Of a stretch of 51,012 nt of DNA, positions 1 through 51,012 are shown piece after piece. The translations under genes were made by a program, and so were the position numbers. Each line of letters opens with the position of its first letter. Positions within the stretch are counted from its first letter, which is position 1. The notes beneath the pieces are model-generated. The model was not told where the DNA came from, did no database searches, and was given only the letters and a program-made list of their open reading frames with translations. Source of the stretch: Cryomorphaceae bacterium (GTDB taxonomy: Bacteria > Bacteroidota > Bacteroidia > Flavobacteriales > Flavobacteriaceae). The DNA lies in the NCBI GenBank assembly GCA_003331875.1, contig QOQA01000008.1, positions 1-51,012 of the forward strand. The letters are read 5' to 3'.

Positions 1-243
1 GAGGATATCATATTAAGCCCTAACCCTGCTGTTAATTCATCGAATCTATGGATTGGTGGTAATGACAAAGATGTAACAATTAGTATGTTTGACAGTGCTG
101 GTAGGTTGTTATGGGTAAAGAATAATGACATTAATAATTCTAGAAATATAGATATACAAGTTTCTAATTTAAAACAAGGACTGTATTACATTAAAGTTGA
201 CTCAGAAACAGTTAAAAAGACTGCAAAACTTATAAAAAAATAA
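1..243 (+). CDS. T9SS-exported protein, C-terminal sorting domain (5' truncated)
   Basis: Only the last 80 codons are in the window; the reading frame is open from base 1. The visible part has the layout of a type A Por/T9SS sorting domain: L-S-P-N-P-A near the start, a short beta-rich core containing the phrase F-D-S-A-G-R, then G-L-Y-Y-I-K-V and a basic end (K-L-I-K-K). In the family this domain directs export across the outer membrane by the type IX system and is then removed. The passenger domain lies outside the window, so the function of the protein is unknown. The following lipoprotein starts one base after the stop, so the two are probably co-transcribed. Confidence 0.82.
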   Translation, partial: EDIILSPNPAVNSSNLWIGGNDKDVTISMFDSAGRLLWVKNNDINNSRNIDIQVSNLKQGLYYIKVDSETVKKTAKLIKK

Positions 244-244
244 T

Positions 245-943
245 ATGAAAAAAATAGATTTAAGCTTATTGATTTTTATCTCATTATTAATGATTTCTTG
301 TGGAGGAAAAGATGGTGGTGGTGGTGGTGATGTAGATCCACCTGACCCTGTAAACCCACCAACAGCATCCAGTCTTATTTCACCAGCAAATAATACAGAG
401 TGCCTTGACGGTGAAAATGTTGAGTTTAGATGGAATTCATCTCAATATACAGATACATACACTATAAATATCAAAAATCTACTAAATCAATCTGTTATTT
501 CTCAAAGTACTACATCAACTACCATAACAATACAACTAGAAAAGGGTCAACCGTATTCATGGTATATTGTTTCATCTTCAAATTCAACAAGTGATACAGC
601 TGAAAGTGAAAAATGGAAATTTTATCTCAGGGGAGATCAAACTTCAAACTATGCACCTTTTCCAGCAGATCTAAAAAAGCCTGTATCTGAGTCGACAGTT
701 AGTCCCGGTAATGTTGAATTTGAGTGGTCTGGTAGTGATGTAGATGCTGGAGATACCCTAACTTATGATCTATATCTTGGAACATCAAACCCTCCTACAA
801 CTAAGGTTCAATCAAATATAAGTACAACTAAAGTCACACAAAGCATCATAGATGTTGGTATTTATTATTGGAAAGTAGTCACTAAGGATAATTCAGGTAG
901 TAATTCTGACTCAGGAGTCTCTAAATTTACAGTCTCTAATTAA
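245..943 (+). CDS. Lipoprotein with two fibronectin III-like domains
   Basis: A 232-residue protein with a lipoprotein signal peptide (lipobox L-M-I-S-C, Cys19) followed by a Gly-rich and D/P-rich linker, typical of surface lipoproteins in Bacteroidota. Two beta-sandwich units of about 90 residues follow, roughly 43-128 and 137-231. Each has the pattern 'P-x-N/V-x-x-x-E/S ... V-E-F-x-W ... Y-x-W-Y/K-V', like Fn3 or SusE-type domains. No catalytic motif is visible. It lies one base downstream of a T9SS cargo gene, so it may be its surface partner. The exact role is unknown; binding or a structural role is inference. Confidence 0.7.
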   Translation: MKKIDLSLLIFISLLMISCGGKDGGGGGDVDPPDPVNPPTASSLISPANNTECLDGENVEFRWNSSQYTDTYTINIKNLLNQSVISQSTTSTTITIQLEKGQPYSWYIVSSSNSTSDTAESEKWKFYLRGDQTSNYAPFPADLKKPVSESTVSPGNVEFEWSGSDVDAGDTLTYDLYLGTSNPPTTKVQSNISTTKVTQSIIDVGIYYWKVVTKDNSGSNSDSGVSKFTVSN

Positions 944-945
944 GA

Positions 946-975
946 TTGTAAAATAAATTTATTCTTATACTTTTG
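946..975 (+). promoter_or_regulatory. Bacteroidota-type promoter for the 2TM-DHFR gene
   Basis: TTG at 946-948 and TACTTTTG at 968-975 are separated by 19 bases, an exact fit to the flavobacterial housekeeping consensus TTG-N19-TAnnTTTG. The ATG at 983 is only seven bases after the -7 element, so the transcript would be leaderless or nearly so. The TTG begins just after the stop of the preceding lipoprotein gene, so this promoter separates the two units. Confidence 0.65.
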
Positions 976-982
976 CTATTCA

Positions 983-1867
983 ATGTTTAGCGACAAAACT
1001 TCACATATTGATGATAACACAATAGAGTTATTAGAAAATGCTCAGAATAGAATAAGGCAAAAAAGGAATGTTTATAGACATTTTATATTTTTTCTTTTTA
1101 TTTCAGGATTTATTTTATTTATTAATCTTGTTTTATCTGTTGGTGATAACTTAATGTTTTTCGATTATTCTTGGTCTATTTGGGTTGTATTAATCTGGTC
1201 TTTTATCTTAATGTACCACTTGTTTGATGTCTTTGTATCAAAAAGAATTATATCCAAAAAGTGGGTATCAGTTCAAAAAAGCCATTTAATTAAAGTTCAG
1301 CAAGAAAAGATAAGATCTTTGAAAAAGCATATCGAAAAAAAATCAAAGATTTATGCTGATTCAAATTCAAATAATTTAAATCAAATGATTACTATTATTG
1401 TTGCAGCATCTGAAAATGATATAATTGGAAATAATAATAAACTGATCTGGCATCTAAGTAAAGATTTAATCAGATTTAAAAACTTAACAAAAGGGCATCA
1501 TGTTATCATGGGCAGAAAAACCTTTGAATCTATGCCCAAAGCTTTACCAAATAGAACAAATGTTGTCATCACTAGAAATAAAAATTACACAGCTGAAAAT
1601 ATAACAGTGGTCGATTCTCTTGAACGTGCATTAAAAGTTTGTAAAGATGATCCGCAACCATTTATTATCGGGGGTGGTGAAATTTATAGGATAGGACTGA
1701 AATATGCAAAAAGAATAGAACTTACAAGAGTTTATCACAATTTTGAAGGAGATACAACCTTCCCTCAAATTGATAAAAACTTATGGAAAGAGGTTAAGGA
1801 CATAAAAATGTTTGATATTGAAAATCATAATTATAATTTCAGCTTCATAACATATGATAAAATTTAA
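983..1867 (+). CDS. folA: Membrane-anchored dihydrofolate reductase (2TM domain-DHFR fusion)
   Basis: A 294-residue fusion. Residues 11-115 form a 2TM domain: an amphipathic start, membrane segments near 33-53 and 63-83, and a basic cytoplasmic helix. Residues 135-294 are a complete DHFR of normal length (about 160 residues). It begins M-I-T-I-I-V-A-A-S, carries W-H-L-S-K-D with the catalytic acid at Asp161, then M-G-R-K-T-F near 176-181 and G-G-G-E-I-Y. DHFR reduces dihydrofolate to tetrahydrofolate with NADPH in the cytoplasm. In relatives the 2TM protein and DHFR are usually separate; here the frame is continuous, with an internal Met at 135 (base 1385) that could also start free DHFR. fabD starts four bases after the stop. 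Confidence 0.88.
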   Translation: MFSDKTSHIDDNTIELLENAQNRIRQKRNVYRHFIFFLFISGFILFINLVLSVGDNLMFFDYSWSIWVVLIWSFILMYHLFDVFVSKRIISKKWVSVQKSHLIKVQQEKIRSLKKHIEKKSKIYADSNSNNLNQMITIIVAASENDIIGNNNKLIWHLSKDLIRFKNLTKGHHVIMGRKTFESMPKALPNRTNVVITRNKNYTAENITVVDSLERALKVCKDDPQPFIIGGGEIYRIGLKYAKRIELTRVYHNFEGDTTFPQIDKNLWKEVKDIKMFDIENHNYNFSFITYDKI

Positions 1868-1871
1868 TTGA

Positions 1872-2747
1872 ATGAATGTATTTGTATTCCCCGGACAAGG
1901 ATCACAATTTAGGGGCATGGGTAAGGAACTTTACCAAAATTCAATCACCGCTAAAGAATTATTTGATAAAGCTGATGAAATTCTTGGTTTTTCATTATCA
2001 AATATTATGTTTGAGGGTTCTGATGAAGATTTAAAGCAAACCAAAGTAACTCAACCAGCAATATTTATTCATTCAATAGCAAAGTTGCTAGAATTAAATT
2101 CCAAAATTAAACCAGATTTTGTTGCTGGCCATTCACTAGGTGAATTTTCTGCTCTAGTAGCAAACAAAACAATTAAGTTTGAAGATGGCTTAAAGCTTGT
2201 TTATGCACGTGCAAATGCGATGCAAAAAGCTTGTGAAAATAATCCTGGTCGCATGGCTGCAATTTTAGGTCTAGACGATGAGGTAATTATAAATGAATGT
2301 AAAAAATTTAATAAATATGTAGTAGCTGCTAATTTAAATTGTCCAGGGCAAGTTGTTGTTTCTGGTGAAATTGAAGGAATTTTGGATATTTGTACGTTAT
2401 TTAATAATATGGGTGCCAGGAGGAGTTTACAACTAAATGTCAGTGGGGCTTTTCACTCTAAATTAATGAATGATGCAAAAGATGAGCTTAAAGAATTTAT
2501 TAATACAATTGAATTTAACACACCTGTTTGTCCAATTTTTCAAAATGTGACTGCTAAAGCTGTTACTGATAAAAACGAAATTAAAATAAATTTAATCAAT
2601 CAAATGGTTTCGCCAGTGAGATGGTCTGAATCTATAGTTAGTATGATTAATCTTGGAGCCAGAAAATTCACAGAAATAGGTCCTGGTAAAGTTTTGTGTG
2701 GTTTGATTAGAAAAATCAATAGAGACGTATTTGTAGAAACAAGCTGA
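1872..2747 (+). CDS. fabD: Malonyl-CoA:ACP S-malonyltransferase
   Basis: 291 residues, full length for FabD. It transfers malonyl from CoA to acyl carrier protein to supply chain-extension units for fatty acid synthesis in the cytoplasm. The N-terminal oxyanion motif F-P-G-Q-G-S-Q is at 6-12, the nucleophile elbow G-H-S-L-G-E has Ser88, the general-base region reads G-A-F-H-S near 192-196, and the conserved end motif E-I-G-P-G-K is present. The ATG at 1872 is followed in another frame by ATG at 1876; only the first gives the FabD N-terminus. It is placed directly after the DHFR fusion and probably shares its transcript. Confidence 0.95.
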   Translation: MNVFVFPGQGSQFRGMGKELYQNSITAKELFDKADEILGFSLSNIMFEGSDEDLKQTKVTQPAIFIHSIAKLLELNSKIKPDFVAGHSLGEFSALVANKTIKFEDGLKLVYARANAMQKACENNPGRMAAILGLDDEVIINECKKFNKYVVAANLNCPGQVVVSGEIEGILDICTLFNNMGARRSLQLNVSGAFHSKLMNDAKDELKEFINTIEFNTPVCPIFQNVTAKAVTDKNEIKINLINQMVSPVRWSESIVSMINLGARKFTEIGPGKVLCGLIRKINRDVFVETS

Positions 2748-2818
2748 TTGAGGGGTATTATATAATCAAGTAAAACTTTGCGAAAATGATATTTGTAAAT
2801 GTATTATTTTAGTTAAAA

Positions 2819-4033
2819 ATGAATATTGCTTATAATATATTGATAGATATTTTTAAAAAGATTTTACTACCAATAGCATCAATTGTCTCTGATCGAATAA
2901 AAAGTTTTATAAAAGTAAGAATTAACTTATTAGAAAAAATTAGTAGTGATGTTGATAAAAACAAAGAATACATTTGGATTCATGCAGCATCACTAGGGGA
3001 ATACGAACTAGCAATTCCGCTTATAAAGGAAATTAAAAAAAAATTTAAAGAGGAAATTATTTTAACGTTCTTTTCGGAGTCAGGATTTAAATTAGATAAA
3101 AGAATAAATGAAATAAGTCATACATATTATCTTCCAATAGATACAAAGAATAATGCTAGAAAATTTATAAAAATAATAAATCCAAAAATTGCAATATTCA
3201 TAAAATCAGAAATTTGGCCAAATTATGTTAAAGAGCTATCGAAAAAAAATATTAATACTTATATAGTAAACTACTCATACAATAAGTTTGTAAGTAAAAT
3301 TTTAAATAATACGATAAGAAAATTTAATAAAATTTATGTACAGGACAAGATTAGTATGAAAAAGTTGGAAAGTTTAGGATTAAATAATATCGAATATTCG
3401 GGAAACTTGAAATTTAATAGGGCTTTATTACAAAAAAAAGAAATTTATAAAAATGACAGGTTACATAAATATTTAAAAGGACATAAATGCTTGGTATGTG
3501 GAAGTACGTGGATAGAAGATGAAGAGATTATAATTAAGTACATAAAAAGTAATGAAATAAAGGATTTTAAGTACATAATAGCCCCACACATAGTAAGTAA
3601 AGAAAATATAGAAAGAATAAAGAATAAATTTGAAAAAAAGGTAAATTTATTAAGTGATAATAAATATAATATACATTATAATGTACTAATAGTAGACTCT
3701 ATTGGTGTTCTAAAGTATATTTATAAATTTGCATACGTATCTTATGTAGGGGGTGGATTTAAAATAAAAGGGTTACATAATATATTAGAATCGTGTATTT
3801 ATGGAAATCCAATAATAATTGGAAAAAATTATAAATTTTTTAATGAAGCAGAAGACTTAATAGGCTTGAAAGGTGGGTTCAGTATCAAGAACTCAACAGA
3901 ATTTAAAGAAATATTAAATGAACTTTTGTCAAATGAAAAGAAAAGAAAAGAAATAAAAACAATTAACAGTAAATTTATTAATGATAACCTTGTATCAATA
4001 AATCAAATTATTAACTCAATTAAAAATGAATAA
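2819..4033 (+). CDS. waaA: 3-deoxy-D-manno-octulosonic acid (Kdo) transferase
   Basis: A 404-residue GT30 glycosyltransferase that adds Kdo to lipid A at the inner membrane. The signature W-I-H-A-A-S-L-G-E near 54-62 holds the conserved catalytic glutamate, and the C-terminal nucleotide-sugar half carries Y-V-G-G-G-F, G-L-H-N-I-L-E and the G-N-P-I-I-I-G loop. Relative to neighbours the gene is unusually rich in Ile, Lys and Asn with many ATA codons, suggesting relaxed composition or different ancestry. It overlaps the next gene by eight bases in an ATGAATAA arrangement, which suggests translational coupling. Family assignment is firm. Confidence 0.92.
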   Translation: MNIAYNILIDIFKKILLPIASIVSDRIKSFIKVRINLLEKISSDVDKNKEYIWIHAASLGEYELAIPLIKEIKKKFKEEIILTFFSESGFKLDKRINEISHTYYLPIDTKNNARKFIKIINPKIAIFIKSEIWPNYVKELSKKNINTYIVNYSYNKFVSKILNNTIRKFNKIYVQDKISMKKLESLGLNNIEYSGNLKFNRALLQKKEIYKNDRLHKYLKGHKCLVCGSTWIEDEEIIIKYIKSNEIKDFKYIIAPHIVSKENIERIKNKFEKKVNLLSDNKYNIHYNVLIVDSIGVLKYIYKFAYVSYVGGGFKIKGLHNILESCIYGNPIIIGKNYKFFNEAEDLIGLKGGFSIKNSTEFKEILNELLSNEKKRKEIKTINSKFINDNLVSINQIINSIKNE

Positions 4034-4733
4034 AACAACTCTATTTATATTAATAATAGTCTCACAATTTTTAAACTCTCAATCGATTGATGGTGCTTGG
4101 GAAAAATATGAAACAAATTTAGCAGGAAATAATGAAAGGTACGTCGCAATTTTTTCTAATGGTTTCAACACCTCTACTGTATATAATAATATTGATGGAG
4201 AATTTATTTCAACTAATGGTGGATCCTGGTACCTTGATGGCAATTTATTAACTCAAAAAATTGAATTTGATTCTAAAAATTCTGAAAGGGTTGGGTTGAC
4301 TACAACTTTTGAGATTGAGCTAAAAGATAATAAAATGACAATTATAAATACTGGAAAAACTTGGATTAAAATTGATGATGGAAGACCCGGCGAGCTGAAT
4401 GGGGCGTGGCTCATGTCAGGTAGATTTAGGGATGGTGTTAAAAGTATGAGAAATATTGACAGACCCAGAAAAACAATGAAAATCCTATCTGGTAGCAGAT
4501 TTCAATGGATAGCATATAATACTACAACCAAACAATTTATGGGAACTGGGGGTGGAACATATAAAACAATTGATGGTAAATATACTGAACAAATTGAATT
4601 CTTCTCAAGGGATAACTCGAGGGTTGGCGCTAAACTAGGCTTTGAATATAAATTAGATGACGGTGAGTGGAATCATATGGGTTTTAGTAGTAAAGGAGAT
4701 CCTTTGCATGAGATTTGGGTTCAAAGAGAATGA
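4026..4733 (+). CDS. Secreted protein with two tandem lipocalin-like repeats
   Basis: 235 residues with a signal peptide ending in L-N-S-Q (about residue 19). The mature protein is an internal duplication: each half opens with G-A-W and later has the parallel segments Q-K-I-E-F-D-S-K-N-S-E-R-V-G and E-Q-I-E-F-F-S-R-D-N-S-R-V-G, about 110 residues apart. This resembles small Bacteroidota 'membrane or secreted proteins' with lipocalin-like DUF domains; the exact family cannot be fixed by eye. It overlaps waaA by eight bases, which ties its expression to lipid A glycosylation, but no enzymatic motif is visible. The function is unknown. Confidence 0.72.
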   Translation: MNKTTLFILIIVSQFLNSQSIDGAWEKYETNLAGNNERYVAIFSNGFNTSTVYNNIDGEFISTNGGSWYLDGNLLTQKIEFDSKNSERVGLTTTFEIELKDNKMTIINTGKTWIKIDDGRPGELNGAWLMSGRFRDGVKSMRNIDRPRKTMKILSGSRFQWIAYNTTTKQFMGTGGGTYKTIDGKYTEQIEFFSRDNSRVGAKLGFEYKLDDGEWNHMGFSSKGDPLHEIWVQRE

Positions 4734-4736
4734 AAG

Positions 4737-4818
4737 TGCGGGTGGAGGGACTCGAACCCCCATGCCGTGAAGCACTAGATCCTAAGTCTAGCGTGTCTAC
4801 CAATTTCACCACACCCGC
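4737..4818 (-). tRNA. tRNA-Leu (anticodon UAG)
   Basis: Read on the minus strand this is an 82-nt class II tRNA: acceptor stem GCGGGTG pairing with CACCCGC, discriminator A, D arm with GGTAGACAC, anticodon arm CTAGA-CTTAGGA-TCTAG giving anticodon TAG, a long variable arm (TGCTTCACGGCAT), and the T loop GTTCGAGTC. CCA is not encoded. It reads leucine CUN codons. It ends three bases beyond the stop of the plus-strand secreted protein gene, tail to tail. Confidence 0.96.
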
Positions 4819-4826
4819 GAGGGAAA

Positions 4827-4858
4827 CAAATATAAGCAAGATAATTTAATAGCTACAA
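4827..4858 (-). promoter_or_regulatory. Promoter of tRNA-Leu
   Basis: On the minus strand TTG (4856-4858) is followed after 21 bases by TATATTTG (4827-4834), an exact match to TAnnTTTG. The mature tRNA 5' end lies eight bases beyond the element, so the leader is only a few bases. The tRNA-Phe promoter at 15275-15307 has the same spacing and the same -7 octamer. Confidence 0.75.
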
Positions 4859-4884
4859 GAGGATTTACTAATTTTACGAATATA

Positions 4885-6264
4885 ATGGATGAGATTAAAG
4901 AATACATAGAAAAAAATAAAAATAAATTTCTGGAAGAATTATTTGAGCTATTAAGAATTCCTTCAATCAGCGCCAAATCAGAACACAAAAAAGATATTAT
5001 TACTTGTGCTAAGTTATTAAAGTCCCATTTGGAAAAACAAGGTTTTAATAATTGTGAAATTTGTAAAACAAAGGGAAATCCGATAGTATATGGTGAAAAA
5101 ATAATTGACAACAAACTACCTACAGTACTAGTATATGGTCATTATGATGTTCAGCCAACAGACCCTATTGAATTATGGAATTCGGCACCCTTTGAACCAA
5201 TAATAAAAAAAACATCGATACACCCTGAAGGAGCAATCTTTGCAAGAGGCGCGTGTGATGATAAAGGACAAATGTTTATGCATATAAAGGCTTTTGAAAT
5301 TTTAAATAAAAATGGCGGATTCCCTTGTAATATAAAAATAATGATTGAAGGAGAAGAAGAGATTGGGAGTGATAATCTTGAGATTTTTATAGAAAAGAAT
5401 AAAGCAAAACTAGAGTGTGATATAATTTTAGTTTCAGACACAGGAATGATTGATAAAAAAACACCCTCCATTACAATTGGATTGAGAGGAATGACATATA
5501 TGGAGCTAGAGCTGACTGGCCCTAACAGAGATTTACATTCCGGTCATTATGGTGGTTCGGTAATTAACCCAATTAATGAATTATCAAGAATAATTAATCT
5601 TCTACACGATAATGAAAAAAAAATTACCATTCCTGGTTTTTACAATGAAGTTATTGAATACAGTGATGTTGAAAGAGAAAAAATGGGGTCTATTCCATTT
5701 TCAGAAATTGAATATGCTAAATCTGTAGGTATAACTAATCCAACAGGTGAGAATGGCTATACATCAATTGAGCGAAGATCAATCAGGCCATGCTTAGATG
5801 TAAATGGTATATGGGGAGGATATACAGAGGAAGGTTCCAAGACTGTGATACCCAGCAAAGCGTATGCAAAAATTTCAATGAGATTAGTTCCTAATCAACA
5901 ATGGAAAAAAATAAGTCAACTATTTTCTGATTATATAAGAAAGATAGCATCTCCAAATGTAACAGTTAAAGTGAGTGAACATCATGGTGGTGAGCCTTAT
6001 TTAACATCGACAGAGTCAAAAGCATACACATCAGCTTCCAGAGCCTACACAGATGTATTTAAAAAAGAACCAATTCCGACAAAGGATGGAGGGTCAATAC
6101 CTATAATAACACAATTTGAAAAAATATTAAAAAGTAAAACAATTTTAATGGGTTTTGGGCTTGATTCGGATGCTATTCATTCCCCAAATGAACACTACGG
6201 GATATCTAACTTTTTAAATGGTATTGAAACAATTACAAAGTTTTATTACTATTATACCAAATAA
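4885..6264 (+). CDS. M20 family dipeptidase
   Basis: 459 residues, the usual length for the M20 CNDP/carnosinase-like dipeptidases. This di-zinc exopeptidase hydrolyses dipeptides, here in the cytoplasm since no signal peptide is seen. Metal and catalytic residues are in place: Y-G-H-Y-D-V-Q-P (His86, Asp88), R-G-A-C-D-D-K-G (bridging Asp near 125), E-G-E-E-E-I-G-S (Glu157/158), the S-D-T-G loop and the late S-P-N-E-H histidine. The dimerisation domain (G-L-R-G-M-T ... D-L-H-S-G-H-Y-G-G) lies between. It is a single gene; its stop abuts the stop of minus-strand hemW with no spacer. Substrate preference cannot be read from sequence. Confidence 0.9.
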   Translation: MDEIKEYIEKNKNKFLEELFELLRIPSISAKSEHKKDIITCAKLLKSHLEKQGFNNCEICKTKGNPIVYGEKIIDNKLPTVLVYGHYDVQPTDPIELWNSAPFEPIIKKTSIHPEGAIFARGACDDKGQMFMHIKAFEILNKNGGFPCNIKIMIEGEEEIGSDNLEIFIEKNKAKLECDIILVSDTGMIDKKTPSITIGLRGMTYMELELTGPNRDLHSGHYGGSVINPINELSRIINLLHDNEKKITIPGFYNEVIEYSDVEREKMGSIPFSEIEYAKSVGITNPTGENGYTSIERRSIRPCLDVNGIWGGYTEEGSKTVIPSKAYAKISMRLVPNQQWKKISQLFSDYIRKIASPNVTVKVSEHHGGEPYLTSTESKAYTSASRAYTDVFKKEPIPTKDGGSIPIITQFEKILKSKTILMGFGLDSDAIHSPNEHYGISNFLNGIETITKFYYYYTK

Positions 6265-7395
6265 CTATTTGAGCTTGATCAAGAAAAGCTCAGCCGCAAT
6301 ACCATCAGTCAAAAACTTACCTTTCTTAGAAACAGTGTATAAATCTTTATTTTTAACTAAATGATTTGATTTCAAATAGCTTTGAGACTTATTCATGAAG
6401 TGTTCATAAAAATTTTTCCCAAAATTTTTTGAAATATAGTCACCAGATACTCCCCAAACTGTCCGTAAACCAGTCATCACATATTCATTGTATATATCAA
6501 CTTTTGAGAGAACCTCTCTTTTCGCATTTAGTTTGTTACTTTCAATATCTTTAATATACTTAGAGTTATTTGAAATATTCCAGCTTCTTGTGAGTCCATC
6601 AAAACTGTGAGCAGAAGGTCCAATTCCAATATATTTTTTTCTTAGCCAATACCCAGAATTATTTTTTGAGTAAAAACCCTTCTTTGCATAACTATTCATT
6701 TCATAATTTTCATAATTTTCATTAGAAAGGAAATTATTTATATACATGTACTGCCTATAAACATCATCATCTTGCGGCATACTTACAAGATTTTTATTAA
6801 TCTGAGATTCTAGTAATGTTTTTGGCTCAACAGTCAAAGCATAAGTAGAAATATGCTTTATATCGTAAAATTGTGATAACCTTAAATCTTGATCTAAACT
6901 ATTTATATCCTTGTTAGGAATCCCATATATTAAATCAATAGATATATTTTTAAAAAATAATAATGAGTTTTCAATTGACTCAATAGATTGTTTTGACGAA
7001 TGAACCCTTTTCATTAATTTAAGTGAATTATCATTTAATGTTTGAATACCTAAACTAATTCTATTGATTTTTGTTTTACTAAGAGATTTTAACTTTTCTT
7101 TTGATAAATCATCTGGATTAACTTCGATTGTGATTTCTAAATTATTGGATAAATTATAGTTATTCTCAATAGCAAGAAAGATGTCCTCTATGTCTTTAAT
7201 TTTTAAGAGTGAAGGAGTCCCGCCGCCATAATATATTGTTTCAATTTCCTCGTTGTAATTCTTTGACCTTAGAATAATTTCTTTTTTGATCGCATTAACC
7301 ATATCATGATAAAGAGTCAAGGATGTAGAGAAATGAAAGTTACAATAGCTACATGCTTTTTTACAAAACGGAATGTGTATATATATTCCTGCCAA
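6265..7395 (-). CDS. hemW: Radical SAM family heme chaperone HemW
   Basis: 376 residues with the radical-SAM cluster motif C-K-K-A-C-S-Y-C-N-F (Cys11, Cys15, Cys18) directly at the N-terminus. The last residues C-N-F are typical of HemW rather than true HemN, which carries an N-terminal extension. G-G-G-T-P-S (SAM binding) follows near 57-62 and G-I-Q-T-L-N near 137. HemW binds heme and is thought to deliver it to respiratory proteins; it is often misannotated as coproporphyrinogen oxidase. It starts two bases after ruvC, as the last gene of a lipoprotein-ruvC-hemW operon. Confidence 0.9.
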   Translation of the reverse strand: MAGIYIHIPFCKKACSYCNFHFSTSLTLYHDMVNAIKKEIILRSKNYNEEIETIYYGGGTPSLLKIKDIEDIFLAIENNYNLSNNLEITIEVNPDDLSKEKLKSLSKTKINRISLGIQTLNDNSLKLMKRVHSSKQSIESIENSLLFFKNISIDLIYGIPNKDINSLDQDLRLSQFYDIKHISTYALTVEPKTLLESQINKNLVSMPQDDDVYRQYMYINNFLSNENYENYEMNSYAKKGFYSKNNSGYWLRKKYIGIGPSAHSFDGLTRSWNISNNSKYIKDIESNKLNAKREVLSKVDIYNEYVMTGLRTVWGVSGDYISKNFGKNFYEHFMNKSQSYLKSNHLVKNKDLYTVSKKGKFLTDGIAAELFLIKLK

Positions 7396-7397
7396 AT

Positions 7398-7949
7398 TTA
7401 ATTTTTTAATCTGTCAGGATTGCTTTTCAAAAACGAATTCCATCCGGAGTACTTTTCACTACCAACTACATTATTTTCATTATAAAAATGACATACTGCA
7501 GCAGCTAAGCCATCAGTAGAATCTAACTTTTTTGGAAGCTCTTTAAACTTTAAAATAGATTGTAACATTTTTGCAACCTGCTCCTTTGACGAATTACCAT
7601 TACCTGTAATAGCCATTTTTATTTTCTTTGGAGAATATTCTTTTATTGGTATTTGTCTAGATATACCAGCAGCCATAGCAACCCCCTGTGCTCTACCAAG
7701 TTTTAACATTGACTGAACATTTTTACCAAAAAATGGTGCCTCAATTGCAATTTCATCAGGCTTATGTAATTCAATAATCTCAATTATTGATTTGTAAACC
7801 TTATCCAGCTTTAAAGAATGATCTTTTATTTTACTCATATTTATTTCACCGAAATCTAAAAGAGATATTTTTTTGTCTTCTACAATTATTAAACCGTAGC
7901 CCATAATATTAGTACCTGGATCAATACCTAAAATAATCTTAGAGTTCAT
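7398..7949 (-). CDS. ruvC: Holliday junction endonuclease RuvC
   Basis: 183 residues from the ATG at 7949; the frame also allows a TTG six bases upstream, which is less likely. RuvC resolves Holliday junctions with the RuvAB branch-migration motor. The fold starts I-L-G-I-D-P-G-T-N (first catalytic Asp), continues with A-I-E-A-P-F-F (catalytic Glu), the K-x-x-V/A-T-G-N-G loop and a C-terminal D-G-L-A-A-A-V-C-H containing the last acidic and basic pair. It overlaps the upstream lipoprotein gene by 11 bases and is followed by hemW after two bases, so all three are co-transcribed. Confidence 0.93.
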   Translation of the reverse strand: MNSKIILGIDPGTNIMGYGLIIVEDKKISLLDFGEINMSKIKDHSLKLDKVYKSIIEIIELHKPDEIAIEAPFFGKNVQSMLKLGRAQGVAMAAGISRQIPIKEYSPKKIKMAITGNGNSSKEQVAKMLQSILKFKELPKKLDSTDGLAAAVCHFYNENNVVGSEKYSGWNSFLKSNPDRLKN

Positions 7950-8427
7950 GTTCAATATTTAAAATTATCGGGAGAATAAATTTTGATTTTACTTTAATCC
8001 CATAATCAGTTTTTACCGCAGGAATAATATTGGGTATAGAATCTAATATTTCATAGATAATCGATTTTATTTTTTCATTATCATTTTCGGAATTTTCAAA
8101 GTCTATTCCGTTTGGATAGATCTTTCCATTCTTATCAACAATTATTTTTATTTTAAGTGAATCATTAAATTTTAAATCATTGATGTGTGAGTTGTTTTTT
8201 AAATTATTTATAAGATATTTATTTAAGTAGTCATTTAAACAACTAAATCTTTTTTTTGCATCAACAAAATTTTCACATTTAGGAACTGTTGGGTATTCAT
8301 CGCTAGAACTCCACATTAATTTTTCTACTTTTTCAATTTCCTTATCAATTGGTAATTGACATGAAAAAAAAATTAAAAGGAAAAAAATCAAAAAATATTT
8401 AATGTAATTTAACTTTAAAATTGACAT
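7939..8427 (-). CDS. Lipoprotein with TonB C-terminal-like fold (uncharacterised)
   Basis: 162 residues from ATG 8427 (a TTG nine bases upstream is also in frame). A hydrophobic segment F-L-I-F-F-L-L-I-F-F-S-C ends in a lipobox cysteine. The C-terminal half reads I-I-V-D-K-N-G-K-I ... I-P-N-I-I-P-A-V-K ... V-K-S-K-F-I-L-P-I, the pattern of TonB_C domains (v-D-k-n-G-k-i ... P-x-w-i-P-A ... v-x-f-x-l-P-i). Unlike TonB it has a lipid anchor and no proline-rich spacer, so it is unlikely to energise receptors in the normal way. It leads the operon with ruvC and hemW. The role is unknown. Confidence 0.65.
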   Translation of the reverse strand: MSILKLNYIKYFLIFFLLIFFSCQLPIDKEIEKVEKLMWSSSDEYPTVPKCENFVDAKKRFSCLNDYLNKYLINNLKNNSHINDLKFNDSLKIKIIVDKNGKIYPNGIDFENSENDNEKIKSIIYEILDSIPNIIPAVKTDYGIKVKSKFILPIILNIEHEL

Positions 8428-8463
8428 TTGTTTCAAAATACAAAATTAGTTTAATAAAGTGAT

Positions 8464-8961
8464 ATGGACATTTTAATTTTTGCAATTGGAGTAATTTTAT
8501 GCTTGGTTGGAATAATTGGAAGTTTTTTACCTGTTATTCCGGGACCAATTACATCATGGTTTGGACTACTAATTTTAAACTTAACTGATGCTGTTCCTTT
8601 CAATTTAAAATTTATTTTAATAACATTATCAGTTGCAATTTTAGTTTTCTTATTAGACTTTATCACACCTATTTATGGCGTAAAAAAACTTGGAGGGTCC
8701 TACGGAGGTCAAATTGGCGCTAGTTTAGGTTTACTGATTGGAATTTTTATTATTGGTCCTCTTGGAATTTTTATTGGACCAATAATAGGTGCAATTACAG
8801 GTGAGATGATTAATAACAAGGATTTAAAAAAATCGCTCAAACCTGCGTTTGGGTCAATTTTAGGTACCCTAACAGGGATTGTTTTAAAATTTTGCTTAAG
8901 TATGACTTATTTTTTCTTTTTCCTTAATATATTTTGGCAATACAGAGAAAATTTTTTTTAA
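8464..8961 (+). CDS. DUF456 family membrane protein
   Basis: 165 residues, almost wholly hydrophobic. The start G-V-I-L-C-L-V-G-I-I-G-S-F-L-P-V-I-P-G-P and the Gly-rich central hairpins (G-A-S-L-G-L-L-I-G ... G-P-L-G-I-F-I-G-P-I-I-G-A) are the hallmark of DUF456, whose glycine-zipper helices insert in the inner membrane. Molecular function is not established. The stop codon overlaps, within TTAA, the stop of the convergent foldase gene. Only 36 bases separate its ATG from that of the divergent lipoprotein gene. Confidence 0.85.
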   Translation: MDILIFAIGVILCLVGIIGSFLPVIPGPITSWFGLLILNLTDAVPFNLKFILITLSVAILVFLLDFITPIYGVKKLGGSYGGQIGASLGLLIGIFIIGPLGIFIGPIIGAITGEMINNKDLKKSLKPAFGSILGTLTGIVLKFCLSMTYFFFFLNIFWQYRENFF

Positions 8962-11066
8962 TAATAGGCAGTCCTGTTATCTATAATTTTTGATTCAGAT
9001 TTAAAAGATTCTAAAATTTTAGATTCAGTAGCTGATCTTCTTTTATTTGATAATTGATTTTCAAAACTTATATAAGTTGATGGAGTCTCAACCTTATTTA
9101 TGTTAACCAATTTGATCATGTAAACGCCTTCCTCACCTGGAAAAAAACTAGAGGTTTCACCAACCTCTAATCCAAATGCATTTCCTATAATAACTGGCTC
9201 AAATCCGGCTTGAGCAACAACAGGTGAACTTTGGTTGATAGCCGATACAGAAACAATTTCTAAACCTTTCTCATTAGACAAATCATCTAGACTATTGTAT
9301 TTTTTATTTTCTTTTATGATCATATCAGCTTTTTTATTTTTTCTTAATTCAGGTAAAGCTAATATTGATCCTGTGTTTAAATCCATTAACCCATCGTTTC
9401 TAACATCTTTTAACTGGGCTAAAACATATCCGCCAGAGCTTAAGTCAAATCTTTTATAATCTCCTATTTTTGTGTCATCTTCAAATAGCCACTTAACTAA
9501 ATTTCTTTGATTCCCTAGAGCAGGCAATTCGTGATCAAGCGGGGTAATACTCGAGAGTGATTTGGATTCATAATCAAATGATTCCGCTGTACTAATAAGG
9601 TCCTTAGATTTTGACAATTCAATTTCAAATTTTGAGGTAACATTAAAAACAGAATCACTTGTAAAATTTGATGGAACATTTTTTAGGGCAATTGTTGCAA
9701 CTTTAGCTAGATCCTCTTTTGCAACAACTTTAATAACATGAAACCCGAATTCTGTTTCAACGACACCAATTCTCCCGATATTATTTTTAAAAACATAATC
9801 ATTAAAAGGCTTCACCATCATACCCTCTTGAAAAAAACCTAAATCTCCGCCACTACTTTTTGAGGGGCCATCAGAAAAATCTAGAGCTAAACTTGAAAAA
9901 CTATCAGGATTTAACCTTGCTAGTGCAAGGATCCTATTTGCTTCAATTTTTGCCTCATTTTTAGATCTTTCTACTGATGGGTCTGCATTTTGTGAACCTT
10001 TGTAAGATATTAAAATATGGCTGGCCCTGACGTTTCCATTATTTTTCTTTTCAAGCATTCTTGAAATTTTCATAAAACCATTGTCTTTATATGGACCATA
10101 AATTTGATCATTATTTAAATTGAAGATCATTTGCGCGTGATCTGAGCTAAAAAAACCCTTTGGTCTGAATAATGAATCAAATGCTACATCAGAATTTTCA
10201 TCAATATAAAAATCAAAATCATTAGTACTCTTAAAGCCCTTAACGAATTCATTCAAATTTGAAACGGGGTTGAACTCTTCGCGATCGTTTAGAAATGAAT
10301 TTAGTTTATCTCTCAAATCTCTTTCATCTTTGTACGAGGGTAATTCCTCAAATACAACATATTCAAAATCTCTTGTAGGCTTTTGCTCAAAATCGTCAGA
10401 GTTTTTATTTATATAGGCCTTTATTTCAGAATTTGAGATAGTGACTAAACTGTCAGGAATTGAACTGTAGGGAATTTTGACATACAATATATTTGCAGTT
10501 AAATTAGACTTTAAAAATTCTAATTCACCCTCATAATTTGATGAATTAATTCCAGACTTTAAAAGGTTTAAGTAGTTGTTCTGGTCAATTTGGTTTTTGA
10601 ATTCTTTTTCTTGCAATGTCCACTGACTGTAACCTTGCGGGTTAAAATCTTTTAGATTTAACACAAAATCAGTAAACTTATCAATATCAAAGATGCCAGC
10701 ATCATCTAAGAATCTTTCATCACTATTAAAATTAGGGTTATTGGTTAAAAAATCATCGAGATGAGCTTTTCCAGATCCAAGACCCAGCTGATCTATCCTT
10801 TGTCTAAAAATTTCCTTACGGGTAACTTGATCCCATGATGTATTAAGGGCTTGTAAGTCAGAAAAATTATATGATTTTTTTAAAAAATCAACTTGATTTC
10901 TAAAATCGGTAATTGATATTTTTTCACCATTAACTTCGCCGATTGGGTCTTGGGATTGAAATCCAGAACCATCAAATACACCAGCAATTACAAATGCAAA
11001 TAGTGCCATACCAATTACGGAAATCAAAACAAAAGAGTTTCTTCTTAAACTACCGAGTGCTGCCAT
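8958..11066 (-). CDS. PpiD/SurA-like peptidyl-prolyl isomerase, membrane anchored
   Basis: 702 residues. A basic N-terminus and one membrane helix (about 12-31) anchor it in the inner membrane with the rest in the periplasm. A SurA_N-like helical domain follows (from P-I-G-E-V-N-G at 41), then a parvulin domain at about 346-448 with R-A-S-H-I-L, G-G-D-L-G-F-F and the final E-F-G-F-H-V-I-K-V. The C-terminal third resembles a second, degenerate rotamase unit. By family it helps fold outer-membrane proteins leaving the Sec translocon. It is the last gene of the coaX-lptC envelope block, but an 84-base gap with its own promoter-like sequence precedes it. Confidence 0.88.
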   Translation of the reverse strand: MAALGSLRRNSFVLISVIGMALFAFVIAGVFDGSGFQSQDPIGEVNGEKISITDFRNQVDFLKKSYNFSDLQALNTSWDQVTRKEIFRQRIDQLGLGSGKAHLDDFLTNNPNFNSDERFLDDAGIFDIDKFTDFVLNLKDFNPQGYSQWTLQEKEFKNQIDQNNYLNLLKSGINSSNYEGELEFLKSNLTANILYVKIPYSSIPDSLVTISNSEIKAYINKNSDDFEQKPTRDFEYVVFEELPSYKDERDLRDKLNSFLNDREEFNPVSNLNEFVKGFKSTNDFDFYIDENSDVAFDSLFRPKGFFSSDHAQMIFNLNNDQIYGPYKDNGFMKISRMLEKKNNGNVRASHILISYKGSQNADPSVERSKNEAKIEANRILALARLNPDSFSSLALDFSDGPSKSSGGDLGFFQEGMMVKPFNDYVFKNNIGRIGVVETEFGFHVIKVVAKEDLAKVATIALKNVPSNFTSDSVFNVTSKFEIELSKSKDLISTAESFDYESKSLSSITPLDHELPALGNQRNLVKWLFEDDTKIGDYKRFDLSSGGYVLAQLKDVRNDGLMDLNTGSILALPELRKNKKADMIIKENKKYNSLDDLSNEKGLEIVSVSAINQSSPVVAQAGFEPVIIGNAFGLEVGETSSFFPGEEGVYMIKLVNINKVETPSTYISFENQLSNKRRSATESKILESFKSESKIIDNRTAYY

Positions 11067-11083
11067 AAAAAAAATTTAGAAGA

Positions 11084-11113
11084 CGAAAATACAAATATCT
11101 ATTATAACAACAA
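11084..11113 (-). promoter_or_regulatory. Possible promoter of the PpiD/SurA-like gene
   Basis: On the minus strand TTG (11111-11113) is followed after 19 bases by TATTTTCG (11084-11091), one mismatch from TAnnTTTG. It lies in the 84-base gap upstream of the foldase start at 11066. The fit is moderate. Confidence 0.4.
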
Positions 11114-11150
11114 TAAAAGTAGTATTTAAAGAAATATAGTTAGATATAAA

Positions 11151-11342
11151 CTAACTGCTATTTTTTCTATTATTAAACTTTTTTCTGTAATACCTTCTGA
11201 AAACAAACATTAAAAAAGAAAGAATTCCTAATATTAGTAAAGGAATATTCCCATCGATTGTTTTTTTTAAAAAAATGATATCAAAAAAAACAACTAAAAA
11301 AATTATTAAATACGCAATTTCTGAGATTTTGTGATATTTCAT
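11151..11342 (-). CDS. Small two-helix membrane protein (uncharacterised)
   Basis: 63 residues: a first hydrophobic helix (about 9-27), a short loop with D-G-N-I-P, a second helix (about 33-49), and a strongly basic tail (R-R-Y-Y-R-K-K-F). The topology suggests both ends in the cytoplasm. It starts five bases after lptC, so it belongs to the envelope operon. Proteins of this size and place occur in flavobacterial lptC neighbourhoods, but no function is known to me. The ATG start is clear and there is no frame alternative. Confidence 0.72.
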   Translation of the reverse strand: MKYHKISEIAYLIIFLVVFFDIIFLKKTIDGNIPLLILGILSFLMFVFRRYYRKKFNNRKNSS

Positions 11343-11347
11343 ATTAT

Positions 11348-11884
11348 TTAATTATCATCAAATAAAAAACTTCCATTCAATTGACCAGTTTTAAGTAATT
11401 TAAAAGATCTATCAGCATCAAGCTTATTTGCATTTATATCATATTCATTACTTGAAAAAACAATATCTTCTTCAGTAAACAACCACTCTTGCTCAGGATC
11501 CCAATATATTTGATTTGATTTAATTTTATTACCATCAGATGACTGAATTATAACATTGCCCTTGAGGCTAACAATTTTTGTTTTATAATACACAATACCG
11601 TAATTGGCCGACACATTTGTTGAATCATTCTTATTTTCATAAAATCTTATGTTTAATCCCTCAGGGAATTCAGCATAAGGAAATGTTTGGTTTGTGTAAT
11701 CTAAATTTAAAGGTGAATTTAAGACAGCTTTGACTATTGCAGAATCTGTATATTTTAAATTAAAATTTTCAGTGATAGCTGCTGGTGTTCTTGAATATTT
11801 ATTGATATCAATAATGCTTTCAAAATCATTTTTACAGGATTGTAAGACTGCTAATATAAAAAGTAAAAAAACTATACGAATCAA
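11348..11884 (-). CDS. lptC: LPS export lipoprotein LptC
   Basis: The frame opens at 11926, but I prefer the TTG at 11884 (178 residues), two bases after the preceding stop. It gives a clean lipoprotein signal (I-R-I-V-F-L-L-F ... L-Q-S-C) and removes a 40-base overlap and a charged, Cys-containing lead. LptC is the periplasmic, membrane-tethered bridge that passes lipopolysaccharide from LptB2FG to LptA. The beta-jellyroll repeats are visible as G-I-V-Y-Y-K-T-K-I-V-S-L-K-G-N-V-I-I and I-Y-W-D-P-E-Q-E-W-L-F-T, the latter characteristic of Bacteroidota LptC. It lies in an operon with coaX, a barrel protein and a TPR protein. Confidence 0.86.
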   Translation of the reverse strand: MIRIVFLLFILAVLQSCKNDFESIIDINKYSRTPAAITENFNLKYTDSAIVKAVLNSPLNLDYTNQTFPYAEFPEGLNIRFYENKNDSTNVSANYGIVYYKTKIVSLKGNVIIQSSDGNKIKSNQIYWDPEQEWLFTEEDIVFSSNEYDINANKLDADRSFKLLKTGQLNGSFLFDDN

Positions 11885-11886
11885 AA

Positions 11887-13266
11887 CTAAAGGGTCGGGA
11901 CAGTTACAGATAAGCCAATCCAACAATTAAAAGTTATCACCTTACCAGAATTACCCTCAGTGAAGATATCAGTTTTTGATGGAGCTCTTCCTAAGTAACT
12001 CTCGGCAGCTTTTAACGCAGTTTTTCTTATGGTCGCGTCAATTTTTGCCGCTTTTCTAGCTTCTCTTTCTGCAAGCCAATAAACTGCTCTTTTTTCAAAT
12101 TGAGTTTCCCCACAACCGTTTGCGCTACTTGCATACAAATTAGCAATTAAAAGATTTGCTCTACCCATGGAAGGTTGAAATTCAAGAGCACGTCTTGCAT
12201 AATTTCTAGATCTATAGAACTGTCTAGTATTTTTGAATTTTGTGGCAATTTTATAAAGAATTCTTGCTTTTTTGATATTGTCAGTCTGAAGCTCAATAGA
12301 TTCATTATAAAACTTTAATGCCTGTTCTGTGTTATTTTTTTTATCATTTAACAATCCTAAATAGTAAGCAGAATTAGCTGAAGGGTTTAAATTATGCAAT
12401 AACTCTACAAGAACAACAAACAATGGATCATCTGAACATTCCTTACTATCCATCCTACTTGCTGCTCTGTTGAGCCATAAAGGATTAGTCTTATTTTCTT
12501 CTAAATTTTTTCTATACAAGGGAATTAGATTTTCACATGTTGATTCCTTGGCAATTATTGCATTCAGATTTCTTAAATATATATTCGAAGCATTAGAATT
12601 TATTTCATAAACTCTTTTGTTTCTTTTTTCTCTAGATGTTAAAGCAATTCCGGAACTCTCTTTATTAATAATGACATCAATTTGTTTAGAATATTCGTCA
12701 ATTATTGAATTATACCTTTCAGATAATTCTTCATATTTATTAAAAATTTGATTTAATGTTATTTCACTTTTTCCTGCCTTGTATAGCTCAAAATATGTTT
12801 TGAAATAACTATATAGCGGCTTTGGATCATCAAAACTTACAGGATCAGTTTGATATGCATTTTCAAATAAATCATAAATTTCACTTTTAGTTGCCAATTT
12901 ATAATCGATCATTTTTTGAGCCTTATTAGACATGATTTGACCAACAATTGAACTACCATTATAGGCTGGAAAATTTATCAACCACTCATCGTAAAGCCTT
13001 AATAAATCTTCTTGGTATGCAATCTTTAATTCACCATCGGATTTCTTTATGAATTCCTCCAGCATTCTAGTTCCTTGAAAGTAAATTGCAGGATTTATTT
13101 TAGGACATTCTTTTCTAACTGACATCCAAGGTTCGTAAGCCGCGTCATAGTTTTTAACCTTGTAATATTCAGCAAAAATTGAAAGATTTGAGTTACAATC
13201 TATCGAGAGTTGAGAGTTGAGGTTGGATATTATTAATAATAATGTTAAAAAAATTATTTTTTTCAT
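11887..13266 (-). CDS. Periplasmic TPR protein
   Basis: 459 residues with a Sec signal peptide (K-K-I-I-F-L-T-L-L-L-I-I-S-N-L-N-S-Q). The mature part is helical, with tetratricopeptide-like repeats clearest at about 295-395 (S-A-Y-Y-L-G-L-L ... A-L-K-F-Y-N-E-S-I-E-L ... A-R-I-L-Y-K-I-A ... A-R-R-A-L-E-F-Q-P). The middle (about 180-240) is a charged helical stretch. It likely acts as a protein-protein scaffold in the periplasm. Its neighbours (barrel protein upstream by two bases, lptC downstream) point to outer-membrane biogenesis, but that is inference from context. Confidence 0.78.
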   Translation of the reverse strand: MKKIIFLTLLLIISNLNSQLSIDCNSNLSIFAEYYKVKNYDAAYEPWMSVRKECPKINPAIYFQGTRMLEEFIKKSDGELKIAYQEDLLRLYDEWLINFPAYNGSSIVGQIMSNKAQKMIDYKLATKSEIYDLFENAYQTDPVSFDDPKPLYSYFKTYFELYKAGKSEITLNQIFNKYEELSERYNSIIDEYSKQIDVIINKESSGIALTSREKRNKRVYEINSNASNIYLRNLNAIIAKESTCENLIPLYRKNLEENKTNPLWLNRAASRMDSKECSDDPLFVVLVELLHNLNPSANSAYYLGLLNDKKNNTEQALKFYNESIELQTDNIKKARILYKIATKFKNTRQFYRSRNYARRALEFQPSMGRANLLIANLYASSANGCGETQFEKRAVYWLAEREARKAAKIDATIRKTALKAAESYLGRAPSKTDIFTEGNSGKVITFNCWIGLSVTVPTL

Positions 13267-13268
13267 AA

Positions 13269-14522
13269 TTAATTATACATTGATCTTATAAACCATAAAT
13301 CATTGAGCGAAACACCAATCATTAAATTTAGATAGTTTTCTTTAATCAAACCAAAGTCATCAGTACCTCTTTGCCCAAATTCTAAACCGATATTTGCTTT
13401 CGATATCCTACCCACAGGTAATCCAAGTCCAAAATTTATACCAAAATCTTTAATATCTTGTCCATTCACCTCTAATGCTCCATCAATGAATTTAAATCCA
13501 GCTCTGTAAGTGACCCTGTCAAAAAAACTTGTGAATGAATCAAACTGAGGAAGAAAGAAACCTCCCGCAGAGTATATGTTATGTTCATTAAAGTTAATGT
13601 TATCTAAAGCCATCAACTCATTTTTGTAACCATTACCACTAACTGATTTAATATTTACACCAAAAAACCATTTTTTATCTTCTCCAAAACCAATTCCAAA
13701 GTTTGAAAAACTTGGAATAATAAACTTGGTTTCATCCATTTCAGTTAATGATAAATCAATATTTTCGGTATCACCACCAAAACTACCATCAGATTTTAAA
13801 GTTGCAATTGATTGTGAATTTTTCGACGTTAAACTTGACTCAGGTTGATATACAAAAGAGCTGTATATCAGAGTGTTATTTCTAAATTTTTGTTGAAAAA
13901 CTGCTGAAAAATTATAGCTAAGTCCACTCAAAGATGATTCACTTGAAACTCTAGTGTAAAGTTCTACATCAGTCAATAACTTTGAATGATAATGATTTAA
14001 ATTACCAAAAGAGTACGATGTACTTATTCCAATGCCAAAATTTTTGAATAATTCAAACCCTAAACCTACAAAAGCACTATTAATTCCACCATCGCCATCA
14101 TACCGGTTGGTACTAATCGGATCAGTTGATTCATCAACTGATTCAAGAAGATAACCAACAGAGGTGTTTGGTTTTATACCAAAATTAAACCCTAAAATTT
14201 TAGTTGGTATTGATACTGACAAGTAATTGAGACTTGCAGTTGTTGACTTTGCATTATTGTCCTGGGCAGTATATCTATTATTTTTTAAATTAAGTCCAAC
14301 CGAATAGTTTACAAATCTTAGTTTAGACAGTGAAGCAGGAACATTCAAATTAACTGAGACACTATCGTAATACGAAGTATTTCCTCCCATCATTCTATTT
14401 TCCACTGTTGCTGAAAAATTTGTTTCACCAACACCGAAATATGAATATGGAGAATAACTTGATTTCTGAGCAAAGCTTATTTGAATTAAAAAAACAGTAA
14501 GCAGAAGTGAAATTTTTTTCAT
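13269..14522 (-). CDS. Outer-membrane beta-barrel protein (uncharacterised)
   Basis: 417 residues: a signal peptide ending I-S-F-A-Q, then S-S-Y-S-P-Y-S-Y-F-G-V-G-E, and many alternating amphipathic strands with Gly/aromatic turns (G-L-G-F-E-L-F-K-N-F-G-I-G-I-S-T-S-Y) through to a hydrophobic last strand (L-W-F-I-R-S-M-Y-N). It resembles the FadL/PorV-like long barrels of Bacteroidota but lacks a motif that would fix a subfamily. It starts one base after coaX and is followed two bases later by the TPR gene. A transport or assembly role in the outer membrane is inferred from fold and neighbours only. Confidence 0.75.
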   Translation of the reverse strand: MKKISLLLTVFLIQISFAQKSSYSPYSYFGVGETNFSATVENRMMGGNTSYYDSVSVNLNVPASLSKLRFVNYSVGLNLKNNRYTAQDNNAKSTTASLNYLSVSIPTKILGFNFGIKPNTSVGYLLESVDESTDPISTNRYDGDGGINSAFVGLGFELFKNFGIGISTSYSFGNLNHYHSKLLTDVELYTRVSSESSLSGLSYNFSAVFQQKFRNNTLIYSSFVYQPESSLTSKNSQSIATLKSDGSFGGDTENIDLSLTEMDETKFIIPSFSNFGIGFGEDKKWFFGVNIKSVSGNGYKNELMALDNINFNEHNIYSAGGFFLPQFDSFTSFFDRVTYRAGFKFIDGALEVNGQDIKDFGINFGLGLPVGRISKANIGLEFGQRGTDDFGLIKENYLNLMIGVSLNDLWFIRSMYN

Positions 14523-14523
14523 C

Positions 14524-15240
14524 TTATTTGTTCGTTTCTATCAAGTATTCTAGACCTTTAAAAACGTAATTTGAAGATGTAAATATGGTGTTTTTTATAA
14601 TACCTGACAAGTAAATTGAATCTCCTCCAGTTATAATTACTTTTAAATTGGCATATTGACTAGAATATTTTTTAATAAAGCCCTCAATTTCTAGTTGAAC
14701 TCCTATTAAAGTACCTATGTTGACTGAAGATTCGGTGTCGTAGGCTTTTAAATCTTTTGGGTAATTTGGCTTTATTTTTTTTATTAAAAATGTTCCTTGA
14801 TTAATTGAATCAAATCTTAGTTTAATACCAGGCGATATTCCGCCAGCTAAATATTCATTATTTTTTGTTTTAATATCATACGTTATACAAGTTCCAATAT
14901 CAATAATTAAGACATTTTCGTTGGGATAATCTTTATGGGCAGCACAAACTAAGGCCAAACGATCGTCACCAACCAAACCTTCTTTGTAGGGATTTTTAAA
15001 TGGTAAATGATTATTCTTTTTTAAATCAAAAAAGTAGCTATTAGTTTTTAAAAACTCAATCAGTTCAATATTTGGAATAGAAACATTTGACAAAGAGGAA
15101 TGAGTAATTTTATAATTGGAGAATAATTCCTTTATTTTTTTAATCAATTTACTTGAAGAATGAATTTCATTGAGAATTGTGTAATCTTTTGTTATTGCAA
15201 TTTTAGATTTTGAATTACCTATGTCAATTAATAAATTCAT
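14524..15240 (-). CDS. coaX: Type III pantothenate kinase
   Basis: 238 residues. CoaX phosphorylates pantothenate with ATP, the first step of coenzyme A synthesis, and is insensitive to CoA feedback. The ASKHA fold is evident: phosphate-1 motif L-L-I-D-I-G-N-S-K at 3-11, G-D-D-R-L-A-L in the middle (substrate Asp/Arg), phosphate-2 motif L-I-I-D-I-G-T-C-I-T-Y-D, G-G-I-S-P-G and I-I-T-G-G-D near the end. It is the first gene of the minus-strand envelope block and divergent from the tRNA-Phe promoter. Confidence 0.94.
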   Translation of the reverse strand: MNLLIDIGNSKSKIAITKDYTILNEIHSSSKLIKKIKELFSNYKITHSSLSNVSIPNIELIEFLKTNSYFFDLKKNNHLPFKNPYKEGLVGDDRLALVCAAHKDYPNENVLIIDIGTCITYDIKTKNNEYLAGGISPGIKLRFDSINQGTFLIKKIKPNYPKDLKAYDTESSVNIGTLIGVQLEIEGFIKKYSSQYANLKVIITGGDSIYLSGIIKNTIFTSSNYVFKGLEYLIETNK

Positions 15241-15274
15241 TGGACAATGATAAAATTAAACAAGTTTTTACCAA

Positions 15275-15307
15275 TTTGTTTAATATCTAGTAAAACCTTT
15301 ATATTTG
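15275..15307 (+). promoter_or_regulatory. Promoter of tRNA-Phe
   Basis: TTTG at 15275-15278 and TATATTTG at 15300-15307 are 21 bases apart, an exact match to the Bacteroidota promoter form and identical in -7 octamer and spacing to the tRNA-Leu promoter at 4827-4858. The tRNA begins 18 bases beyond the element. Confidence 0.78.
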
Positions 15308-15324
15308 CTGAGCTAAAATGCAAT

Positions 15325-15397
15325 GGTACCTTAGCTCAGTTGGTAGAGCAAAGGACTGAAAATCCTTGTGTCCGCAGTTCGATTCTGCGAGGTACCA
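15325..15397 (+). tRNA. tRNA-Phe (anticodon GAA)
   Basis: A 73-nt class I cloverleaf: acceptor GGTACCT pairs with AGGTACC, discriminator A at 15397, D loop with AGTTGGTAGAGC, anticodon arm AAGGA-CTGAAAA-TCCTT (anticodon GAA), T arm TGCAG/CTGCG around the GTTCGATT loop. CCA is not encoded. An intrinsic terminator follows six bases downstream. Confidence 0.97.
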
Positions 15398-15402
15398 CAA
15401 TA

Positions 15403-15429
15403 AGTCCCAAAAATTGGGACTTTTTTTTT
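15403..15429 (+). terminator. Intrinsic terminator after tRNA-Phe
   Basis: A perfect eight-base-pair stem AGTCCCAA/TTGGGACT (15403-15410 and 15414-15421) with a three-base loop, followed by a T run to 15429. Confidence 0.9.
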
Positions 15430-15451
15430 ACATTTATAAAAAATTATTATC

Positions 15452-15931
15452 ATGAATAAACAAATACACTATCTAACATTATTAATATTGATTTTTTTAT
15501 TTAGTGCATGTACAGTAAATACAGATCAAAACAACAGTATGGTAACGTTTGAGAATGGCGATATTATGACAGGTGTAACTGAGGATCCACTTGGAACTAA
15601 ATTTTCTTATCCAACTGGCGAAGCAGCAATCACTAGTCAAATTAAAAGATGGGAGCCTGGTTTTCAATCACCATGGCATTATCACCCATACACGGGGGTT
15701 GCATATGTTGTTCAAGGAGAATTAACTGTAAACTATGATACAGAAATATCAATAGATGATAAGGATGCTGAAAAAAAAATTATAGTTACACAAACATACA
15801 AGGCAGGGGATAAAGCTTTCTTAGGTGTTGCAAACATGTGGCACTTATCAGAAAATAAAGGTTCTGAAGATTTGATTTTCATAGTTTCTTGGCTTGGTGA
15901 AAAAGACAAACCACTAGCAGTTCTTGAATAA
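15452..15931 (+). CDS. Cupin-domain lipoprotein
   Basis: 159 residues: a lipoprotein signal (I-F-L-F-S-A-C, Cys20) followed by one small beta-barrel cupin. The metal-site motif 1 appears as W-H-Y-H-P-Y-T-G-V-A-Y-V-V-Q-G-E (about 69-84), close to the consensus G-x5-H-x-H-x-E-x-V-x-G, and motif 2 as G-D-K-A-F-L-G-V-A-N-M-W-H (about 122-134). A periplasmic metal-binding or sugar-binding role is likely; the substrate is unknown. It lies alone between two terminators, with only 22 bases after the tRNA terminator and no clear promoter of its own. Confidence 0.8.
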   Translation: MNKQIHYLTLLILIFLFSACTVNTDQNNSMVTFENGDIMTGVTEDPLGTKFSYPTGEAAITSQIKRWEPGFQSPWHYHPYTGVAYVVQGELTVNYDTEISIDDKDAEKKIIVTQTYKAGDKAFLGVANMWHLSENKGSEDLIFIVSWLGEKDKPLAVLE

Positions 15932-15953
15932 GTTTCAAATAATTGTAAATATT

Positions 15954-15978
15954 AAAGCCGCTAAGTGCGGCTTTTTTT
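15954..15978 (+). terminator. Intrinsic terminator between convergent genes
   Basis: A perfect eight-base-pair stem AAAGCCGC/GCGGCTTT (15954-15961 and 15967-15974), a five-base loop and a T run to 15978. The T run favours the plus strand (cupin gene); A/T on the other side allows weaker use by the minus-strand operon, whose stop codon overlaps its end. Confidence 0.88.
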
Positions 15979-16681
15979 ATGAGATTAAATTACCATCTTC
16001 ATCCCACTTGGCAATATCAAGTCTTTTGGATTGATCTACAAATTTTGACAACCATTCCTCATCATAACTTAAACCGTGGTCATCTAACACCTCTTGCGGG
16101 ACTCCGTCCCATACATTTGGACTGTTTCCTTTATAACCAAGTTCTTTAATTCCGACCTGTGAAGTGAAATATCCTGTTACAGTTAAATTTCTTAAAAGAT
16201 TAAACCATTGGACTTCATCTGGTAAATCACTCATGTCCTGGTTTGGGTCATAATAAGCTATTTTGTCAAGTATTTGTTTTTGTGAATCCTCAGGAATATC
16301 TGTAAACTTTTGGTTAAAACTTAAATCACTTTCCTTATTTATCCAATTGATTCCATCTCTTAAAGGCTTTTGATATGAGGGAATATCTTTCGCTATGAAT
16401 TCGATTAGTTGGACAACTTCAGCCTCCTCTATAGATCCATTCTTGTTGGGTGGTAAGATTAAATTGCATAATTTATTTAGGGTTGTCAATTCTTGATCAG
16501 TAAAAAAATCTTGATTGAAAAGTTGGTCATCATATAATTTTTCTTTTGGTGTTCTACCGTACTGGTATCGAGTTAATGACCTCTTTATTTTTTCTTGAGT
16601 GACACCATAACAACCATTTAGTAAATATGAAGCACCTAAGGCACCAAGAGTTATTGTTTTTATTGAATCTCTTCTTTTCAT
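15977..16681 (-). CDS. Gluconate 2-dehydrogenase subunit 3-like protein (Tat signal)
   Basis: 234 residues. The N-terminus M-K-R-R-D-S-I-K-T-I-T-L-G-A-L-G-A-S is twin-arginine-like and runs into L-N-G-C, a possible lipobox. The body is the helical gluconate_2-dh3 domain (D-F-F-T-D-Q-E-L-T-T-L-N-K-L-C-N-L-I-L-P). In FAD-dependent sugar dehydrogenases this small subunit carries the signal and escorts the unsignalled GMC subunit through the Tat system. Here the GMC gene overlaps its start by one base, so the pair is almost certainly one complex. It is the last gene of a four-gene operon. Confidence 0.85.
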   Translation of the reverse strand: MKRRDSIKTITLGALGASYLLNGCYGVTQEKIKRSLTRYQYGRTPKEKLYDDQLFNQDFFTDQELTTLNKLCNLILPPNKNGSIEEAEVVQLIEFIAKDIPSYQKPLRDGINWINKESDLSFNQKFTDIPEDSQKQILDKIAYYDPNQDMSDLPDEVQWFNLLRNLTVTGYFTSQVGIKELGYKGNSPNVWDGVPQEVLDDHGLSYDEEWLSKFVDQSKRLDIAKWDEDGNLIS

Positions 16682-18399
16682 TAAAAATTTTGTTTTTTAA
16701 ACTCTGAAACAATATGATCAGAAGCTCTCCAAGCTAAAGCCATAATGGTCCATGTTGGGTTTTTATCTGCTTGTGAAACAAAAGGTCCAGCATCAACAAT
16801 AAAAACGTTATCAACATCATGCATTCTTTCAAATTTATCAACAACAGATTCTTTTGGATTGTTACCCATTCTTGTTGTACCAACCTCATGAATAATTTCA
16901 CCAGGTTTAGTTAGACCATAATTTGATTCAATACCAGGCTTGTTCCATAATGGCTGACCACCCATATTATGAATAATTTCTTCAAAAGTATCCTGCATGT
17001 GTTTTGCTTGTTTTATTTCGTGATCTGTCCATTTGTAATTAAATCTTAATACAGGAACACCATATTTATCAACCTTATCTGGATCGATTTCACAATAATT
17101 ACTTTTCATTGCTATTGATTCTCCACGACCAGAAAACCCAATTGTGGATCCATAATATTTTTTCATATCTGATCTTAAAATATCACCATACCCACCAGCT
17201 TTTAATCCGAAGAATTTATTAAAGTGATTTACATTAAAGCCTGTACCATAAGTTGGGGCACCCATACCTCCCCATACCTCGATGTGATAACCTCTGGGAA
17301 AATCTAAACTTTTATTATCAAGCCACCAAGGTGAATATACATGCATTCCTCCAACACCATCTTCATTATAAGTTTTTCTGTTTGTAAGCTGTGGCAAAAA
17401 TGCCATCATGTCGCCACCTGTTGAGTCATGAAGATATTTTCCAACTAAATCACTACTATTACCTAAACCATTTGGGTGTTGTTTAGATTTAGAATTAAGC
17501 AGTATTCTTGCAGAACTGCATGCAGATGCTGCCAAAACTACTACTTTTCCTCTCAATTTATATTCAATACCATCATCTTTATTAATGTAAGATACTCCAG
17601 TAGCTTTTCCCTCCGAGTCAGTTTCAACCGTTCTTACCATTGAATTCACAAAAAGATCAATTTGACCGCCAGCATTTTGAGCAGGGAATATTAAACATGA
17701 TCCGGATGAAAAATCAGCATAAACATTACAACTTCTTGCACAGCCATTGCAATAAAAACATACACCCCTGTCATTATTAATTCTTTTTGTAACTACTGAA
17801 AGTCTTGAGGGTATTACTTTAATATTAGCTTTTCTGGCTGCATTTACATAATACAATTCGTGTAATCTAGGTTTTGGAGGCGGTAAAAAAAAGCCATCAG
17901 GGTCATTATACAAATTTTCTTTAGTTCCAAAAACACCAATTAATTTATCTACTTGGTCATAATAAGGCTTTAAATCATCATAGGTTATTGGCCAATCTTC
18001 ACCCAAACCGTCTACTGATTTTTTTTTAAAATCATTAGGTCCAAATCTTAATGAAATTCTTCCCCAGTGATTAGTTCTTCCACCTAACATTCTAGATCTG
18101 AACCACCTAAAATTAGTATCATCTTTTTGTGTGTAAGGTTCGCCATCAATATCCCAGCCACCATAGGCCTGATCAAAATCTCCAAATGGTCTAGTGCTAC
18201 CCGCACCCCTACGAGGGGATTCCCAAGCCCACTTTAATTGTGTCATTTGTTCAGGGTTTGCTGGGTCATAATATGGTCCCGACTCAACAACAGCTACACT
18301 CAGTCCCGCTTCAGATAAAACCTTAGTAGCCATGCCACCACCAGCACCAGAGCCAACAATTATCACATCATATTGCTTAGAATTTTTTTTTATTTCCAT
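16681..18399 (-). CDS. GMC-family FAD sugar dehydrogenase with four-cysteine motif
   Basis: 572 residues. The FAD site V-I-I-V-G-S-G-A-G-G-G is at 12-22, the GMC signature region around G-G-R-T-N-H-W at 106-112, and the catalytic end segment I-H-E-V-G-T-T-R-M-G and later N-P-T-W-T-I-M-A-L near the C-terminus. Cys214, 217, 220 and 224 form C-x2-C-x2-C-x3-C, recalling the Fe-S ligands of bacterial FAD-glucose dehydrogenase large subunits. There is no own signal peptide; the partner gene supplies a Tat signal. By family it oxidises a sugar hydroxyl, likely C3 of a glycoside given the DUF1080 neighbour. No cytochrome c subunit is encoded nearby. Confidence 0.88.
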   Translation of the reverse strand: MEIKKNSKQYDVIIVGSGAGGGMATKVLSEAGLSVAVVESGPYYDPANPEQMTQLKWAWESPRRGAGSTRPFGDFDQAYGGWDIDGEPYTQKDDTNFRWFRSRMLGGRTNHWGRISLRFGPNDFKKKSVDGLGEDWPITYDDLKPYYDQVDKLIGVFGTKENLYNDPDGFFLPPPKPRLHELYYVNAARKANIKVIPSRLSVVTKRINNDRGVCFYCNGCARSCNVYADFSSGSCLIFPAQNAGGQIDLFVNSMVRTVETDSEGKATGVSYINKDDGIEYKLRGKVVVLAASACSSARILLNSKSKQHPNGLGNSSDLVGKYLHDSTGGDMMAFLPQLTNRKTYNEDGVGGMHVYSPWWLDNKSLDFPRGYHIEVWGGMGAPTYGTGFNVNHFNKFFGLKAGGYGDILRSDMKKYYGSTIGFSGRGESIAMKSNYCEIDPDKVDKYGVPVLRFNYKWTDHEIKQAKHMQDTFEEIIHNMGGQPLWNKPGIESNYGLTKPGEIIHEVGTTRMGNNPKESVVDKFERMHDVDNVFIVDAGPFVSQADKNPTWTIMALAWRASDHIVSEFKKQNF

Positions 18400-19127
18400 T
18401 AATCAAGCTCAAGTATTTTCATGTTTCTATATGAGATAATTCCTGGGTGGTCCTGTATTACCAAATGACCTTTTTTAAATTTCCCAAAATCACCGTGTCT
18501 AAAACTTTTATCCTCATAATTTGAAAATTTTGAATTTTTCACCATTTCATCCCAGCTATCGCCACTCAAACTGAAGTTAGAAACTTTAGTGCCATTATGA
18601 ATTACTTCACCATAATTTTGTCTGTGGTCAATAGTAATCAAAAATGAATTCCAATCACCAGCTTTTTTATTTACATTTTTTTTTGGTGCAATCATATCAT
18701 ATAGTGCACCTGCACTATGCTTAGGGTTTGGCAATGAACCATCAGATTGTCTAAGATCTAAAATCTGTATTTCAGGTCCAGTTGAAAAGGGATGTGTATA
18801 TTTATAGTCCTCATTAACTCCCCACATAAATCCACTATTACCCCCAGGACTGACCGTCCACTCAAAATATATTTTAAAATTTGTGAACTGTTTATCAGTA
18901 ACTAGACTATTGTCTACGTTACCTTTTTTAAATGATGAATTAAAGGTTAAAATTCCTTTCTTATTTGACCAACCTGTTTTGTTATTTGTTTTGTCTTGAT
19001 AATAATGCCAGCCATCTAATCCAATTTCAGGAATTAAAACTTGCCAATCGTTTTTAGAGTCATCTTGAGACAGAGCAATAAAACAAAAAAATACTAAAAA
19101 TAATATTGTTGTAAAGAACTTATTCAT
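18399..19127 (-). CDS. 3-keto-disaccharide hydrolase (DUF1080), secreted
   Basis: 242 residues with a signal peptide (T-T-I-L-F-L-V-F-F-C-F-I-A-L-S-Q). The DUF1080 jellyroll is complete: L-D-G-W-H near 36-40, F-K-I-Y-F-E-W-T near the first third, S-P-G-G-N-S-G-F-M-W-G, P-E-I-Q-I-L-D and the end G-H-L-V-I-Q-D-H-P-G, where the D-H motif is typical. The family cleaves glycosides whose C3 hydroxyl has been oxidised to a ketone. It starts three bases after the Gfo/Idh gene and overlaps the GMC dehydrogenase start by one base, in the order expected for a 3-keto pathway. Confidence 0.88.
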   Translation of the reverse strand: MNKFFTTILFLVFFCFIALSQDDSKNDWQVLIPEIGLDGWHYYQDKTNNKTGWSNKKGILTFNSSFKKGNVDNSLVTDKQFTNFKIYFEWTVSPGGNSGFMWGVNEDYKYTHPFSTGPEIQILDLRQSDGSLPNPKHSAGALYDMIAPKKNVNKKAGDWNSFLITIDHRQNYGEVIHNGTKVSNFSLSGDSWDEMVKNSKFSNYEDKSFRHGDFGKFKKGHLVIQDHPGIISYRNMKILELD

Positions 19128-19130
19128 GTA

Positions 19131-20609
19131 TTAAATATCCCATCCAGGTCTTGAAACTCTACCTACAAATTGGTTGGCTAAATCAAAATTTGTTATTTTC
19201 ATTGAAGCTCCGTCCCATAAAAGTTTTTTTCTTCCGATGTAATTATCGTGTTCTGAAACATGTACAGTATTACTAGAGTATTTTGGTTTTTTAGTTCCAA
19301 TCAACATATAAGATCTTATTGCAAGGTTACCCATTAAAACGGCCTCTGTAAAAGGACCTGCGTATTCAAATGATGCAGACAGGTTTTTATGCTCATTAGA
19401 ATTATAACCTTTTTTACATGCATCAATCCATTTTTTATGATGAATAAAATCTAACATGGGTACTTCGTTTCCAGTTGAATCTGTGCTAAATGAGACTGTT
19501 TTTTCCCCTTTTCTATATAGTTTTGGGTTTATTCCATATGTGCCGCACGAAATAACTCCTTTATCCCCAATCATTATAACCCCATTTCTACTATATTCTT
19601 CTCCTAAAAAATCTTCAGGAGGAATTACATCTGGATGTGAGGGTCTAAGACCTCCATCCATCCACACTAATTCAACTTTAGATTTATTTTTTGATGTTTC
19701 ATCAAAATGAAGTGTAACTATTGATGAAGAAGGACAACCCTCAGGGACATAATTATGGTTCCATGCTTTTTCAAATACAGTTGCAACGCTACATTCAACA
19801 TCTGTTGGATACCCTAGATTAAGAGTTTTGAAAGGGGCATCGAGTAAATGACAGCCCATATCCCCTAATGCACCTGTACCATAATCCCACCATCCTCTCC
19901 AATTAAATGGATGAAGTTCTGTGGTGAAGTCAGTATAATTTGCAGGTCCAAGCCACAAATCCCAATTCAAGTTTTTAGGTTTTTCCTGAGATGATCTTTT
20001 CATTTGAAAACCTTGTGGCCATACAGGTCGATCAGTCCACACATTTATTTTTGAAATTTTTCCAATTAATTGTTTATCAATCCACTCTTGAATTTTTAAT
20101 ATTCCTGAGGATGAACCACCTTGGTTACCCATTTGAGTAACAACTTTATTTTCTTTTGCAAGCTCGGTAAGAGTCCTTGCTTCTTTTATATTGTGAGTTA
20201 ATGGTTTTTGTACATATACATGTAAACCCTTTTTCATTGCGTTTGAAGCAATTACTGCATGTGTATGGTCAGGTGTTGTGACCGTTACTGCGTCTAAATC
20301 TTTTTCATTATCAAGCATCTCTCTGAAGTCTTCATAAAAATTAGCGTTTGGATAATATTTTCTAGATGATGTAACCCCATTCGTAGAATTTTCAGGGTCT
20401 ACATCACAAAGAGCAATCACCCTCTCATTTTTAGCCCAATCACCCATAATGTCTTGTCCTTTACCTCCAATACCAATAGCACCTATATTTAATTGATCAC
20501 TTGGTGATACATATCCATTTCCTCCCAAAACATTTCTGGGAATAATAAAGAAACCTGTTGAAAATAAACTAGACTTTTTTATGAAATTTCTTCTTGTTTT
20601 GTTTTTCAT
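19131..20609 (-). CDS. Gfo/Idh/MocA oxidoreductase with export signal
   Basis: 492 residues from ATG 20609. The frame extends to 20642, but the later ATG gives a proper twin-arginine start, M-K-N-K-T-R-R-N-F-I-K-K. The Rossmann part follows (I-G-A-I-G-I-G-G-K-G-Q-D), then T-T-P-D-H-T-H and H-V-Y-V-Q-K-P-L, which keeps the catalytic Lys of the E-K-P motif with Glu replaced by Gln. The C-terminal half is the long Bacteroidota/Planctomycetes type (W-W-D-Y-G-T-G-A-L-G-D-M-G-C-H). It probably oxidises or reduces a keto-sugar with NAD(P). It leads the four-gene operon; thuA-like lies divergently 40 bases away. Confidence 0.85.
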   Translation of the reverse strand: MKNKTRRNFIKKSSLFSTGFFIIPRNVLGGNGYVSPSDQLNIGAIGIGGKGQDIMGDWAKNERVIALCDVDPENSTNGVTSSRKYYPNANFYEDFREMLDNEKDLDAVTVTTPDHTHAVIASNAMKKGLHVYVQKPLTHNIKEARTLTELAKENKVVTQMGNQGGSSSGILKIQEWIDKQLIGKISKINVWTDRPVWPQGFQMKRSSQEKPKNLNWDLWLGPANYTDFTTELHPFNWRGWWDYGTGALGDMGCHLLDAPFKTLNLGYPTDVECSVATVFEKAWNHNYVPEGCPSSSIVTLHFDETSKNKSKVELVWMDGGLRPSHPDVIPPEDFLGEEYSRNGVIMIGDKGVISCGTYGINPKLYRKGEKTVSFSTDSTGNEVPMLDFIHHKKWIDACKKGYNSNEHKNLSASFEYAGPFTEAVLMGNLAIRSYMLIGTKKPKYSSNTVHVSEHDNYIGRKKLLWDGASMKITNFDLANQFVGRVSRPGWDI

Positions 20610-20649
20610 TAATTTTTTAATAATTTGGGATAAAAGCTCCATTAAATTT

Positions 20650-21399
20650 ATGAAAAAAATTCTAAAAATTTTTATTGTTTTTCTAGCGTTTTCGTCAACA
20701 ATTAATTCTCAAAAATTAGATGAAAAAAAAGTTTTGATAATGTGGGGTGGATGGGAAGGACATAAACCACAACTTTTTGTAAAATATGTTTCAGAATGGT
20801 TAGAAAAAATGGATTATAAATATGTTGTGTCAAAAAAACTAGAAGACTACACAGACTTTAAATATCTTTCTCAATTCGATTTAATTATTCAGTCCGTCAC
20901 AATGAGTGAATTATCAAAAAATCAGGAGAGAGGATTGTTAACTGCGATTAATAGTGGAGTAGGTATTGCAGGAGCGCACGGTGGAATAGCTGACTCATTT
21001 AGAAAACAAACCAATTATCAGTTTATGATTGGTGGACAATGGGTTGAACACCCTGGAAAAATTAAGAAGTTTACAGTCAATTTTTTAAAGGATGAATTAA
21101 CTGAAGGACTTAATGATTTTGAGATTGAAACAGAACAATATTATATGCACTATGATCCGAATATTGAGATAATAGCAACTTCAAAGTTTGATGGTAAACC
21201 ATTTACCCCTAATAACGCAGATTTTCTATTAAATCCAACATGGATAGATGGTGTTGTAATGCCAGTTGCATGGAAAAAAAGATATGGTTTGGGAAAGGTT
21301 TTTAATGTTTCAATTGGGCATGATCCTGAGGAATTTAAAAAACATCCAGATGCATGGAAGTTACTAACACGAGGCTTTATCTGGGCAATGAGAGATTGA
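20650..21399 (+). CDS. Secreted ThuA-like (trehalose utilisation) domain protein
   Basis: 249 residues from ATG 20650. A longer frame begins at 20581 but would run into the divergent operon's start, and the ATG at 20650 gives a good signal peptide (L-K-I-F-I-V-F-L-A-F-S-S-T-I-N-S-Q). The ThuA fold resembles class I glutamine amidotransferases: V-L-I-M-W-G-G-W-E-G-H near the start, G-I-A-G-A-H-G-G-I-A-D in the elbow position and the end W-K-L-L-T-R-G-F-I-W-A. In rhizobia ThuA acts with a Gfo/Idh protein (ThuB) on 3-keto disaccharides, which fits this divergent arrangement. Confidence 0.84.
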   Translation: MKKILKIFIVFLAFSSTINSQKLDEKKVLIMWGGWEGHKPQLFVKYVSEWLEKMDYKYVVSKKLEDYTDFKYLSQFDLIIQSVTMSELSKNQERGLLTAINSGVGIAGAHGGIADSFRKQTNYQFMIGGQWVEHPGKIKKFTVNFLKDELTEGLNDFEIETEQYYMHYDPNIEIIATSKFDGKPFTPNNADFLLNPTWIDGVVMPVAWKKRYGLGKVFNVSIGHDPEEFKKHPDAWKLLTRGFIWAMRD

Positions 21400-22311
21400 T
21401 CAAAACTCAAATAAGATTTCAATTTTTTTAGCTGGAAAATGTTTTTCAATTGTTTTTAAATTTCTTGTAAATCCTATCAAATATCCTCCCCCACCAGAAC
21501 CACAAAGTTTTAAATAGTATTCTTCATTTTCAATACCATCAATCCATAATTTTTTAAAATTATCTGGTAACATCTCTTGGAAGTTAGTAAGTGTTTTTTT
21601 TGATAGATCAATAAAGTTCTTTTCAAACACTTCATAATTGCAGTCTAAAAAGTTTGTAATTGTGTCATTTATAATGCTAACAAAATCATTTTCAAAAAAG
21701 GATTGAAAATTTATATCATCTAATTTTTCGAAAAAAGTTTTAACCAATGTTTGAGTGTTACCTTTTGAGTTAGTATCAATAAGAAAAAGAGCTCTATTAG
21801 AATTGAGATTTTGATTAGGAATATTAATTAACTTAACATTAATTTTTGACTCAACTAGAATAGGCTTTTGAATGTAACAACTCAAAGGGTCAATACCTGA
21901 CGAATTTCCATGAAAGAAGGATTCCATTTGAGATAGAATTGATTTTAAATTATTTATTTCTAACTCTTTTTTATTTTGGTATTTGTAGGAATAATATACA
22001 GCAGCTACAACCGCACCACTACTTCCTAAACCGTAACTTTCAGGAATCGTACTATCAAAATATAAACCATTATCAATATCTGCTTTAAACTTTAAAATAT
22101 TTATTTTATTACCAATAAACTTATTGTCTTTCAAATAGTCAGAAAATGCTTTTAAATTGGCATTTGAAGTTTTTTGGTAATCATCTGCTATTTTTGAGAA
22201 TTTCAGAGAACCAAAATATTTTTTGTATGGGATAACTAATGCTTTTGAGTTTTTTATAACACCATATTCACCAAACAGTAATATTTTTGAAAAAAAAAAT
22301 TTATTACCCAT
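21400..22311 (-). CDS. mvk: Mevalonate kinase (GHMP family)
   Basis: 303 residues from ATG 22311 (a GTG at 22332 is also in frame). It phosphorylates mevalonate for isoprenoid synthesis. GHMP motifs: substrate motif I-L-L-F-G-E-Y-G near the start, ATP motif P-E-S-Y-G-L-G-S-S-G-A in the middle and K-L-C-G-S-G-G-G-G-Y near the C-terminus. The start overlaps the mvaD stop by eight bases. Assignment to mevalonate rather than phosphomevalonate kinase rests on motif style and pairing with mvaD; another GHMP kinase is next to HMG-CoA reductase at 42306. Confidence 0.85.
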   Translation of the reverse strand: MGNKFFFSKILLFGEYGVIKNSKALVIPYKKYFGSLKFSKIADDYQKTSNANLKAFSDYLKDNKFIGNKINILKFKADIDNGLYFDSTIPESYGLGSSGAVVAAVYYSYKYQNKKELEINNLKSILSQMESFFHGNSSGIDPLSCYIQKPILVESKINVKLINIPNQNLNSNRALFLIDTNSKGNTQTLVKTFFEKLDDINFQSFFENDFVSIINDTITNFLDCNYEVFEKNFIDLSKKTLTNFQEMLPDNFKKLWIDGIENEEYYLKLCGSGGGGYLIGFTRNLKTIEKHFPAKKIEILFEF

Positions 22312-23338
22312 TATTAGATTTTGGTCCTTCACTTATTGAGTCGTGAATATATTTTTTATTGCTACAAAATCGTGATAGGTTATTATCAATAAATTTCTTT
22401 ATTTCAATTTCTTCATTTTTAGGATATAATAAGTGCACGTTTGCTCCAGCATCAAGTGTAAAACATATATTTAAGTTAGTTTTCTTTCTATAATTCCAAA
22501 CCTCATTTATAATTTGAAGGGTATTTGGTTTAAATAAAATATAAGGCGTTTTAGATGTCATCATGAGAGCATGCAACATCAATGCTTCCTGTTCAACAAC
22601 TTTAATAAAAGATTTTAAATCTCCTGTTTTAAGGGATTTTTTTAAAATACCAATATTTTCATTTGCTTGATCAACTCTGTCTTTTCTAAAAATATGAGAA
22701 TTCATAAGCTCATGACCATGTGAACTAGAAATCTGTTTTGGCTCATGATCTACGATCAGGATTGTATCCAAGTAGTCAAAAAAAACCTCATGATAGTTTT
22801 TTAATGGGATCGCATAATCGTCACTACTATTCTCAAAATATTTTGTTTTTCCCCAAACAGCAAGAGGTCCGTAGATACTTCTGCAAGCACTGCCTGATCC
22901 TAGTCTTGATATATGAGACGATTTATTAAAAAAATCATTATTATTTTTATTAATAATTTTTTCAATTTCATAGATACACAACGATAAAGAGCTAAATGCA
23001 GAAGCCGATGATGCAATCCCACTACTGTGTGGAAATGTGTTTTCTGACTCTATTTTTAAACTTAACTGATTTATTGATGGACAATGGTCAATTATTCTTT
23101 TAAAGAATACATCTAACTTCTTATTAAATGATTCCTTTTTCTCACTGTGAAAAAAAAATTCGTAATTAAATCCTTTTTTAGATTTTGAGTAAGACACCTT
23201 AGTTTTCGAATGGCAATTATTTAATGTCAAGCTTATTGAGGGATTTATTGGGATCTGGTTTTCTTTTTTACCCCAGTATTTAACCAGTGCGATATTTGAT
23301 GGTGATTTCCAGTTTGTAAAACCTGATTTAATATTCAT
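22304..23338 (-). CDS. mvaD: Diphosphomevalonate decarboxylase
   Basis: 344 residues. It converts mevalonate 5-diphosphate to isopentenyl diphosphate with ATP. The signature N-I-A-L-V-K-Y-W-G-K is at 16-25, followed by N-P-S-I-S-L-T-L, the ATP loop H-S-S-G-I-A-S-S-A-S-A, and G-S-G-S-A-C-R-S-I-Y-G. Also seen are T-L-D-A-G-A-N-V-H-L and the D-H-E-P-K-Q-I-S-S loop. It follows the ferredoxin-reductase gene by 22 bases and overlaps mvk, so it is probably in the apbC-led transcript. Confidence 0.94.
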   Translation of the reverse strand: MNIKSGFTNWKSPSNIALVKYWGKKENQIPINPSISLTLNNCHSKTKVSYSKSKKGFNYEFFFHSEKKESFNKKLDVFFKRIIDHCPSINQLSLKIESENTFPHSSGIASSASAFSSLSLCIYEIEKIINKNNNDFFNKSSHISRLGSGSACRSIYGPLAVWGKTKYFENSSDDYAIPLKNYHEVFFDYLDTILIVDHEPKQISSSHGHELMNSHIFRKDRVDQANENIGILKKSLKTGDLKSFIKVVEQEALMLHALMMTSKTPYILFKPNTLQIINEVWNYRKKTNLNICFTLDAGANVHLLYPKNEEIEIKKFIDNNLSRFCSNKKYIHDSISEGPKSNNG

Positions 23339-23360
23339 CAGTTTTAATTTTTAAGTTTAT

Positions 23361-24410
23361 TCAATTAATAGTTCCTATATCTGTTTTAGCTGGTTTTTTT
23401 ATTGAACCGTCAAAACCATTTATTCCAGAAACCGTGGTATACTTAAGAATATTTTTCTTACCAGGATTAATAAATTGATACGCACTGTGACACATAACAG
23501 CAGCTTCATGAAAGCCAGACAAAATTAGTTTTAATTTTCCGGGGTATGTATTAATATCTCCGACAGCATAAACACCTTCAATATTTGTTTGATAGTCTAG
23601 TGAATTATTAACTCGAATGGCATTTTTTTCAGTTTCAAGACCCCAATCTTTAAAAATATTCATCTTAGGAACAAGTCCAAACAGAGGAATAAAGAAATCT
23701 GTCTCCACATTAATTATTTTTTCACCACTTCTAATATTGATGCTTTGTAATTTTTTTTCACCAAATAATTCAACAACTTGAGCAGGTGTGATTACATCAA
23801 TAATTCCATCGTCTTTCAATTTCTGAACAGTTTTTACAGAGCTGTTAGCTCCTCTAAATTCGTTTCTTCGGTGAATTAGAGTTAGCTTTTTAGCAATTTT
23901 TGATAATTCAATTGTCCAATCAAGAGCGGAATCTCCGCCTCCAGCAATAATTATATTTTTATTTTTAAATTTTTCCTTTTCAATGATTGAATATTGTATT
24001 CCTTTATTCTCAAATTTATCAAGGTCATCTATAGAGGGTTTCCTTGGTTCAAAATTCCCTAGTCCACCAGCAATGACTATAACTTTACCCTGAATTTTAG
24101 TTCCTTTATTTGTTTTTAATATAAAATAGTCCTCTTTCTTTTCCAATTTTTGAGCAATTTCACCTAGAGAAAAATCAGGTGAAAATGGTTTAATTTGATC
24201 CAAGAGATTATCAACCAATTTTCCAGCTAAAATTTCTGGATGTGCTGGAATATCATAAATTGGTTTGTTAGGGTATATTTCTACACACTGACCACCAGGC
24301 TTAGTGAGAGAATCAACCAAATGACATTTCATACCCAGCAGCCCTGCCTCAAAAACAGTAAAAAGGCCTGTTGGACCGGCGCCAATAACAATTAAGTCAG
24401 TTTTTATCAT
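23361..24410 (-). CDS. Ferredoxin-NADP(+) reductase, thioredoxin-reductase-like (type 2)
   Basis: 349 residues. FAD motif V-I-G-A-G-P-T-G-L-F near 8-17, P-G-G-Q-C-V-E-I-Y-P near 38-47, NADPH motif I-A-G-G-G-D-S-A-L-D-W near 155-165, and V-Y-A-V-G-D-I-N-T-Y-P-G-K near the end. It lacks the C-x-x-C of thioredoxin reductase, which together with Q-C-V-E-I-Y marks YumC-type ferredoxin-NADP reductases. It supplies or withdraws electrons from ferredoxin. The ATG overlaps the nifU stop in ATGA. The neighbours apbC and nifU suggest support of Fe-S cluster synthesis. Confidence 0.88.
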   Translation of the reverse strand: MIKTDLIVIGAGPTGLFTVFEAGLLGMKCHLVDSLTKPGGQCVEIYPNKPIYDIPAHPEILAGKLVDNLLDQIKPFSPDFSLGEIAQKLEKKEDYFILKTNKGTKIQGKVIVIAGGLGNFEPRKPSIDDLDKFENKGIQYSIIEKEKFKNKNIIIAGGGDSALDWTIELSKIAKKLTLIHRRNEFRGANSSVKTVQKLKDDGIIDVITPAQVVELFGEKKLQSINIRSGEKIINVETDFFIPLFGLVPKMNIFKDWGLETEKNAIRVNNSLDYQTNIEGVYAVGDINTYPGKLKLILSGFHEAAVMCHSAYQFINPGKKNILKYTTVSGINGFDGSIKKPAKTDIGTIN

Positions 24411-24628
24411 TCAACACTTGTTACTTTTTCAATTTGAGGTAAATGTTTTTTAATAGTCATTTCTACTCCATTTTTTAAAGTCATTTGATTCACAGTACAG
24501 CTTATACAATTGCCTAAGAGTCTGACCTTAACCTCTGTTTCTGTAAATGAAATTAATTCAATATTGCCACCGTCAGATTGTAAAAAGGGTCTAATCTCAT
24601 CTAATGCTTTTTCTATTTGCTCTTTCAT
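24407..24628 (-). CDS. NifU C-terminal domain Fe-S scaffold protein
   Basis: 73 residues consisting only of the NifU C-terminal (Nfu) domain: I-R-P-F-L-Q-S-D-G-G-N-I-E-L near 12-25 and the cluster-binding G-N-C-I-S-C-T-V-N-Q-M near 39-49. Such small proteins carry and transfer [4Fe-4S] clusters in the cytoplasm. It starts four bases after apbC and is coupled to the reductase gene by ATGA, a set typical of this class. Confidence 0.92.
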   Translation of the reverse strand: MKEQIEKALDEIRPFLQSDGGNIELISFTETEVKVRLLGNCISCTVNQMTLKNGVEMTIKKHLPQIEKVTSVE

Positions 24629-24632
24629 AAAA

Positions 24633-25715
24633 TTATTGGCATCCTGCCATGGTTTTTATTTTTAATATTTCAGTCGGCGGTAAATTTTTATTTCTTTCTA
24701 GTAAAAATGTAATCATTTTTTTTGTTATTTCATCATATATGAATGCTGTAGCTGAGTCTTCATCAATTGAAAGTGGTCTACCAACATCGGCTGATTCTCT
24801 AATTTGTTGGATTATAGGTATCTCACCTAAAAAAGGAATTTTGAAATCTTCTGCTAAGTTTTTAGCTCCATCTTTTCCGAAAATATAATGCTTTGTATCG
24901 TCGTTAGGTATCTGATAATAAGCCATGTTTTCTACAATCCCTAAAACTGGAATATTTATATTTTCTTGCTTATACATAGACACACCCTTTCTTGCATCAG
25001 CCAATGCAACAATTTGCGGGGTGCTGATTATCAAAGCACCATTAATTGATATTTTTTGCATGATACTTAAATGTATGTCACCAGTACCTGGGGGCAGATC
25101 AACAAGAAGAAAATCAAGTTCTCCCCAATCAGCATCAAAAATAAGTTGATTTAGAGCTTTTGAAGCCATTGGACCCCTCCAAACAACAGCTTGGTCCATA
25201 TTGGTAAAAAATCCTATAGAGAGAATCTTAATTCCATAACTTTCAATGGGAGACATTTTAGATTTTCCATCAACATTAACCGCCATAGGTTTTGATCCAA
25301 CTAAATCAAACATTATATGCATTGAGGGACCGTAAATATCAGCATCTAAAACTCCAACCTTGAATCCCATTTTTTTGAGGGAACAAGCAATATTAGCAGT
25401 AAGGGTTGATTTACCAACTCCACCTTTTGCTGATGATATAGCAATTATATTTTTGATATTATCCAACCTATTAGCATTCTGTGGAATCGTTGGTTTAACG
25501 ACATTAATATTTAGTTTATAGTTGTGTTCTTCAGAATAGCTTTTTTTGAGATTATCCAAAATTCTATTCTCCAACTCTTTTTTGTGTTTTAAAGTTGGGT
25601 TTGTGGAGTTTATATCAATAATTATTTCACCACCAAGATGGTTAATATTGATAACATTATCAGAATCAATAACTCCCGAAAGTATTTTCTTTATTTTTTC
25701 CTTATCAAACTTCAT
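24633..25715 (-). CDS. apbC: Mrp/ApbC P-loop Fe-S carrier ATPase
   Basis: 360 residues: an N-terminal FeS_assembly_P/DUF59 domain (1-80), then the ParA-like ATPase domain with deviant Walker A S-A-K-G-G-V-G-K-S-T near 94-103, L-D-A-D-I-Y-G-P-S switch I, and D-L-P-P-G-T-G-D. The family binds a [4Fe-4S] cluster and hands it to apoproteins in an ATP-dependent manner. It is first in a minus-strand series apbC-nifU-reductase-mvaD-mvk, all spaced by 22 bases or less or overlapping. Confidence 0.93.
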   Translation of the reverse strand: MKFDKEKIKKILSGVIDSDNVININHLGGEIIIDINSTNPTLKHKKELENRILDNLKKSYSEEHNYKLNINVVKPTIPQNANRLDNIKNIIAISSAKGGVGKSTLTANIACSLKKMGFKVGVLDADIYGPSMHIMFDLVGSKPMAVNVDGKSKMSPIESYGIKILSIGFFTNMDQAVVWRGPMASKALNQLIFDADWGELDFLLVDLPPGTGDIHLSIMQKISINGALIISTPQIVALADARKGVSMYKQENINIPVLGIVENMAYYQIPNDDTKHYIFGKDGAKNLAEDFKIPFLGEIPIIQQIRESADVGRPLSIDEDSATAFIYDEITKKMITFLLERNKNLPPTEILKIKTMAGCQ

Positions 25716-25729
25716 TGCTATTTAATTTG

Positions 25730-25737
25730 CAAATATA
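25730..25737 (-). promoter_or_regulatory. -7 promoter element upstream of apbC
   Basis: TATATTTG on the minus strand, 15 bases ahead of the apbC ATG, matches TAnnTTTG exactly. I see no TTG at the 19-21 base spacing, so only half of the promoter is supported. Confidence 0.42.
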
Positions 25738-25752
25738 ATGCTAACAATCAAA

Positions 25753-26079
25753 TTAAAGTTCTGTATTGGGATCCCAAAAATATTTCTCAAAATTAATCAA
25801 CTTATCATCCCTGACAATTAAGCCTTCACCCTCTAAAAGTTGTTGCATTAAATTTGTGCCATGAAAATGGTGCTTACCAGTTAATATGCCGTTTCTGTTC
25901 AGTACTCTGTGAGCAGGAATATCAAAATTTGTGTGAGATGAATTCATTGCCCAACCAACAGTTCTTGCACTTTTTTTAGATCCTAAATATTGAGCTATTG
26001 AACCATACGTTGTAACTCTCCCAGCAGGAATTTTTTTTACAACATCATATACTTTTAAAAAAAAATCAATTTTTTTCAT
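25753..26079 (-). CDS. Alkyltransferase-like protein (ATL, MGMT fold without active Cys)
   Basis: 108 residues, about the size of the DNA-binding domain of O6-methylguanine methyltransferase. It has the helix-turn-helix with I-P-A-G-R-V-T-T-Y-G-S-I-A near 18-30 and the arginine-finger motif R-T-V-G-W-A-M. The active-site motif reads I-P-A-H-R-V where the enzyme has P-C-H-R-V, so it cannot accept alkyl groups. In known ATLs the protein binds O6-alkylguanine and flags it for nucleotide excision repair. It overlaps trmB by one base at the end of the PhoR/PhoB operon. Confidence 0.87.
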   Translation of the reverse strand: MKKIDFFLKVYDVVKKIPAGRVTTYGSIAQYLGSKKSARTVGWAMNSSHTNFDIPAHRVLNRNGILTGKHHFHGTNLMQQLLEGEGLIVRDDKLINFEKYFWDPNTEL

Positions 26080-26741
26080 TAATTAATTTTAATACACATG
26101 TATGTTATTTTTTTATCTAAAAATTTTTTTTCATAAAAAGTCTGAATATTTATTGCATCTTCATGAGCGTTTCTGTTTTGATAAATATCATGATTAGAAT
26201 TAACAATTTTTAAGCCTAAACCTTCAGCTATTCCTAGTGCATAACCATGTAAAAATTCACTATCTGTTTTTAAATGAATGAGTGAGTTTTTCACCAAAAT
26301 CTTTTTATAGAGTTCTATAAAATTTGAATTCAATAATCGATGCTTTCTTCTTTGATACTTAATTTGAGGATCAGGAAACGTCAACCAAATTTCACTAATT
26401 TCATTCTTTGCAAAAATTTTGTCAATCAACTCAATTTGACACCTTACAAAACATACGTTTTTTAAGTCTTTAGAGATTGAATCTTTTGCACCTTTCCAAA
26501 TTCGGGCGCCTTTAATATCGATTCCAATAAAATTTTGGTTGGGATACTTTTTTGCTAAAGAATAAGTATACTCACCTTTACCGCAACCAAGCTCTAGAAC
26601 AATTGGATTATTGTTTTCAAAAAAATTTAACCATTTTCCTTTGAATAAAAAATTATCCTTAATCAAATCCTCTCTTTCTGGCTGAAGTAAATTATCGAAT
26701 GATAAATTCTCTTTGAATCTTTTTAACTTATTACCTCCCAA
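26079..26741 (-). CDS. trmB: tRNA (guanine-N7)-methyltransferase
   Basis: 220 residues. TrmB makes m7G46 in tRNA with S-adenosylmethionine. The SAM motif I is V-L-E-L-G-C-G-K-G-E-Y, followed by F-I-G-I-D-I-K-G-A-R, and the catalytic motif I-W-L-T-F-P-D-P-Q with the downstream K-x-R-R-K-H-R-L. The late T-D-S-E-F-L motif is also present. It starts two bases after the histidine kinase gene. Confidence 0.94.
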   Translation of the reverse strand: MGGNKLKRFKENLSFDNLLQPEREDLIKDNFLFKGKWLNFFENNNPIVLELGCGKGEYTYSLAKKYPNQNFIGIDIKGARIWKGAKDSISKDLKNVCFVRCQIELIDKIFAKNEISEIWLTFPDPQIKYQRRKHRLLNSNFIELYKKILVKNSLIHLKTDSEFLHGYALGIAEGLGLKIVNSNHDIYQNRNAHEDAINIQTFYEKKFLDKKITYMCIKIN

Positions 26742-26743
26742 AT

Positions 26744-27781
26744 TTATATAACAGATTTTTCAAGCGTGAAAGAAAATTCTGAACCTACACCAAAATCACT
26801 TTCAATATATATTTTTTCATCATGTGCATCCATAATATGCTTTACTATTGCTAGACCAAGTCCAGAACCGCCTGCATTTCTACTCCCCGACTGATCTACC
26901 CTGTAAAATCTCTCAAAAAGTCGATTAAAATGTTTTTCCTCAATACCAAGTCCATTGTCTGTTACTCGGACAATAACTTTACTTTCAGTCAAGTCCTGAA
27001 TAACTATTTCAGTAGTACCATTTTCTTTTCCATATTTAATGGAATTCTCAATTAAGTTTGTCAGAACTTGTTGGATTTTTTCATTATCAGCATTAACATT
27101 TATTGGCAAGTTGCTATCATGATCTAGAATCAATTTTATATTTTTTTTTGAGGCAGAGATTTCTAACATTTCAAAAATATTTTGTGCTAAATTGATAATA
27201 TCAAAGTCAGTTTTTTCAATTCCAGATTCACCACTTTCAATTTTTGTGATTAAATCTAAATCTTTAACTATCAAGTTTAGCCTATTTATGGCTTTACCTG
27301 CAATTTTTAAATATTTCTTATTAACCTCTTCGTCATTAATAGCTCCATCAAGTAAAGTCAAAATATAACTTTCACTTGTAAACAAAGGTGTTTTAAGCTC
27401 ATGAGCAAGATTTCCAATAAAGTCTCTCCTAAAGCTTTCTTGCTTTTTCATCTCTGAAATTTCAAATTTTCGCTCATCATCATAATCCTTAATTTGACTC
27501 AACAAATCTTCCATATTTGTGGTAACTGTTGATTGATCATCCGATTTGAAAATTTCATCAGAAATTAACTTTACACTATTATATAAAAAGAATTTTACAA
27601 ATAATGCTCCAATTGCATAAACCATTATTGAACATAAAATAAATAATAAGAAAAAATTAAAATTAAGGATGGATTCAATTGAAAATTCTCCAAAAGCAAG
27701 CAATGCAAGAAGACAAGTTATAATCGATATTATAATTGAATAAAAAAGAGATTGAAATCTGATTTTTTGACGTATTGACAT
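26744..27781 (-). CDS. PhoR-like sensor histidine kinase
   Basis: 345 residues: two membrane helices near 13-30 and 39-61 with almost no periplasmic loop, a cytoplasmic linker, then HisKA with the H box F-I-G-N-L-A-H-E-L-K-T-P and HATPase_c with N-L-I-E-N-S-I-K-Y-G, D-N-G-L-G-I, F-Y-R-V-D and G-G-S-G-L-G-L-A-I-V. The very short external loop suggests it senses membrane state or a partner protein. It directly follows its response regulator gene with no spacer. Phosphate sensing is a guess from similarity to PhoR. Confidence 0.88.
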   Translation of the reverse strand: MSIRQKIRFQSLFYSIIISIITCLLALLAFGEFSIESILNFNFFLLFILCSIMVYAIGALFVKFFLYNSVKLISDEIFKSDDQSTVTTNMEDLLSQIKDYDDERKFEISEMKKQESFRRDFIGNLAHELKTPLFTSESYILTLLDGAINDEEVNKKYLKIAGKAINRLNLIVKDLDLITKIESGESGIEKTDFDIINLAQNIFEMLEISASKKNIKLILDHDSNLPINVNADNEKIQQVLTNLIENSIKYGKENGTTEIVIQDLTESKVIVRVTDNGLGIEEKHFNRLFERFYRVDQSGSRNAGGSGLGLAIVKHIMDAHDEKIYIESDFGVGSEFSFTLEKSVI

Positions 27782-28465
27782 TTAGGCTTTAAATTTATAG
27801 CCTACTCCCTTTGTTGTTTTTATATAGTTGTCACCAAGTTTTTCTCTTAGTTTTCTAATGTGAACATCAATTGTTCTATCTCCTACAACAACTTGGCTTC
27901 CCCAAACCTTATTCATTATTTCATCTCTAGAAAAAACTTTTCCGGGCTTAGACGCCAATAAAAATAATAATTCGAATTCTTTTCTAGGTAAAATTATTTC
28001 TGTTTTATTTTTTCTTACCAAATATTCCTCTCTATTTATTTTTAAATCAGAAACCTTAACAATTGTTCCACCATTTTCAACTGAATTTAATCTTTTGACA
28101 ATATTTGTGATTTTTTTTAGAAGAATTTTAGGTTTAATTGGTTTATTAATATAATCATCTGCACCAGCTTCAAATGCTGCAATTTGTGTATAATCTTCTG
28201 CCCTTGCAGACAAAAAAATGATCTGAGTCTTCTTCAAAGGGTCTATATTTCTTATTTCTGTGCATGCCTCAATACCATTCATTTCTGGCATCATGACGTC
28301 AAGCAAAATAATATCTGGTCTAAATTTTTTTGATTTTTTTACTGCTTGAGCTCCATTGTACGCTACTTTTACTTCAAAACCTGAATTTGAAAGATTGTAA
28401 TTTAAAATTTCTACAATTTCTGGATCATCATCGACAACTAGAATTTTAGCAGAATTTTTTTTCAT
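27782..28465 (-). CDS. OmpR/PhoB-family response regulator
   Basis: 227 residues from ATG 28465; the frame extends to 28516, but this start gives the receiver domain directly (K-I-L-V-V-D-D-D-P-E). The phosphoacceptor lies in I-I-L-L-D-V-M-M-P, with Thr/Ser at I-F-L-S-A-R and Lys at Y-I-N-K-P. The C-terminal winged helix (F-E-L-L-F-L-L-A, D-R-T-I-D-V-H-I-R-K-L-R, T-K-G-V-G-Y-K-F) binds direct repeats at promoters. It heads a run with the kinase, trmB and the ATL gene. Confidence 0.92.
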   Translation of the reverse strand: MKKNSAKILVVDDDPEIVEILNYNLSNSGFEVKVAYNGAQAVKKSKKFRPDIILLDVMMPEMNGIEACTEIRNIDPLKKTQIIFLSARAEDYTQIAAFEAGADDYINKPIKPKILLKKITNIVKRLNSVENGGTIVKVSDLKINREEYLVRKNKTEIILPRKEFELLFLLASKPGKVFSRDEIMNKVWGSQVVVGDRTIDVHIRKLREKLGDNYIKTTKGVGYKFKA

Positions 28466-28525
28466 TTGGACCCATAAATTAAGAAATTTAATTGCATGAT
28501 TTAGTTTAGTTAACAATTATTTAAT

Positions 28526-29497
28526 ATGCACCAGTACTTGGATAGTATTTTTAAAAACTCTAAAGCAGAAAATTTCATAAATTATGCTTTTAATTTTAAT
28601 TACAACAACTGTAAGTTGTATAGAGATTATTGTAATTCAATTAATAAAGAGACCACTAATACTAATAAACTTACTGATATTCCTTTTTTGCCAATTGAAT
28701 TTTTTAAAAATCATAAAATTAAAACAGATTATGATAAGGCATCCAGAATATTTGTTAGTAGCGGAACAACTGGAAAAAAGAGTAAACATTATGTTCTGGA
28801 TCTAAAGGTTTACGATCAAAGTCTACTTTATTCCTTCAAATATGCATTTGGTGACCCCAAAAACTTTCACTTTTTAGGAATTACACCTGACCCAAATGAA
28901 AGAAAAAACTCATCTCTCATTTACATGATTGATAAACTACAGAAATATTCAAAAAATGAAGGTTTTTTTTCAGCTAATCTCCAGAATTTTAAATTGAATA
29001 TAGAAAAGTATCAAAACTCAAATAAAAAAATAATTATCTATGGATTGTCTCATCTGTTATTAGATTTTGTGGAAAATGAAAAATTTAATCTTAAAGACTT
29101 TATTATAATAGAAACAGGGGGAATGAAAGGGAATAGAGAAGAAATTGAAAAAAGAAAACTTCACGAAATTTTATCTGTTGGTTTTGGCACTAATAAAGTT
29201 TATTCAGAGTATGGAATGACAGAACTACTGTCACAAAGCTATTCTTTAAAAAATGAATTATTCGTACCTCCACCCTGGAAAAGAATTTTAATTAGAGATT
29301 TTAATGATCCTTTTAAAATCAAAAAATCAGGTAGAGGTATTCTTAATATTATTGATTTAGCAAATATAAACTCATGTTGTTTTATATCAACGGAAGATAT
29401 TGGAGAGGTTTTTTTAGATGGGTCATTTAAAATTTACGGAAGGTCAAATGAATCCGATGTTCGGGGGTGCAATAATATGTTAATTGATATTAACTAA
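28526..29497 (+). CDS. LuxE-like acyl-protein synthetase family protein
   Basis: 323 residues. The acyl-adenylate-forming P-loop is visible as F-V-S-S-G-T-T-G-K-K-S, with L-P-I-E-F-F-K-N ahead of it and Y-S-E-Y-G-M-T-E-L-L-S-Q after it, as in the LuxE family (PF04443). LuxE activates fatty acids for bioluminescent aldehyde synthesis, but no luxA, B, C or D is here. Non-luminous flavobacteria also hold such stand-alone genes, probably for another acyl or cell-surface modification. The stop overlaps the tail of the convergent tyrS by 18 bases. Substrate unknown. Confidence 0.8.
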   Translation: MHQYLDSIFKNSKAENFINYAFNFNYNNCKLYRDYCNSINKETTNTNKLTDIPFLPIEFFKNHKIKTDYDKASRIFVSSGTTGKKSKHYVLDLKVYDQSLLYSFKYAFGDPKNFHFLGITPDPNERKNSSLIYMIDKLQKYSKNEGFFSANLQNFKLNIEKYQNSNKKIIIYGLSHLLLDFVENEKFNLKDFIIIETGGMKGNREEIEKRKLHEILSVGFGTNKVYSEYGMTELLSQSYSLKNELFVPPPWKRILIRDFNDPFKIKKSGRGILNIIDLANINSCCFISTEDIGEVFLDGSFKIYGRSNESDVRGCNNMLIDIN

Positions 29498-30775
29498 AAA
29501 ATAGTTTTTCTTGCCCTTCTGCGTCAAAATATACTTTTTCTTAATCAGAGATATAGATTTAAAATCAAAATCATCATTGACCCTTTCTTTATTTATCATT
29601 ACTGAATTTTCACTTATTGATCTTCTAATGTCTGAGTTAGATTTAAAGAATCCTGTTACTTGTAAGAATTTTTCAACGTTTGGGATTGAATCATAATCAG
29701 ATTTTGATATTTTAACACTTGGTACATCCTCAAAGATTTCAAGAAACACATCCTCAGAAATTTCATCCAAATCTTTATAATTTGACTTTCCAAAAAATAT
29801 TTCAGATGCTTTAATTACATTTTCTAAATCTTCTTTGGAATGAACCATTTGAGTTAATTCATTGGCAATATATTTTTGCAAAAGTCTTTGGTGTGGTTTA
29901 GCTCTGTGATCAGAAATTAATTTATCTATATAATTTTTATTTGCCAATGTAAAGATCTTTATATAGTTTTCTGAATCTTTATCAGATGAATTTAGCCAAT
30001 ATTGATAAAATTTATATGGTGAAGTTTTATTTCTGTCAAGCCAAACATTACCCTCTTCAGTTTTACCAAACTTTGAGCCATCAGACTTAGTAATCAATGG
30101 GCAAGTTAATGCAAAACTTTTTTGACCAGTTTTCTTTCTAATCAACTCAATTCCAGATGTAATATTTCCCCACTGATCACTACCTCCCATTTGAATTTTA
30201 CAATCATAATTTTTCAACAAATGATAAAAGTCATAAGCTTGGAAAAGTTGATATGTAAACTCTGTAAATGACATTCCTTGACTTTGATCTGAACTAATTC
30301 TTTTTTTTACTGATTCCTTTGACATCATATAGTTTACAGTCAATGATTTACCATAATCTCTAAAAAAATCAATAATATTTAATTCACTAATCCAGTCATA
30401 ATTATTCAACATTAAAGCAGGATTTTTTAAATTTTCAAAATCTAAAAATTTGGCAACCTGATTTTTAATTTTTTTAATATTTGCAGAAATTTCATTTTGA
30501 CCCAATAAATTTCTCTCCTTGGACTTGCCTGATGGATCACCAATCATCCCAGTAGCTCCCCCAATTAGTAGAATAGGTTTATGACCGTATTCTTGTAAGT
30601 GTTTGAGGATTATTAATTGTACCAAACTGCCAATATGTAATGAATCTGAGGTTGGGTCAAAACCTATGTATGCAGTAAGAGGTTTTTTATAAAACTCTTC
30701 ATCAATACCAGGTGTAGAGTCTTGTATTAACCCTCTCCATTTTAGCTCTTCAAAGAAATTTTTTGGCATACTCAA
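29480..30775 (-). CDS. tyrS: Tyrosyl-tRNA synthetase
   Basis: 431 residues, full length. The class I catalytic core shows the HIGH-type motif S-L-H-I-G-S-L near 46, G-G-S-D-Q-W-G-N for tyrosine/ATP binding, and the KMSKS equivalent K-F-G-K-T. The C-terminal end contains an S4-like RNA-binding unit (about 365-431: R-R-S-I-S-E-N-S-V-M-I-N). It charges tRNA-Tyr. It ends the minus-strand run that starts with the glycosyltransferase at 33187, twelve bases after the DUF4296 gene. Confidence 0.96.
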   Translation of the reverse strand: MSMPKNFFEELKWRGLIQDSTPGIDEEFYKKPLTAYIGFDPTSDSLHIGSLVQLIILKHLQEYGHKPILLIGGATGMIGDPSGKSKERNLLGQNEISANIKKIKNQVAKFLDFENLKNPALMLNNYDWISELNIIDFFRDYGKSLTVNYMMSKESVKKRISSDQSQGMSFTEFTYQLFQAYDFYHLLKNYDCKIQMGGSDQWGNITSGIELIRKKTGQKSFALTCPLITKSDGSKFGKTEEGNVWLDRNKTSPYKFYQYWLNSSDKDSENYIKIFTLANKNYIDKLISDHRAKPHQRLLQKYIANELTQMVHSKEDLENVIKASEIFFGKSNYKDLDEISEDVFLEIFEDVPSVKISKSDYDSIPNVEKFLQVTGFFKSNSDIRRSISENSVMINKERVNDDFDFKSISLIKKKYILTQKGKKNYFLVNIN

Positions 30776-30787
30776 AGATATTTAATA

Positions 30788-31123
30788 TTATTCTTTTATG
30801 TTATTTATTGAATCAATTATTGTATTAATTTTAACATCAATACCCTCATATATCTCAAGATATAGCTTCGGGTTTCTTGAATAAAAATTATTACTCTTAA
30901 CGAATTTTAGACAATCTATTTCGTGCTTTTTAAAAAGCATACTATCTCTTATTAGAAAATAATTGTTCTTACTGGTGTTGGTAAAACCCCGACTTGTATT
31001 AATTAAATTAACATCAAACAAGAAATCTACCATCTCCTCAATCGTCATAATATCATCCCCGTTTTTTTGATTATTGCTACAAGAAACAAGAATTAGACAA
31101 AATAAAATAAATACTTTTTTCAT
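30788..31123 (-). CDS. DUF4296 lipoprotein
   Basis: 111 residues from ATG 31123; a TTG six bases upstream is in frame but the ATG overlaps the pyrC stop in ATGA, a usual coupling. Lipobox L-V-S-C at about residue 15, then a helical domain starting M-T-I-E-E-M-V-D-F-L-F-D-V-N-L-I-N, the pattern of DUF4296, found in Bacteroidota and without known function. It contains a Y-F-L-I-R-D-S-M-L-F-K-K-H segment also typical of the family. It lies between pyrC and tyrS. Confidence 0.8.
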   Translation of the reverse strand: MKKVFILFCLILVSCSNNQKNGDDIMTIEEMVDFLFDVNLINTSRGFTNTSKNNYFLIRDSMLFKKHEIDCLKFVKSNNFYSRNPKLYLEIYEGIDVKINTIIDSINNIKE

Positions 31124-32457
31124 GGACAAAATTCTATTTTTTTTCCCATTATGTTATCATTAAATGTTCCATTTTTATATGCTAAGTGACCACTCACAAA
31201 TGTATGTGTTATCAAAGAGCTAATTTTTTTTCCATCAAAGGGTGACCAACCACATTTGTAAAGTATATTATTTTCATTTATGGTCCAATTTTGATCTCTT
31301 TTAAGAATCACCAAATCTGCAAAAAAACCTTCACGAAGAAATCCTCTTTTTTTTATATTAAAAAGAATGGCAGGATTATGACACATTTTTTGGACTATTT
31401 TTTCTAGAGATATTTTACCGTTCAAAAAATGTTCATACATAACATATAATGAATGCTGAACTAATGGTCCTCCAGATGGACAATCAATGTATGAACGATT
31501 TTTTTCATTAAGAGTATGGGGAGCATGATCAGTAGCAATTACATCAATTTTATCTGACACTAATGCATCCCATAAAACATTTTGATCTTCAATTGTTTTA
31601 ACAGAGGGATTCCATTTTATAAGATTACCTTTTTTCATATAATCACCATCATGAAATGATAAATGATGAATACAAACTTCAGACGTAATTTTCTTATTTT
31701 TTAACTCTTTTTGATTATCAAAGAGATTTGCTTCTTCTTTAGTTGATAAATGAAACACATGAAGTCTTCCATTTGTTTTTTTTGCAAGTGAAATTATTTT
31801 TTTTGTAGATTTTAAACATGCAATACTTGATCTTATTTTAGCATGCATTTCAGGCTTTAAATTTTCTTCACCGTATTCTTGTTTAAATTTTTCTAGATTT
31901 TCATTTATGATTGTATCGTCCTCACTGTGCACAACAATTGGAACTTTTGAAAATTTAAATAATTCTTCAATAAGATCATAATCATCAACTAACATATTAC
32001 CAGTTGATGAACCAAGAAAAAGTTTTATACCTGGGATTTCATTTTGAGTTAACCTTTTTATTTCACCTATATTTTGGTTAGTTCCTCCAAACATAAACGA
32101 ATAATTTGCAAGTGAGGATTTTGATGCAATATCAAATTTTTGCTTTAAACGATCTAAAGTAGTTGTACTAGGGTTAGTATTGGGCATCTCAAAATAAGAT
32201 GTAACACCTCCAGCAACAGCAGCTCTTGATTCAGAATATATTGTTGCTTTATTTGGAAATCCAGGTTCCCTAAAATGTACCTGATCATCAATAATCCCAG
32301 GAAGAATCAAAGATCCCTCACAGTCTATTACACTATCTGCATAGTCAGAGGATATTTTTTTATCGATTTTTTCAATTAGTTCTCCATTAACTAAGATATC
32401 ACTCTCGAAAATTTTGTTTTCATTTACTAGGAGGCCATTTTTAATTAATATTTTCAT
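31120..32457 (-). CDS. pyrC: Dihydroorotase (class I)
   Basis: 445 residues. It closes carbamoyl aspartate to dihydroorotate in pyrimidine synthesis. Metal site D-D-Q-V-H-F-R-E-P-G near 57-66, A-G-G-V-T-S-Y-F-E-M-P-N-T, the lysine region P-G-I-K-L-F-L-G-S-S-T-G-N, V-V-H-S-E-D-D, V-F-H-L-S-T and A-T-D-H-A-P-H-T. All are ordinary for active class I enzymes, so it is probably catalytic rather than a pseudo-DHOase. It starts one base after the glycosyltransferase gene. Confidence 0.94.
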   Translation of the reverse strand: MKILIKNGLLVNENKIFESDILVNGELIEKIDKKISSDYADSVIDCEGSLILPGIIDDQVHFREPGFPNKATIYSESRAAVAGGVTSYFEMPNTNPSTTTLDRLKQKFDIASKSSLANYSFMFGGTNQNIGEIKRLTQNEIPGIKLFLGSSTGNMLVDDYDLIEELFKFSKVPIVVHSEDDTIINENLEKFKQEYGEENLKPEMHAKIRSSIACLKSTKKIISLAKKTNGRLHVFHLSTKEEANLFDNQKELKNKKITSEVCIHHLSFHDGDYMKKGNLIKWNPSVKTIEDQNVLWDALVSDKIDVIATDHAPHTLNEKNRSYIDCPSGGPLVQHSLYVMYEHFLNGKISLEKIVQKMCHNPAILFNIKKRGFLREGFFADLVILKRDQNWTINENNILYKCGWSPFDGKKISSLITHTFVSGHLAYKNGTFNDNIMGKKIEFCP

Positions 32458-32458
32458 T

Positions 32459-33187
32459 TCAAAATTTAAATAATTGTTTGATTTTTAATAATAATAAACC
32501 AAACACAGCTTCCCATACAATTGACAAACTCATTTTTGACTCCCCTTTGGTTCTATCAGTAAAAATTATAGGAATTTCAATAATCTTGAACCCCTTTGAG
32601 TAAGCTTTGAACTTCATTTCAATTTGGAATGCATAACCATTGAACCTTACATTTTCGTTTAATACAGATTTTAAAACACTGACCTTATAACCAACAAATC
32701 CGGATGTTAAATCTGTTAAAGGAACGCCCGTAATTAATCGTGCATATATTGAAGCAAAATATGATAATAAAACTCTTTGAATTGGCCAATTAACCACATT
32801 TACACCAGAAATATATCTTGAACCAATAACAACATCGAAACCATCATTATCTAAAAAAACATTCATCCTTGACAAATCCTTTGGATCGTGTGAGTAATCT
32901 GCATCCATCTCAAATATTCTTTCATAACCATTATCAATTGCCCATTTAAAACCCTCAATATATGCGGTTCCAAGGCCCAATTTCTTCTTTCTCCTAATTA
33001 AAAAAACTCTTTTAGGCTTTTTTATGATTTCTTCCTCTACTAGTTCATATGTTTTGTCTGGTGAATTATCATCAACTATAAGTACATTAAATGATTCTTT
33101 TTGCTTTGTAATATCATTAATTATCTCAATAATGTTTTCAGATTCGTTATAGGATGGTATGATAACTAGAGAATTACCCTTATACAT
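32459..33187 (-). CDS. Polyprenol-phosphate mannosyltransferase-like GT2
   Basis: 242 residues, GT2 fold without the C-terminal membrane helices of longer relatives: I-I-P-S-Y-N-E-S-E-N near 9-18, V-D-D-N-S-P-D near 38-44, and the metal site M-D-A-D-Y-S-H-D-P near 96-104, followed by G-S-R-Y-I-S-G. This matches DPM1-like synthases that load a sugar from GDP- or UDP-sugar onto a lipid phosphate at the cytoplasmic face. It is first in the run with pyrC, the DUF4296 gene and tyrS. Donor identity cannot be read from sequence. Confidence 0.88.
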   Translation of the reverse strand: MYKGNSLVIIPSYNESENIIEIINDITKQKESFNVLIVDDNSPDKTYELVEEEIIKKPKRVFLIRRKKKLGLGTAYIEGFKWAIDNGYERIFEMDADYSHDPKDLSRMNVFLDNDGFDVVIGSRYISGVNVVNWPIQRVLLSYFASIYARLITGVPLTDLTSGFVGYKVSVLKSVLNENVRFNGYAFQIEMKFKAYSKGFKIIEIPIIFTDRTKGESKMSLSIVWEAVFGLLLLKIKQLFKF

Positions 33188-33296
33188 TAATCAAAATTAT
33201 AATTATATTTTAATTCATTTAAAAAACTAAACGTATTTCTGCAATATAAATAAAATGAATTTGTAAATTTGCAATCCTTATTTGGCGTCCTATTCA

Positions 33297-34043
33297 ATGA
33301 AAGTTAAGTCAATTTTAATATCACAACCAAAGCCAGAACTAAAAAACTCGCCTTATAACTTAATTGCAAAAAAGTGGAAAGTAAAAATAGATTTTAGACC
33401 TTTTATTCATGTTGAAGGAAAGACAAGTAGAGAAGTTAGAGATCAAAAAATTGATTTATCAAAATACTCAGCCATTATATTAACAAGTAGGAATTCTGTT
33501 GATCATTTTTTTAGAATAGCTGAGGAAATGCGGTTTCCCATTCCTAATGCATTAAAGTATTTTTGTCTTTCTGAAGCCGTAGCCTTTTATTTACAAAAAT
33601 ATGTTGTTTACAGAAAACGTAAAATATATGTTGGTGGTAGAACCTTTGATGAACTTTTGGATGTAATAAAAAAATATCCTGATGAAAGTTATATTTTACC
33701 CGGATCTGATGTCCTATCACCAGTAATTGAGAAAAAACTAGATAATCTTGAAATTAGATGGAAAAAAGGTGTTTTTTATAAAACAGTTATTAGCGATCTT
33801 TCTGACCTAAAAAATGTTTTTTATGATGTTTTAGTTTTTTTCAGCCCATCCGGTATAGAATCCTTATTTAAAAATTTTCCTGACTTCAAACAAAATAATA
33901 CTATGATAGCTGTATTTGGTAAAAACACTGTTAAGGCAGCAGAGGAAAAGGGGCTAAAAATAAACATTGAAGCACCGAGAAAGAGGGTTTCATCCATGTC
34001 AAGAGCTCTTGAAATATATATAGAGGAGTCAAGAAAAAGCTAA
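33297..34043 (+). CDS. hemD: Uroporphyrinogen-III synthase
   Basis: 248 residues from ATG 33297; a TTG at 33282 is in frame but adds only M-A-S-Y-S. The protein opens V-K-S-I-L-I-S-Q-P-K-P and continues K-V-K-I-D-F-R-P-F-I-H-V-E-G, then A-I-I-L-T-S-R-N-S-V-D-H, and V-F-F-S-P-S-G-I-E-S-L in the second half, where the family keeps its few conserved Ser/Thr residues. It cyclises hydroxymethylbilane in tetrapyrrole synthesis. TAAATTTG at 33264-33271 is a possible -7 promoter element. The stop overlaps that of the convergent thioredoxin gene within CTAA. Confidence 0.88.
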   Translation: MKVKSILISQPKPELKNSPYNLIAKKWKVKIDFRPFIHVEGKTSREVRDQKIDLSKYSAIILTSRNSVDHFFRIAEEMRFPIPNALKYFCLSEAVAFYLQKYVVYRKRKIYVGGRTFDELLDVIKKYPDESYILPGSDVLSPVIEKKLDNLEIRWKKGVFYKTVISDLSDLKNVFYDVLVFFSPSGIESLFKNFPDFKQNNTMIAVFGKNTVKAAEEKGLKINIEAPRKRVSSMSRALEIYIEESRKS

Positions 34044-34582
34044 CTTTTAAACATACTCTCCATATCAGCAAGAAAATCTCTAAACTCCTCCTGATTTGTA
34101 ACATTTAAATACCTATCGCCAAGAAATAAGTTCAAATAAATTTCTATTTGTTTTGGGTCCTGATATCCACTGATTGGAGCGATTGGCTTAGATTTTTTAT
34201 CAAAGAACACAATTGTTGGGTATGAGTATATTCCTAAAAAACGAGAAAAGTCGTGTGATGAATTACGAATTCTACCACTCTTAAAATTGGGATTGCCATA
34301 AACTTTTCCTTCGTAGGAAACCTTCTCAGTACCTTCAGCATTAAATTTGACTGCATAAAAATTATCATTTAAGAATTTAGCTATTAGAGGGTTGTCAAAT
34401 GTATTTTTATCCATCAGTTTGCATGGACCACACCATTCGGTGTATACATCCATCATAATGTTTTTAGGACTAGTTTTTTGTAATTCAACTGCTTGCTCAA
34501 ATGAAACCCAATTTACTTTTTGTGAATAAGTGAATTGAATCGAGAATATTAAAATAAAGAGAGTTAACTTATTTGATACCAT
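34040..34582 (-). CDS. Periplasmic thioredoxin-family protein
   Basis: 180 residues with a signal peptide (L-F-I-L-I-F-S-I-Q-F-T-Y-S-Q). A thioredoxin fold with the redox motif E-W-C-G-P-C-K near 49-55 and the cis-proline strand Y-S-Y-P-T-I-V-F-F-D. The loop between holds N-T-F-D-N-P and G-K-V-Y-G-N-P, seen in flavobacterial DUF255/thioredoxin_7 types. It probably reduces or isomerises disulfides of exported proteins. It overlaps the end of the peptide transporter gene by 14 bases, so both share a transcript. Confidence 0.86.
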   Translation of the reverse strand: MVSNKLTLFILIFSIQFTYSQKVNWVSFEQAVELQKTSPKNIMMDVYTEWCGPCKLMDKNTFDNPLIAKFLNDNFYAVKFNAEGTEKVSYEGKVYGNPNFKSGRIRNSSHDFSRFLGIYSYPTIVFFDKKSKPIAPISGYQDPKQIEIYLNLFLGDRYLNVTNQEEFRDFLADMESMFKS

Positions 34583-36134
34583 GCATCATTCCTTTTATTT
34601 TACCGTTCAATAAGAACATTATTAACCCAGCACCTATTGGAACCAAAGCAAAAATGGCAAAAAATCCGTTTAGCCCAATTTCACTAGAAATAGCATCAAT
34701 ATAACTGCCTGTTATTCCAGCCAAATAATTCGCAATAGCACTTGACAATAACCAAATACCAAACATTAGGCCAATTAATCTTTCAGGTGCAAGTTTACTA
34801 ACATAAGACAAACCTACTGGGGATAAACACAATTCTCCAAGAGTATGAAATAAATAAGCATAAACCAACCACATAACGCTAACGCTTGCAGTCTGAGCGC
34901 CTGTTGGTATTCCCAAAGCACCATAGGAAACAAATAAATATCCCACACCTAATAAAATTAGACCGATTCCAAATTTTATTGGACCAGATGGATTATATTT
35001 TGATGCCCATATTTTAGAAAAAACAGGTGCCAATAAAATTATAAACAACGAATTAAGGACTGAGAACCATGAAGCGGGAATTTCGGATGTTTCTTGTCTG
35101 ATCTCGGCATTTAACATATAAATTACAATACCCCAAATTATTACAAAACTTAAACCAAGGAAAAAATTGGAAATAAAATAACTCTGAAAAATGTTCTGAA
35201 AAAGTTTAATTAGTACGTAAGTAATTATAACCATTGGAACAATGGTTATTACAGTGTTTATGGTGTTAAAAATAACGGCTGAATTGCCTGATAATTCTCT
35301 ATCTGTGTAATCATTAGCAAAAATAGTCATAGATCCACCAGCCTGTTCAAAAGCCCACCAGAAAAAAATAGTTGCGATTGAGAAAATAACAATCACCAAA
35401 ATCCTATCTCTCTCAACTTTTTTATTATTTGAATTCGCTGATGCACTTAAATCTACATCCTTTGAATTGGATTTAGTGCTTTTATTTGTTGGCTTTACAC
35501 CAATAGATCCAAAAATACCTTGGGCAAAATAAAACTGAAGCATTCCAAAAAACATAAAAATTCCAGCCAAACCAAAACCATAATGCCATCCAACTTTTTC
35601 GCCTAAATATCCGCACAGTAATATACCGAGAAATGCACCAGCATTGATACCCATGTAAAATATTGTATATGCTCCATCCTTACGTGCATCATCAGCTTTA
35701 TATAATTGACCTACAATCGATGAAATATTAGGCTTAAATAATCCATTTCCAAGAATTAAGAGACCTAAACCCAAATAAAAAAAACTCTGTTCAATTCCCT
35801 CTAAAGCCAATGATCCGTGACCTAATGCCATTAAAAGAGCACCCAATACCACAGCATTTCTATAGCCCAAAATCTTATCCGCTAAAATACCGCCAATTAA
35901 TGGGGTTAAATAAACTAAAGATGTATATGCTGCAAACAGCTCCAGCGCATCTTTTCGTTCCCATCCCCAACCTTCATCCATTATTGAAGATGTTAAAAAT
36001 AGGACTAAAATAGCACGCATTCCGTAATAACTAAATCTTTCCCACATCTCTGTAAAAAATAGAACAAAAAGTCCTGATGGGTGATCAAATATTGTTTTCT
36101 GATTTAGGTCAGATCCGTTAAAAATTCTCTCCAT
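34569..36134 (-). CDS. POT/PTR2-family proton-coupled peptide transporter
   Basis: 521 residues with 12-14 membrane helices. The PTR signatures are present: E-M-W-E-R-F-S-Y-Y-G-M-R near 29-40 (the E-x-x-E-R-F proton site) and F-Y-M-G-I-N-A-G-A-F-L-G (PTR2 motif) near 153-164. A hydrophilic, Ser/Asn/Lys-rich loop of about 30 residues separates the two halves (near 215-245). It imports di- and tripeptides with protons across the inner membrane. It pairs with the periplasmic thioredoxin gene; no peptidase is adjacent. Confidence 0.92.
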   Translation of the reverse strand: MERIFNGSDLNQKTIFDHPSGLFVLFFTEMWERFSYYGMRAILVLFLTSSIMDEGWGWERKDALELFAAYTSLVYLTPLIGGILADKILGYRNAVVLGALLMALGHGSLALEGIEQSFFYLGLGLLILGNGLFKPNISSIVGQLYKADDARKDGAYTIFYMGINAGAFLGILLCGYLGEKVGWHYGFGLAGIFMFFGMLQFYFAQGIFGSIGVKPTNKSTKSNSKDVDLSASANSNNKKVERDRILVIVIFSIATIFFWWAFEQAGGSMTIFANDYTDRELSGNSAVIFNTINTVITIVPMVIITYVLIKLFQNIFQSYFISNFFLGLSFVIIWGIVIYMLNAEIRQETSEIPASWFSVLNSLFIILLAPVFSKIWASKYNPSGPIKFGIGLILLGVGYLFVSYGALGIPTGAQTASVSVMWLVYAYLFHTLGELCLSPVGLSYVSKLAPERLIGLMFGIWLLSSAIANYLAGITGSYIDAISSEIGLNGFFAIFALVPIGAGLIMFLLNGKIKGMMHGIK

Positions 36135-36157
36135 AGTTTTGTAAAATTATACATTAA

Positions 36158-36787
36158 TTACAATTCTCCAACGATTTTTTTCCCATGATAAAATTTAGCA
36201 GATAATTTCTGGTTTATTTCATGAAGATTTTCTAATCTAATTTGTCCAGCAATGATAAGTTCAAAATTAGCTGGAGAATAGTCTACCATTTTTCTTAAAA
36301 CCTCTATACCCTCTTCAGCACTGCTAAAACCACCGGAAGTTAAAACACCATCTATATTAGAATTTTTAACCAAATTCTTTAAAGATTTTAATGGATCCTT
36401 GGTTGAATCTATAGCCTTGTGGAATATTACTTTTAAGGGTTTAGCATTTTTTACAAATAAGTTTATCTTTTTTAGATCAATTTCACGGTATTGATTTAGG
36501 CAACCTATGACAATACCATCAACTCCAATTTTTTTGAAATTAGATATGTCTCGCAACATAATTGAGGTGTCTTTTTCAGAGTAATTAAAAGATTTAGAAT
36601 GAGGTCTTATCAAAATCCTAATTGGAATACAAGTGTTTTTCAACAGATATTTTACTTCCTCTATGTCTGGTGTCAAACCTTCTTCAATCAGCTTTGAACA
36701 ATATTCAATACGATTAGCACCCAAATCAATTGCACGCATGGCATCCTTAATACTATCTACACATACTTCCTTTATGAACTTCTGCAT
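36158..36787 (-). CDS. cutC: CutC family TIM-barrel protein
   Basis: 209 residues, slightly shorter than most CutC (about 240). It begins K-E-V-C-V-D-S and holds G-A-N-R-I-E-Y-C-S, I-R-I-L-I-R-P-H-S-K-S-F-N-Y-S and L-T-S-G-G near 2/3. The family was first linked to copper tolerance, though copper binding is disputed, and in Bacteroidota it often sits in sugar-use operons. Here it directly follows an SSS symporter gene by three bases, downstream of a nucleotidyltransferase and a sulfatase. A sugar-linked role is inference. Confidence 0.87.
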   Translation of the reverse strand: MQKFIKEVCVDSIKDAMRAIDLGANRIEYCSKLIEEGLTPDIEEVKYLLKNTCIPIRILIRPHSKSFNYSEKDTSIMLRDISNFKKIGVDGIVIGCLNQYREIDLKKINLFVKNAKPLKVIFHKAIDSTKDPLKSLKNLVKNSNIDGVLTSGGFSSAEEGIEVLRKMVDYSPANFELIIAGQIRLENLHEINQKLSAKFYHGKKIVGEL

Positions 36788-36790
36788 TGC

Positions 36791-38572
36791 CTAAAAAAGT
36801 TTTTTTGAATAAAAATATAGAAGGGTCGAAAAAACAATTGAAATAATTAAAAATAGAGATGCTTCGAAAATAAATCCATATATGAAATAACCAGTTGAAA
36901 ATAGGGCTGAATATATGCCTATACACCCTAGTAACATACACAAAATACCTTTTGGAACAATCCATTCCTTATTTACATCATCAATTTTAATGTCTTTTTT
37001 GATCATATTCCATCCAGGTCCTCCAGGTTTTGTTTTTTTATAAAATTTTATGAGTATTTCTTTGTCATCTGCTGGCGTCATAAATGTCACAATTAACCAA
37101 ATTAAAGTCGTAATTAACACTATGAAAGGAAATTTCATATAAGCTGGAAAAGTTGAATCATTAAAAATTAAATTGAATATAGATTGATTTGTTAAAGCAA
37201 TTGAAATTATTCCAGAACTTAACATAGCGGCAATTTCACTCCACGCATTTATTCTCCACCAAAACCATCTTAATATAAAAATTAAACCTGTGCCTGCTCC
37301 GAACATTAATATAATATCAAAAAGTTGATACGCATTAGTCAATAATAATGCAATGATCGAACTTACAATCATCAATATAACGACTGAAAACCTTCCAACT
37401 TTTACCAACTCTTTTTCTGATGCTTTTTGGTTTATTAATTGGTTATAAAAATCATTAACTACATAAGAAGAGCCCCAGTTTAGGTGAGTTGAAATTGTTG
37501 ACATATATGCTGAAACTAAGGAGGCCAATACCAACCCTAATAGTCCATTTGGTAAAAATGTTAGCATAGCTGGATATGCTAAATCTTGTCCAAGTTTGTC
37601 TTTTTCAATATTTGGAAAAGCATTACTTATTGATTCAATGTCAGGAAAAACTATCAATGATGCTAATGCAACAATAATCCAAGGCCAAGGTCTCAAGGCA
37701 TAATGCATAACATTAAAAAAAAGTGTAGCACCCAATGCGTGATTTTCATTTTTTGCAGCCAACATTCTTTGGGCAATATAACCGCCGCCACCTGGCTCAG
37801 CACCCGGATACCACGAACTCCACCACTGAACTGCAAAGGGGATAATTAATAAAGTCCATAAAGTTTCTTTATCATTTAAGTTTGGAAATATTGAAATCTT
37901 ACTACTCAAGTTTTCGTTATTTATAATTGAATCCATCCCACCGACTTCAGGTAAATTGACTAAATAAATGGCTGCACCAATTGATCCAGCCATTGCAGTA
38001 AAAAATAAAATAAAATCTGTATAAACCACACCTCTAAACCCTCCAACCGCACTAAATAGGAGAGTAACCCCACCAGCACAAAAAATAGTTTCGATTGCTG
38101 AGAGATCGAGCATAATTGCCCCTATTTTAATTGCAGCAAGTGTTACACCAGACATTGCCAAAACATTAAATATTACACCCAAATAGACAGATCTGAAACT
38201 TCTCAAGAACTTACCCGCTTTTCCACTATACCTGAGTTCATAAAATTCCATGTCTGTTGAAACATCTGATCTTCTCCAAAGTTTAGCATACACGAATACA
38301 GTCAACAAACCGGTTAAGAGAAAAACCCACCATACCCAATTTCCTGAAACACCATTTGTTCTAACTATGTCTGTGACTAAATTAGGTGTATCCGTTGAAA
38401 AAGTTGTAGCAACCATAGAAATTCCAAGTAACCACCAAGGCATAGTTCTTCCAGATAAAAAATACTGAGAAGTATTTTTCGATGAAGTTTTCGATACTGA
38501 GAATCCAATTACTAGTACCAGTAATAAAAAAAAAATAATTATTGCTGAATCAATAAATGATAATTCTACCAC
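36791..38572 (-). CDS. SSS-family sodium:solute symporter
   Basis: 593 residues with about 13-15 membrane helices. N-terminal D-S-A-I-I-I-F-F-L-L-L-V-L helix, then T-S-Q-Y-F-L-S-G-R-T-M-P-W-W, the SGLT-type loop, and A-T-T-F-S-T-D-T-P-N-L. A conserved W-W-S-S-W-Y-P-G-A-E-P-G-G-G-G-Y-I-A-Q-R segment occurs mid-protein. Start is GTG at 38572. By family it takes up a sugar or related solute with Na+; its operon partners (CutC, nucleotidyltransferase, sulfatase) suggest a desulfated sugar. The solute is unknown. Confidence 0.9.
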   Translation of the reverse strand: MVELSFIDSAIIIFFLLLVLVIGFSVSKTSSKNTSQYFLSGRTMPWWLLGISMVATTFSTDTPNLVTDIVRTNGVSGNWVWWVFLLTGLLTVFVYAKLWRRSDVSTDMEFYELRYSGKAGKFLRSFRSVYLGVIFNVLAMSGVTLAAIKIGAIMLDLSAIETIFCAGGVTLLFSAVGGFRGVVYTDFILFFTAMAGSIGAAIYLVNLPEVGGMDSIINNENLSSKISIFPNLNDKETLWTLLIIPFAVQWWSSWYPGAEPGGGGYIAQRMLAAKNENHALGATLFFNVMHYALRPWPWIIVALASLIVFPDIESISNAFPNIEKDKLGQDLAYPAMLTFLPNGLLGLVLASLVSAYMSTISTHLNWGSSYVVNDFYNQLINQKASEKELVKVGRFSVVILMIVSSIIALLLTNAYQLFDIILMFGAGTGLIFILRWFWWRINAWSEIAAMLSSGIISIALTNQSIFNLIFNDSTFPAYMKFPFIVLITTLIWLIVTFMTPADDKEILIKFYKKTKPGGPGWNMIKKDIKIDDVNKEWIVPKGILCMLLGCIGIYSALFSTGYFIYGFIFEASLFLIISIVFSTLLYFYSKKLF

Positions 38573-38577
38573 AACTA

Positions 38578-39411
38578 TTAATTGATAAGCTTCTCAAGAA
38601 TTGCGATATCCTTTTTTGATGTCAGATCTGGAACATGTTCAGCAATTGGTATTGCCCTCATGTAAGACTCAGAACTTGTAATCATGTTCATTATCGCGGA
38701 TGGTAGTTCTTTTTCATTACGCAGAGGGTTAATTGGACAATTTATAATGAAATCAGACGAATACTTTCCAGTAAATTTAAAAATGTTCATACTAACCCTG
38801 ATTTTGCCATTTTCGTCAAGGTTTTGGTTAACTTGCTCCTTAGTTGGTTTTTCAATAAAATTCAACAAATTCATCTCTAAATTCATTGTCATAATGGAAA
38901 ATGAGGATACTCTTTCAGCTGGAAATTCTAAAGAATCTCTATCATAAGCTAAAACAGCATTTTCAAAATCATTTTCTCTAATGAGCTTTAGTGCATGCAC
39001 AGAGTATAAATTATCACTATTGCAAACACAATATGACTCTGATTTTAAATGAGGAAATTGATGTATGGTTTGTGAAACTGCGTCTGCAGTTCCAAACGGC
39101 TTAACTCGATCTATTGGTATTTTTTGAATGGCAAATGAAATTTTTAACTGATTTGAGTCTTTATATTTATTAATACTTTTCTCAAAATCTGAATAATCTT
39201 TTCCAACAACTAAAATTAAATTCTTGTATCCAGCCTTTATAATATTATCCAATAAAAAATATATAAATGGTTTACCCTCTTTTCCAAATGAAATCAAAGA
39301 TTTACTTTTTTTGTTTGCTTCCTCAATTTTTGATTTATTTAATTCGTCTGAATCGGATTTCTTCATTCTAGATGACATCCCAGCAGCAAGTATCATTATA
39401 GTTTCTGTCAT
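38578..39411 (-). CDS. Sugar-nucleotidyltransferase-like protein
   Basis: 277 residues, GT-A/NTP_transferase fold. The nucleotide loop reads I-L-A-A-G-M-S-S-R-M near 7-16 but then carries a long insert before S-L-I-S-F-G-K-E-G-K-P. The metal/substrate region C-N-S-D-N-L-Y and F-I-E-K-P-T follow. It most resembles sugar-1-phosphate nucleotidyltransferases or MobA-type proteins; the product is not predictable. It lies two bases after the sulfatase gene and five before the symporter gene, a tightly spaced four-gene operon with cutC. Confidence 0.78.
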   Translation of the reverse strand: MTETIMILAAGMSSRMKKSDSDELNKSKIEEANKKSKSLISFGKEGKPFIYFLLDNIIKAGYKNLILVVGKDYSDFEKSINKYKDSNQLKISFAIQKIPIDRVKPFGTADAVSQTIHQFPHLKSESYCVCNSDNLYSVHALKLIRENDFENAVLAYDRDSLEFPAERVSSFSIMTMNLEMNLLNFIEKPTKEQVNQNLDENGKIRVSMNIFKFTGKYSSDFIINCPINPLRNEKELPSAIMNMITSSESYMRAIPIAEHVPDLTSKKDIAILEKLIN

Positions 39412-39413
39412 AA

Positions 39414-40937
39414 TTAATAATCTAAGTTTTTTATATAAAAGTTTTTTTGTGAGGGTGTTGTTCTTGCATTTTTAAAAATATTTTCTAATTGACTAATAAC
39501 CTCCAAATTTGAGCTGGAAACATCGTATTTTTCCATTGGATCTAAAGTTAGATTAAAAAGTTCAATTTCTTTATTTCCAATAGCAATATTCCTTTTTATT
39601 GCTTTCCATTTATCCAATCTAATAGCTTGTTGACCTAATCTTGAATTTGTTTCCCAATATAAATATTTGTGTTTATCTTGTTTATTCCCAAGTAGTGTTG
39701 GCAGAAAACTTAAACCAGTTATATAATTAGGTTTTTTTATTTTAAATAAATCCAAGATTGTTGCGTAAAAATCTTGAGTTGATGAGATATGATCACTAAA
39801 TGAACCTTCATCAATCATCCTTGGCCAAGTAACAAATGAGGGAACTCTTATGCCCCCTTCATAAAGAGATCCTTTAACCCTATCATTGTCATCATTGAAG
39901 ATAGCACTACTATTAAAAAAACCACTATCGACTTGGTCAAGATGAGTAACTCCATTATCACTAGTAAACATTATTATGGTGTTGTCGAATTGATTGATAT
40001 CTTTTAATTTTTGAGTTAAACTACCTACAATTTCATCTAGATAAGAAATCATTGCAGCATATGTAGCTTTAGGATATCGGTTGGGATAATAAGCATAGGC
40101 AGGATAATATGGATTTTCATCTCCAAATTTTTCTACGTAATAATCAACCCATTTTTTTGGTGCTTGCAGAGGTAAGTGAGGAATTATTGAGGCATAGTAA
40201 AGAAAAAAATTATCATTTTTATTTTTTTCGATAAAATTTAAAGCCTGCTTGAGCATCAAAGTTGGGGCATAATCCTCTTGAAAATAATCTTCATAATTAT
40301 ATGGGTCCATTGGGTCAAGACCTTCAGCTAAATTTTGTTTTTTATCTACTATATAATTATTTAAAAATTCTCTTTTTTGATTTTTCCAAAGATGAGTTGG
40401 ATAATAAGTATGAGCTTGTCTTTGACAATTGTATCCATAAAAAAAATCAAATCCCATTTTATTAGGTATACTATTAGTGTTGGGAGCACCAAGTCCCCAT
40501 TTACCAACCATCCCGGTTTTGTATCCCTGACTTTTAAAAACATGAGCCACTGTTTTAGTGGTATCAGGTAAAGGTCTTTGACCCTCAAGACTTGGATCAT
40601 CAATCATTGCTTTAAAACTCCAAACATCTCCTCTTTCTGCCCACTCACTATTGTTTCTAATATGGTTTTTACCAGTATGAATTCCTGTAACAAAAACTGC
40701 TCGTGTTGGAGCACAAACTGCTGCTCCAGAATAATGATTAGAAAAAATCATTCCTTTATTAGCCAAATAATCAATGTTTGGAGTCTCAATCAATTTTTGA
40801 CCATTAAAACCAACATCACCGTAACCTAAATCATCGGCAAGTATATAGATAATATTGGGGGAATCATTTTTTAAAGACGAACAGGAAAATATAAAAAATA
40901 TAAAGGAAATTAAAAGAAATAGATTTAGTTTTTTCAT
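39414..40937 (-). CDS. Arylsulfatase-type sulfatase (S1 family) lipoprotein
   Basis: 507 residues. The lipobox F-I-F-S-C puts Cys19 at the membrane, so the enzyme sits in the periplasm or on the outer membrane. Calcium site L-A-D-D-L-G-Y-G near 33-40 (Asp35/36), and the formylglycine motif C-A-P-T-R at 75-79, cysteine type, continuing A-x-F-V-T-G. G-M-V-G-K-W-G-L-G and the D-N-G-V-T-H metal loop follow. It removes sulfate esters from a carbohydrate; Cys75 must be turned to formylglycine, and the FGE gene lies 2.4 kb away at 43332. It heads the operon with the nucleotidyltransferase, symporter and cutC. Confidence 0.92.
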   Translation of the reverse strand: MKKLNLFLLISFIFFIFSCSSLKNDSPNIIYILADDLGYGDVGFNGQKLIETPNIDYLANKGMIFSNHYSGAAVCAPTRAVFVTGIHTGKNHIRNNSEWAERGDVWSFKAMIDDPSLEGQRPLPDTTKTVAHVFKSQGYKTGMVGKWGLGAPNTNSIPNKMGFDFFYGYNCQRQAHTYYPTHLWKNQKREFLNNYIVDKKQNLAEGLDPMDPYNYEDYFQEDYAPTLMLKQALNFIEKNKNDNFFLYYASIIPHLPLQAPKKWVDYYVEKFGDENPYYPAYAYYPNRYPKATYAAMISYLDEIVGSLTQKLKDINQFDNTIIMFTSDNGVTHLDQVDSGFFNSSAIFNDDNDRVKGSLYEGGIRVPSFVTWPRMIDEGSFSDHISSTQDFYATILDLFKIKKPNYITGLSFLPTLLGNKQDKHKYLYWETNSRLGQQAIRLDKWKAIKRNIAIGNKEIELFNLTLDPMEKYDVSSSNLEVISQLENIFKNARTTPSQKNFYIKNLDY

Positions 40938-41008
40938 TTATTAATATCAAAATATAATAAGTAAGTTCTTAAATTAAAAATCTTACATTACTTATCTTTA
41001 CAATTATA

Positions 41009-42313
41009 ATGAAAAGTGGTTTCTCAAAGCTAAGTAAAAAGAAAAAAATAGATTGGGTAATAGAGAATTTCCTACATAATAGTGTTGAGGCTAAAAGACT
41101 TTTAGAACAATATCATTTAAGTGACTCAGAGTTACAAAAAATTCATGATGATTTTTCAGAAAATACCCTATCCAACTTTCTATTACCACTGGGTGTTGCA
41201 CCAAATTTTTTAATTGATGGTAAAGATTACATAATTCCAATGGTAGTTGAGGAAAGTTCTGTTGTTGCTGCGGCATGTAATGCCGCAAAATTTTGGTATA
41301 AACGTGGCGGTTTCAAAACAAAAATAATTGATACAAAAAAATCTGGTCAAGTTCATTTTTTATTTGATGGAAATAAAAAAGATTTATTTAAGTTTTTTGT
41401 TGAAATTAAGTCCAAATTAATATCTAGTTGTGATAAAATAACAGCCAATATGAAGAAAAGAGGAGGTGGAATAGTATCTGTATCTCTTCTTGACAAGACA
41501 GAATTAATTAAAAATTATTATCACATAAGTGCTGAATTTGAAACTGCTGATTCAATGGGTGCAAATTTTATAAATTCTTGCATGGAACAGATTTCTAAAG
41601 TTTTCGAAATTGAGTTTAATTCTGGGCCAATTTTTAATCATAATAATTTAGAAATTATAATGTCTATTCTTTCAAATTACACACCCAATTGTAAAGTTAA
41701 AGCTGAGGTTGAATGCGAAATAGATGATTTGATTGATAAAGAAATTAAAGATTCAAGTTTGTTTGCCAATAAATTTAAAACAGCAATTGAAATTGCTGAG
41801 AAAGATAAATTAAGAGCAGTAACTCATAACAAGGGGATTATGAACGGAGTAGATTCTGTTGTAATTGCTACTGGAAATGATTTTAGGGCAGTAGAGGCTT
41901 GTGCCCATTCATACGCATCCAAAGACGGCAATTACAAAAGCTTGACACACATAAAAATTATTGGAAATAAATTCAAATATTGGATTGAGTTACCAATTTC
42001 AATTGGAACAGTTGGAGGATTGACAAACTTACACCCTCTTGTAAAATGGTCGCTCAAATTATTAGGTAATCCAAATTCAAAAGAGTTGATGAAAATAATT
42101 GCAGTTTCAGGGTTAGCGCAAAACTTTGCTGCCATAAAATCATTAATTACAACTGGTATTCAGAAAGGTCACATGAAAATGCATTTATCAAATATTTTAA
42201 ATGCACTAGATGCTGATGATAATGAAAAATCACAACTTATTGAATTCTTCAATGAAAAGCTAGTGAGCCATAGTTTAGTAAAAGACAAACTAAAAAAAAT
42301 TAGAAATGGCTAA
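41009..42313 (+). CDS. mvaA: Hydroxymethylglutaryl-CoA reductase (class II)
   Basis: 434 residues, the length of soluble bacterial class II HMGR. It reduces HMG-CoA to mevalonate. V-E-E-S-S-V-V-A-A-A-C near 80-90 holds the catalytic glutamate, D-S-M-G-A-N-F near 188 the cofactor loop, N-K-G-I-M-N-G-V-D-S-V near 272-282 the catalytic Lys and Asp region, and the C-terminal flap contains H-M-K-M-H-L. It opens a two-gene unit with a GHMP kinase whose ATG overlaps its stop by eight bases. No HMG-CoA synthase gene is in the window. Confidence 0.93.
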   Translation: MKSGFSKLSKKKKIDWVIENFLHNSVEAKRLLEQYHLSDSELQKIHDDFSENTLSNFLLPLGVAPNFLIDGKDYIIPMVVEESSVVAAACNAAKFWYKRGGFKTKIIDTKKSGQVHFLFDGNKKDLFKFFVEIKSKLISSCDKITANMKKRGGGIVSVSLLDKTELIKNYYHISAEFETADSMGANFINSCMEQISKVFEIEFNSGPIFNHNNLEIIMSILSNYTPNCKVKAEVECEIDDLIDKEIKDSSLFANKFKTAIEIAEKDKLRAVTHNKGIMNGVDSVVIATGNDFRAVEACAHSYASKDGNYKSLTHIKIIGNKFKYWIELPISIGTVGGLTNLHPLVKWSLKLLGNPNSKELMKIIAVSGLAQNFAAIKSLITTGIQKGHMKMHLSNILNALDADDNEKSQLIEFFNEKLVSHSLVKDKLKKIRNG

Positions 42314-43211
42314 GATTTTCAAAAGCCACGGAAAGTTGATGATTACAGGTGAATATTTTGTTCTTCGGGGAGCAAAATCCTTACTATTACCTACTAAATT
42401 TTTTCAAGACATGACGGTATCTAAGCTTAATAAGGAACCAATAATTTCATGGGAAAGTTATGATCACAATCACAAAAAATGGTTTTCTGTGCAGTTTAAT
42501 TTGCCTTACATTACTATTATCGGTGAGAAAACAGAACAAAAAATTTTTTTAAAAAAAATTCTGGATTTTGTGGTCAAAAAAATACCAAAAATATTTGATG
42601 ATAATAGTGGTTTAAAAATTAAAACAAGAATGGATTTTCAAAGAAATTGGGGACTTGGATCTTCTGCAATCCTAATTAACAATTTGTCAAATTATTTTGG
42701 ATTAGACCCATTTGAAATTTCAAAAAATGTCACTAACAGTAGTGGTGCTGATATTGCTTCAGTTGTGACCTCTAAACCTATCACTTATTCTTTAAGTAAT
42801 GAAAAACCATTATACAAGCATGTGAATTTCAATCCTGAATTTTCAAAGAACTTATTATTTGTTTTCCTAAACAAAAAACAAAGTAGCAGTAAAGAGGTTG
42901 AAAAATTTAAATCATTAAAAATTAATGACAGTGAAATTAATTCAATAACTCAAATCACAAACGAAATTTTAAATTGTAAGGAAATTGATGATTTTAATTA
43001 TTTGATTAATGAACATGAAGAGATCATTTCAAACAAAATAAAGAGAAAAACAGTTAAAAATCTACTTTTCAAAGATTTTAACGGGTCTATAAAAAGTCTA
43101 GGTGCTTGGGGTGGAGACTTTGTACTTGCCTGCAGTGAAAATAACTCTAAAAATTATTTTAAAAGAAAAGGATTCGAAACGTCATTTAGTTTTGATGAAA
43201 TATTAAAATAA
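42306..43211 (+). CDS. GHMP kinase, presumed phosphomevalonate kinase
   Basis: 301 residues. GHMP elements: H-G-K-L-M-I-T-G-E-Y-F-V-L near 8-20, the ATP loop W-G-L-G-S-S-A near 118-124, S-S-G-A-D-I-A-S near 146-153 and the C-terminal G-A-W-G-G-D-F. This is the flavobacterial 'GYDIA' GHMP family in which the third motif usually reads G-Y-D-I-A; here Tyr is Ala. In this class it is thought to supply the phosphomevalonate kinase step. Coupling to HMG-CoA reductase supports that. Direct activity proof is lacking. Confidence 0.82.
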   Translation: MAKIFKSHGKLMITGEYFVLRGAKSLLLPTKFFQDMTVSKLNKEPIISWESYDHNHKKWFSVQFNLPYITIIGEKTEQKIFLKKILDFVVKKIPKIFDDNSGLKIKTRMDFQRNWGLGSSAILINNLSNYFGLDPFEISKNVTNSSGADIASVVTSKPITYSLSNEKPLYKHVNFNPEFSKNLLFVFLNKKQSSSKEVEKFKSLKINDSEINSITQITNEILNCKEIDDFNYLINEHEEIISNKIKRKTVKNLLFKDFNGSIKSLGAWGGDFVLACSENNSKNYFKRKGFETSFSFDEILK

Positions 43212-43224
43212 TATAAAAAAAAGT

Positions 43225-43241
43225 TTGGCACGATTCATGTA
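43225..43241 (+). promoter_or_regulatory. Sigma-54-like promoter element
   Basis: T-TGGCACG-ATTC-ATGTA at 43225-43241: the -24 half is a perfect TTGGCACG and the spacing to the -12 half is right, but the -12 half ATGTA differs from TTGCW at two places. An A-run precedes it. Transcription would start near 43252, just before a strong hairpin at 43291-43327. No open reading frame follows on this strand. Confidence 0.45.
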
Positions 43242-43251
43242 TTTTAATTAA

Positions 43252-43330
43252 AACAGAAAGTAATAATATTTTTTGGTTAGTTGTTGTTTTAAAATGCTCG
43301 CACAAACTCAAACGTGCGAGCATTTTTCTT
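43252..43330 (+). ncRNA. Candidate small RNA
   Basis: The stretch between the sigma-54-like element and the terminator is about 79 bases, without an ORF, containing a GTTAGTTGTTGTTTT segment and ending in a 13-base-pair hairpin. It could be a short regulatory RNA, or simply the 3' end of the mvaA transcript. Both readings fit the sequence alone. Confidence 0.3.
43291..43327 (+). terminator. Strong bidirectional intrinsic terminator
   Basis: A perfect 13-base-pair stem AAAATGCTCGCAC/GTGCGAGCATTTT (43291-43303 and 43314-43326) with a ten-base loop. T residues follow on the plus strand and the A-tract provides T residues on the minus strand, suiting the convergent mvaA/kinase and FGE genes. Confidence 0.92.
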
Positions 43331-43331
43331 T

Positions 43332-44348
43332 TCAATCACTGACAACTGTTCTAAATCCCGTGTGTAATGAACTTGAGTCGGGTGTAGTCTTCATCCTCGC
43401 TGAATTTCTGTATCCACTGCAATATGAGTCATTACACAAAAAGCTTCCCCCACGAATTACTTTTTTCTCACTAAAGGGCTCGGCTGGATCATAACTTGTT
43501 TCTGGGCCTTCAGGATCTTTTATCTTTTTTTCACCAATCATTGAATAATAATTTGAATGATACCAATCTGAACACCATTCCCATACATTACCCGCTAGAT
43601 CATGAATTCCGTAATCATTGGGAGAAAACGAACCTACAGGAGCAGAGTAATAGAATTTATCTTTATTAGTATTTAAAGAAGGGAAAATTCCATTCCAGCT
43701 ATTTGCCTTAAATTGATTTTCTTCAATTCCTTCGTTTCCCCAACTATATTTTGTATTTTTTTTTCCGGACCTTATAGCATATTCAAACTCAGCTTCAGTA
43801 GGTAATCTTTTTCCTGACCAACTACAATATGCTACTGCATCTTCCCAGCTTACATGAACTACTGGGTAATCGTCTTTATTTATGATATCGCTACCAGGTC
43901 CAAATGGTTGTTTCCAATTAGCATTTCTTATTAATGACCACCAATTACTATAATTCTGTAAGTTATCTGTTTTTATTTCTTGGAAAACAAGTGAAGAGGG
44001 TTCCAATAAACTATCATGTGGCTTTGGGGTTCCTGGGGGAACAAATTCTTTAATTTCATCCCAGTTTATTTTTCTTTCAGCTGTAGTGACATATCCTGTT
44101 TCATCTATAAATTCCCTAAATTGTTTATTTGTCACCTCACTGATATCCATCCAAAAAGAACTTACTTCAACTAGATGTGATGGGAATTCATCCTCTCGAG
44201 ACTCATCATCACCGGCTCCCATAGAAAATATACCACCTTGAATAAAAACCATTCCATCCTTGGAAACTTGATTTGTTTTTAAATTTCTGTCACAAGAAAT
44301 TAAAAAAACAAATAAAAAAAATATGTGAGTTAGAAATTTTAAATTCAT
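43332..44348 (-). CDS. Formylglycine-generating enzyme (sulfatase-modifying), lipoprotein
   Basis: 338 residues. Lipobox F-L-I-S-C (Cys19), then the FGE fold beginning G-M-V-F-I-Q-G-G-I-F-S-M-G and D-I-S-E-V-T-N-K-Q-F. Motifs V-H-V-S-W-E-D-A-V-A-Y-C, R-L-P-T-E-A-E-F-E-Y, G-N-V-W-E-W and the end G-G-S-F-L-C-N-D-S-Y-C ... T-P-D-S-S-S-x-H-T-G-F-R. Cys305 and Cys310 match the copper-binding catalytic pair of true FGEs, and the T-P-D-S-S segment is also as in these. It should convert the sulfatase Cys to formylglycine. Both enzyme and likely client (39414) are predicted lipoproteins. Confidence 0.9.
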   Translation of the reverse strand: MNLKFLTHIFFLFVFLISCDRNLKTNQVSKDGMVFIQGGIFSMGAGDDESREDEFPSHLVEVSSFWMDISEVTNKQFREFIDETGYVTTAERKINWDEIKEFVPPGTPKPHDSLLEPSSLVFQEIKTDNLQNYSNWWSLIRNANWKQPFGPGSDIINKDDYPVVHVSWEDAVAYCSWSGKRLPTEAEFEYAIRSGKKNTKYSWGNEGIEENQFKANSWNGIFPSLNTNKDKFYYSAPVGSFSPNDYGIHDLAGNVWEWCSDWYHSNYYSMIGEKKIKDPEGPETSYDPAEPFSEKKVIRGGSFLCNDSYCSGYRNSARMKTTPDSSSLHTGFRTVVSD

Positions 44349-44381
44349 TGTTTAAATTTAACAAAACAAAATCAAATTAAA

Positions 44382-44627
44382 TTGAAAGAAAAAAATAAAC
44401 TGTACTGGAGAAAGAACTTGAACTATTTGATAGTTTTACTATCAATTTGGTTTGTCGTTTCATTTGGATTTGGAATATTATTCGTAGATCAGCTAAATTT
44501 AATTGAGTTTTATGGTTTTAAATTAGGTTTTTGGTTTGCACAACAAGGCTCAATTTACACTTTTGTAATACTTATTTTTATTTACATCTATTTGATGAAT
44601 AAACTAGATAAAGATTTTAAATCGTAA
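44382..44627 (+). CDS. DUF4212 small symporter subunit
   Basis: 81 residues with a TTG start; no ATG occurs before the second helix. Two membrane helices (about 13-33 and 48-73) with the DUF4212 pattern Y-W-R-K-N-L ... W-F-V-V-S-F-G-F-G-I-L-F and F-K-L-G-F-W-F-A-Q-Q-G-S. This family is always found just ahead of an ActP-like sodium:solute symporter, here eight bases before it, and is presumed to be its small partner in the inner membrane. Confidence 0.88.
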   Translation: MKEKNKLYWRKNLNYLIVLLSIWFVVSFGFGILFVDQLNLIEFYGFKLGFWFAQQGSIYTFVILIFIYIYLMNKLDKDFKS

Positions 44628-44635
44628 CAGTTTCT

Positions 44636-46333
44636 ATGACACTTCAACTTTCAATATGGATAATTATTGGGCTTACTTTTGCACTATATATTGGAATAGC
44701 TATATGGTCAAAAACTAACTCAACTAGTGAGTTCTACATAGCTGGCAAAGGAGTAAATCCTATTGCTAATGGAATGGCAACAGCAGCTGATTGGATGAGT
44801 GCTGCGTCTTTTATTTCAATGGCTGGGATTATCTCATTTGTTGGTTACGATGGTTCAGTTTATTTAATGGGTTGGACGGGTGGTTATGTTTTACTTGCTT
44901 TATTACTAGCTCCTTATTTAAGAAAATTTGGAAAATTTACTGTTCCTGATTTTATTGGTGACAGATATTACTCAAATACTGCTAGAACTGTTGCAATATT
45001 TTGTGCTCTAGTTGTATCATTCACTTATATAGCTGGTCAGATGAGGGGAGTTGGTATTGTGTTTTCCAGATATCTCGAAGTTGATATAAATAATGGAGTT
45101 TTTATTGGGATGGGTATTGTTCTATTTTATGCAATTTTAGGAGGTATGAAAGGAATAACTTACACTCAAGTTGCACAATATTGTGTCTTAATTTTTGCAT
45201 TCATGGTACCAGCAATTTTTATATCGATTCAAATGACTGGAAATCCAATACCCCAGCTTGGTTTTGGGTCTGAAACACAAGATGGAGCTTACCTACTTGA
45301 TAAGTTGAATGGATTACACAAAGAATTAGGTTTTAGTGAATACACATCTGGTGAAAAGTCAAAAATTGATGTATTTTTTATTACTGCAGCTCTGATGATT
45401 GGAACTGCTGGGTTACCTCATGTAATAGTCAGATTTTTTACTGTAAGAAAAGTTAGTGATGCAAGAAAATCTGCAGGATGGGCACTTTTATTTATTGCCA
45501 TACTTTACACCACAGCTCCTGCAATTGCAGTTTTTGCTAGAACAAATTTAATTGAAACTGTTTCAGAAAAAAATTATTCTGAGATGCCTTCATGGTTTAA
45601 AAAATGGGAGGAAACCGAACTACTAAAGTTTAATGACAAAAATAACGACGGCATTATTCAATATTTAGGAGATGAAAAATTAAATGAGTTAACTATTGAT
45701 AAGGATATTATGGTTATGGCAAATCCAGAAATTGCTCAGTTACCAAATTGGGTTATTGCATTACTTGCAGCGGGTGCCCTGGCTGCTGCTTTATCTACAG
45801 CAGCAGGCCTCTTGCTAGTTATTTCATCTTCAATTTCACATGATTTGATAAAAAAAATCATTAGTCCAAAATTAGTTAGAAGAAAAATTTTAAAAGAGGA
45901 TATTTCAGAAAAAGGTGAATTAATTGCAGCTAGAATATCAGCTTTTTTTGCGGTTCTTTTAGCTGGTTATTTTGGAATAAATCCACCAGATTTTGTTGCA
46001 GCTACTGTAGCACTGGCATTTGGTTTGGCAGCAGCTTCTTTTTTTCCTGCAATTGTATTGGGAATTTTTTATAAAAGAATGAATAAAGAAGGGGCAATAA
46101 GTGGAATGATAATTGGAATCACATCAATGCTATTCTACATGTTAAAATTTAAGTTTGGATGGTTTGGTGGTGGTGATCAAATAAATTGGTTTTTTGGTGT
46201 TTCACCTGAGGGTTTTGGTACAATAGCCATGATGTTAAACTTTGCTGTTTCAATTTTAGTATCTAATTTTACTAAAGAACCTCCAAACGAAATCAAAAAG
46301 CTTGTTGAAAACTTAAGGACACCAGATGAATAA
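44636..46333 (+). CDS. ActP-like sodium:solute symporter (VC_2705 type)
   Basis: 565 residues with about 13 membrane helices. S-E-F-Y-I-A-G-K-G near 31-39, N-G-M-A-T-A-A-D-W-M-S-A-A-S-F, G-W-T-G-G-Y-V-L-L and A-L-S-T-A-A-G-L-L-L-V-I-S-S are as in acetate-type SSS permeases. Between helices about 9 and 10 lies a loop of about 50 residues with D-K-N-N-D-G-I-I-Q, an EF-hand/dockerin-like calcium motif also seen in relatives. By family the solute is acetate or another short carboxylate with Na+. The stop overlaps the next gene's ATG by eight bases. Confidence 0.9.
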   Translation: MTLQLSIWIIIGLTFALYIGIAIWSKTNSTSEFYIAGKGVNPIANGMATAADWMSAASFISMAGIISFVGYDGSVYLMGWTGGYVLLALLLAPYLRKFGKFTVPDFIGDRYYSNTARTVAIFCALVVSFTYIAGQMRGVGIVFSRYLEVDINNGVFIGMGIVLFYAILGGMKGITYTQVAQYCVLIFAFMVPAIFISIQMTGNPIPQLGFGSETQDGAYLLDKLNGLHKELGFSEYTSGEKSKIDVFFITAALMIGTAGLPHVIVRFFTVRKVSDARKSAGWALLFIAILYTTAPAIAVFARTNLIETVSEKNYSEMPSWFKKWEETELLKFNDKNNDGIIQYLGDEKLNELTIDKDIMVMANPEIAQLPNWVIALLAAGALAAALSTAAGLLLVISSSISHDLIKKIISPKLVRRKILKEDISEKGELIAARISAFFAVLLAGYFGINPPDFVAATVALAFGLAAASFFPAIVLGIFYKRMNKEGAISGMIIGITSMLFYMLKFKFGWFGGGDQINWFFGVSPEGFGTIAMMLNFAVSILVSNFTKEPPNEIKKLVENLRTPDE

Positions 46334-47297
46334 GTTGATTTTAGTTATTAGATTATCGTTTATTTTTTTGGCAATTAATATTAATTCTCAAGAGATTTTT
46401 TTAGAATATTTACAAAAAATACCGGGCACTAATGCTTCTATTGAGATGGCAGCAATTCCTGGTGGAGAGTTTATAATGGGAAGTCCCAACAATGAGAAAA
46501 ACAGGTTAGCTGATGAAGGGCCACAAAGGAAGGTTGTTGTTGATTCTTTTTGGATGGCCAAACATGAAACAACATGGAATTTGTTTCAACTATATATGGA
46601 CAGAGAAATTGATGAAAATCAAGTTAGAAATACTGCTAATGAAGTTAACATTGATGTTGATGGAGTTAGTTCAGCCACTACACCATATGTCGAAATGAGC
46701 TTTGGTATGGGTACAGATGGTTACCCTGCAATATCAATGACACAGCTTTCAGCATCAAAATTTTGTGAATGGCTTTCCGCAATGACAGGTAACTATTATC
46801 GTCTCCCAACTGAAGCAGAATGGGAATATGCATGCCGGGCAGGCTCAAGTGGTCCATATCATTTTGATGAAAAATCTGAAAGTCTTGATGAATATGCTTG
46901 GTATAATAATAATAGTGATGGTAAGTATCAAAAAGTTGGATTAAAAAAACACAATGGTTTTGGATTATTTGATATGCACGGAAATGTATCTGAATGGACA
47001 TTGGATCAGTATGATGCAAAATCTTATTCCAGTCAAACCGACACTGTTTTGTATAATCCCTATAATTATGCCACGAAATTGTATCCAAGAGTGGTAAAAG
47101 GTGGTTCATTTATGAACCCCGATTACAGAGTGAGAAGTGCTGCCAGATTTTCATCCAATAAACAATGGAAAAAACAAGATCCACAAATACCCAGAAGCAG
47201 ATGGTGGAATACAGATGCACAATTCTTAGGGTTTAGAATTGTTAGACCATTTGAAGCACCAAGTGAAGAGGATAAAATCAAATATTGGATTAATTAA
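46326..47297 (+). CDS. SUMF1/FGE-domain protein without catalytic cysteines
   Basis: 323 residues with a Sec signal peptide ending I-N-S-Q. The FGE-sulfatase fold is complete: I-P-G-G-E-F-I-M-G-S-P near 44-54, F-W-M-A-K-H-E-T-T, Y-R-L-P-T-E-A-E-W-E-Y, N-G-F-G-L-F-D-M-H-G-N-V-S-E-W and the end V-V-K-G-G-S-F-M-N-P-D-Y-R-V-R-S-A-A-R ... G-F-R-I-V-R. Where FGE has C-x4-C this protein has M-N-P-D-Y-R, so no oxidase activity is expected. It may bind or modify other targets. It is coupled by overlap to the symporter gene and followed 19 bases later by an oxidoreductase gene. Confidence 0.86.
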   Translation: MNKLILVIRLSFIFLAININSQEIFLEYLQKIPGTNASIEMAAIPGGEFIMGSPNNEKNRLADEGPQRKVVVDSFWMAKHETTWNLFQLYMDREIDENQVRNTANEVNIDVDGVSSATTPYVEMSFGMGTDGYPAISMTQLSASKFCEWLSAMTGNYYRLPTEAEWEYACRAGSSGPYHFDEKSESLDEYAWYNNNSDGKYQKVGLKKHNGFGLFDMHGNVSEWTLDQYDAKSYSSQTDTVLYNPYNYATKLYPRVVKGGSFMNPDYRVRSAARFSSNKQWKKQDPQIPRSRWWNTDAQFLGFRIVRPFEAPSEEDKIKYWIN

Positions 47298-47316
47298 AAT
47301 TCACTAATTTAAAGGA

Positions 47317-48609
47317 ATGTTTAGAAGAAGATCATTTTTAAAAAGTTCATCGTTAATTGCTGGAGGTTTGGTACTCCCCAAACTAACTTTTAAATCAAAA
47401 AAAACCAATCAAAAGAAACTCAAAATTGCTGTTGTTGGTTGTGGTGGTAGAGGAACTGGTGCTGCTGTTCAAGCCCTAAGAGCTGATAACAATGTCGAGC
47501 TCATAGCCTTGGCGGATGCCTTTAAAGATCGCTTGGAAATGAGCTTAAATGCAATAAAAGATGAGTTTACCGGGGAAAAGGAAATTAACATTAAAGAAAA
47601 AAATAAGTTTGTTGGTTTTGATGCCTATGAAAAAGCAATTGATAGGTCTGATGTAGTTATCCTTGCAAGTCCACCAGGATTTCGACCTTCTCATTTTGAG
47701 TACGCCATAAATAAAAATAAACATGTCTTTATGGAAAAGCCTGTTGCAACAGATTCTAATGGAGTTAGACAAGTTTTAAATTCTGCTAGGATTGCAAAAG
47801 AAAAAAACTTAAATGTTGTGGTTGGTTTGCAAAGGCGTTATCAAAAAAGTTATTTAAATGCAAAAAAACAAATTGATAGAGGCATCATTGGAAAAATAAT
47901 TTCTGCTCACGTGAGATGGAATAGTGCGGGAGTCTGGGTTAAAGAGAGAGAAATAAATCAAACTGAGATGGAGTATCAGATGAGGAACTGGTATTATTTT
48001 AATTGGCTATGTGGTGATCATATATGTGAACAACATATTCATAACCTTGATGTTGCTAATTGGTTTTTAAACGAATATCCAGTTACAGCACAAGGAATGG
48101 GTGGGAGAGAGATTAGAAAAGATAAAAAATTTGGAGAAATATTCGATCATCATTATGTAGAATTTAAATATAAAAGTGGTGCGATTGTTTCCAGTCAATG
48201 CAGGCATCAGCCAAATACACATAGACAAGTCAATGAAACAATTATTGGGACAAAAGGAGTTTTAGAAATAAGTGGAAATGGAAACGCCATCATAAAAAGC
48301 CACAATGGTGATATATTGTTTCAATACAATCAAAGAGGCGATGAAAGTCCTTACCAAATCGAACATAATGAACTTTTTAAAAGCTTAAGAATTGGAGGAA
48401 ATATTAATGACGGAGAAAACGGAGCAAAAGCTACATTAACATCTATAATGGGAAGAATGGCAACATACACAGGAAAAATTATAAACTGGGAGGATGCAAT
48501 GGGTGCAGATGATAATATGATTCCAAAAAATTTAAGTTGGAATTCAAATCCCCCCACACTTCCTGATTCAAATGGGCTTTACAAAATACCAAGACCGGGT
48601 GCTTCCTAA
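47317..48609 (+). CDS. Gfo/Idh/MocA family oxidoreductase with Tat-like signal
   Basis: 430 residues. The twin-arginine-like start F-R-R-R-S-F-L-K-S-S leads to a hydrophobic segment. Rossmann motif V-V-G-C-G-G-R-G-T-G near 40-49, the catalytic H-V-F-M-E-K-P-V-A near 135-143 with the intact E-K-P Lys, and C-G-D-H-I-C-E-Q-H-I-H-N-L-D, where the paired His residues are typical of the active site. It likely acts on a sugar in the periplasm with bound NAD(P). It lies between the SUMF1-domain gene and an esterase gene in a plus-strand run. Confidence 0.88.
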   Translation: MFRRRSFLKSSSLIAGGLVLPKLTFKSKKTNQKKLKIAVVGCGGRGTGAAVQALRADNNVELIALADAFKDRLEMSLNAIKDEFTGEKEINIKEKNKFVGFDAYEKAIDRSDVVILASPPGFRPSHFEYAINKNKHVFMEKPVATDSNGVRQVLNSARIAKEKNLNVVVGLQRRYQKSYLNAKKQIDRGIIGKIISAHVRWNSAGVWVKEREINQTEMEYQMRNWYYFNWLCGDHICEQHIHNLDVANWFLNEYPVTAQGMGGREIRKDKKFGEIFDHHYVEFKYKSGAIVSSQCRHQPNTHRQVNETIIGTKGVLEISGNGNAIIKSHNGDILFQYNQRGDESPYQIEHNELFKSLRIGGNINDGENGAKATLTSIMGRMATYTGKIINWEDAMGADDNMIPKNLSWNSNPPTLPDSNGLYKIPRPGAS

Positions 48610-48618
48610 ATTATCATT

Positions 48619-49527
48619 TTGAGATATTTCTTTAAACTATTACTAATAATACTTTTTACATATTCATGTGACTCAGTTGATGAGGTTGATAATAATCAAA
48701 TTGAAATTTCATATCCATTGGATTATTTATTTAACCATGATGGAATCAACAGAACATATACACTATATAAACCCAATAATCTTCAAGATGATGCACCACT
48801 TATTTTTGTATTGCATGGATATGGAAGTAACTCAAAAAATATTATGGGATACTCTCAAATGAATGATATTGCTAATAGAAATGGTTTTGCAGTCTGTTAT
48901 CCTCAAGGCTCCATAAATTATTATACTAACAGTACGCACTGGAACGCAAACCTTAAAGAAATGAGTAACGTTAATGATGCTGACTTCTTATCAAAACTTG
49001 CAACTTTTTTGCAAGCTGAACATAATTTAAGCAAAGAAAATACATTTGTCAGTGGAATGTCAAATGGAGGATTTATGAGTTATACATTAGCATGTGAAAA
49101 ATCGAATATTTTCAGTGCAATTGCAAGTGTTACAGGAACGATGAGTGGTTATGATTGGAGAAATTGTAATCCAGAAAAACCAATACCGATTTTACAGATT
49201 TCAGGAACTGTTGATTATGTAGTGCCGATGGATGGTTCGATGTCAAATGCTGGAGGATGGGGAGGTGCACCTGATATAAATAAAATTATTGAATACTGGT
49301 CCAGTTTTAATTCATGCGATAAAAAAGAAATTGTTAGCATTGCAAATATTAATCAAAATGATAATTCATATGTGGTCTTAGAAAAAAACTACAATGAGAA
49401 CCAATCTAATGAAGTATGGCTATATACTGTCTATGGGGGTGGACACACTTGGCCAGGTGCTTGGGGAAATATGGATATCAGTGCTAGTGAAGAAATTTGG
49501 TCTTTTTTTGAGAAATTTTTGAGGTAA
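48619..49527 (+). CDS. Secreted esterase (PHB-depolymerase/LpqC-like alpha/beta hydrolase) lipoprotein
   Basis: 302 residues with a TTG start and lipobox T-Y-S-C at Cys17. Alpha/beta hydrolase fold: P-L-I-F-V-L-H-G-Y-G (oxyanion loop) near 60-69, nucleophile elbow S-G-M-S-N-G-G with Ser148, G-T-V-D-Y-V (acid region) and the catalytic His in G-G-G-H-T-W-P-G near the C-terminus. The family hydrolyses esters such as feruloyl or acetyl groups on polysaccharides, or polyhydroxybutyrate. Its place between two sugar-handling genes favours de-esterification of a glycan. It ends right at the ATG of the GH109-like gene. Confidence 0.84.
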   Translation: MRYFFKLLLIILFTYSCDSVDEVDNNQIEISYPLDYLFNHDGINRTYTLYKPNNLQDDAPLIFVLHGYGSNSKNIMGYSQMNDIANRNGFAVCYPQGSINYYTNSTHWNANLKEMSNVNDADFLSKLATFLQAEHNLSKENTFVSGMSNGGFMSYTLACEKSNIFSAIASVTGTMSGYDWRNCNPEKPIPILQISGTVDYVVPMDGSMSNAGGWGGAPDINKIIEYWSSFNSCDKKEIVSIANINQNDNSYVVLEKNYNENQSNEVWLYTVYGGGHTWPGAWGNMDISASEEIWSFFEKFLR

Positions 49528-50907
49528 ATGTCAAATTTAAATAGAAGGAAATTTATAAAAAAATCTTCATTAGGTGCAATAGCAGCATCTACCTTGAGTA
49601 TTAATTGTGAAAACAATCTTAACCAATCTAATGAAGGTAAATATCTTGGTGGGTTTAAGGCTAATCCCATTTCAAATATCAAAGCTGCATTCATTGGTCT
49701 CAACCGAGGGGGAACTCATTTAAGAAATTTTGCCAGCCTTAAAAATACCGAGGTTGTTGGTCTTTGTGATATATACGAATCGACTCTAAAAAGAGAATTA
49801 GAAAGATTATATCAAATCACTGATAACTTAAAAAATCTCAAAAATTATTGGGGTTCAAAAAAAGAGTGGATTAAAATGATTGATGAGGTTAAACCAGATG
49901 TTGTTTTTATTTCCACTGATTGGGAAAGTCATACACCAATGATTAAAGAATGTATTAAAAAAGGTTGCCATGTTTTTTGTGAGGTTCCGTTTTCACTAGA
50001 GCTCAATGAGCTATGGGAAATAATTAATATTTCTGAAAAATATCAAAAACACTGCATGATGCTTGAAAATGTAAATTATGGACGTGATGAATTGATGTTT
50101 TTAAACATGTGTAGAAAAGGAGTTATTGGCGAATTGTTACATGGAGAGGCTGCATATATCCACGATCTTCGCTGGCAAATGGATCACGATAAAACTAGGA
50201 TGGGATCTTGGAGAACAGATTTTTACAGAGAAAAAAATGGAAATATATATCCGACGCATGGTCTTGGGCCAGTTGCACAGTACATGAATCTTTGTAGATC
50301 GGAGGATAATTTTCATAAAATTGTTTCCTACTCAAGTCCTGCATTGGGAAGAAACCAATACTCAAAAGAAAATTTGAGTGAGATCAATTCCTGGAAAAAT
50401 ATTTCTTTTGAAAATGGTGATATTAATAGTTCAATAATTAAAACAAAAATTGGAAGAACAATATTAGTACAATGGGATGAAACAAGCCCCAGGCCATATA
50501 CGAGATTAAATTTAATTCAAGGAACAAGAGGAACCCTTGCAGGTTTTCCAGTAAGAGTTGCTTTAGAAAATGGTTTTGAGGATATTATTAAGGACCACCA
50601 CAGCTGGATAGAAAATGAAGATTTAATGAGATTGTATGAAAAGTATGATCATCCACTTTATAAAAAACTTAATAAAAAAACTGTAAAAAGTGGTCATGGA
50701 GGTATGGACGGGATCATGATGTATAGAATTGTAGAATGTTTAAATAATGGATTGCCACTTGACCAAAATGTTTACGAAGGTTGTTTTTGGTCTGCTGTAG
50801 CTCCACTTTCAAAACAATCAATTTTGGACGATGGAAAACCACAAGAGTTTCCTGATTTTACAAGAGGAAAATGGAAAGAAACTGAGAAATTAGGAATTGT
50901 TTTATAA
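49528..50907 (+). CDS. GH109-type glycosidase (Gfo/Idh/MocA fold), Tat-like signal
   Basis: 459 residues. The twin-arginine-like start N-R-R-K-F-I-K-K-S-S is followed by a short hydrophobic stretch. The NAD-binding domain has A-F-I-G-L-N-R-G-G-T-H-L. Where dehydrogenases have E-K-P this protein has H-V-F-C-E-V-P, and it continues H-C-M-M-L-E-N-V-N-Y, H-G-E-A-A-Y-I-H-D-L-R and Y-P-T-H-G-L-G-P-V-A-Q-Y, all hallmarks of GH109 (alpha-N-acetylgalactosaminidase), which uses bound NAD+ in a redox elimination mechanism. It is the last gene of the plus-strand sugar run, directly after the esterase gene. Exact sugar specificity is inference. Confidence 0.87.
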   Translation: MSNLNRRKFIKKSSLGAIAASTLSINCENNLNQSNEGKYLGGFKANPISNIKAAFIGLNRGGTHLRNFASLKNTEVVGLCDIYESTLKRELERLYQITDNLKNLKNYWGSKKEWIKMIDEVKPDVVFISTDWESHTPMIKECIKKGCHVFCEVPFSLELNELWEIINISEKYQKHCMMLENVNYGRDELMFLNMCRKGVIGELLHGEAAYIHDLRWQMDHDKTRMGSWRTDFYREKNGNIYPTHGLGPVAQYMNLCRSEDNFHKIVSYSSPALGRNQYSKENLSEINSWKNISFENGDINSSIIKTKIGRTILVQWDETSPRPYTRLNLIQGTRGTLAGFPVRVALENGFEDIIKDHHSWIENEDLMRLYEKYDHPLYKKLNKKTVKSGHGGMDGIMMYRIVECLNNGLPLDQNVYEGCFWSAVAPLSKQSILDDGKPQEFPDFTRGKWKETEKLGIVL

Positions 50908-50933
50908 TAAAAAAGCTCTCCTACTGGAAAGCT
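50906..50933 (-). terminator. Intrinsic terminator, minus strand
   Basis: Hairpin AGCTTTCC-AGTA-GGAGAGCT (50933 down to 50914) followed on the minus strand by TTTTTT. It would end the candidate small RNA or any gene entering from the right edge; on the plus strand the stem has a mismatch and no good T run. Confidence 0.7.
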
Positions 50934-50974
50934 CTTCATTGGTCTCTACAAATTCTCTAAGTGAGAATTCACAA
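50908..50974 (-). ncRNA. Candidate small RNA with two hairpins
   Basis: On the minus strand, a -7-like TATATTTG-type element (TATTTTTG, 50980-50987) is followed by a 7-base-pair hairpin AATTCTC/GAGAATT (50951-50969), then a second hairpin AGCTTTCC/GGAGAGCT (50914-50933) and a T run. The second stem pairs fully only on this strand (one U-G pair, against a C-A mismatch on the other strand). No ORF is present. The start is approximate and no -33 box is visible within the window. Confidence 0.4.
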
Positions 50975-51012
50975 CACAACAAAAATACAATTAATTTTTT
51001 AAAGGTTGGTTG

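Follow-up and report, generated by a model that had tools for sequence, protein, structure and literature searches.

Dihydrofolate reductase (DHFR) is an essential enzyme and a textbook example of a soluble cytosolic one, and its type I form is usually a soluble single-domain protein. The stretch of DNA that we analyzed (51,012 nucleotides, hereafter the window, from a draft genome that is 75% complete) contains a gene in which a DHFR is preceded, in the same frame, by a two-helix membrane (2TM) domain. The locus raises the question of whether the joined gene is real and, if so, what an anchored DHFR would mean for these marine flavobacteria. The features considered are as follows (L, G and C numbers are our handles for loci, genomes and contigs, respectively).

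983..1867, + strand: 2TM-DHFR fusion gene, 294 aa, with an ATG start and one uninterrupted frame without internal stops
946..975, + strand: putative Bacteroidota-type promoter (TTG-N19-TAnnTTTG), last base 7 nt before the ATG
1037..1276, + strand: 2TM domain PF13239, residues 19-98 (profile match, hydropathy, charge, and modelled helices 11-49 and 64-89)
1277..1384, + strand: basic linker, residues 99-134, comprising most of the modelled helix 92-127 and then a short low-confidence stretch (124-130)
1385..1861, + strand: complete type I DHFR domain, residues 135-293 (Pfam, structure alignment, invariant columns, Foldseek)
1385..1387, + strand: internal ATG (Met135), proposed earlier as a second start; not conserved
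1872..2747, + strand: fabD (ACP S-malonyltransferase; TIGR00128, 346.7 bits), the downstream neighbor, given as context only

Pfam recognizes both parts of the protein. PF13239 matches residues 19-98 with E 3.9e-15 and 56.1 bits against a curated cut-off of 24.8, and DHFR_1 (PF00186) matches residues 135-293 with E 1.1e-57 and 194.7 bits, covering model positions 1-159 of 159. The DHFR part aligns along its full length with 8uvz, named as the B. subtilis DHFR in the Foldseek matches, and the active-site W-H-L-x-x-D-L stretch is common to both. Asp161 of this motif, which we take to be the catalytic acidic residue of the DHFR active-site W-x-L-x-x-D/E-L motif, is aligned with the Asp of 8uvz and is invariant in sets of both 20 and 34 aligned fusions. 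The best 50 Foldseek matches listed are all DHFRs (TMt 0.86-0.95).

The N-terminal part has the properties of a membrane anchor. By hydropathy, two hydrophobic 19-residue windows begin at residues 35 and 66, and two hydrophobic segments are present in all 34 aligned fused proteins (that of the window plus 33 of the 36 named fused loci). H33, W64, W72, H79, and W94 of the 2TM domain are conserved in the fusions. The positive charge of the flanks exceeds that of the loop in 27 of these 34 proteins, matching a hairpin with both ends inside, while the other 7 fail this simple charge test; from the positive-inside rule, the loop would lie outside and both ends inside. Residues 86-134 contain 13 K+R versus 3 D+E. 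An AF2 model built with 34 fused sequences (mean pLDDT 79.3, pTM 0.54) places two long N-terminal helices at residues 11-49 and 64-89 and a long basic helix at 92-127, followed by the DHFR fold. The joint at 124-130 is of low confidence (pLDDT <50), and with a pTM of 0.54 the relative placement of the domains in the model is unreliable. An earlier note on this DNA, made from its sequence alone, had claimed a membrane-tethering architecture with a basic coiled linker; the two hydrophobic segments and their basic flanks agree with the predicted tether, and the linker is both helical in the model and basic by charge count. Elsewhere in the window, positions 4026-4733 encode a 235-aa protein between a KDO-transferase-like gene and a tRNA-Leu, with a near-threshold DUF4488 match (26.8 bits, cut-off 27).

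The same note had recognized that a missed stop or frameshift could have created the continuous frame and had suggested comparing related genomes for one frame versus two genes. Among 23 genomes of the window's genus (the window genome included, many of them incomplete), 13 have a full-length match, each in one frame without stops and at 55-100% identity; one (G009) has a fragment at a contig end, and the remaining nine have no match. In the family as a whole, 389 of 397 genomes contain a match, and 148 of the 150 matches listed are uninterrupted across both domains. Adding 12 from a search of 75 genomes, a hand-picked subset of the 397, and one (G032) from the genus search, the uninterrupted fusion frame is present in at least 161 of the 397 sampled family genomes, including isolates and single-contig assemblies. 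The incompleteness of the draft genome that holds the window is the only point in favor of a sequencing or assembly error, and recurrence of the frame in so many independent genomes rules such an artefact out and leaves it a negligible probability. The fusion claimed in the earlier note is therefore genuine, with one frame, both Pfam domains, and repetition across many genomes, and the comparison that it suggested reveals a fusion that is widespread and recurrent, with split pairs also found. Named carriers include Tamlana, Flavivirga, Seonamhaeicola, Kordia algicida, Mesoflavibacter, Winogradskyella, Psychroserpens, two Aquimarina, and an uncultured Formosa, and from these names we take the family to be Flavobacteriaceae. 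The fusion also occurs in genomes of 3-6 Mb, which rules out a peculiarity of small genomes. In other families of the order, 21 of 23 genomes have a match, but none of these starts before query residue 123, so they represent a DHFR without the 2TM part. A phylum sample yielded matches in 189 of 296 genomes; among those listed, none from outside the family covers the two membrane helices, although a few reach back as far as model position 90, in the linker region.

Fused genes are one of three states of this locus. Of 227 classified loci, 116 are fused and 83 are split, and the other 28, four of which belong to members of the order outside the family, carry DHFR alone. The set includes duplicates, and because its loci were picked by search rank or by hand, the counts are not frequencies. 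Removal of duplicates leaves 103 unique fused and 71 unique split loci. In the split genomes, which include Flavobacterium, Myroides, Gramella, Gillisia, Zunongwangia, Lutimonas, and one uncultured Aquimarina, an orthologous 2TM gene is located immediately upstream of the DHFR gene. The two genes overlap by ATGA in 19 of the 71 unique split loci and by TAATG in 2, the DHFR ATG lies 0-30 nt past the 2TM stop in 45, and 5 have other arrangements; in 26 of the 71, both genes are in the same frame. At one split locus (L029), the only usual start near the DHFR domain is a GTG rather than an ATG, 89 nt past the 2TM stop. Many members of the family thus carry either a split pair or DHFR alone, so the tether is dispensable for the enzyme as such.

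Trees of the 174 fused and split sequences require a minimum of 7 (2TM), 8 (DHFR), or 7 (both parts) changes between the fused and split states, compared to a mean of ~55 and a lowest value of 47-50 in 50 label shuffles. When DHFR-alone sequences are included, one group (support 98) contains 91 of the 103 unique fused sequences, those of the window's genus among them, and no split sequence. The other 12 sit among split sequences, as exemplified by two Aquimarina (L179 and L182) and by L064/L065 and L074/L076, each of which was seen in two genomes. The DHFR-alone rows, order-level outgroups included, are scattered in this unrooted tree, some with support of 18-21, because these rows have no 2TM columns. 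Such trees cannot separate fusion from fission, and we claim neither a direction nor a root for the state changes. The state is stable, yet it has changed repeatedly, and this combination of few but recurrent changes suggests a standing relation between the 2TM protein and DHFR.

The fused gene also appears to be the sole source of type I DHFR in its hosts. All 36 fused genomes searched, 27 of them single-contig, contain exactly one PF00186 match, which rules out a second type I DHFR elsewhere in these genomes; six of the 36 are genus genomes that are 75-87% complete. As with the thyA, thyX, and PF13239 searches, the genome set was hand-picked, and the members of the genus included in the searches for further DHFR or 2TM domains are 57-87% complete. 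thyA was detected in 24 of 24 genomes and thyX in none of the same number searched. Since ThyA is present without ThyX, thymidylate synthesis in these cells would produce dihydrofolate, and in the sequence search, which covered type I DHFR (PF00186) as distinct from FolM and type II DHFR, no other enzyme for its recycling than the fused protein was detected. In one genome, thyA is closely followed by a second, incomplete match to thymidylate synthase (G253:C1:2116585-2116851), perhaps a decayed duplicate. Gene neighborhoods were counted at 132 loci with >7.5 kb, a few of them duplicates (128 are distinct), and the families of the thyA and fabD neighbor clusters were checked on one member each. 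thyA is found on the same strand, with a median position upstream, at 86 of the 132 loci (45/54 fused, 28/61 split, and 13/17 alone), and a relative of the window fabD, with a median position downstream, at 73; the corresponding numbers among the 128 distinct loci are 84 and 70. Within the window's genus, thyA is located ~9.5-10.5 kb upstream in 4 of 6 searched genomes, those in which both genes share a contig; the thyA of the window genome lies on contig C13.

The 2TM part appears similarly tied to DHFR. The window genome encodes a single PF13239 domain, that of the fusion, and 28 further genomes were searched. Each of 17 small fused genomes likewise has exactly one PF13239 domain, located in the fusion, and none was found in six of six DHFR-alone genomes (1.8-2.7 Mb), nor in two incomplete genomes of the genus (G001 and G009). 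That the fusion has the only 2TM domain found in the small fused genomes and that the six DHFR-alone genomes have none ties the 2TM part to DHFR. From the same comparison (6/6 DHFR-alone versus 17 fused), genomes that lost the 2TM part beside DHFR seem to have lost every other member of the 2TM family as well. Among the three large fused genomes searched, G036 has three PF13239 domains and the other two have one each. The two additional domains of G036 lie side by side (G036:C1:2390626-2391170) in frames of 453 and 127 aa, the longer of which we presume may be a sensor kinase beside a small 2TM protein. Sequence comparison of 11 pairs chosen out of 48 fused loci, with a few values undefined or saturated, gave dN/dS <0.5 in every defined comparison of the 2TM part, the linker, and the DHFR. 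Linker values were ≤0.25 where defined, and the highest value, 0.49, came from the 2TM part of L002/L003, which has few changes. The 2TM part, linker, and DHFR are all under purifying selection.

Upstream of the gene, the earlier note had described a promoter with a nearly leaderless start. TTG-N19-TAnnTTTG is the Bacteroidota promoter consensus, and it is present in full in L001-L005 with its last base 7 nt before the ATG; L006, L007, L008, and L013 have TAnnTTTG 6 nt before the ATG, and L009-L012 have TAATTTAG, which is one base off TAnnTTTG, at about the same place. This claim is upheld, since nine of the 13 genus loci have the box 6-7 nt upstream of the ATG, and a putative promoter ending 7 nt before the start codon would yield a leaderless or nearly leaderless transcript. 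At any position within 80 nt, the box is found in 17 of 48 fused loci compared to 5.5% expected from mononucleotide shuffles, and outside the genus in 7 of 35, mostly farther from the ATG. The window contains 7 full sites versus 2.28 expected (0/100 shuffles with ≥7), some of which lie inside genes, and the motif by itself is consequently modest evidence, its conserved position within the genus being the stronger part.

Two readings compete with a stable membrane-held enzyme. According to one, the fusion is made but soluble DHFR is released from it, either because translation also starts internally near residue 135 or because a protease cuts the flexible joint, with the 2TM part serving mainly to couple translation. 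The low-confidence joint at 124-130, the apparent translational coupling of the split genes, and the A-rich stretch upstream of Met135 in L001-L004 all accord with this, and 46 of the 103 unique fused proteins do have a start codon of some kind within the junction (an ATG in 27, only GTG or TTG in 19). The junctions of the remaining 57, however, lack all three codons. Position 135 itself is ATG in L001-L004 but TTG in L005, which is 80% identical, and a Met occurs there in just 5 of the 103, which rules out Met135 as a conserved internal start. Furthermore, a pure coupling device would need neither the 2TM sequence nor a linker under purifying selection. We regard release as improbable for the fusions at large; were it to occur, the chain might be cut between its two parts, or translation might begin at a non-canonical codon within it. 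The second, soluble form that the earlier note had envisaged from Met135 is possible in the lineage of the window, but it does not hold as a general feature, given that the Met is not kept and that more than half of the fused proteins lack a usual start in the junction.

The other reading, and the main rival, is that the fusion is neutral: co-translated neighbors lost a stop codon, and a 2TM protein with an unrelated membrane role tolerates a C-terminal DHFR. In that case the enzyme would be anchored all the same, and this reading differs from our preferred explanation in meaning but agrees with it on location. The raw material for such an event is abundant, as the split pairs are adjacent, the same-frame arrangement is found in 26 of 71 unique split loci, and in many of them the stop of the first gene and the start of the second are close together. 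A neutral fusion nevertheless sits poorly with the tree, in which at least seven state changes are few for 174 sequences and the states persist; with selection upon the linker; and with the 2TM distribution, in which the fusion carries the only 2TM domain found in small fused genomes and six DHFR-alone genomes are without any. The states persist and recur and the 2TM part is retained, all of which weakens this reading; in our judgment it is unlikely, though likelier than release.

We therefore return to a membrane-held DHFR: the product of the gene, the sole type I DHFR detected in these cells, is likely an inner-membrane protein carried on a 2TM hairpin and a basic helix. The hairpin would insert into the cytoplasmic membrane with both termini in the cytoplasm, and it would be followed by a basic juxtamembrane helix of ~35 residues at the inner face of the membrane. 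A short flexible joint would then carry an ordinary DHFR with a complete active site on that face, where the anchored enzyme would presumably recycle the dihydrofolate made by ThyA. The single chain would thereby make permanent a pairing that is seen elsewhere as adjacent and sometimes overlapping genes. The cell might thereby gain a local supply of tetrahydrofolate, an enzyme kept close to ThyA or to some partner in the membrane, or a means for the membrane or the 2TM module to regulate DHFR.

The protein remains a variant of FolA (PF00186) and a member of that family, with the full-length domain, the invariant active-site Trp and Asp, and the DHFR fold, but it differs in that a membrane hairpin and a basic helix precede the DHFR domain. 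In the best 60 of 166 matches to solved structures, the best-matching stretch begins at query residue 130 or later, and none of these matches covers the 2TM part. With other PF13239 proteins of Flavobacteriaceae, which are either stand-alone or in frames of ~450 aa that we take to be probable sensor kinases, it shares the two membrane helices, whereas in the fusion the 2TM domain carries a DHFR. 2TM copies elsewhere in the genome match with E of about 1e-9 to 1e-3, while the DHFR-adjacent split copies are far stronger (E about 1e-27 to 3e-13). Protists and plants have a DHFR-thymidylate synthase fusion, and there too a fused partner fixes the place of DHFR in the thymidylate cycle; that partner is the enzyme thymidylate synthase, whereas here it is a membrane anchor and thyA is separate, though often nearby. 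Sequence databases probably hold 2TM-DHFR proteins under the name of either domain. In the openly accessible journal papers searched, we found no description of the 2TM-DHFR architecture, and in PMC11237479, "2TM" denotes other proteins. Both domains are known, whereas those papers yielded no account of a fusion of the two that is the sole DHFR in many species. Given that the same joined gene occurs across the family as the only such enzyme found, the fusion probably represents a genuine, previously undescribed means of keeping DHFR at the membrane.

With more doubt than confidence, we extend this to the family: a large part of it may run its sole DHFR at the inner membrane, with the 2TM protein as a dedicated partner (scaffold or regulator) that has been covalently joined more than once, such that the last step of the thymidylate cycle would be membrane-bound, with DHFR perhaps complexed with ThyA or controlled through the 2TM part. 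The finding also points to a concrete role for the 2TM domain, which has no assigned function. As DHFR is an antifolate target, its predicted anchoring in some species beside relatives with separate genes constitutes a natural experiment on enzyme tethering, and if the 2TM protein binds DHFR in the split species as well, this may matter for antifolate action in these bacteria.
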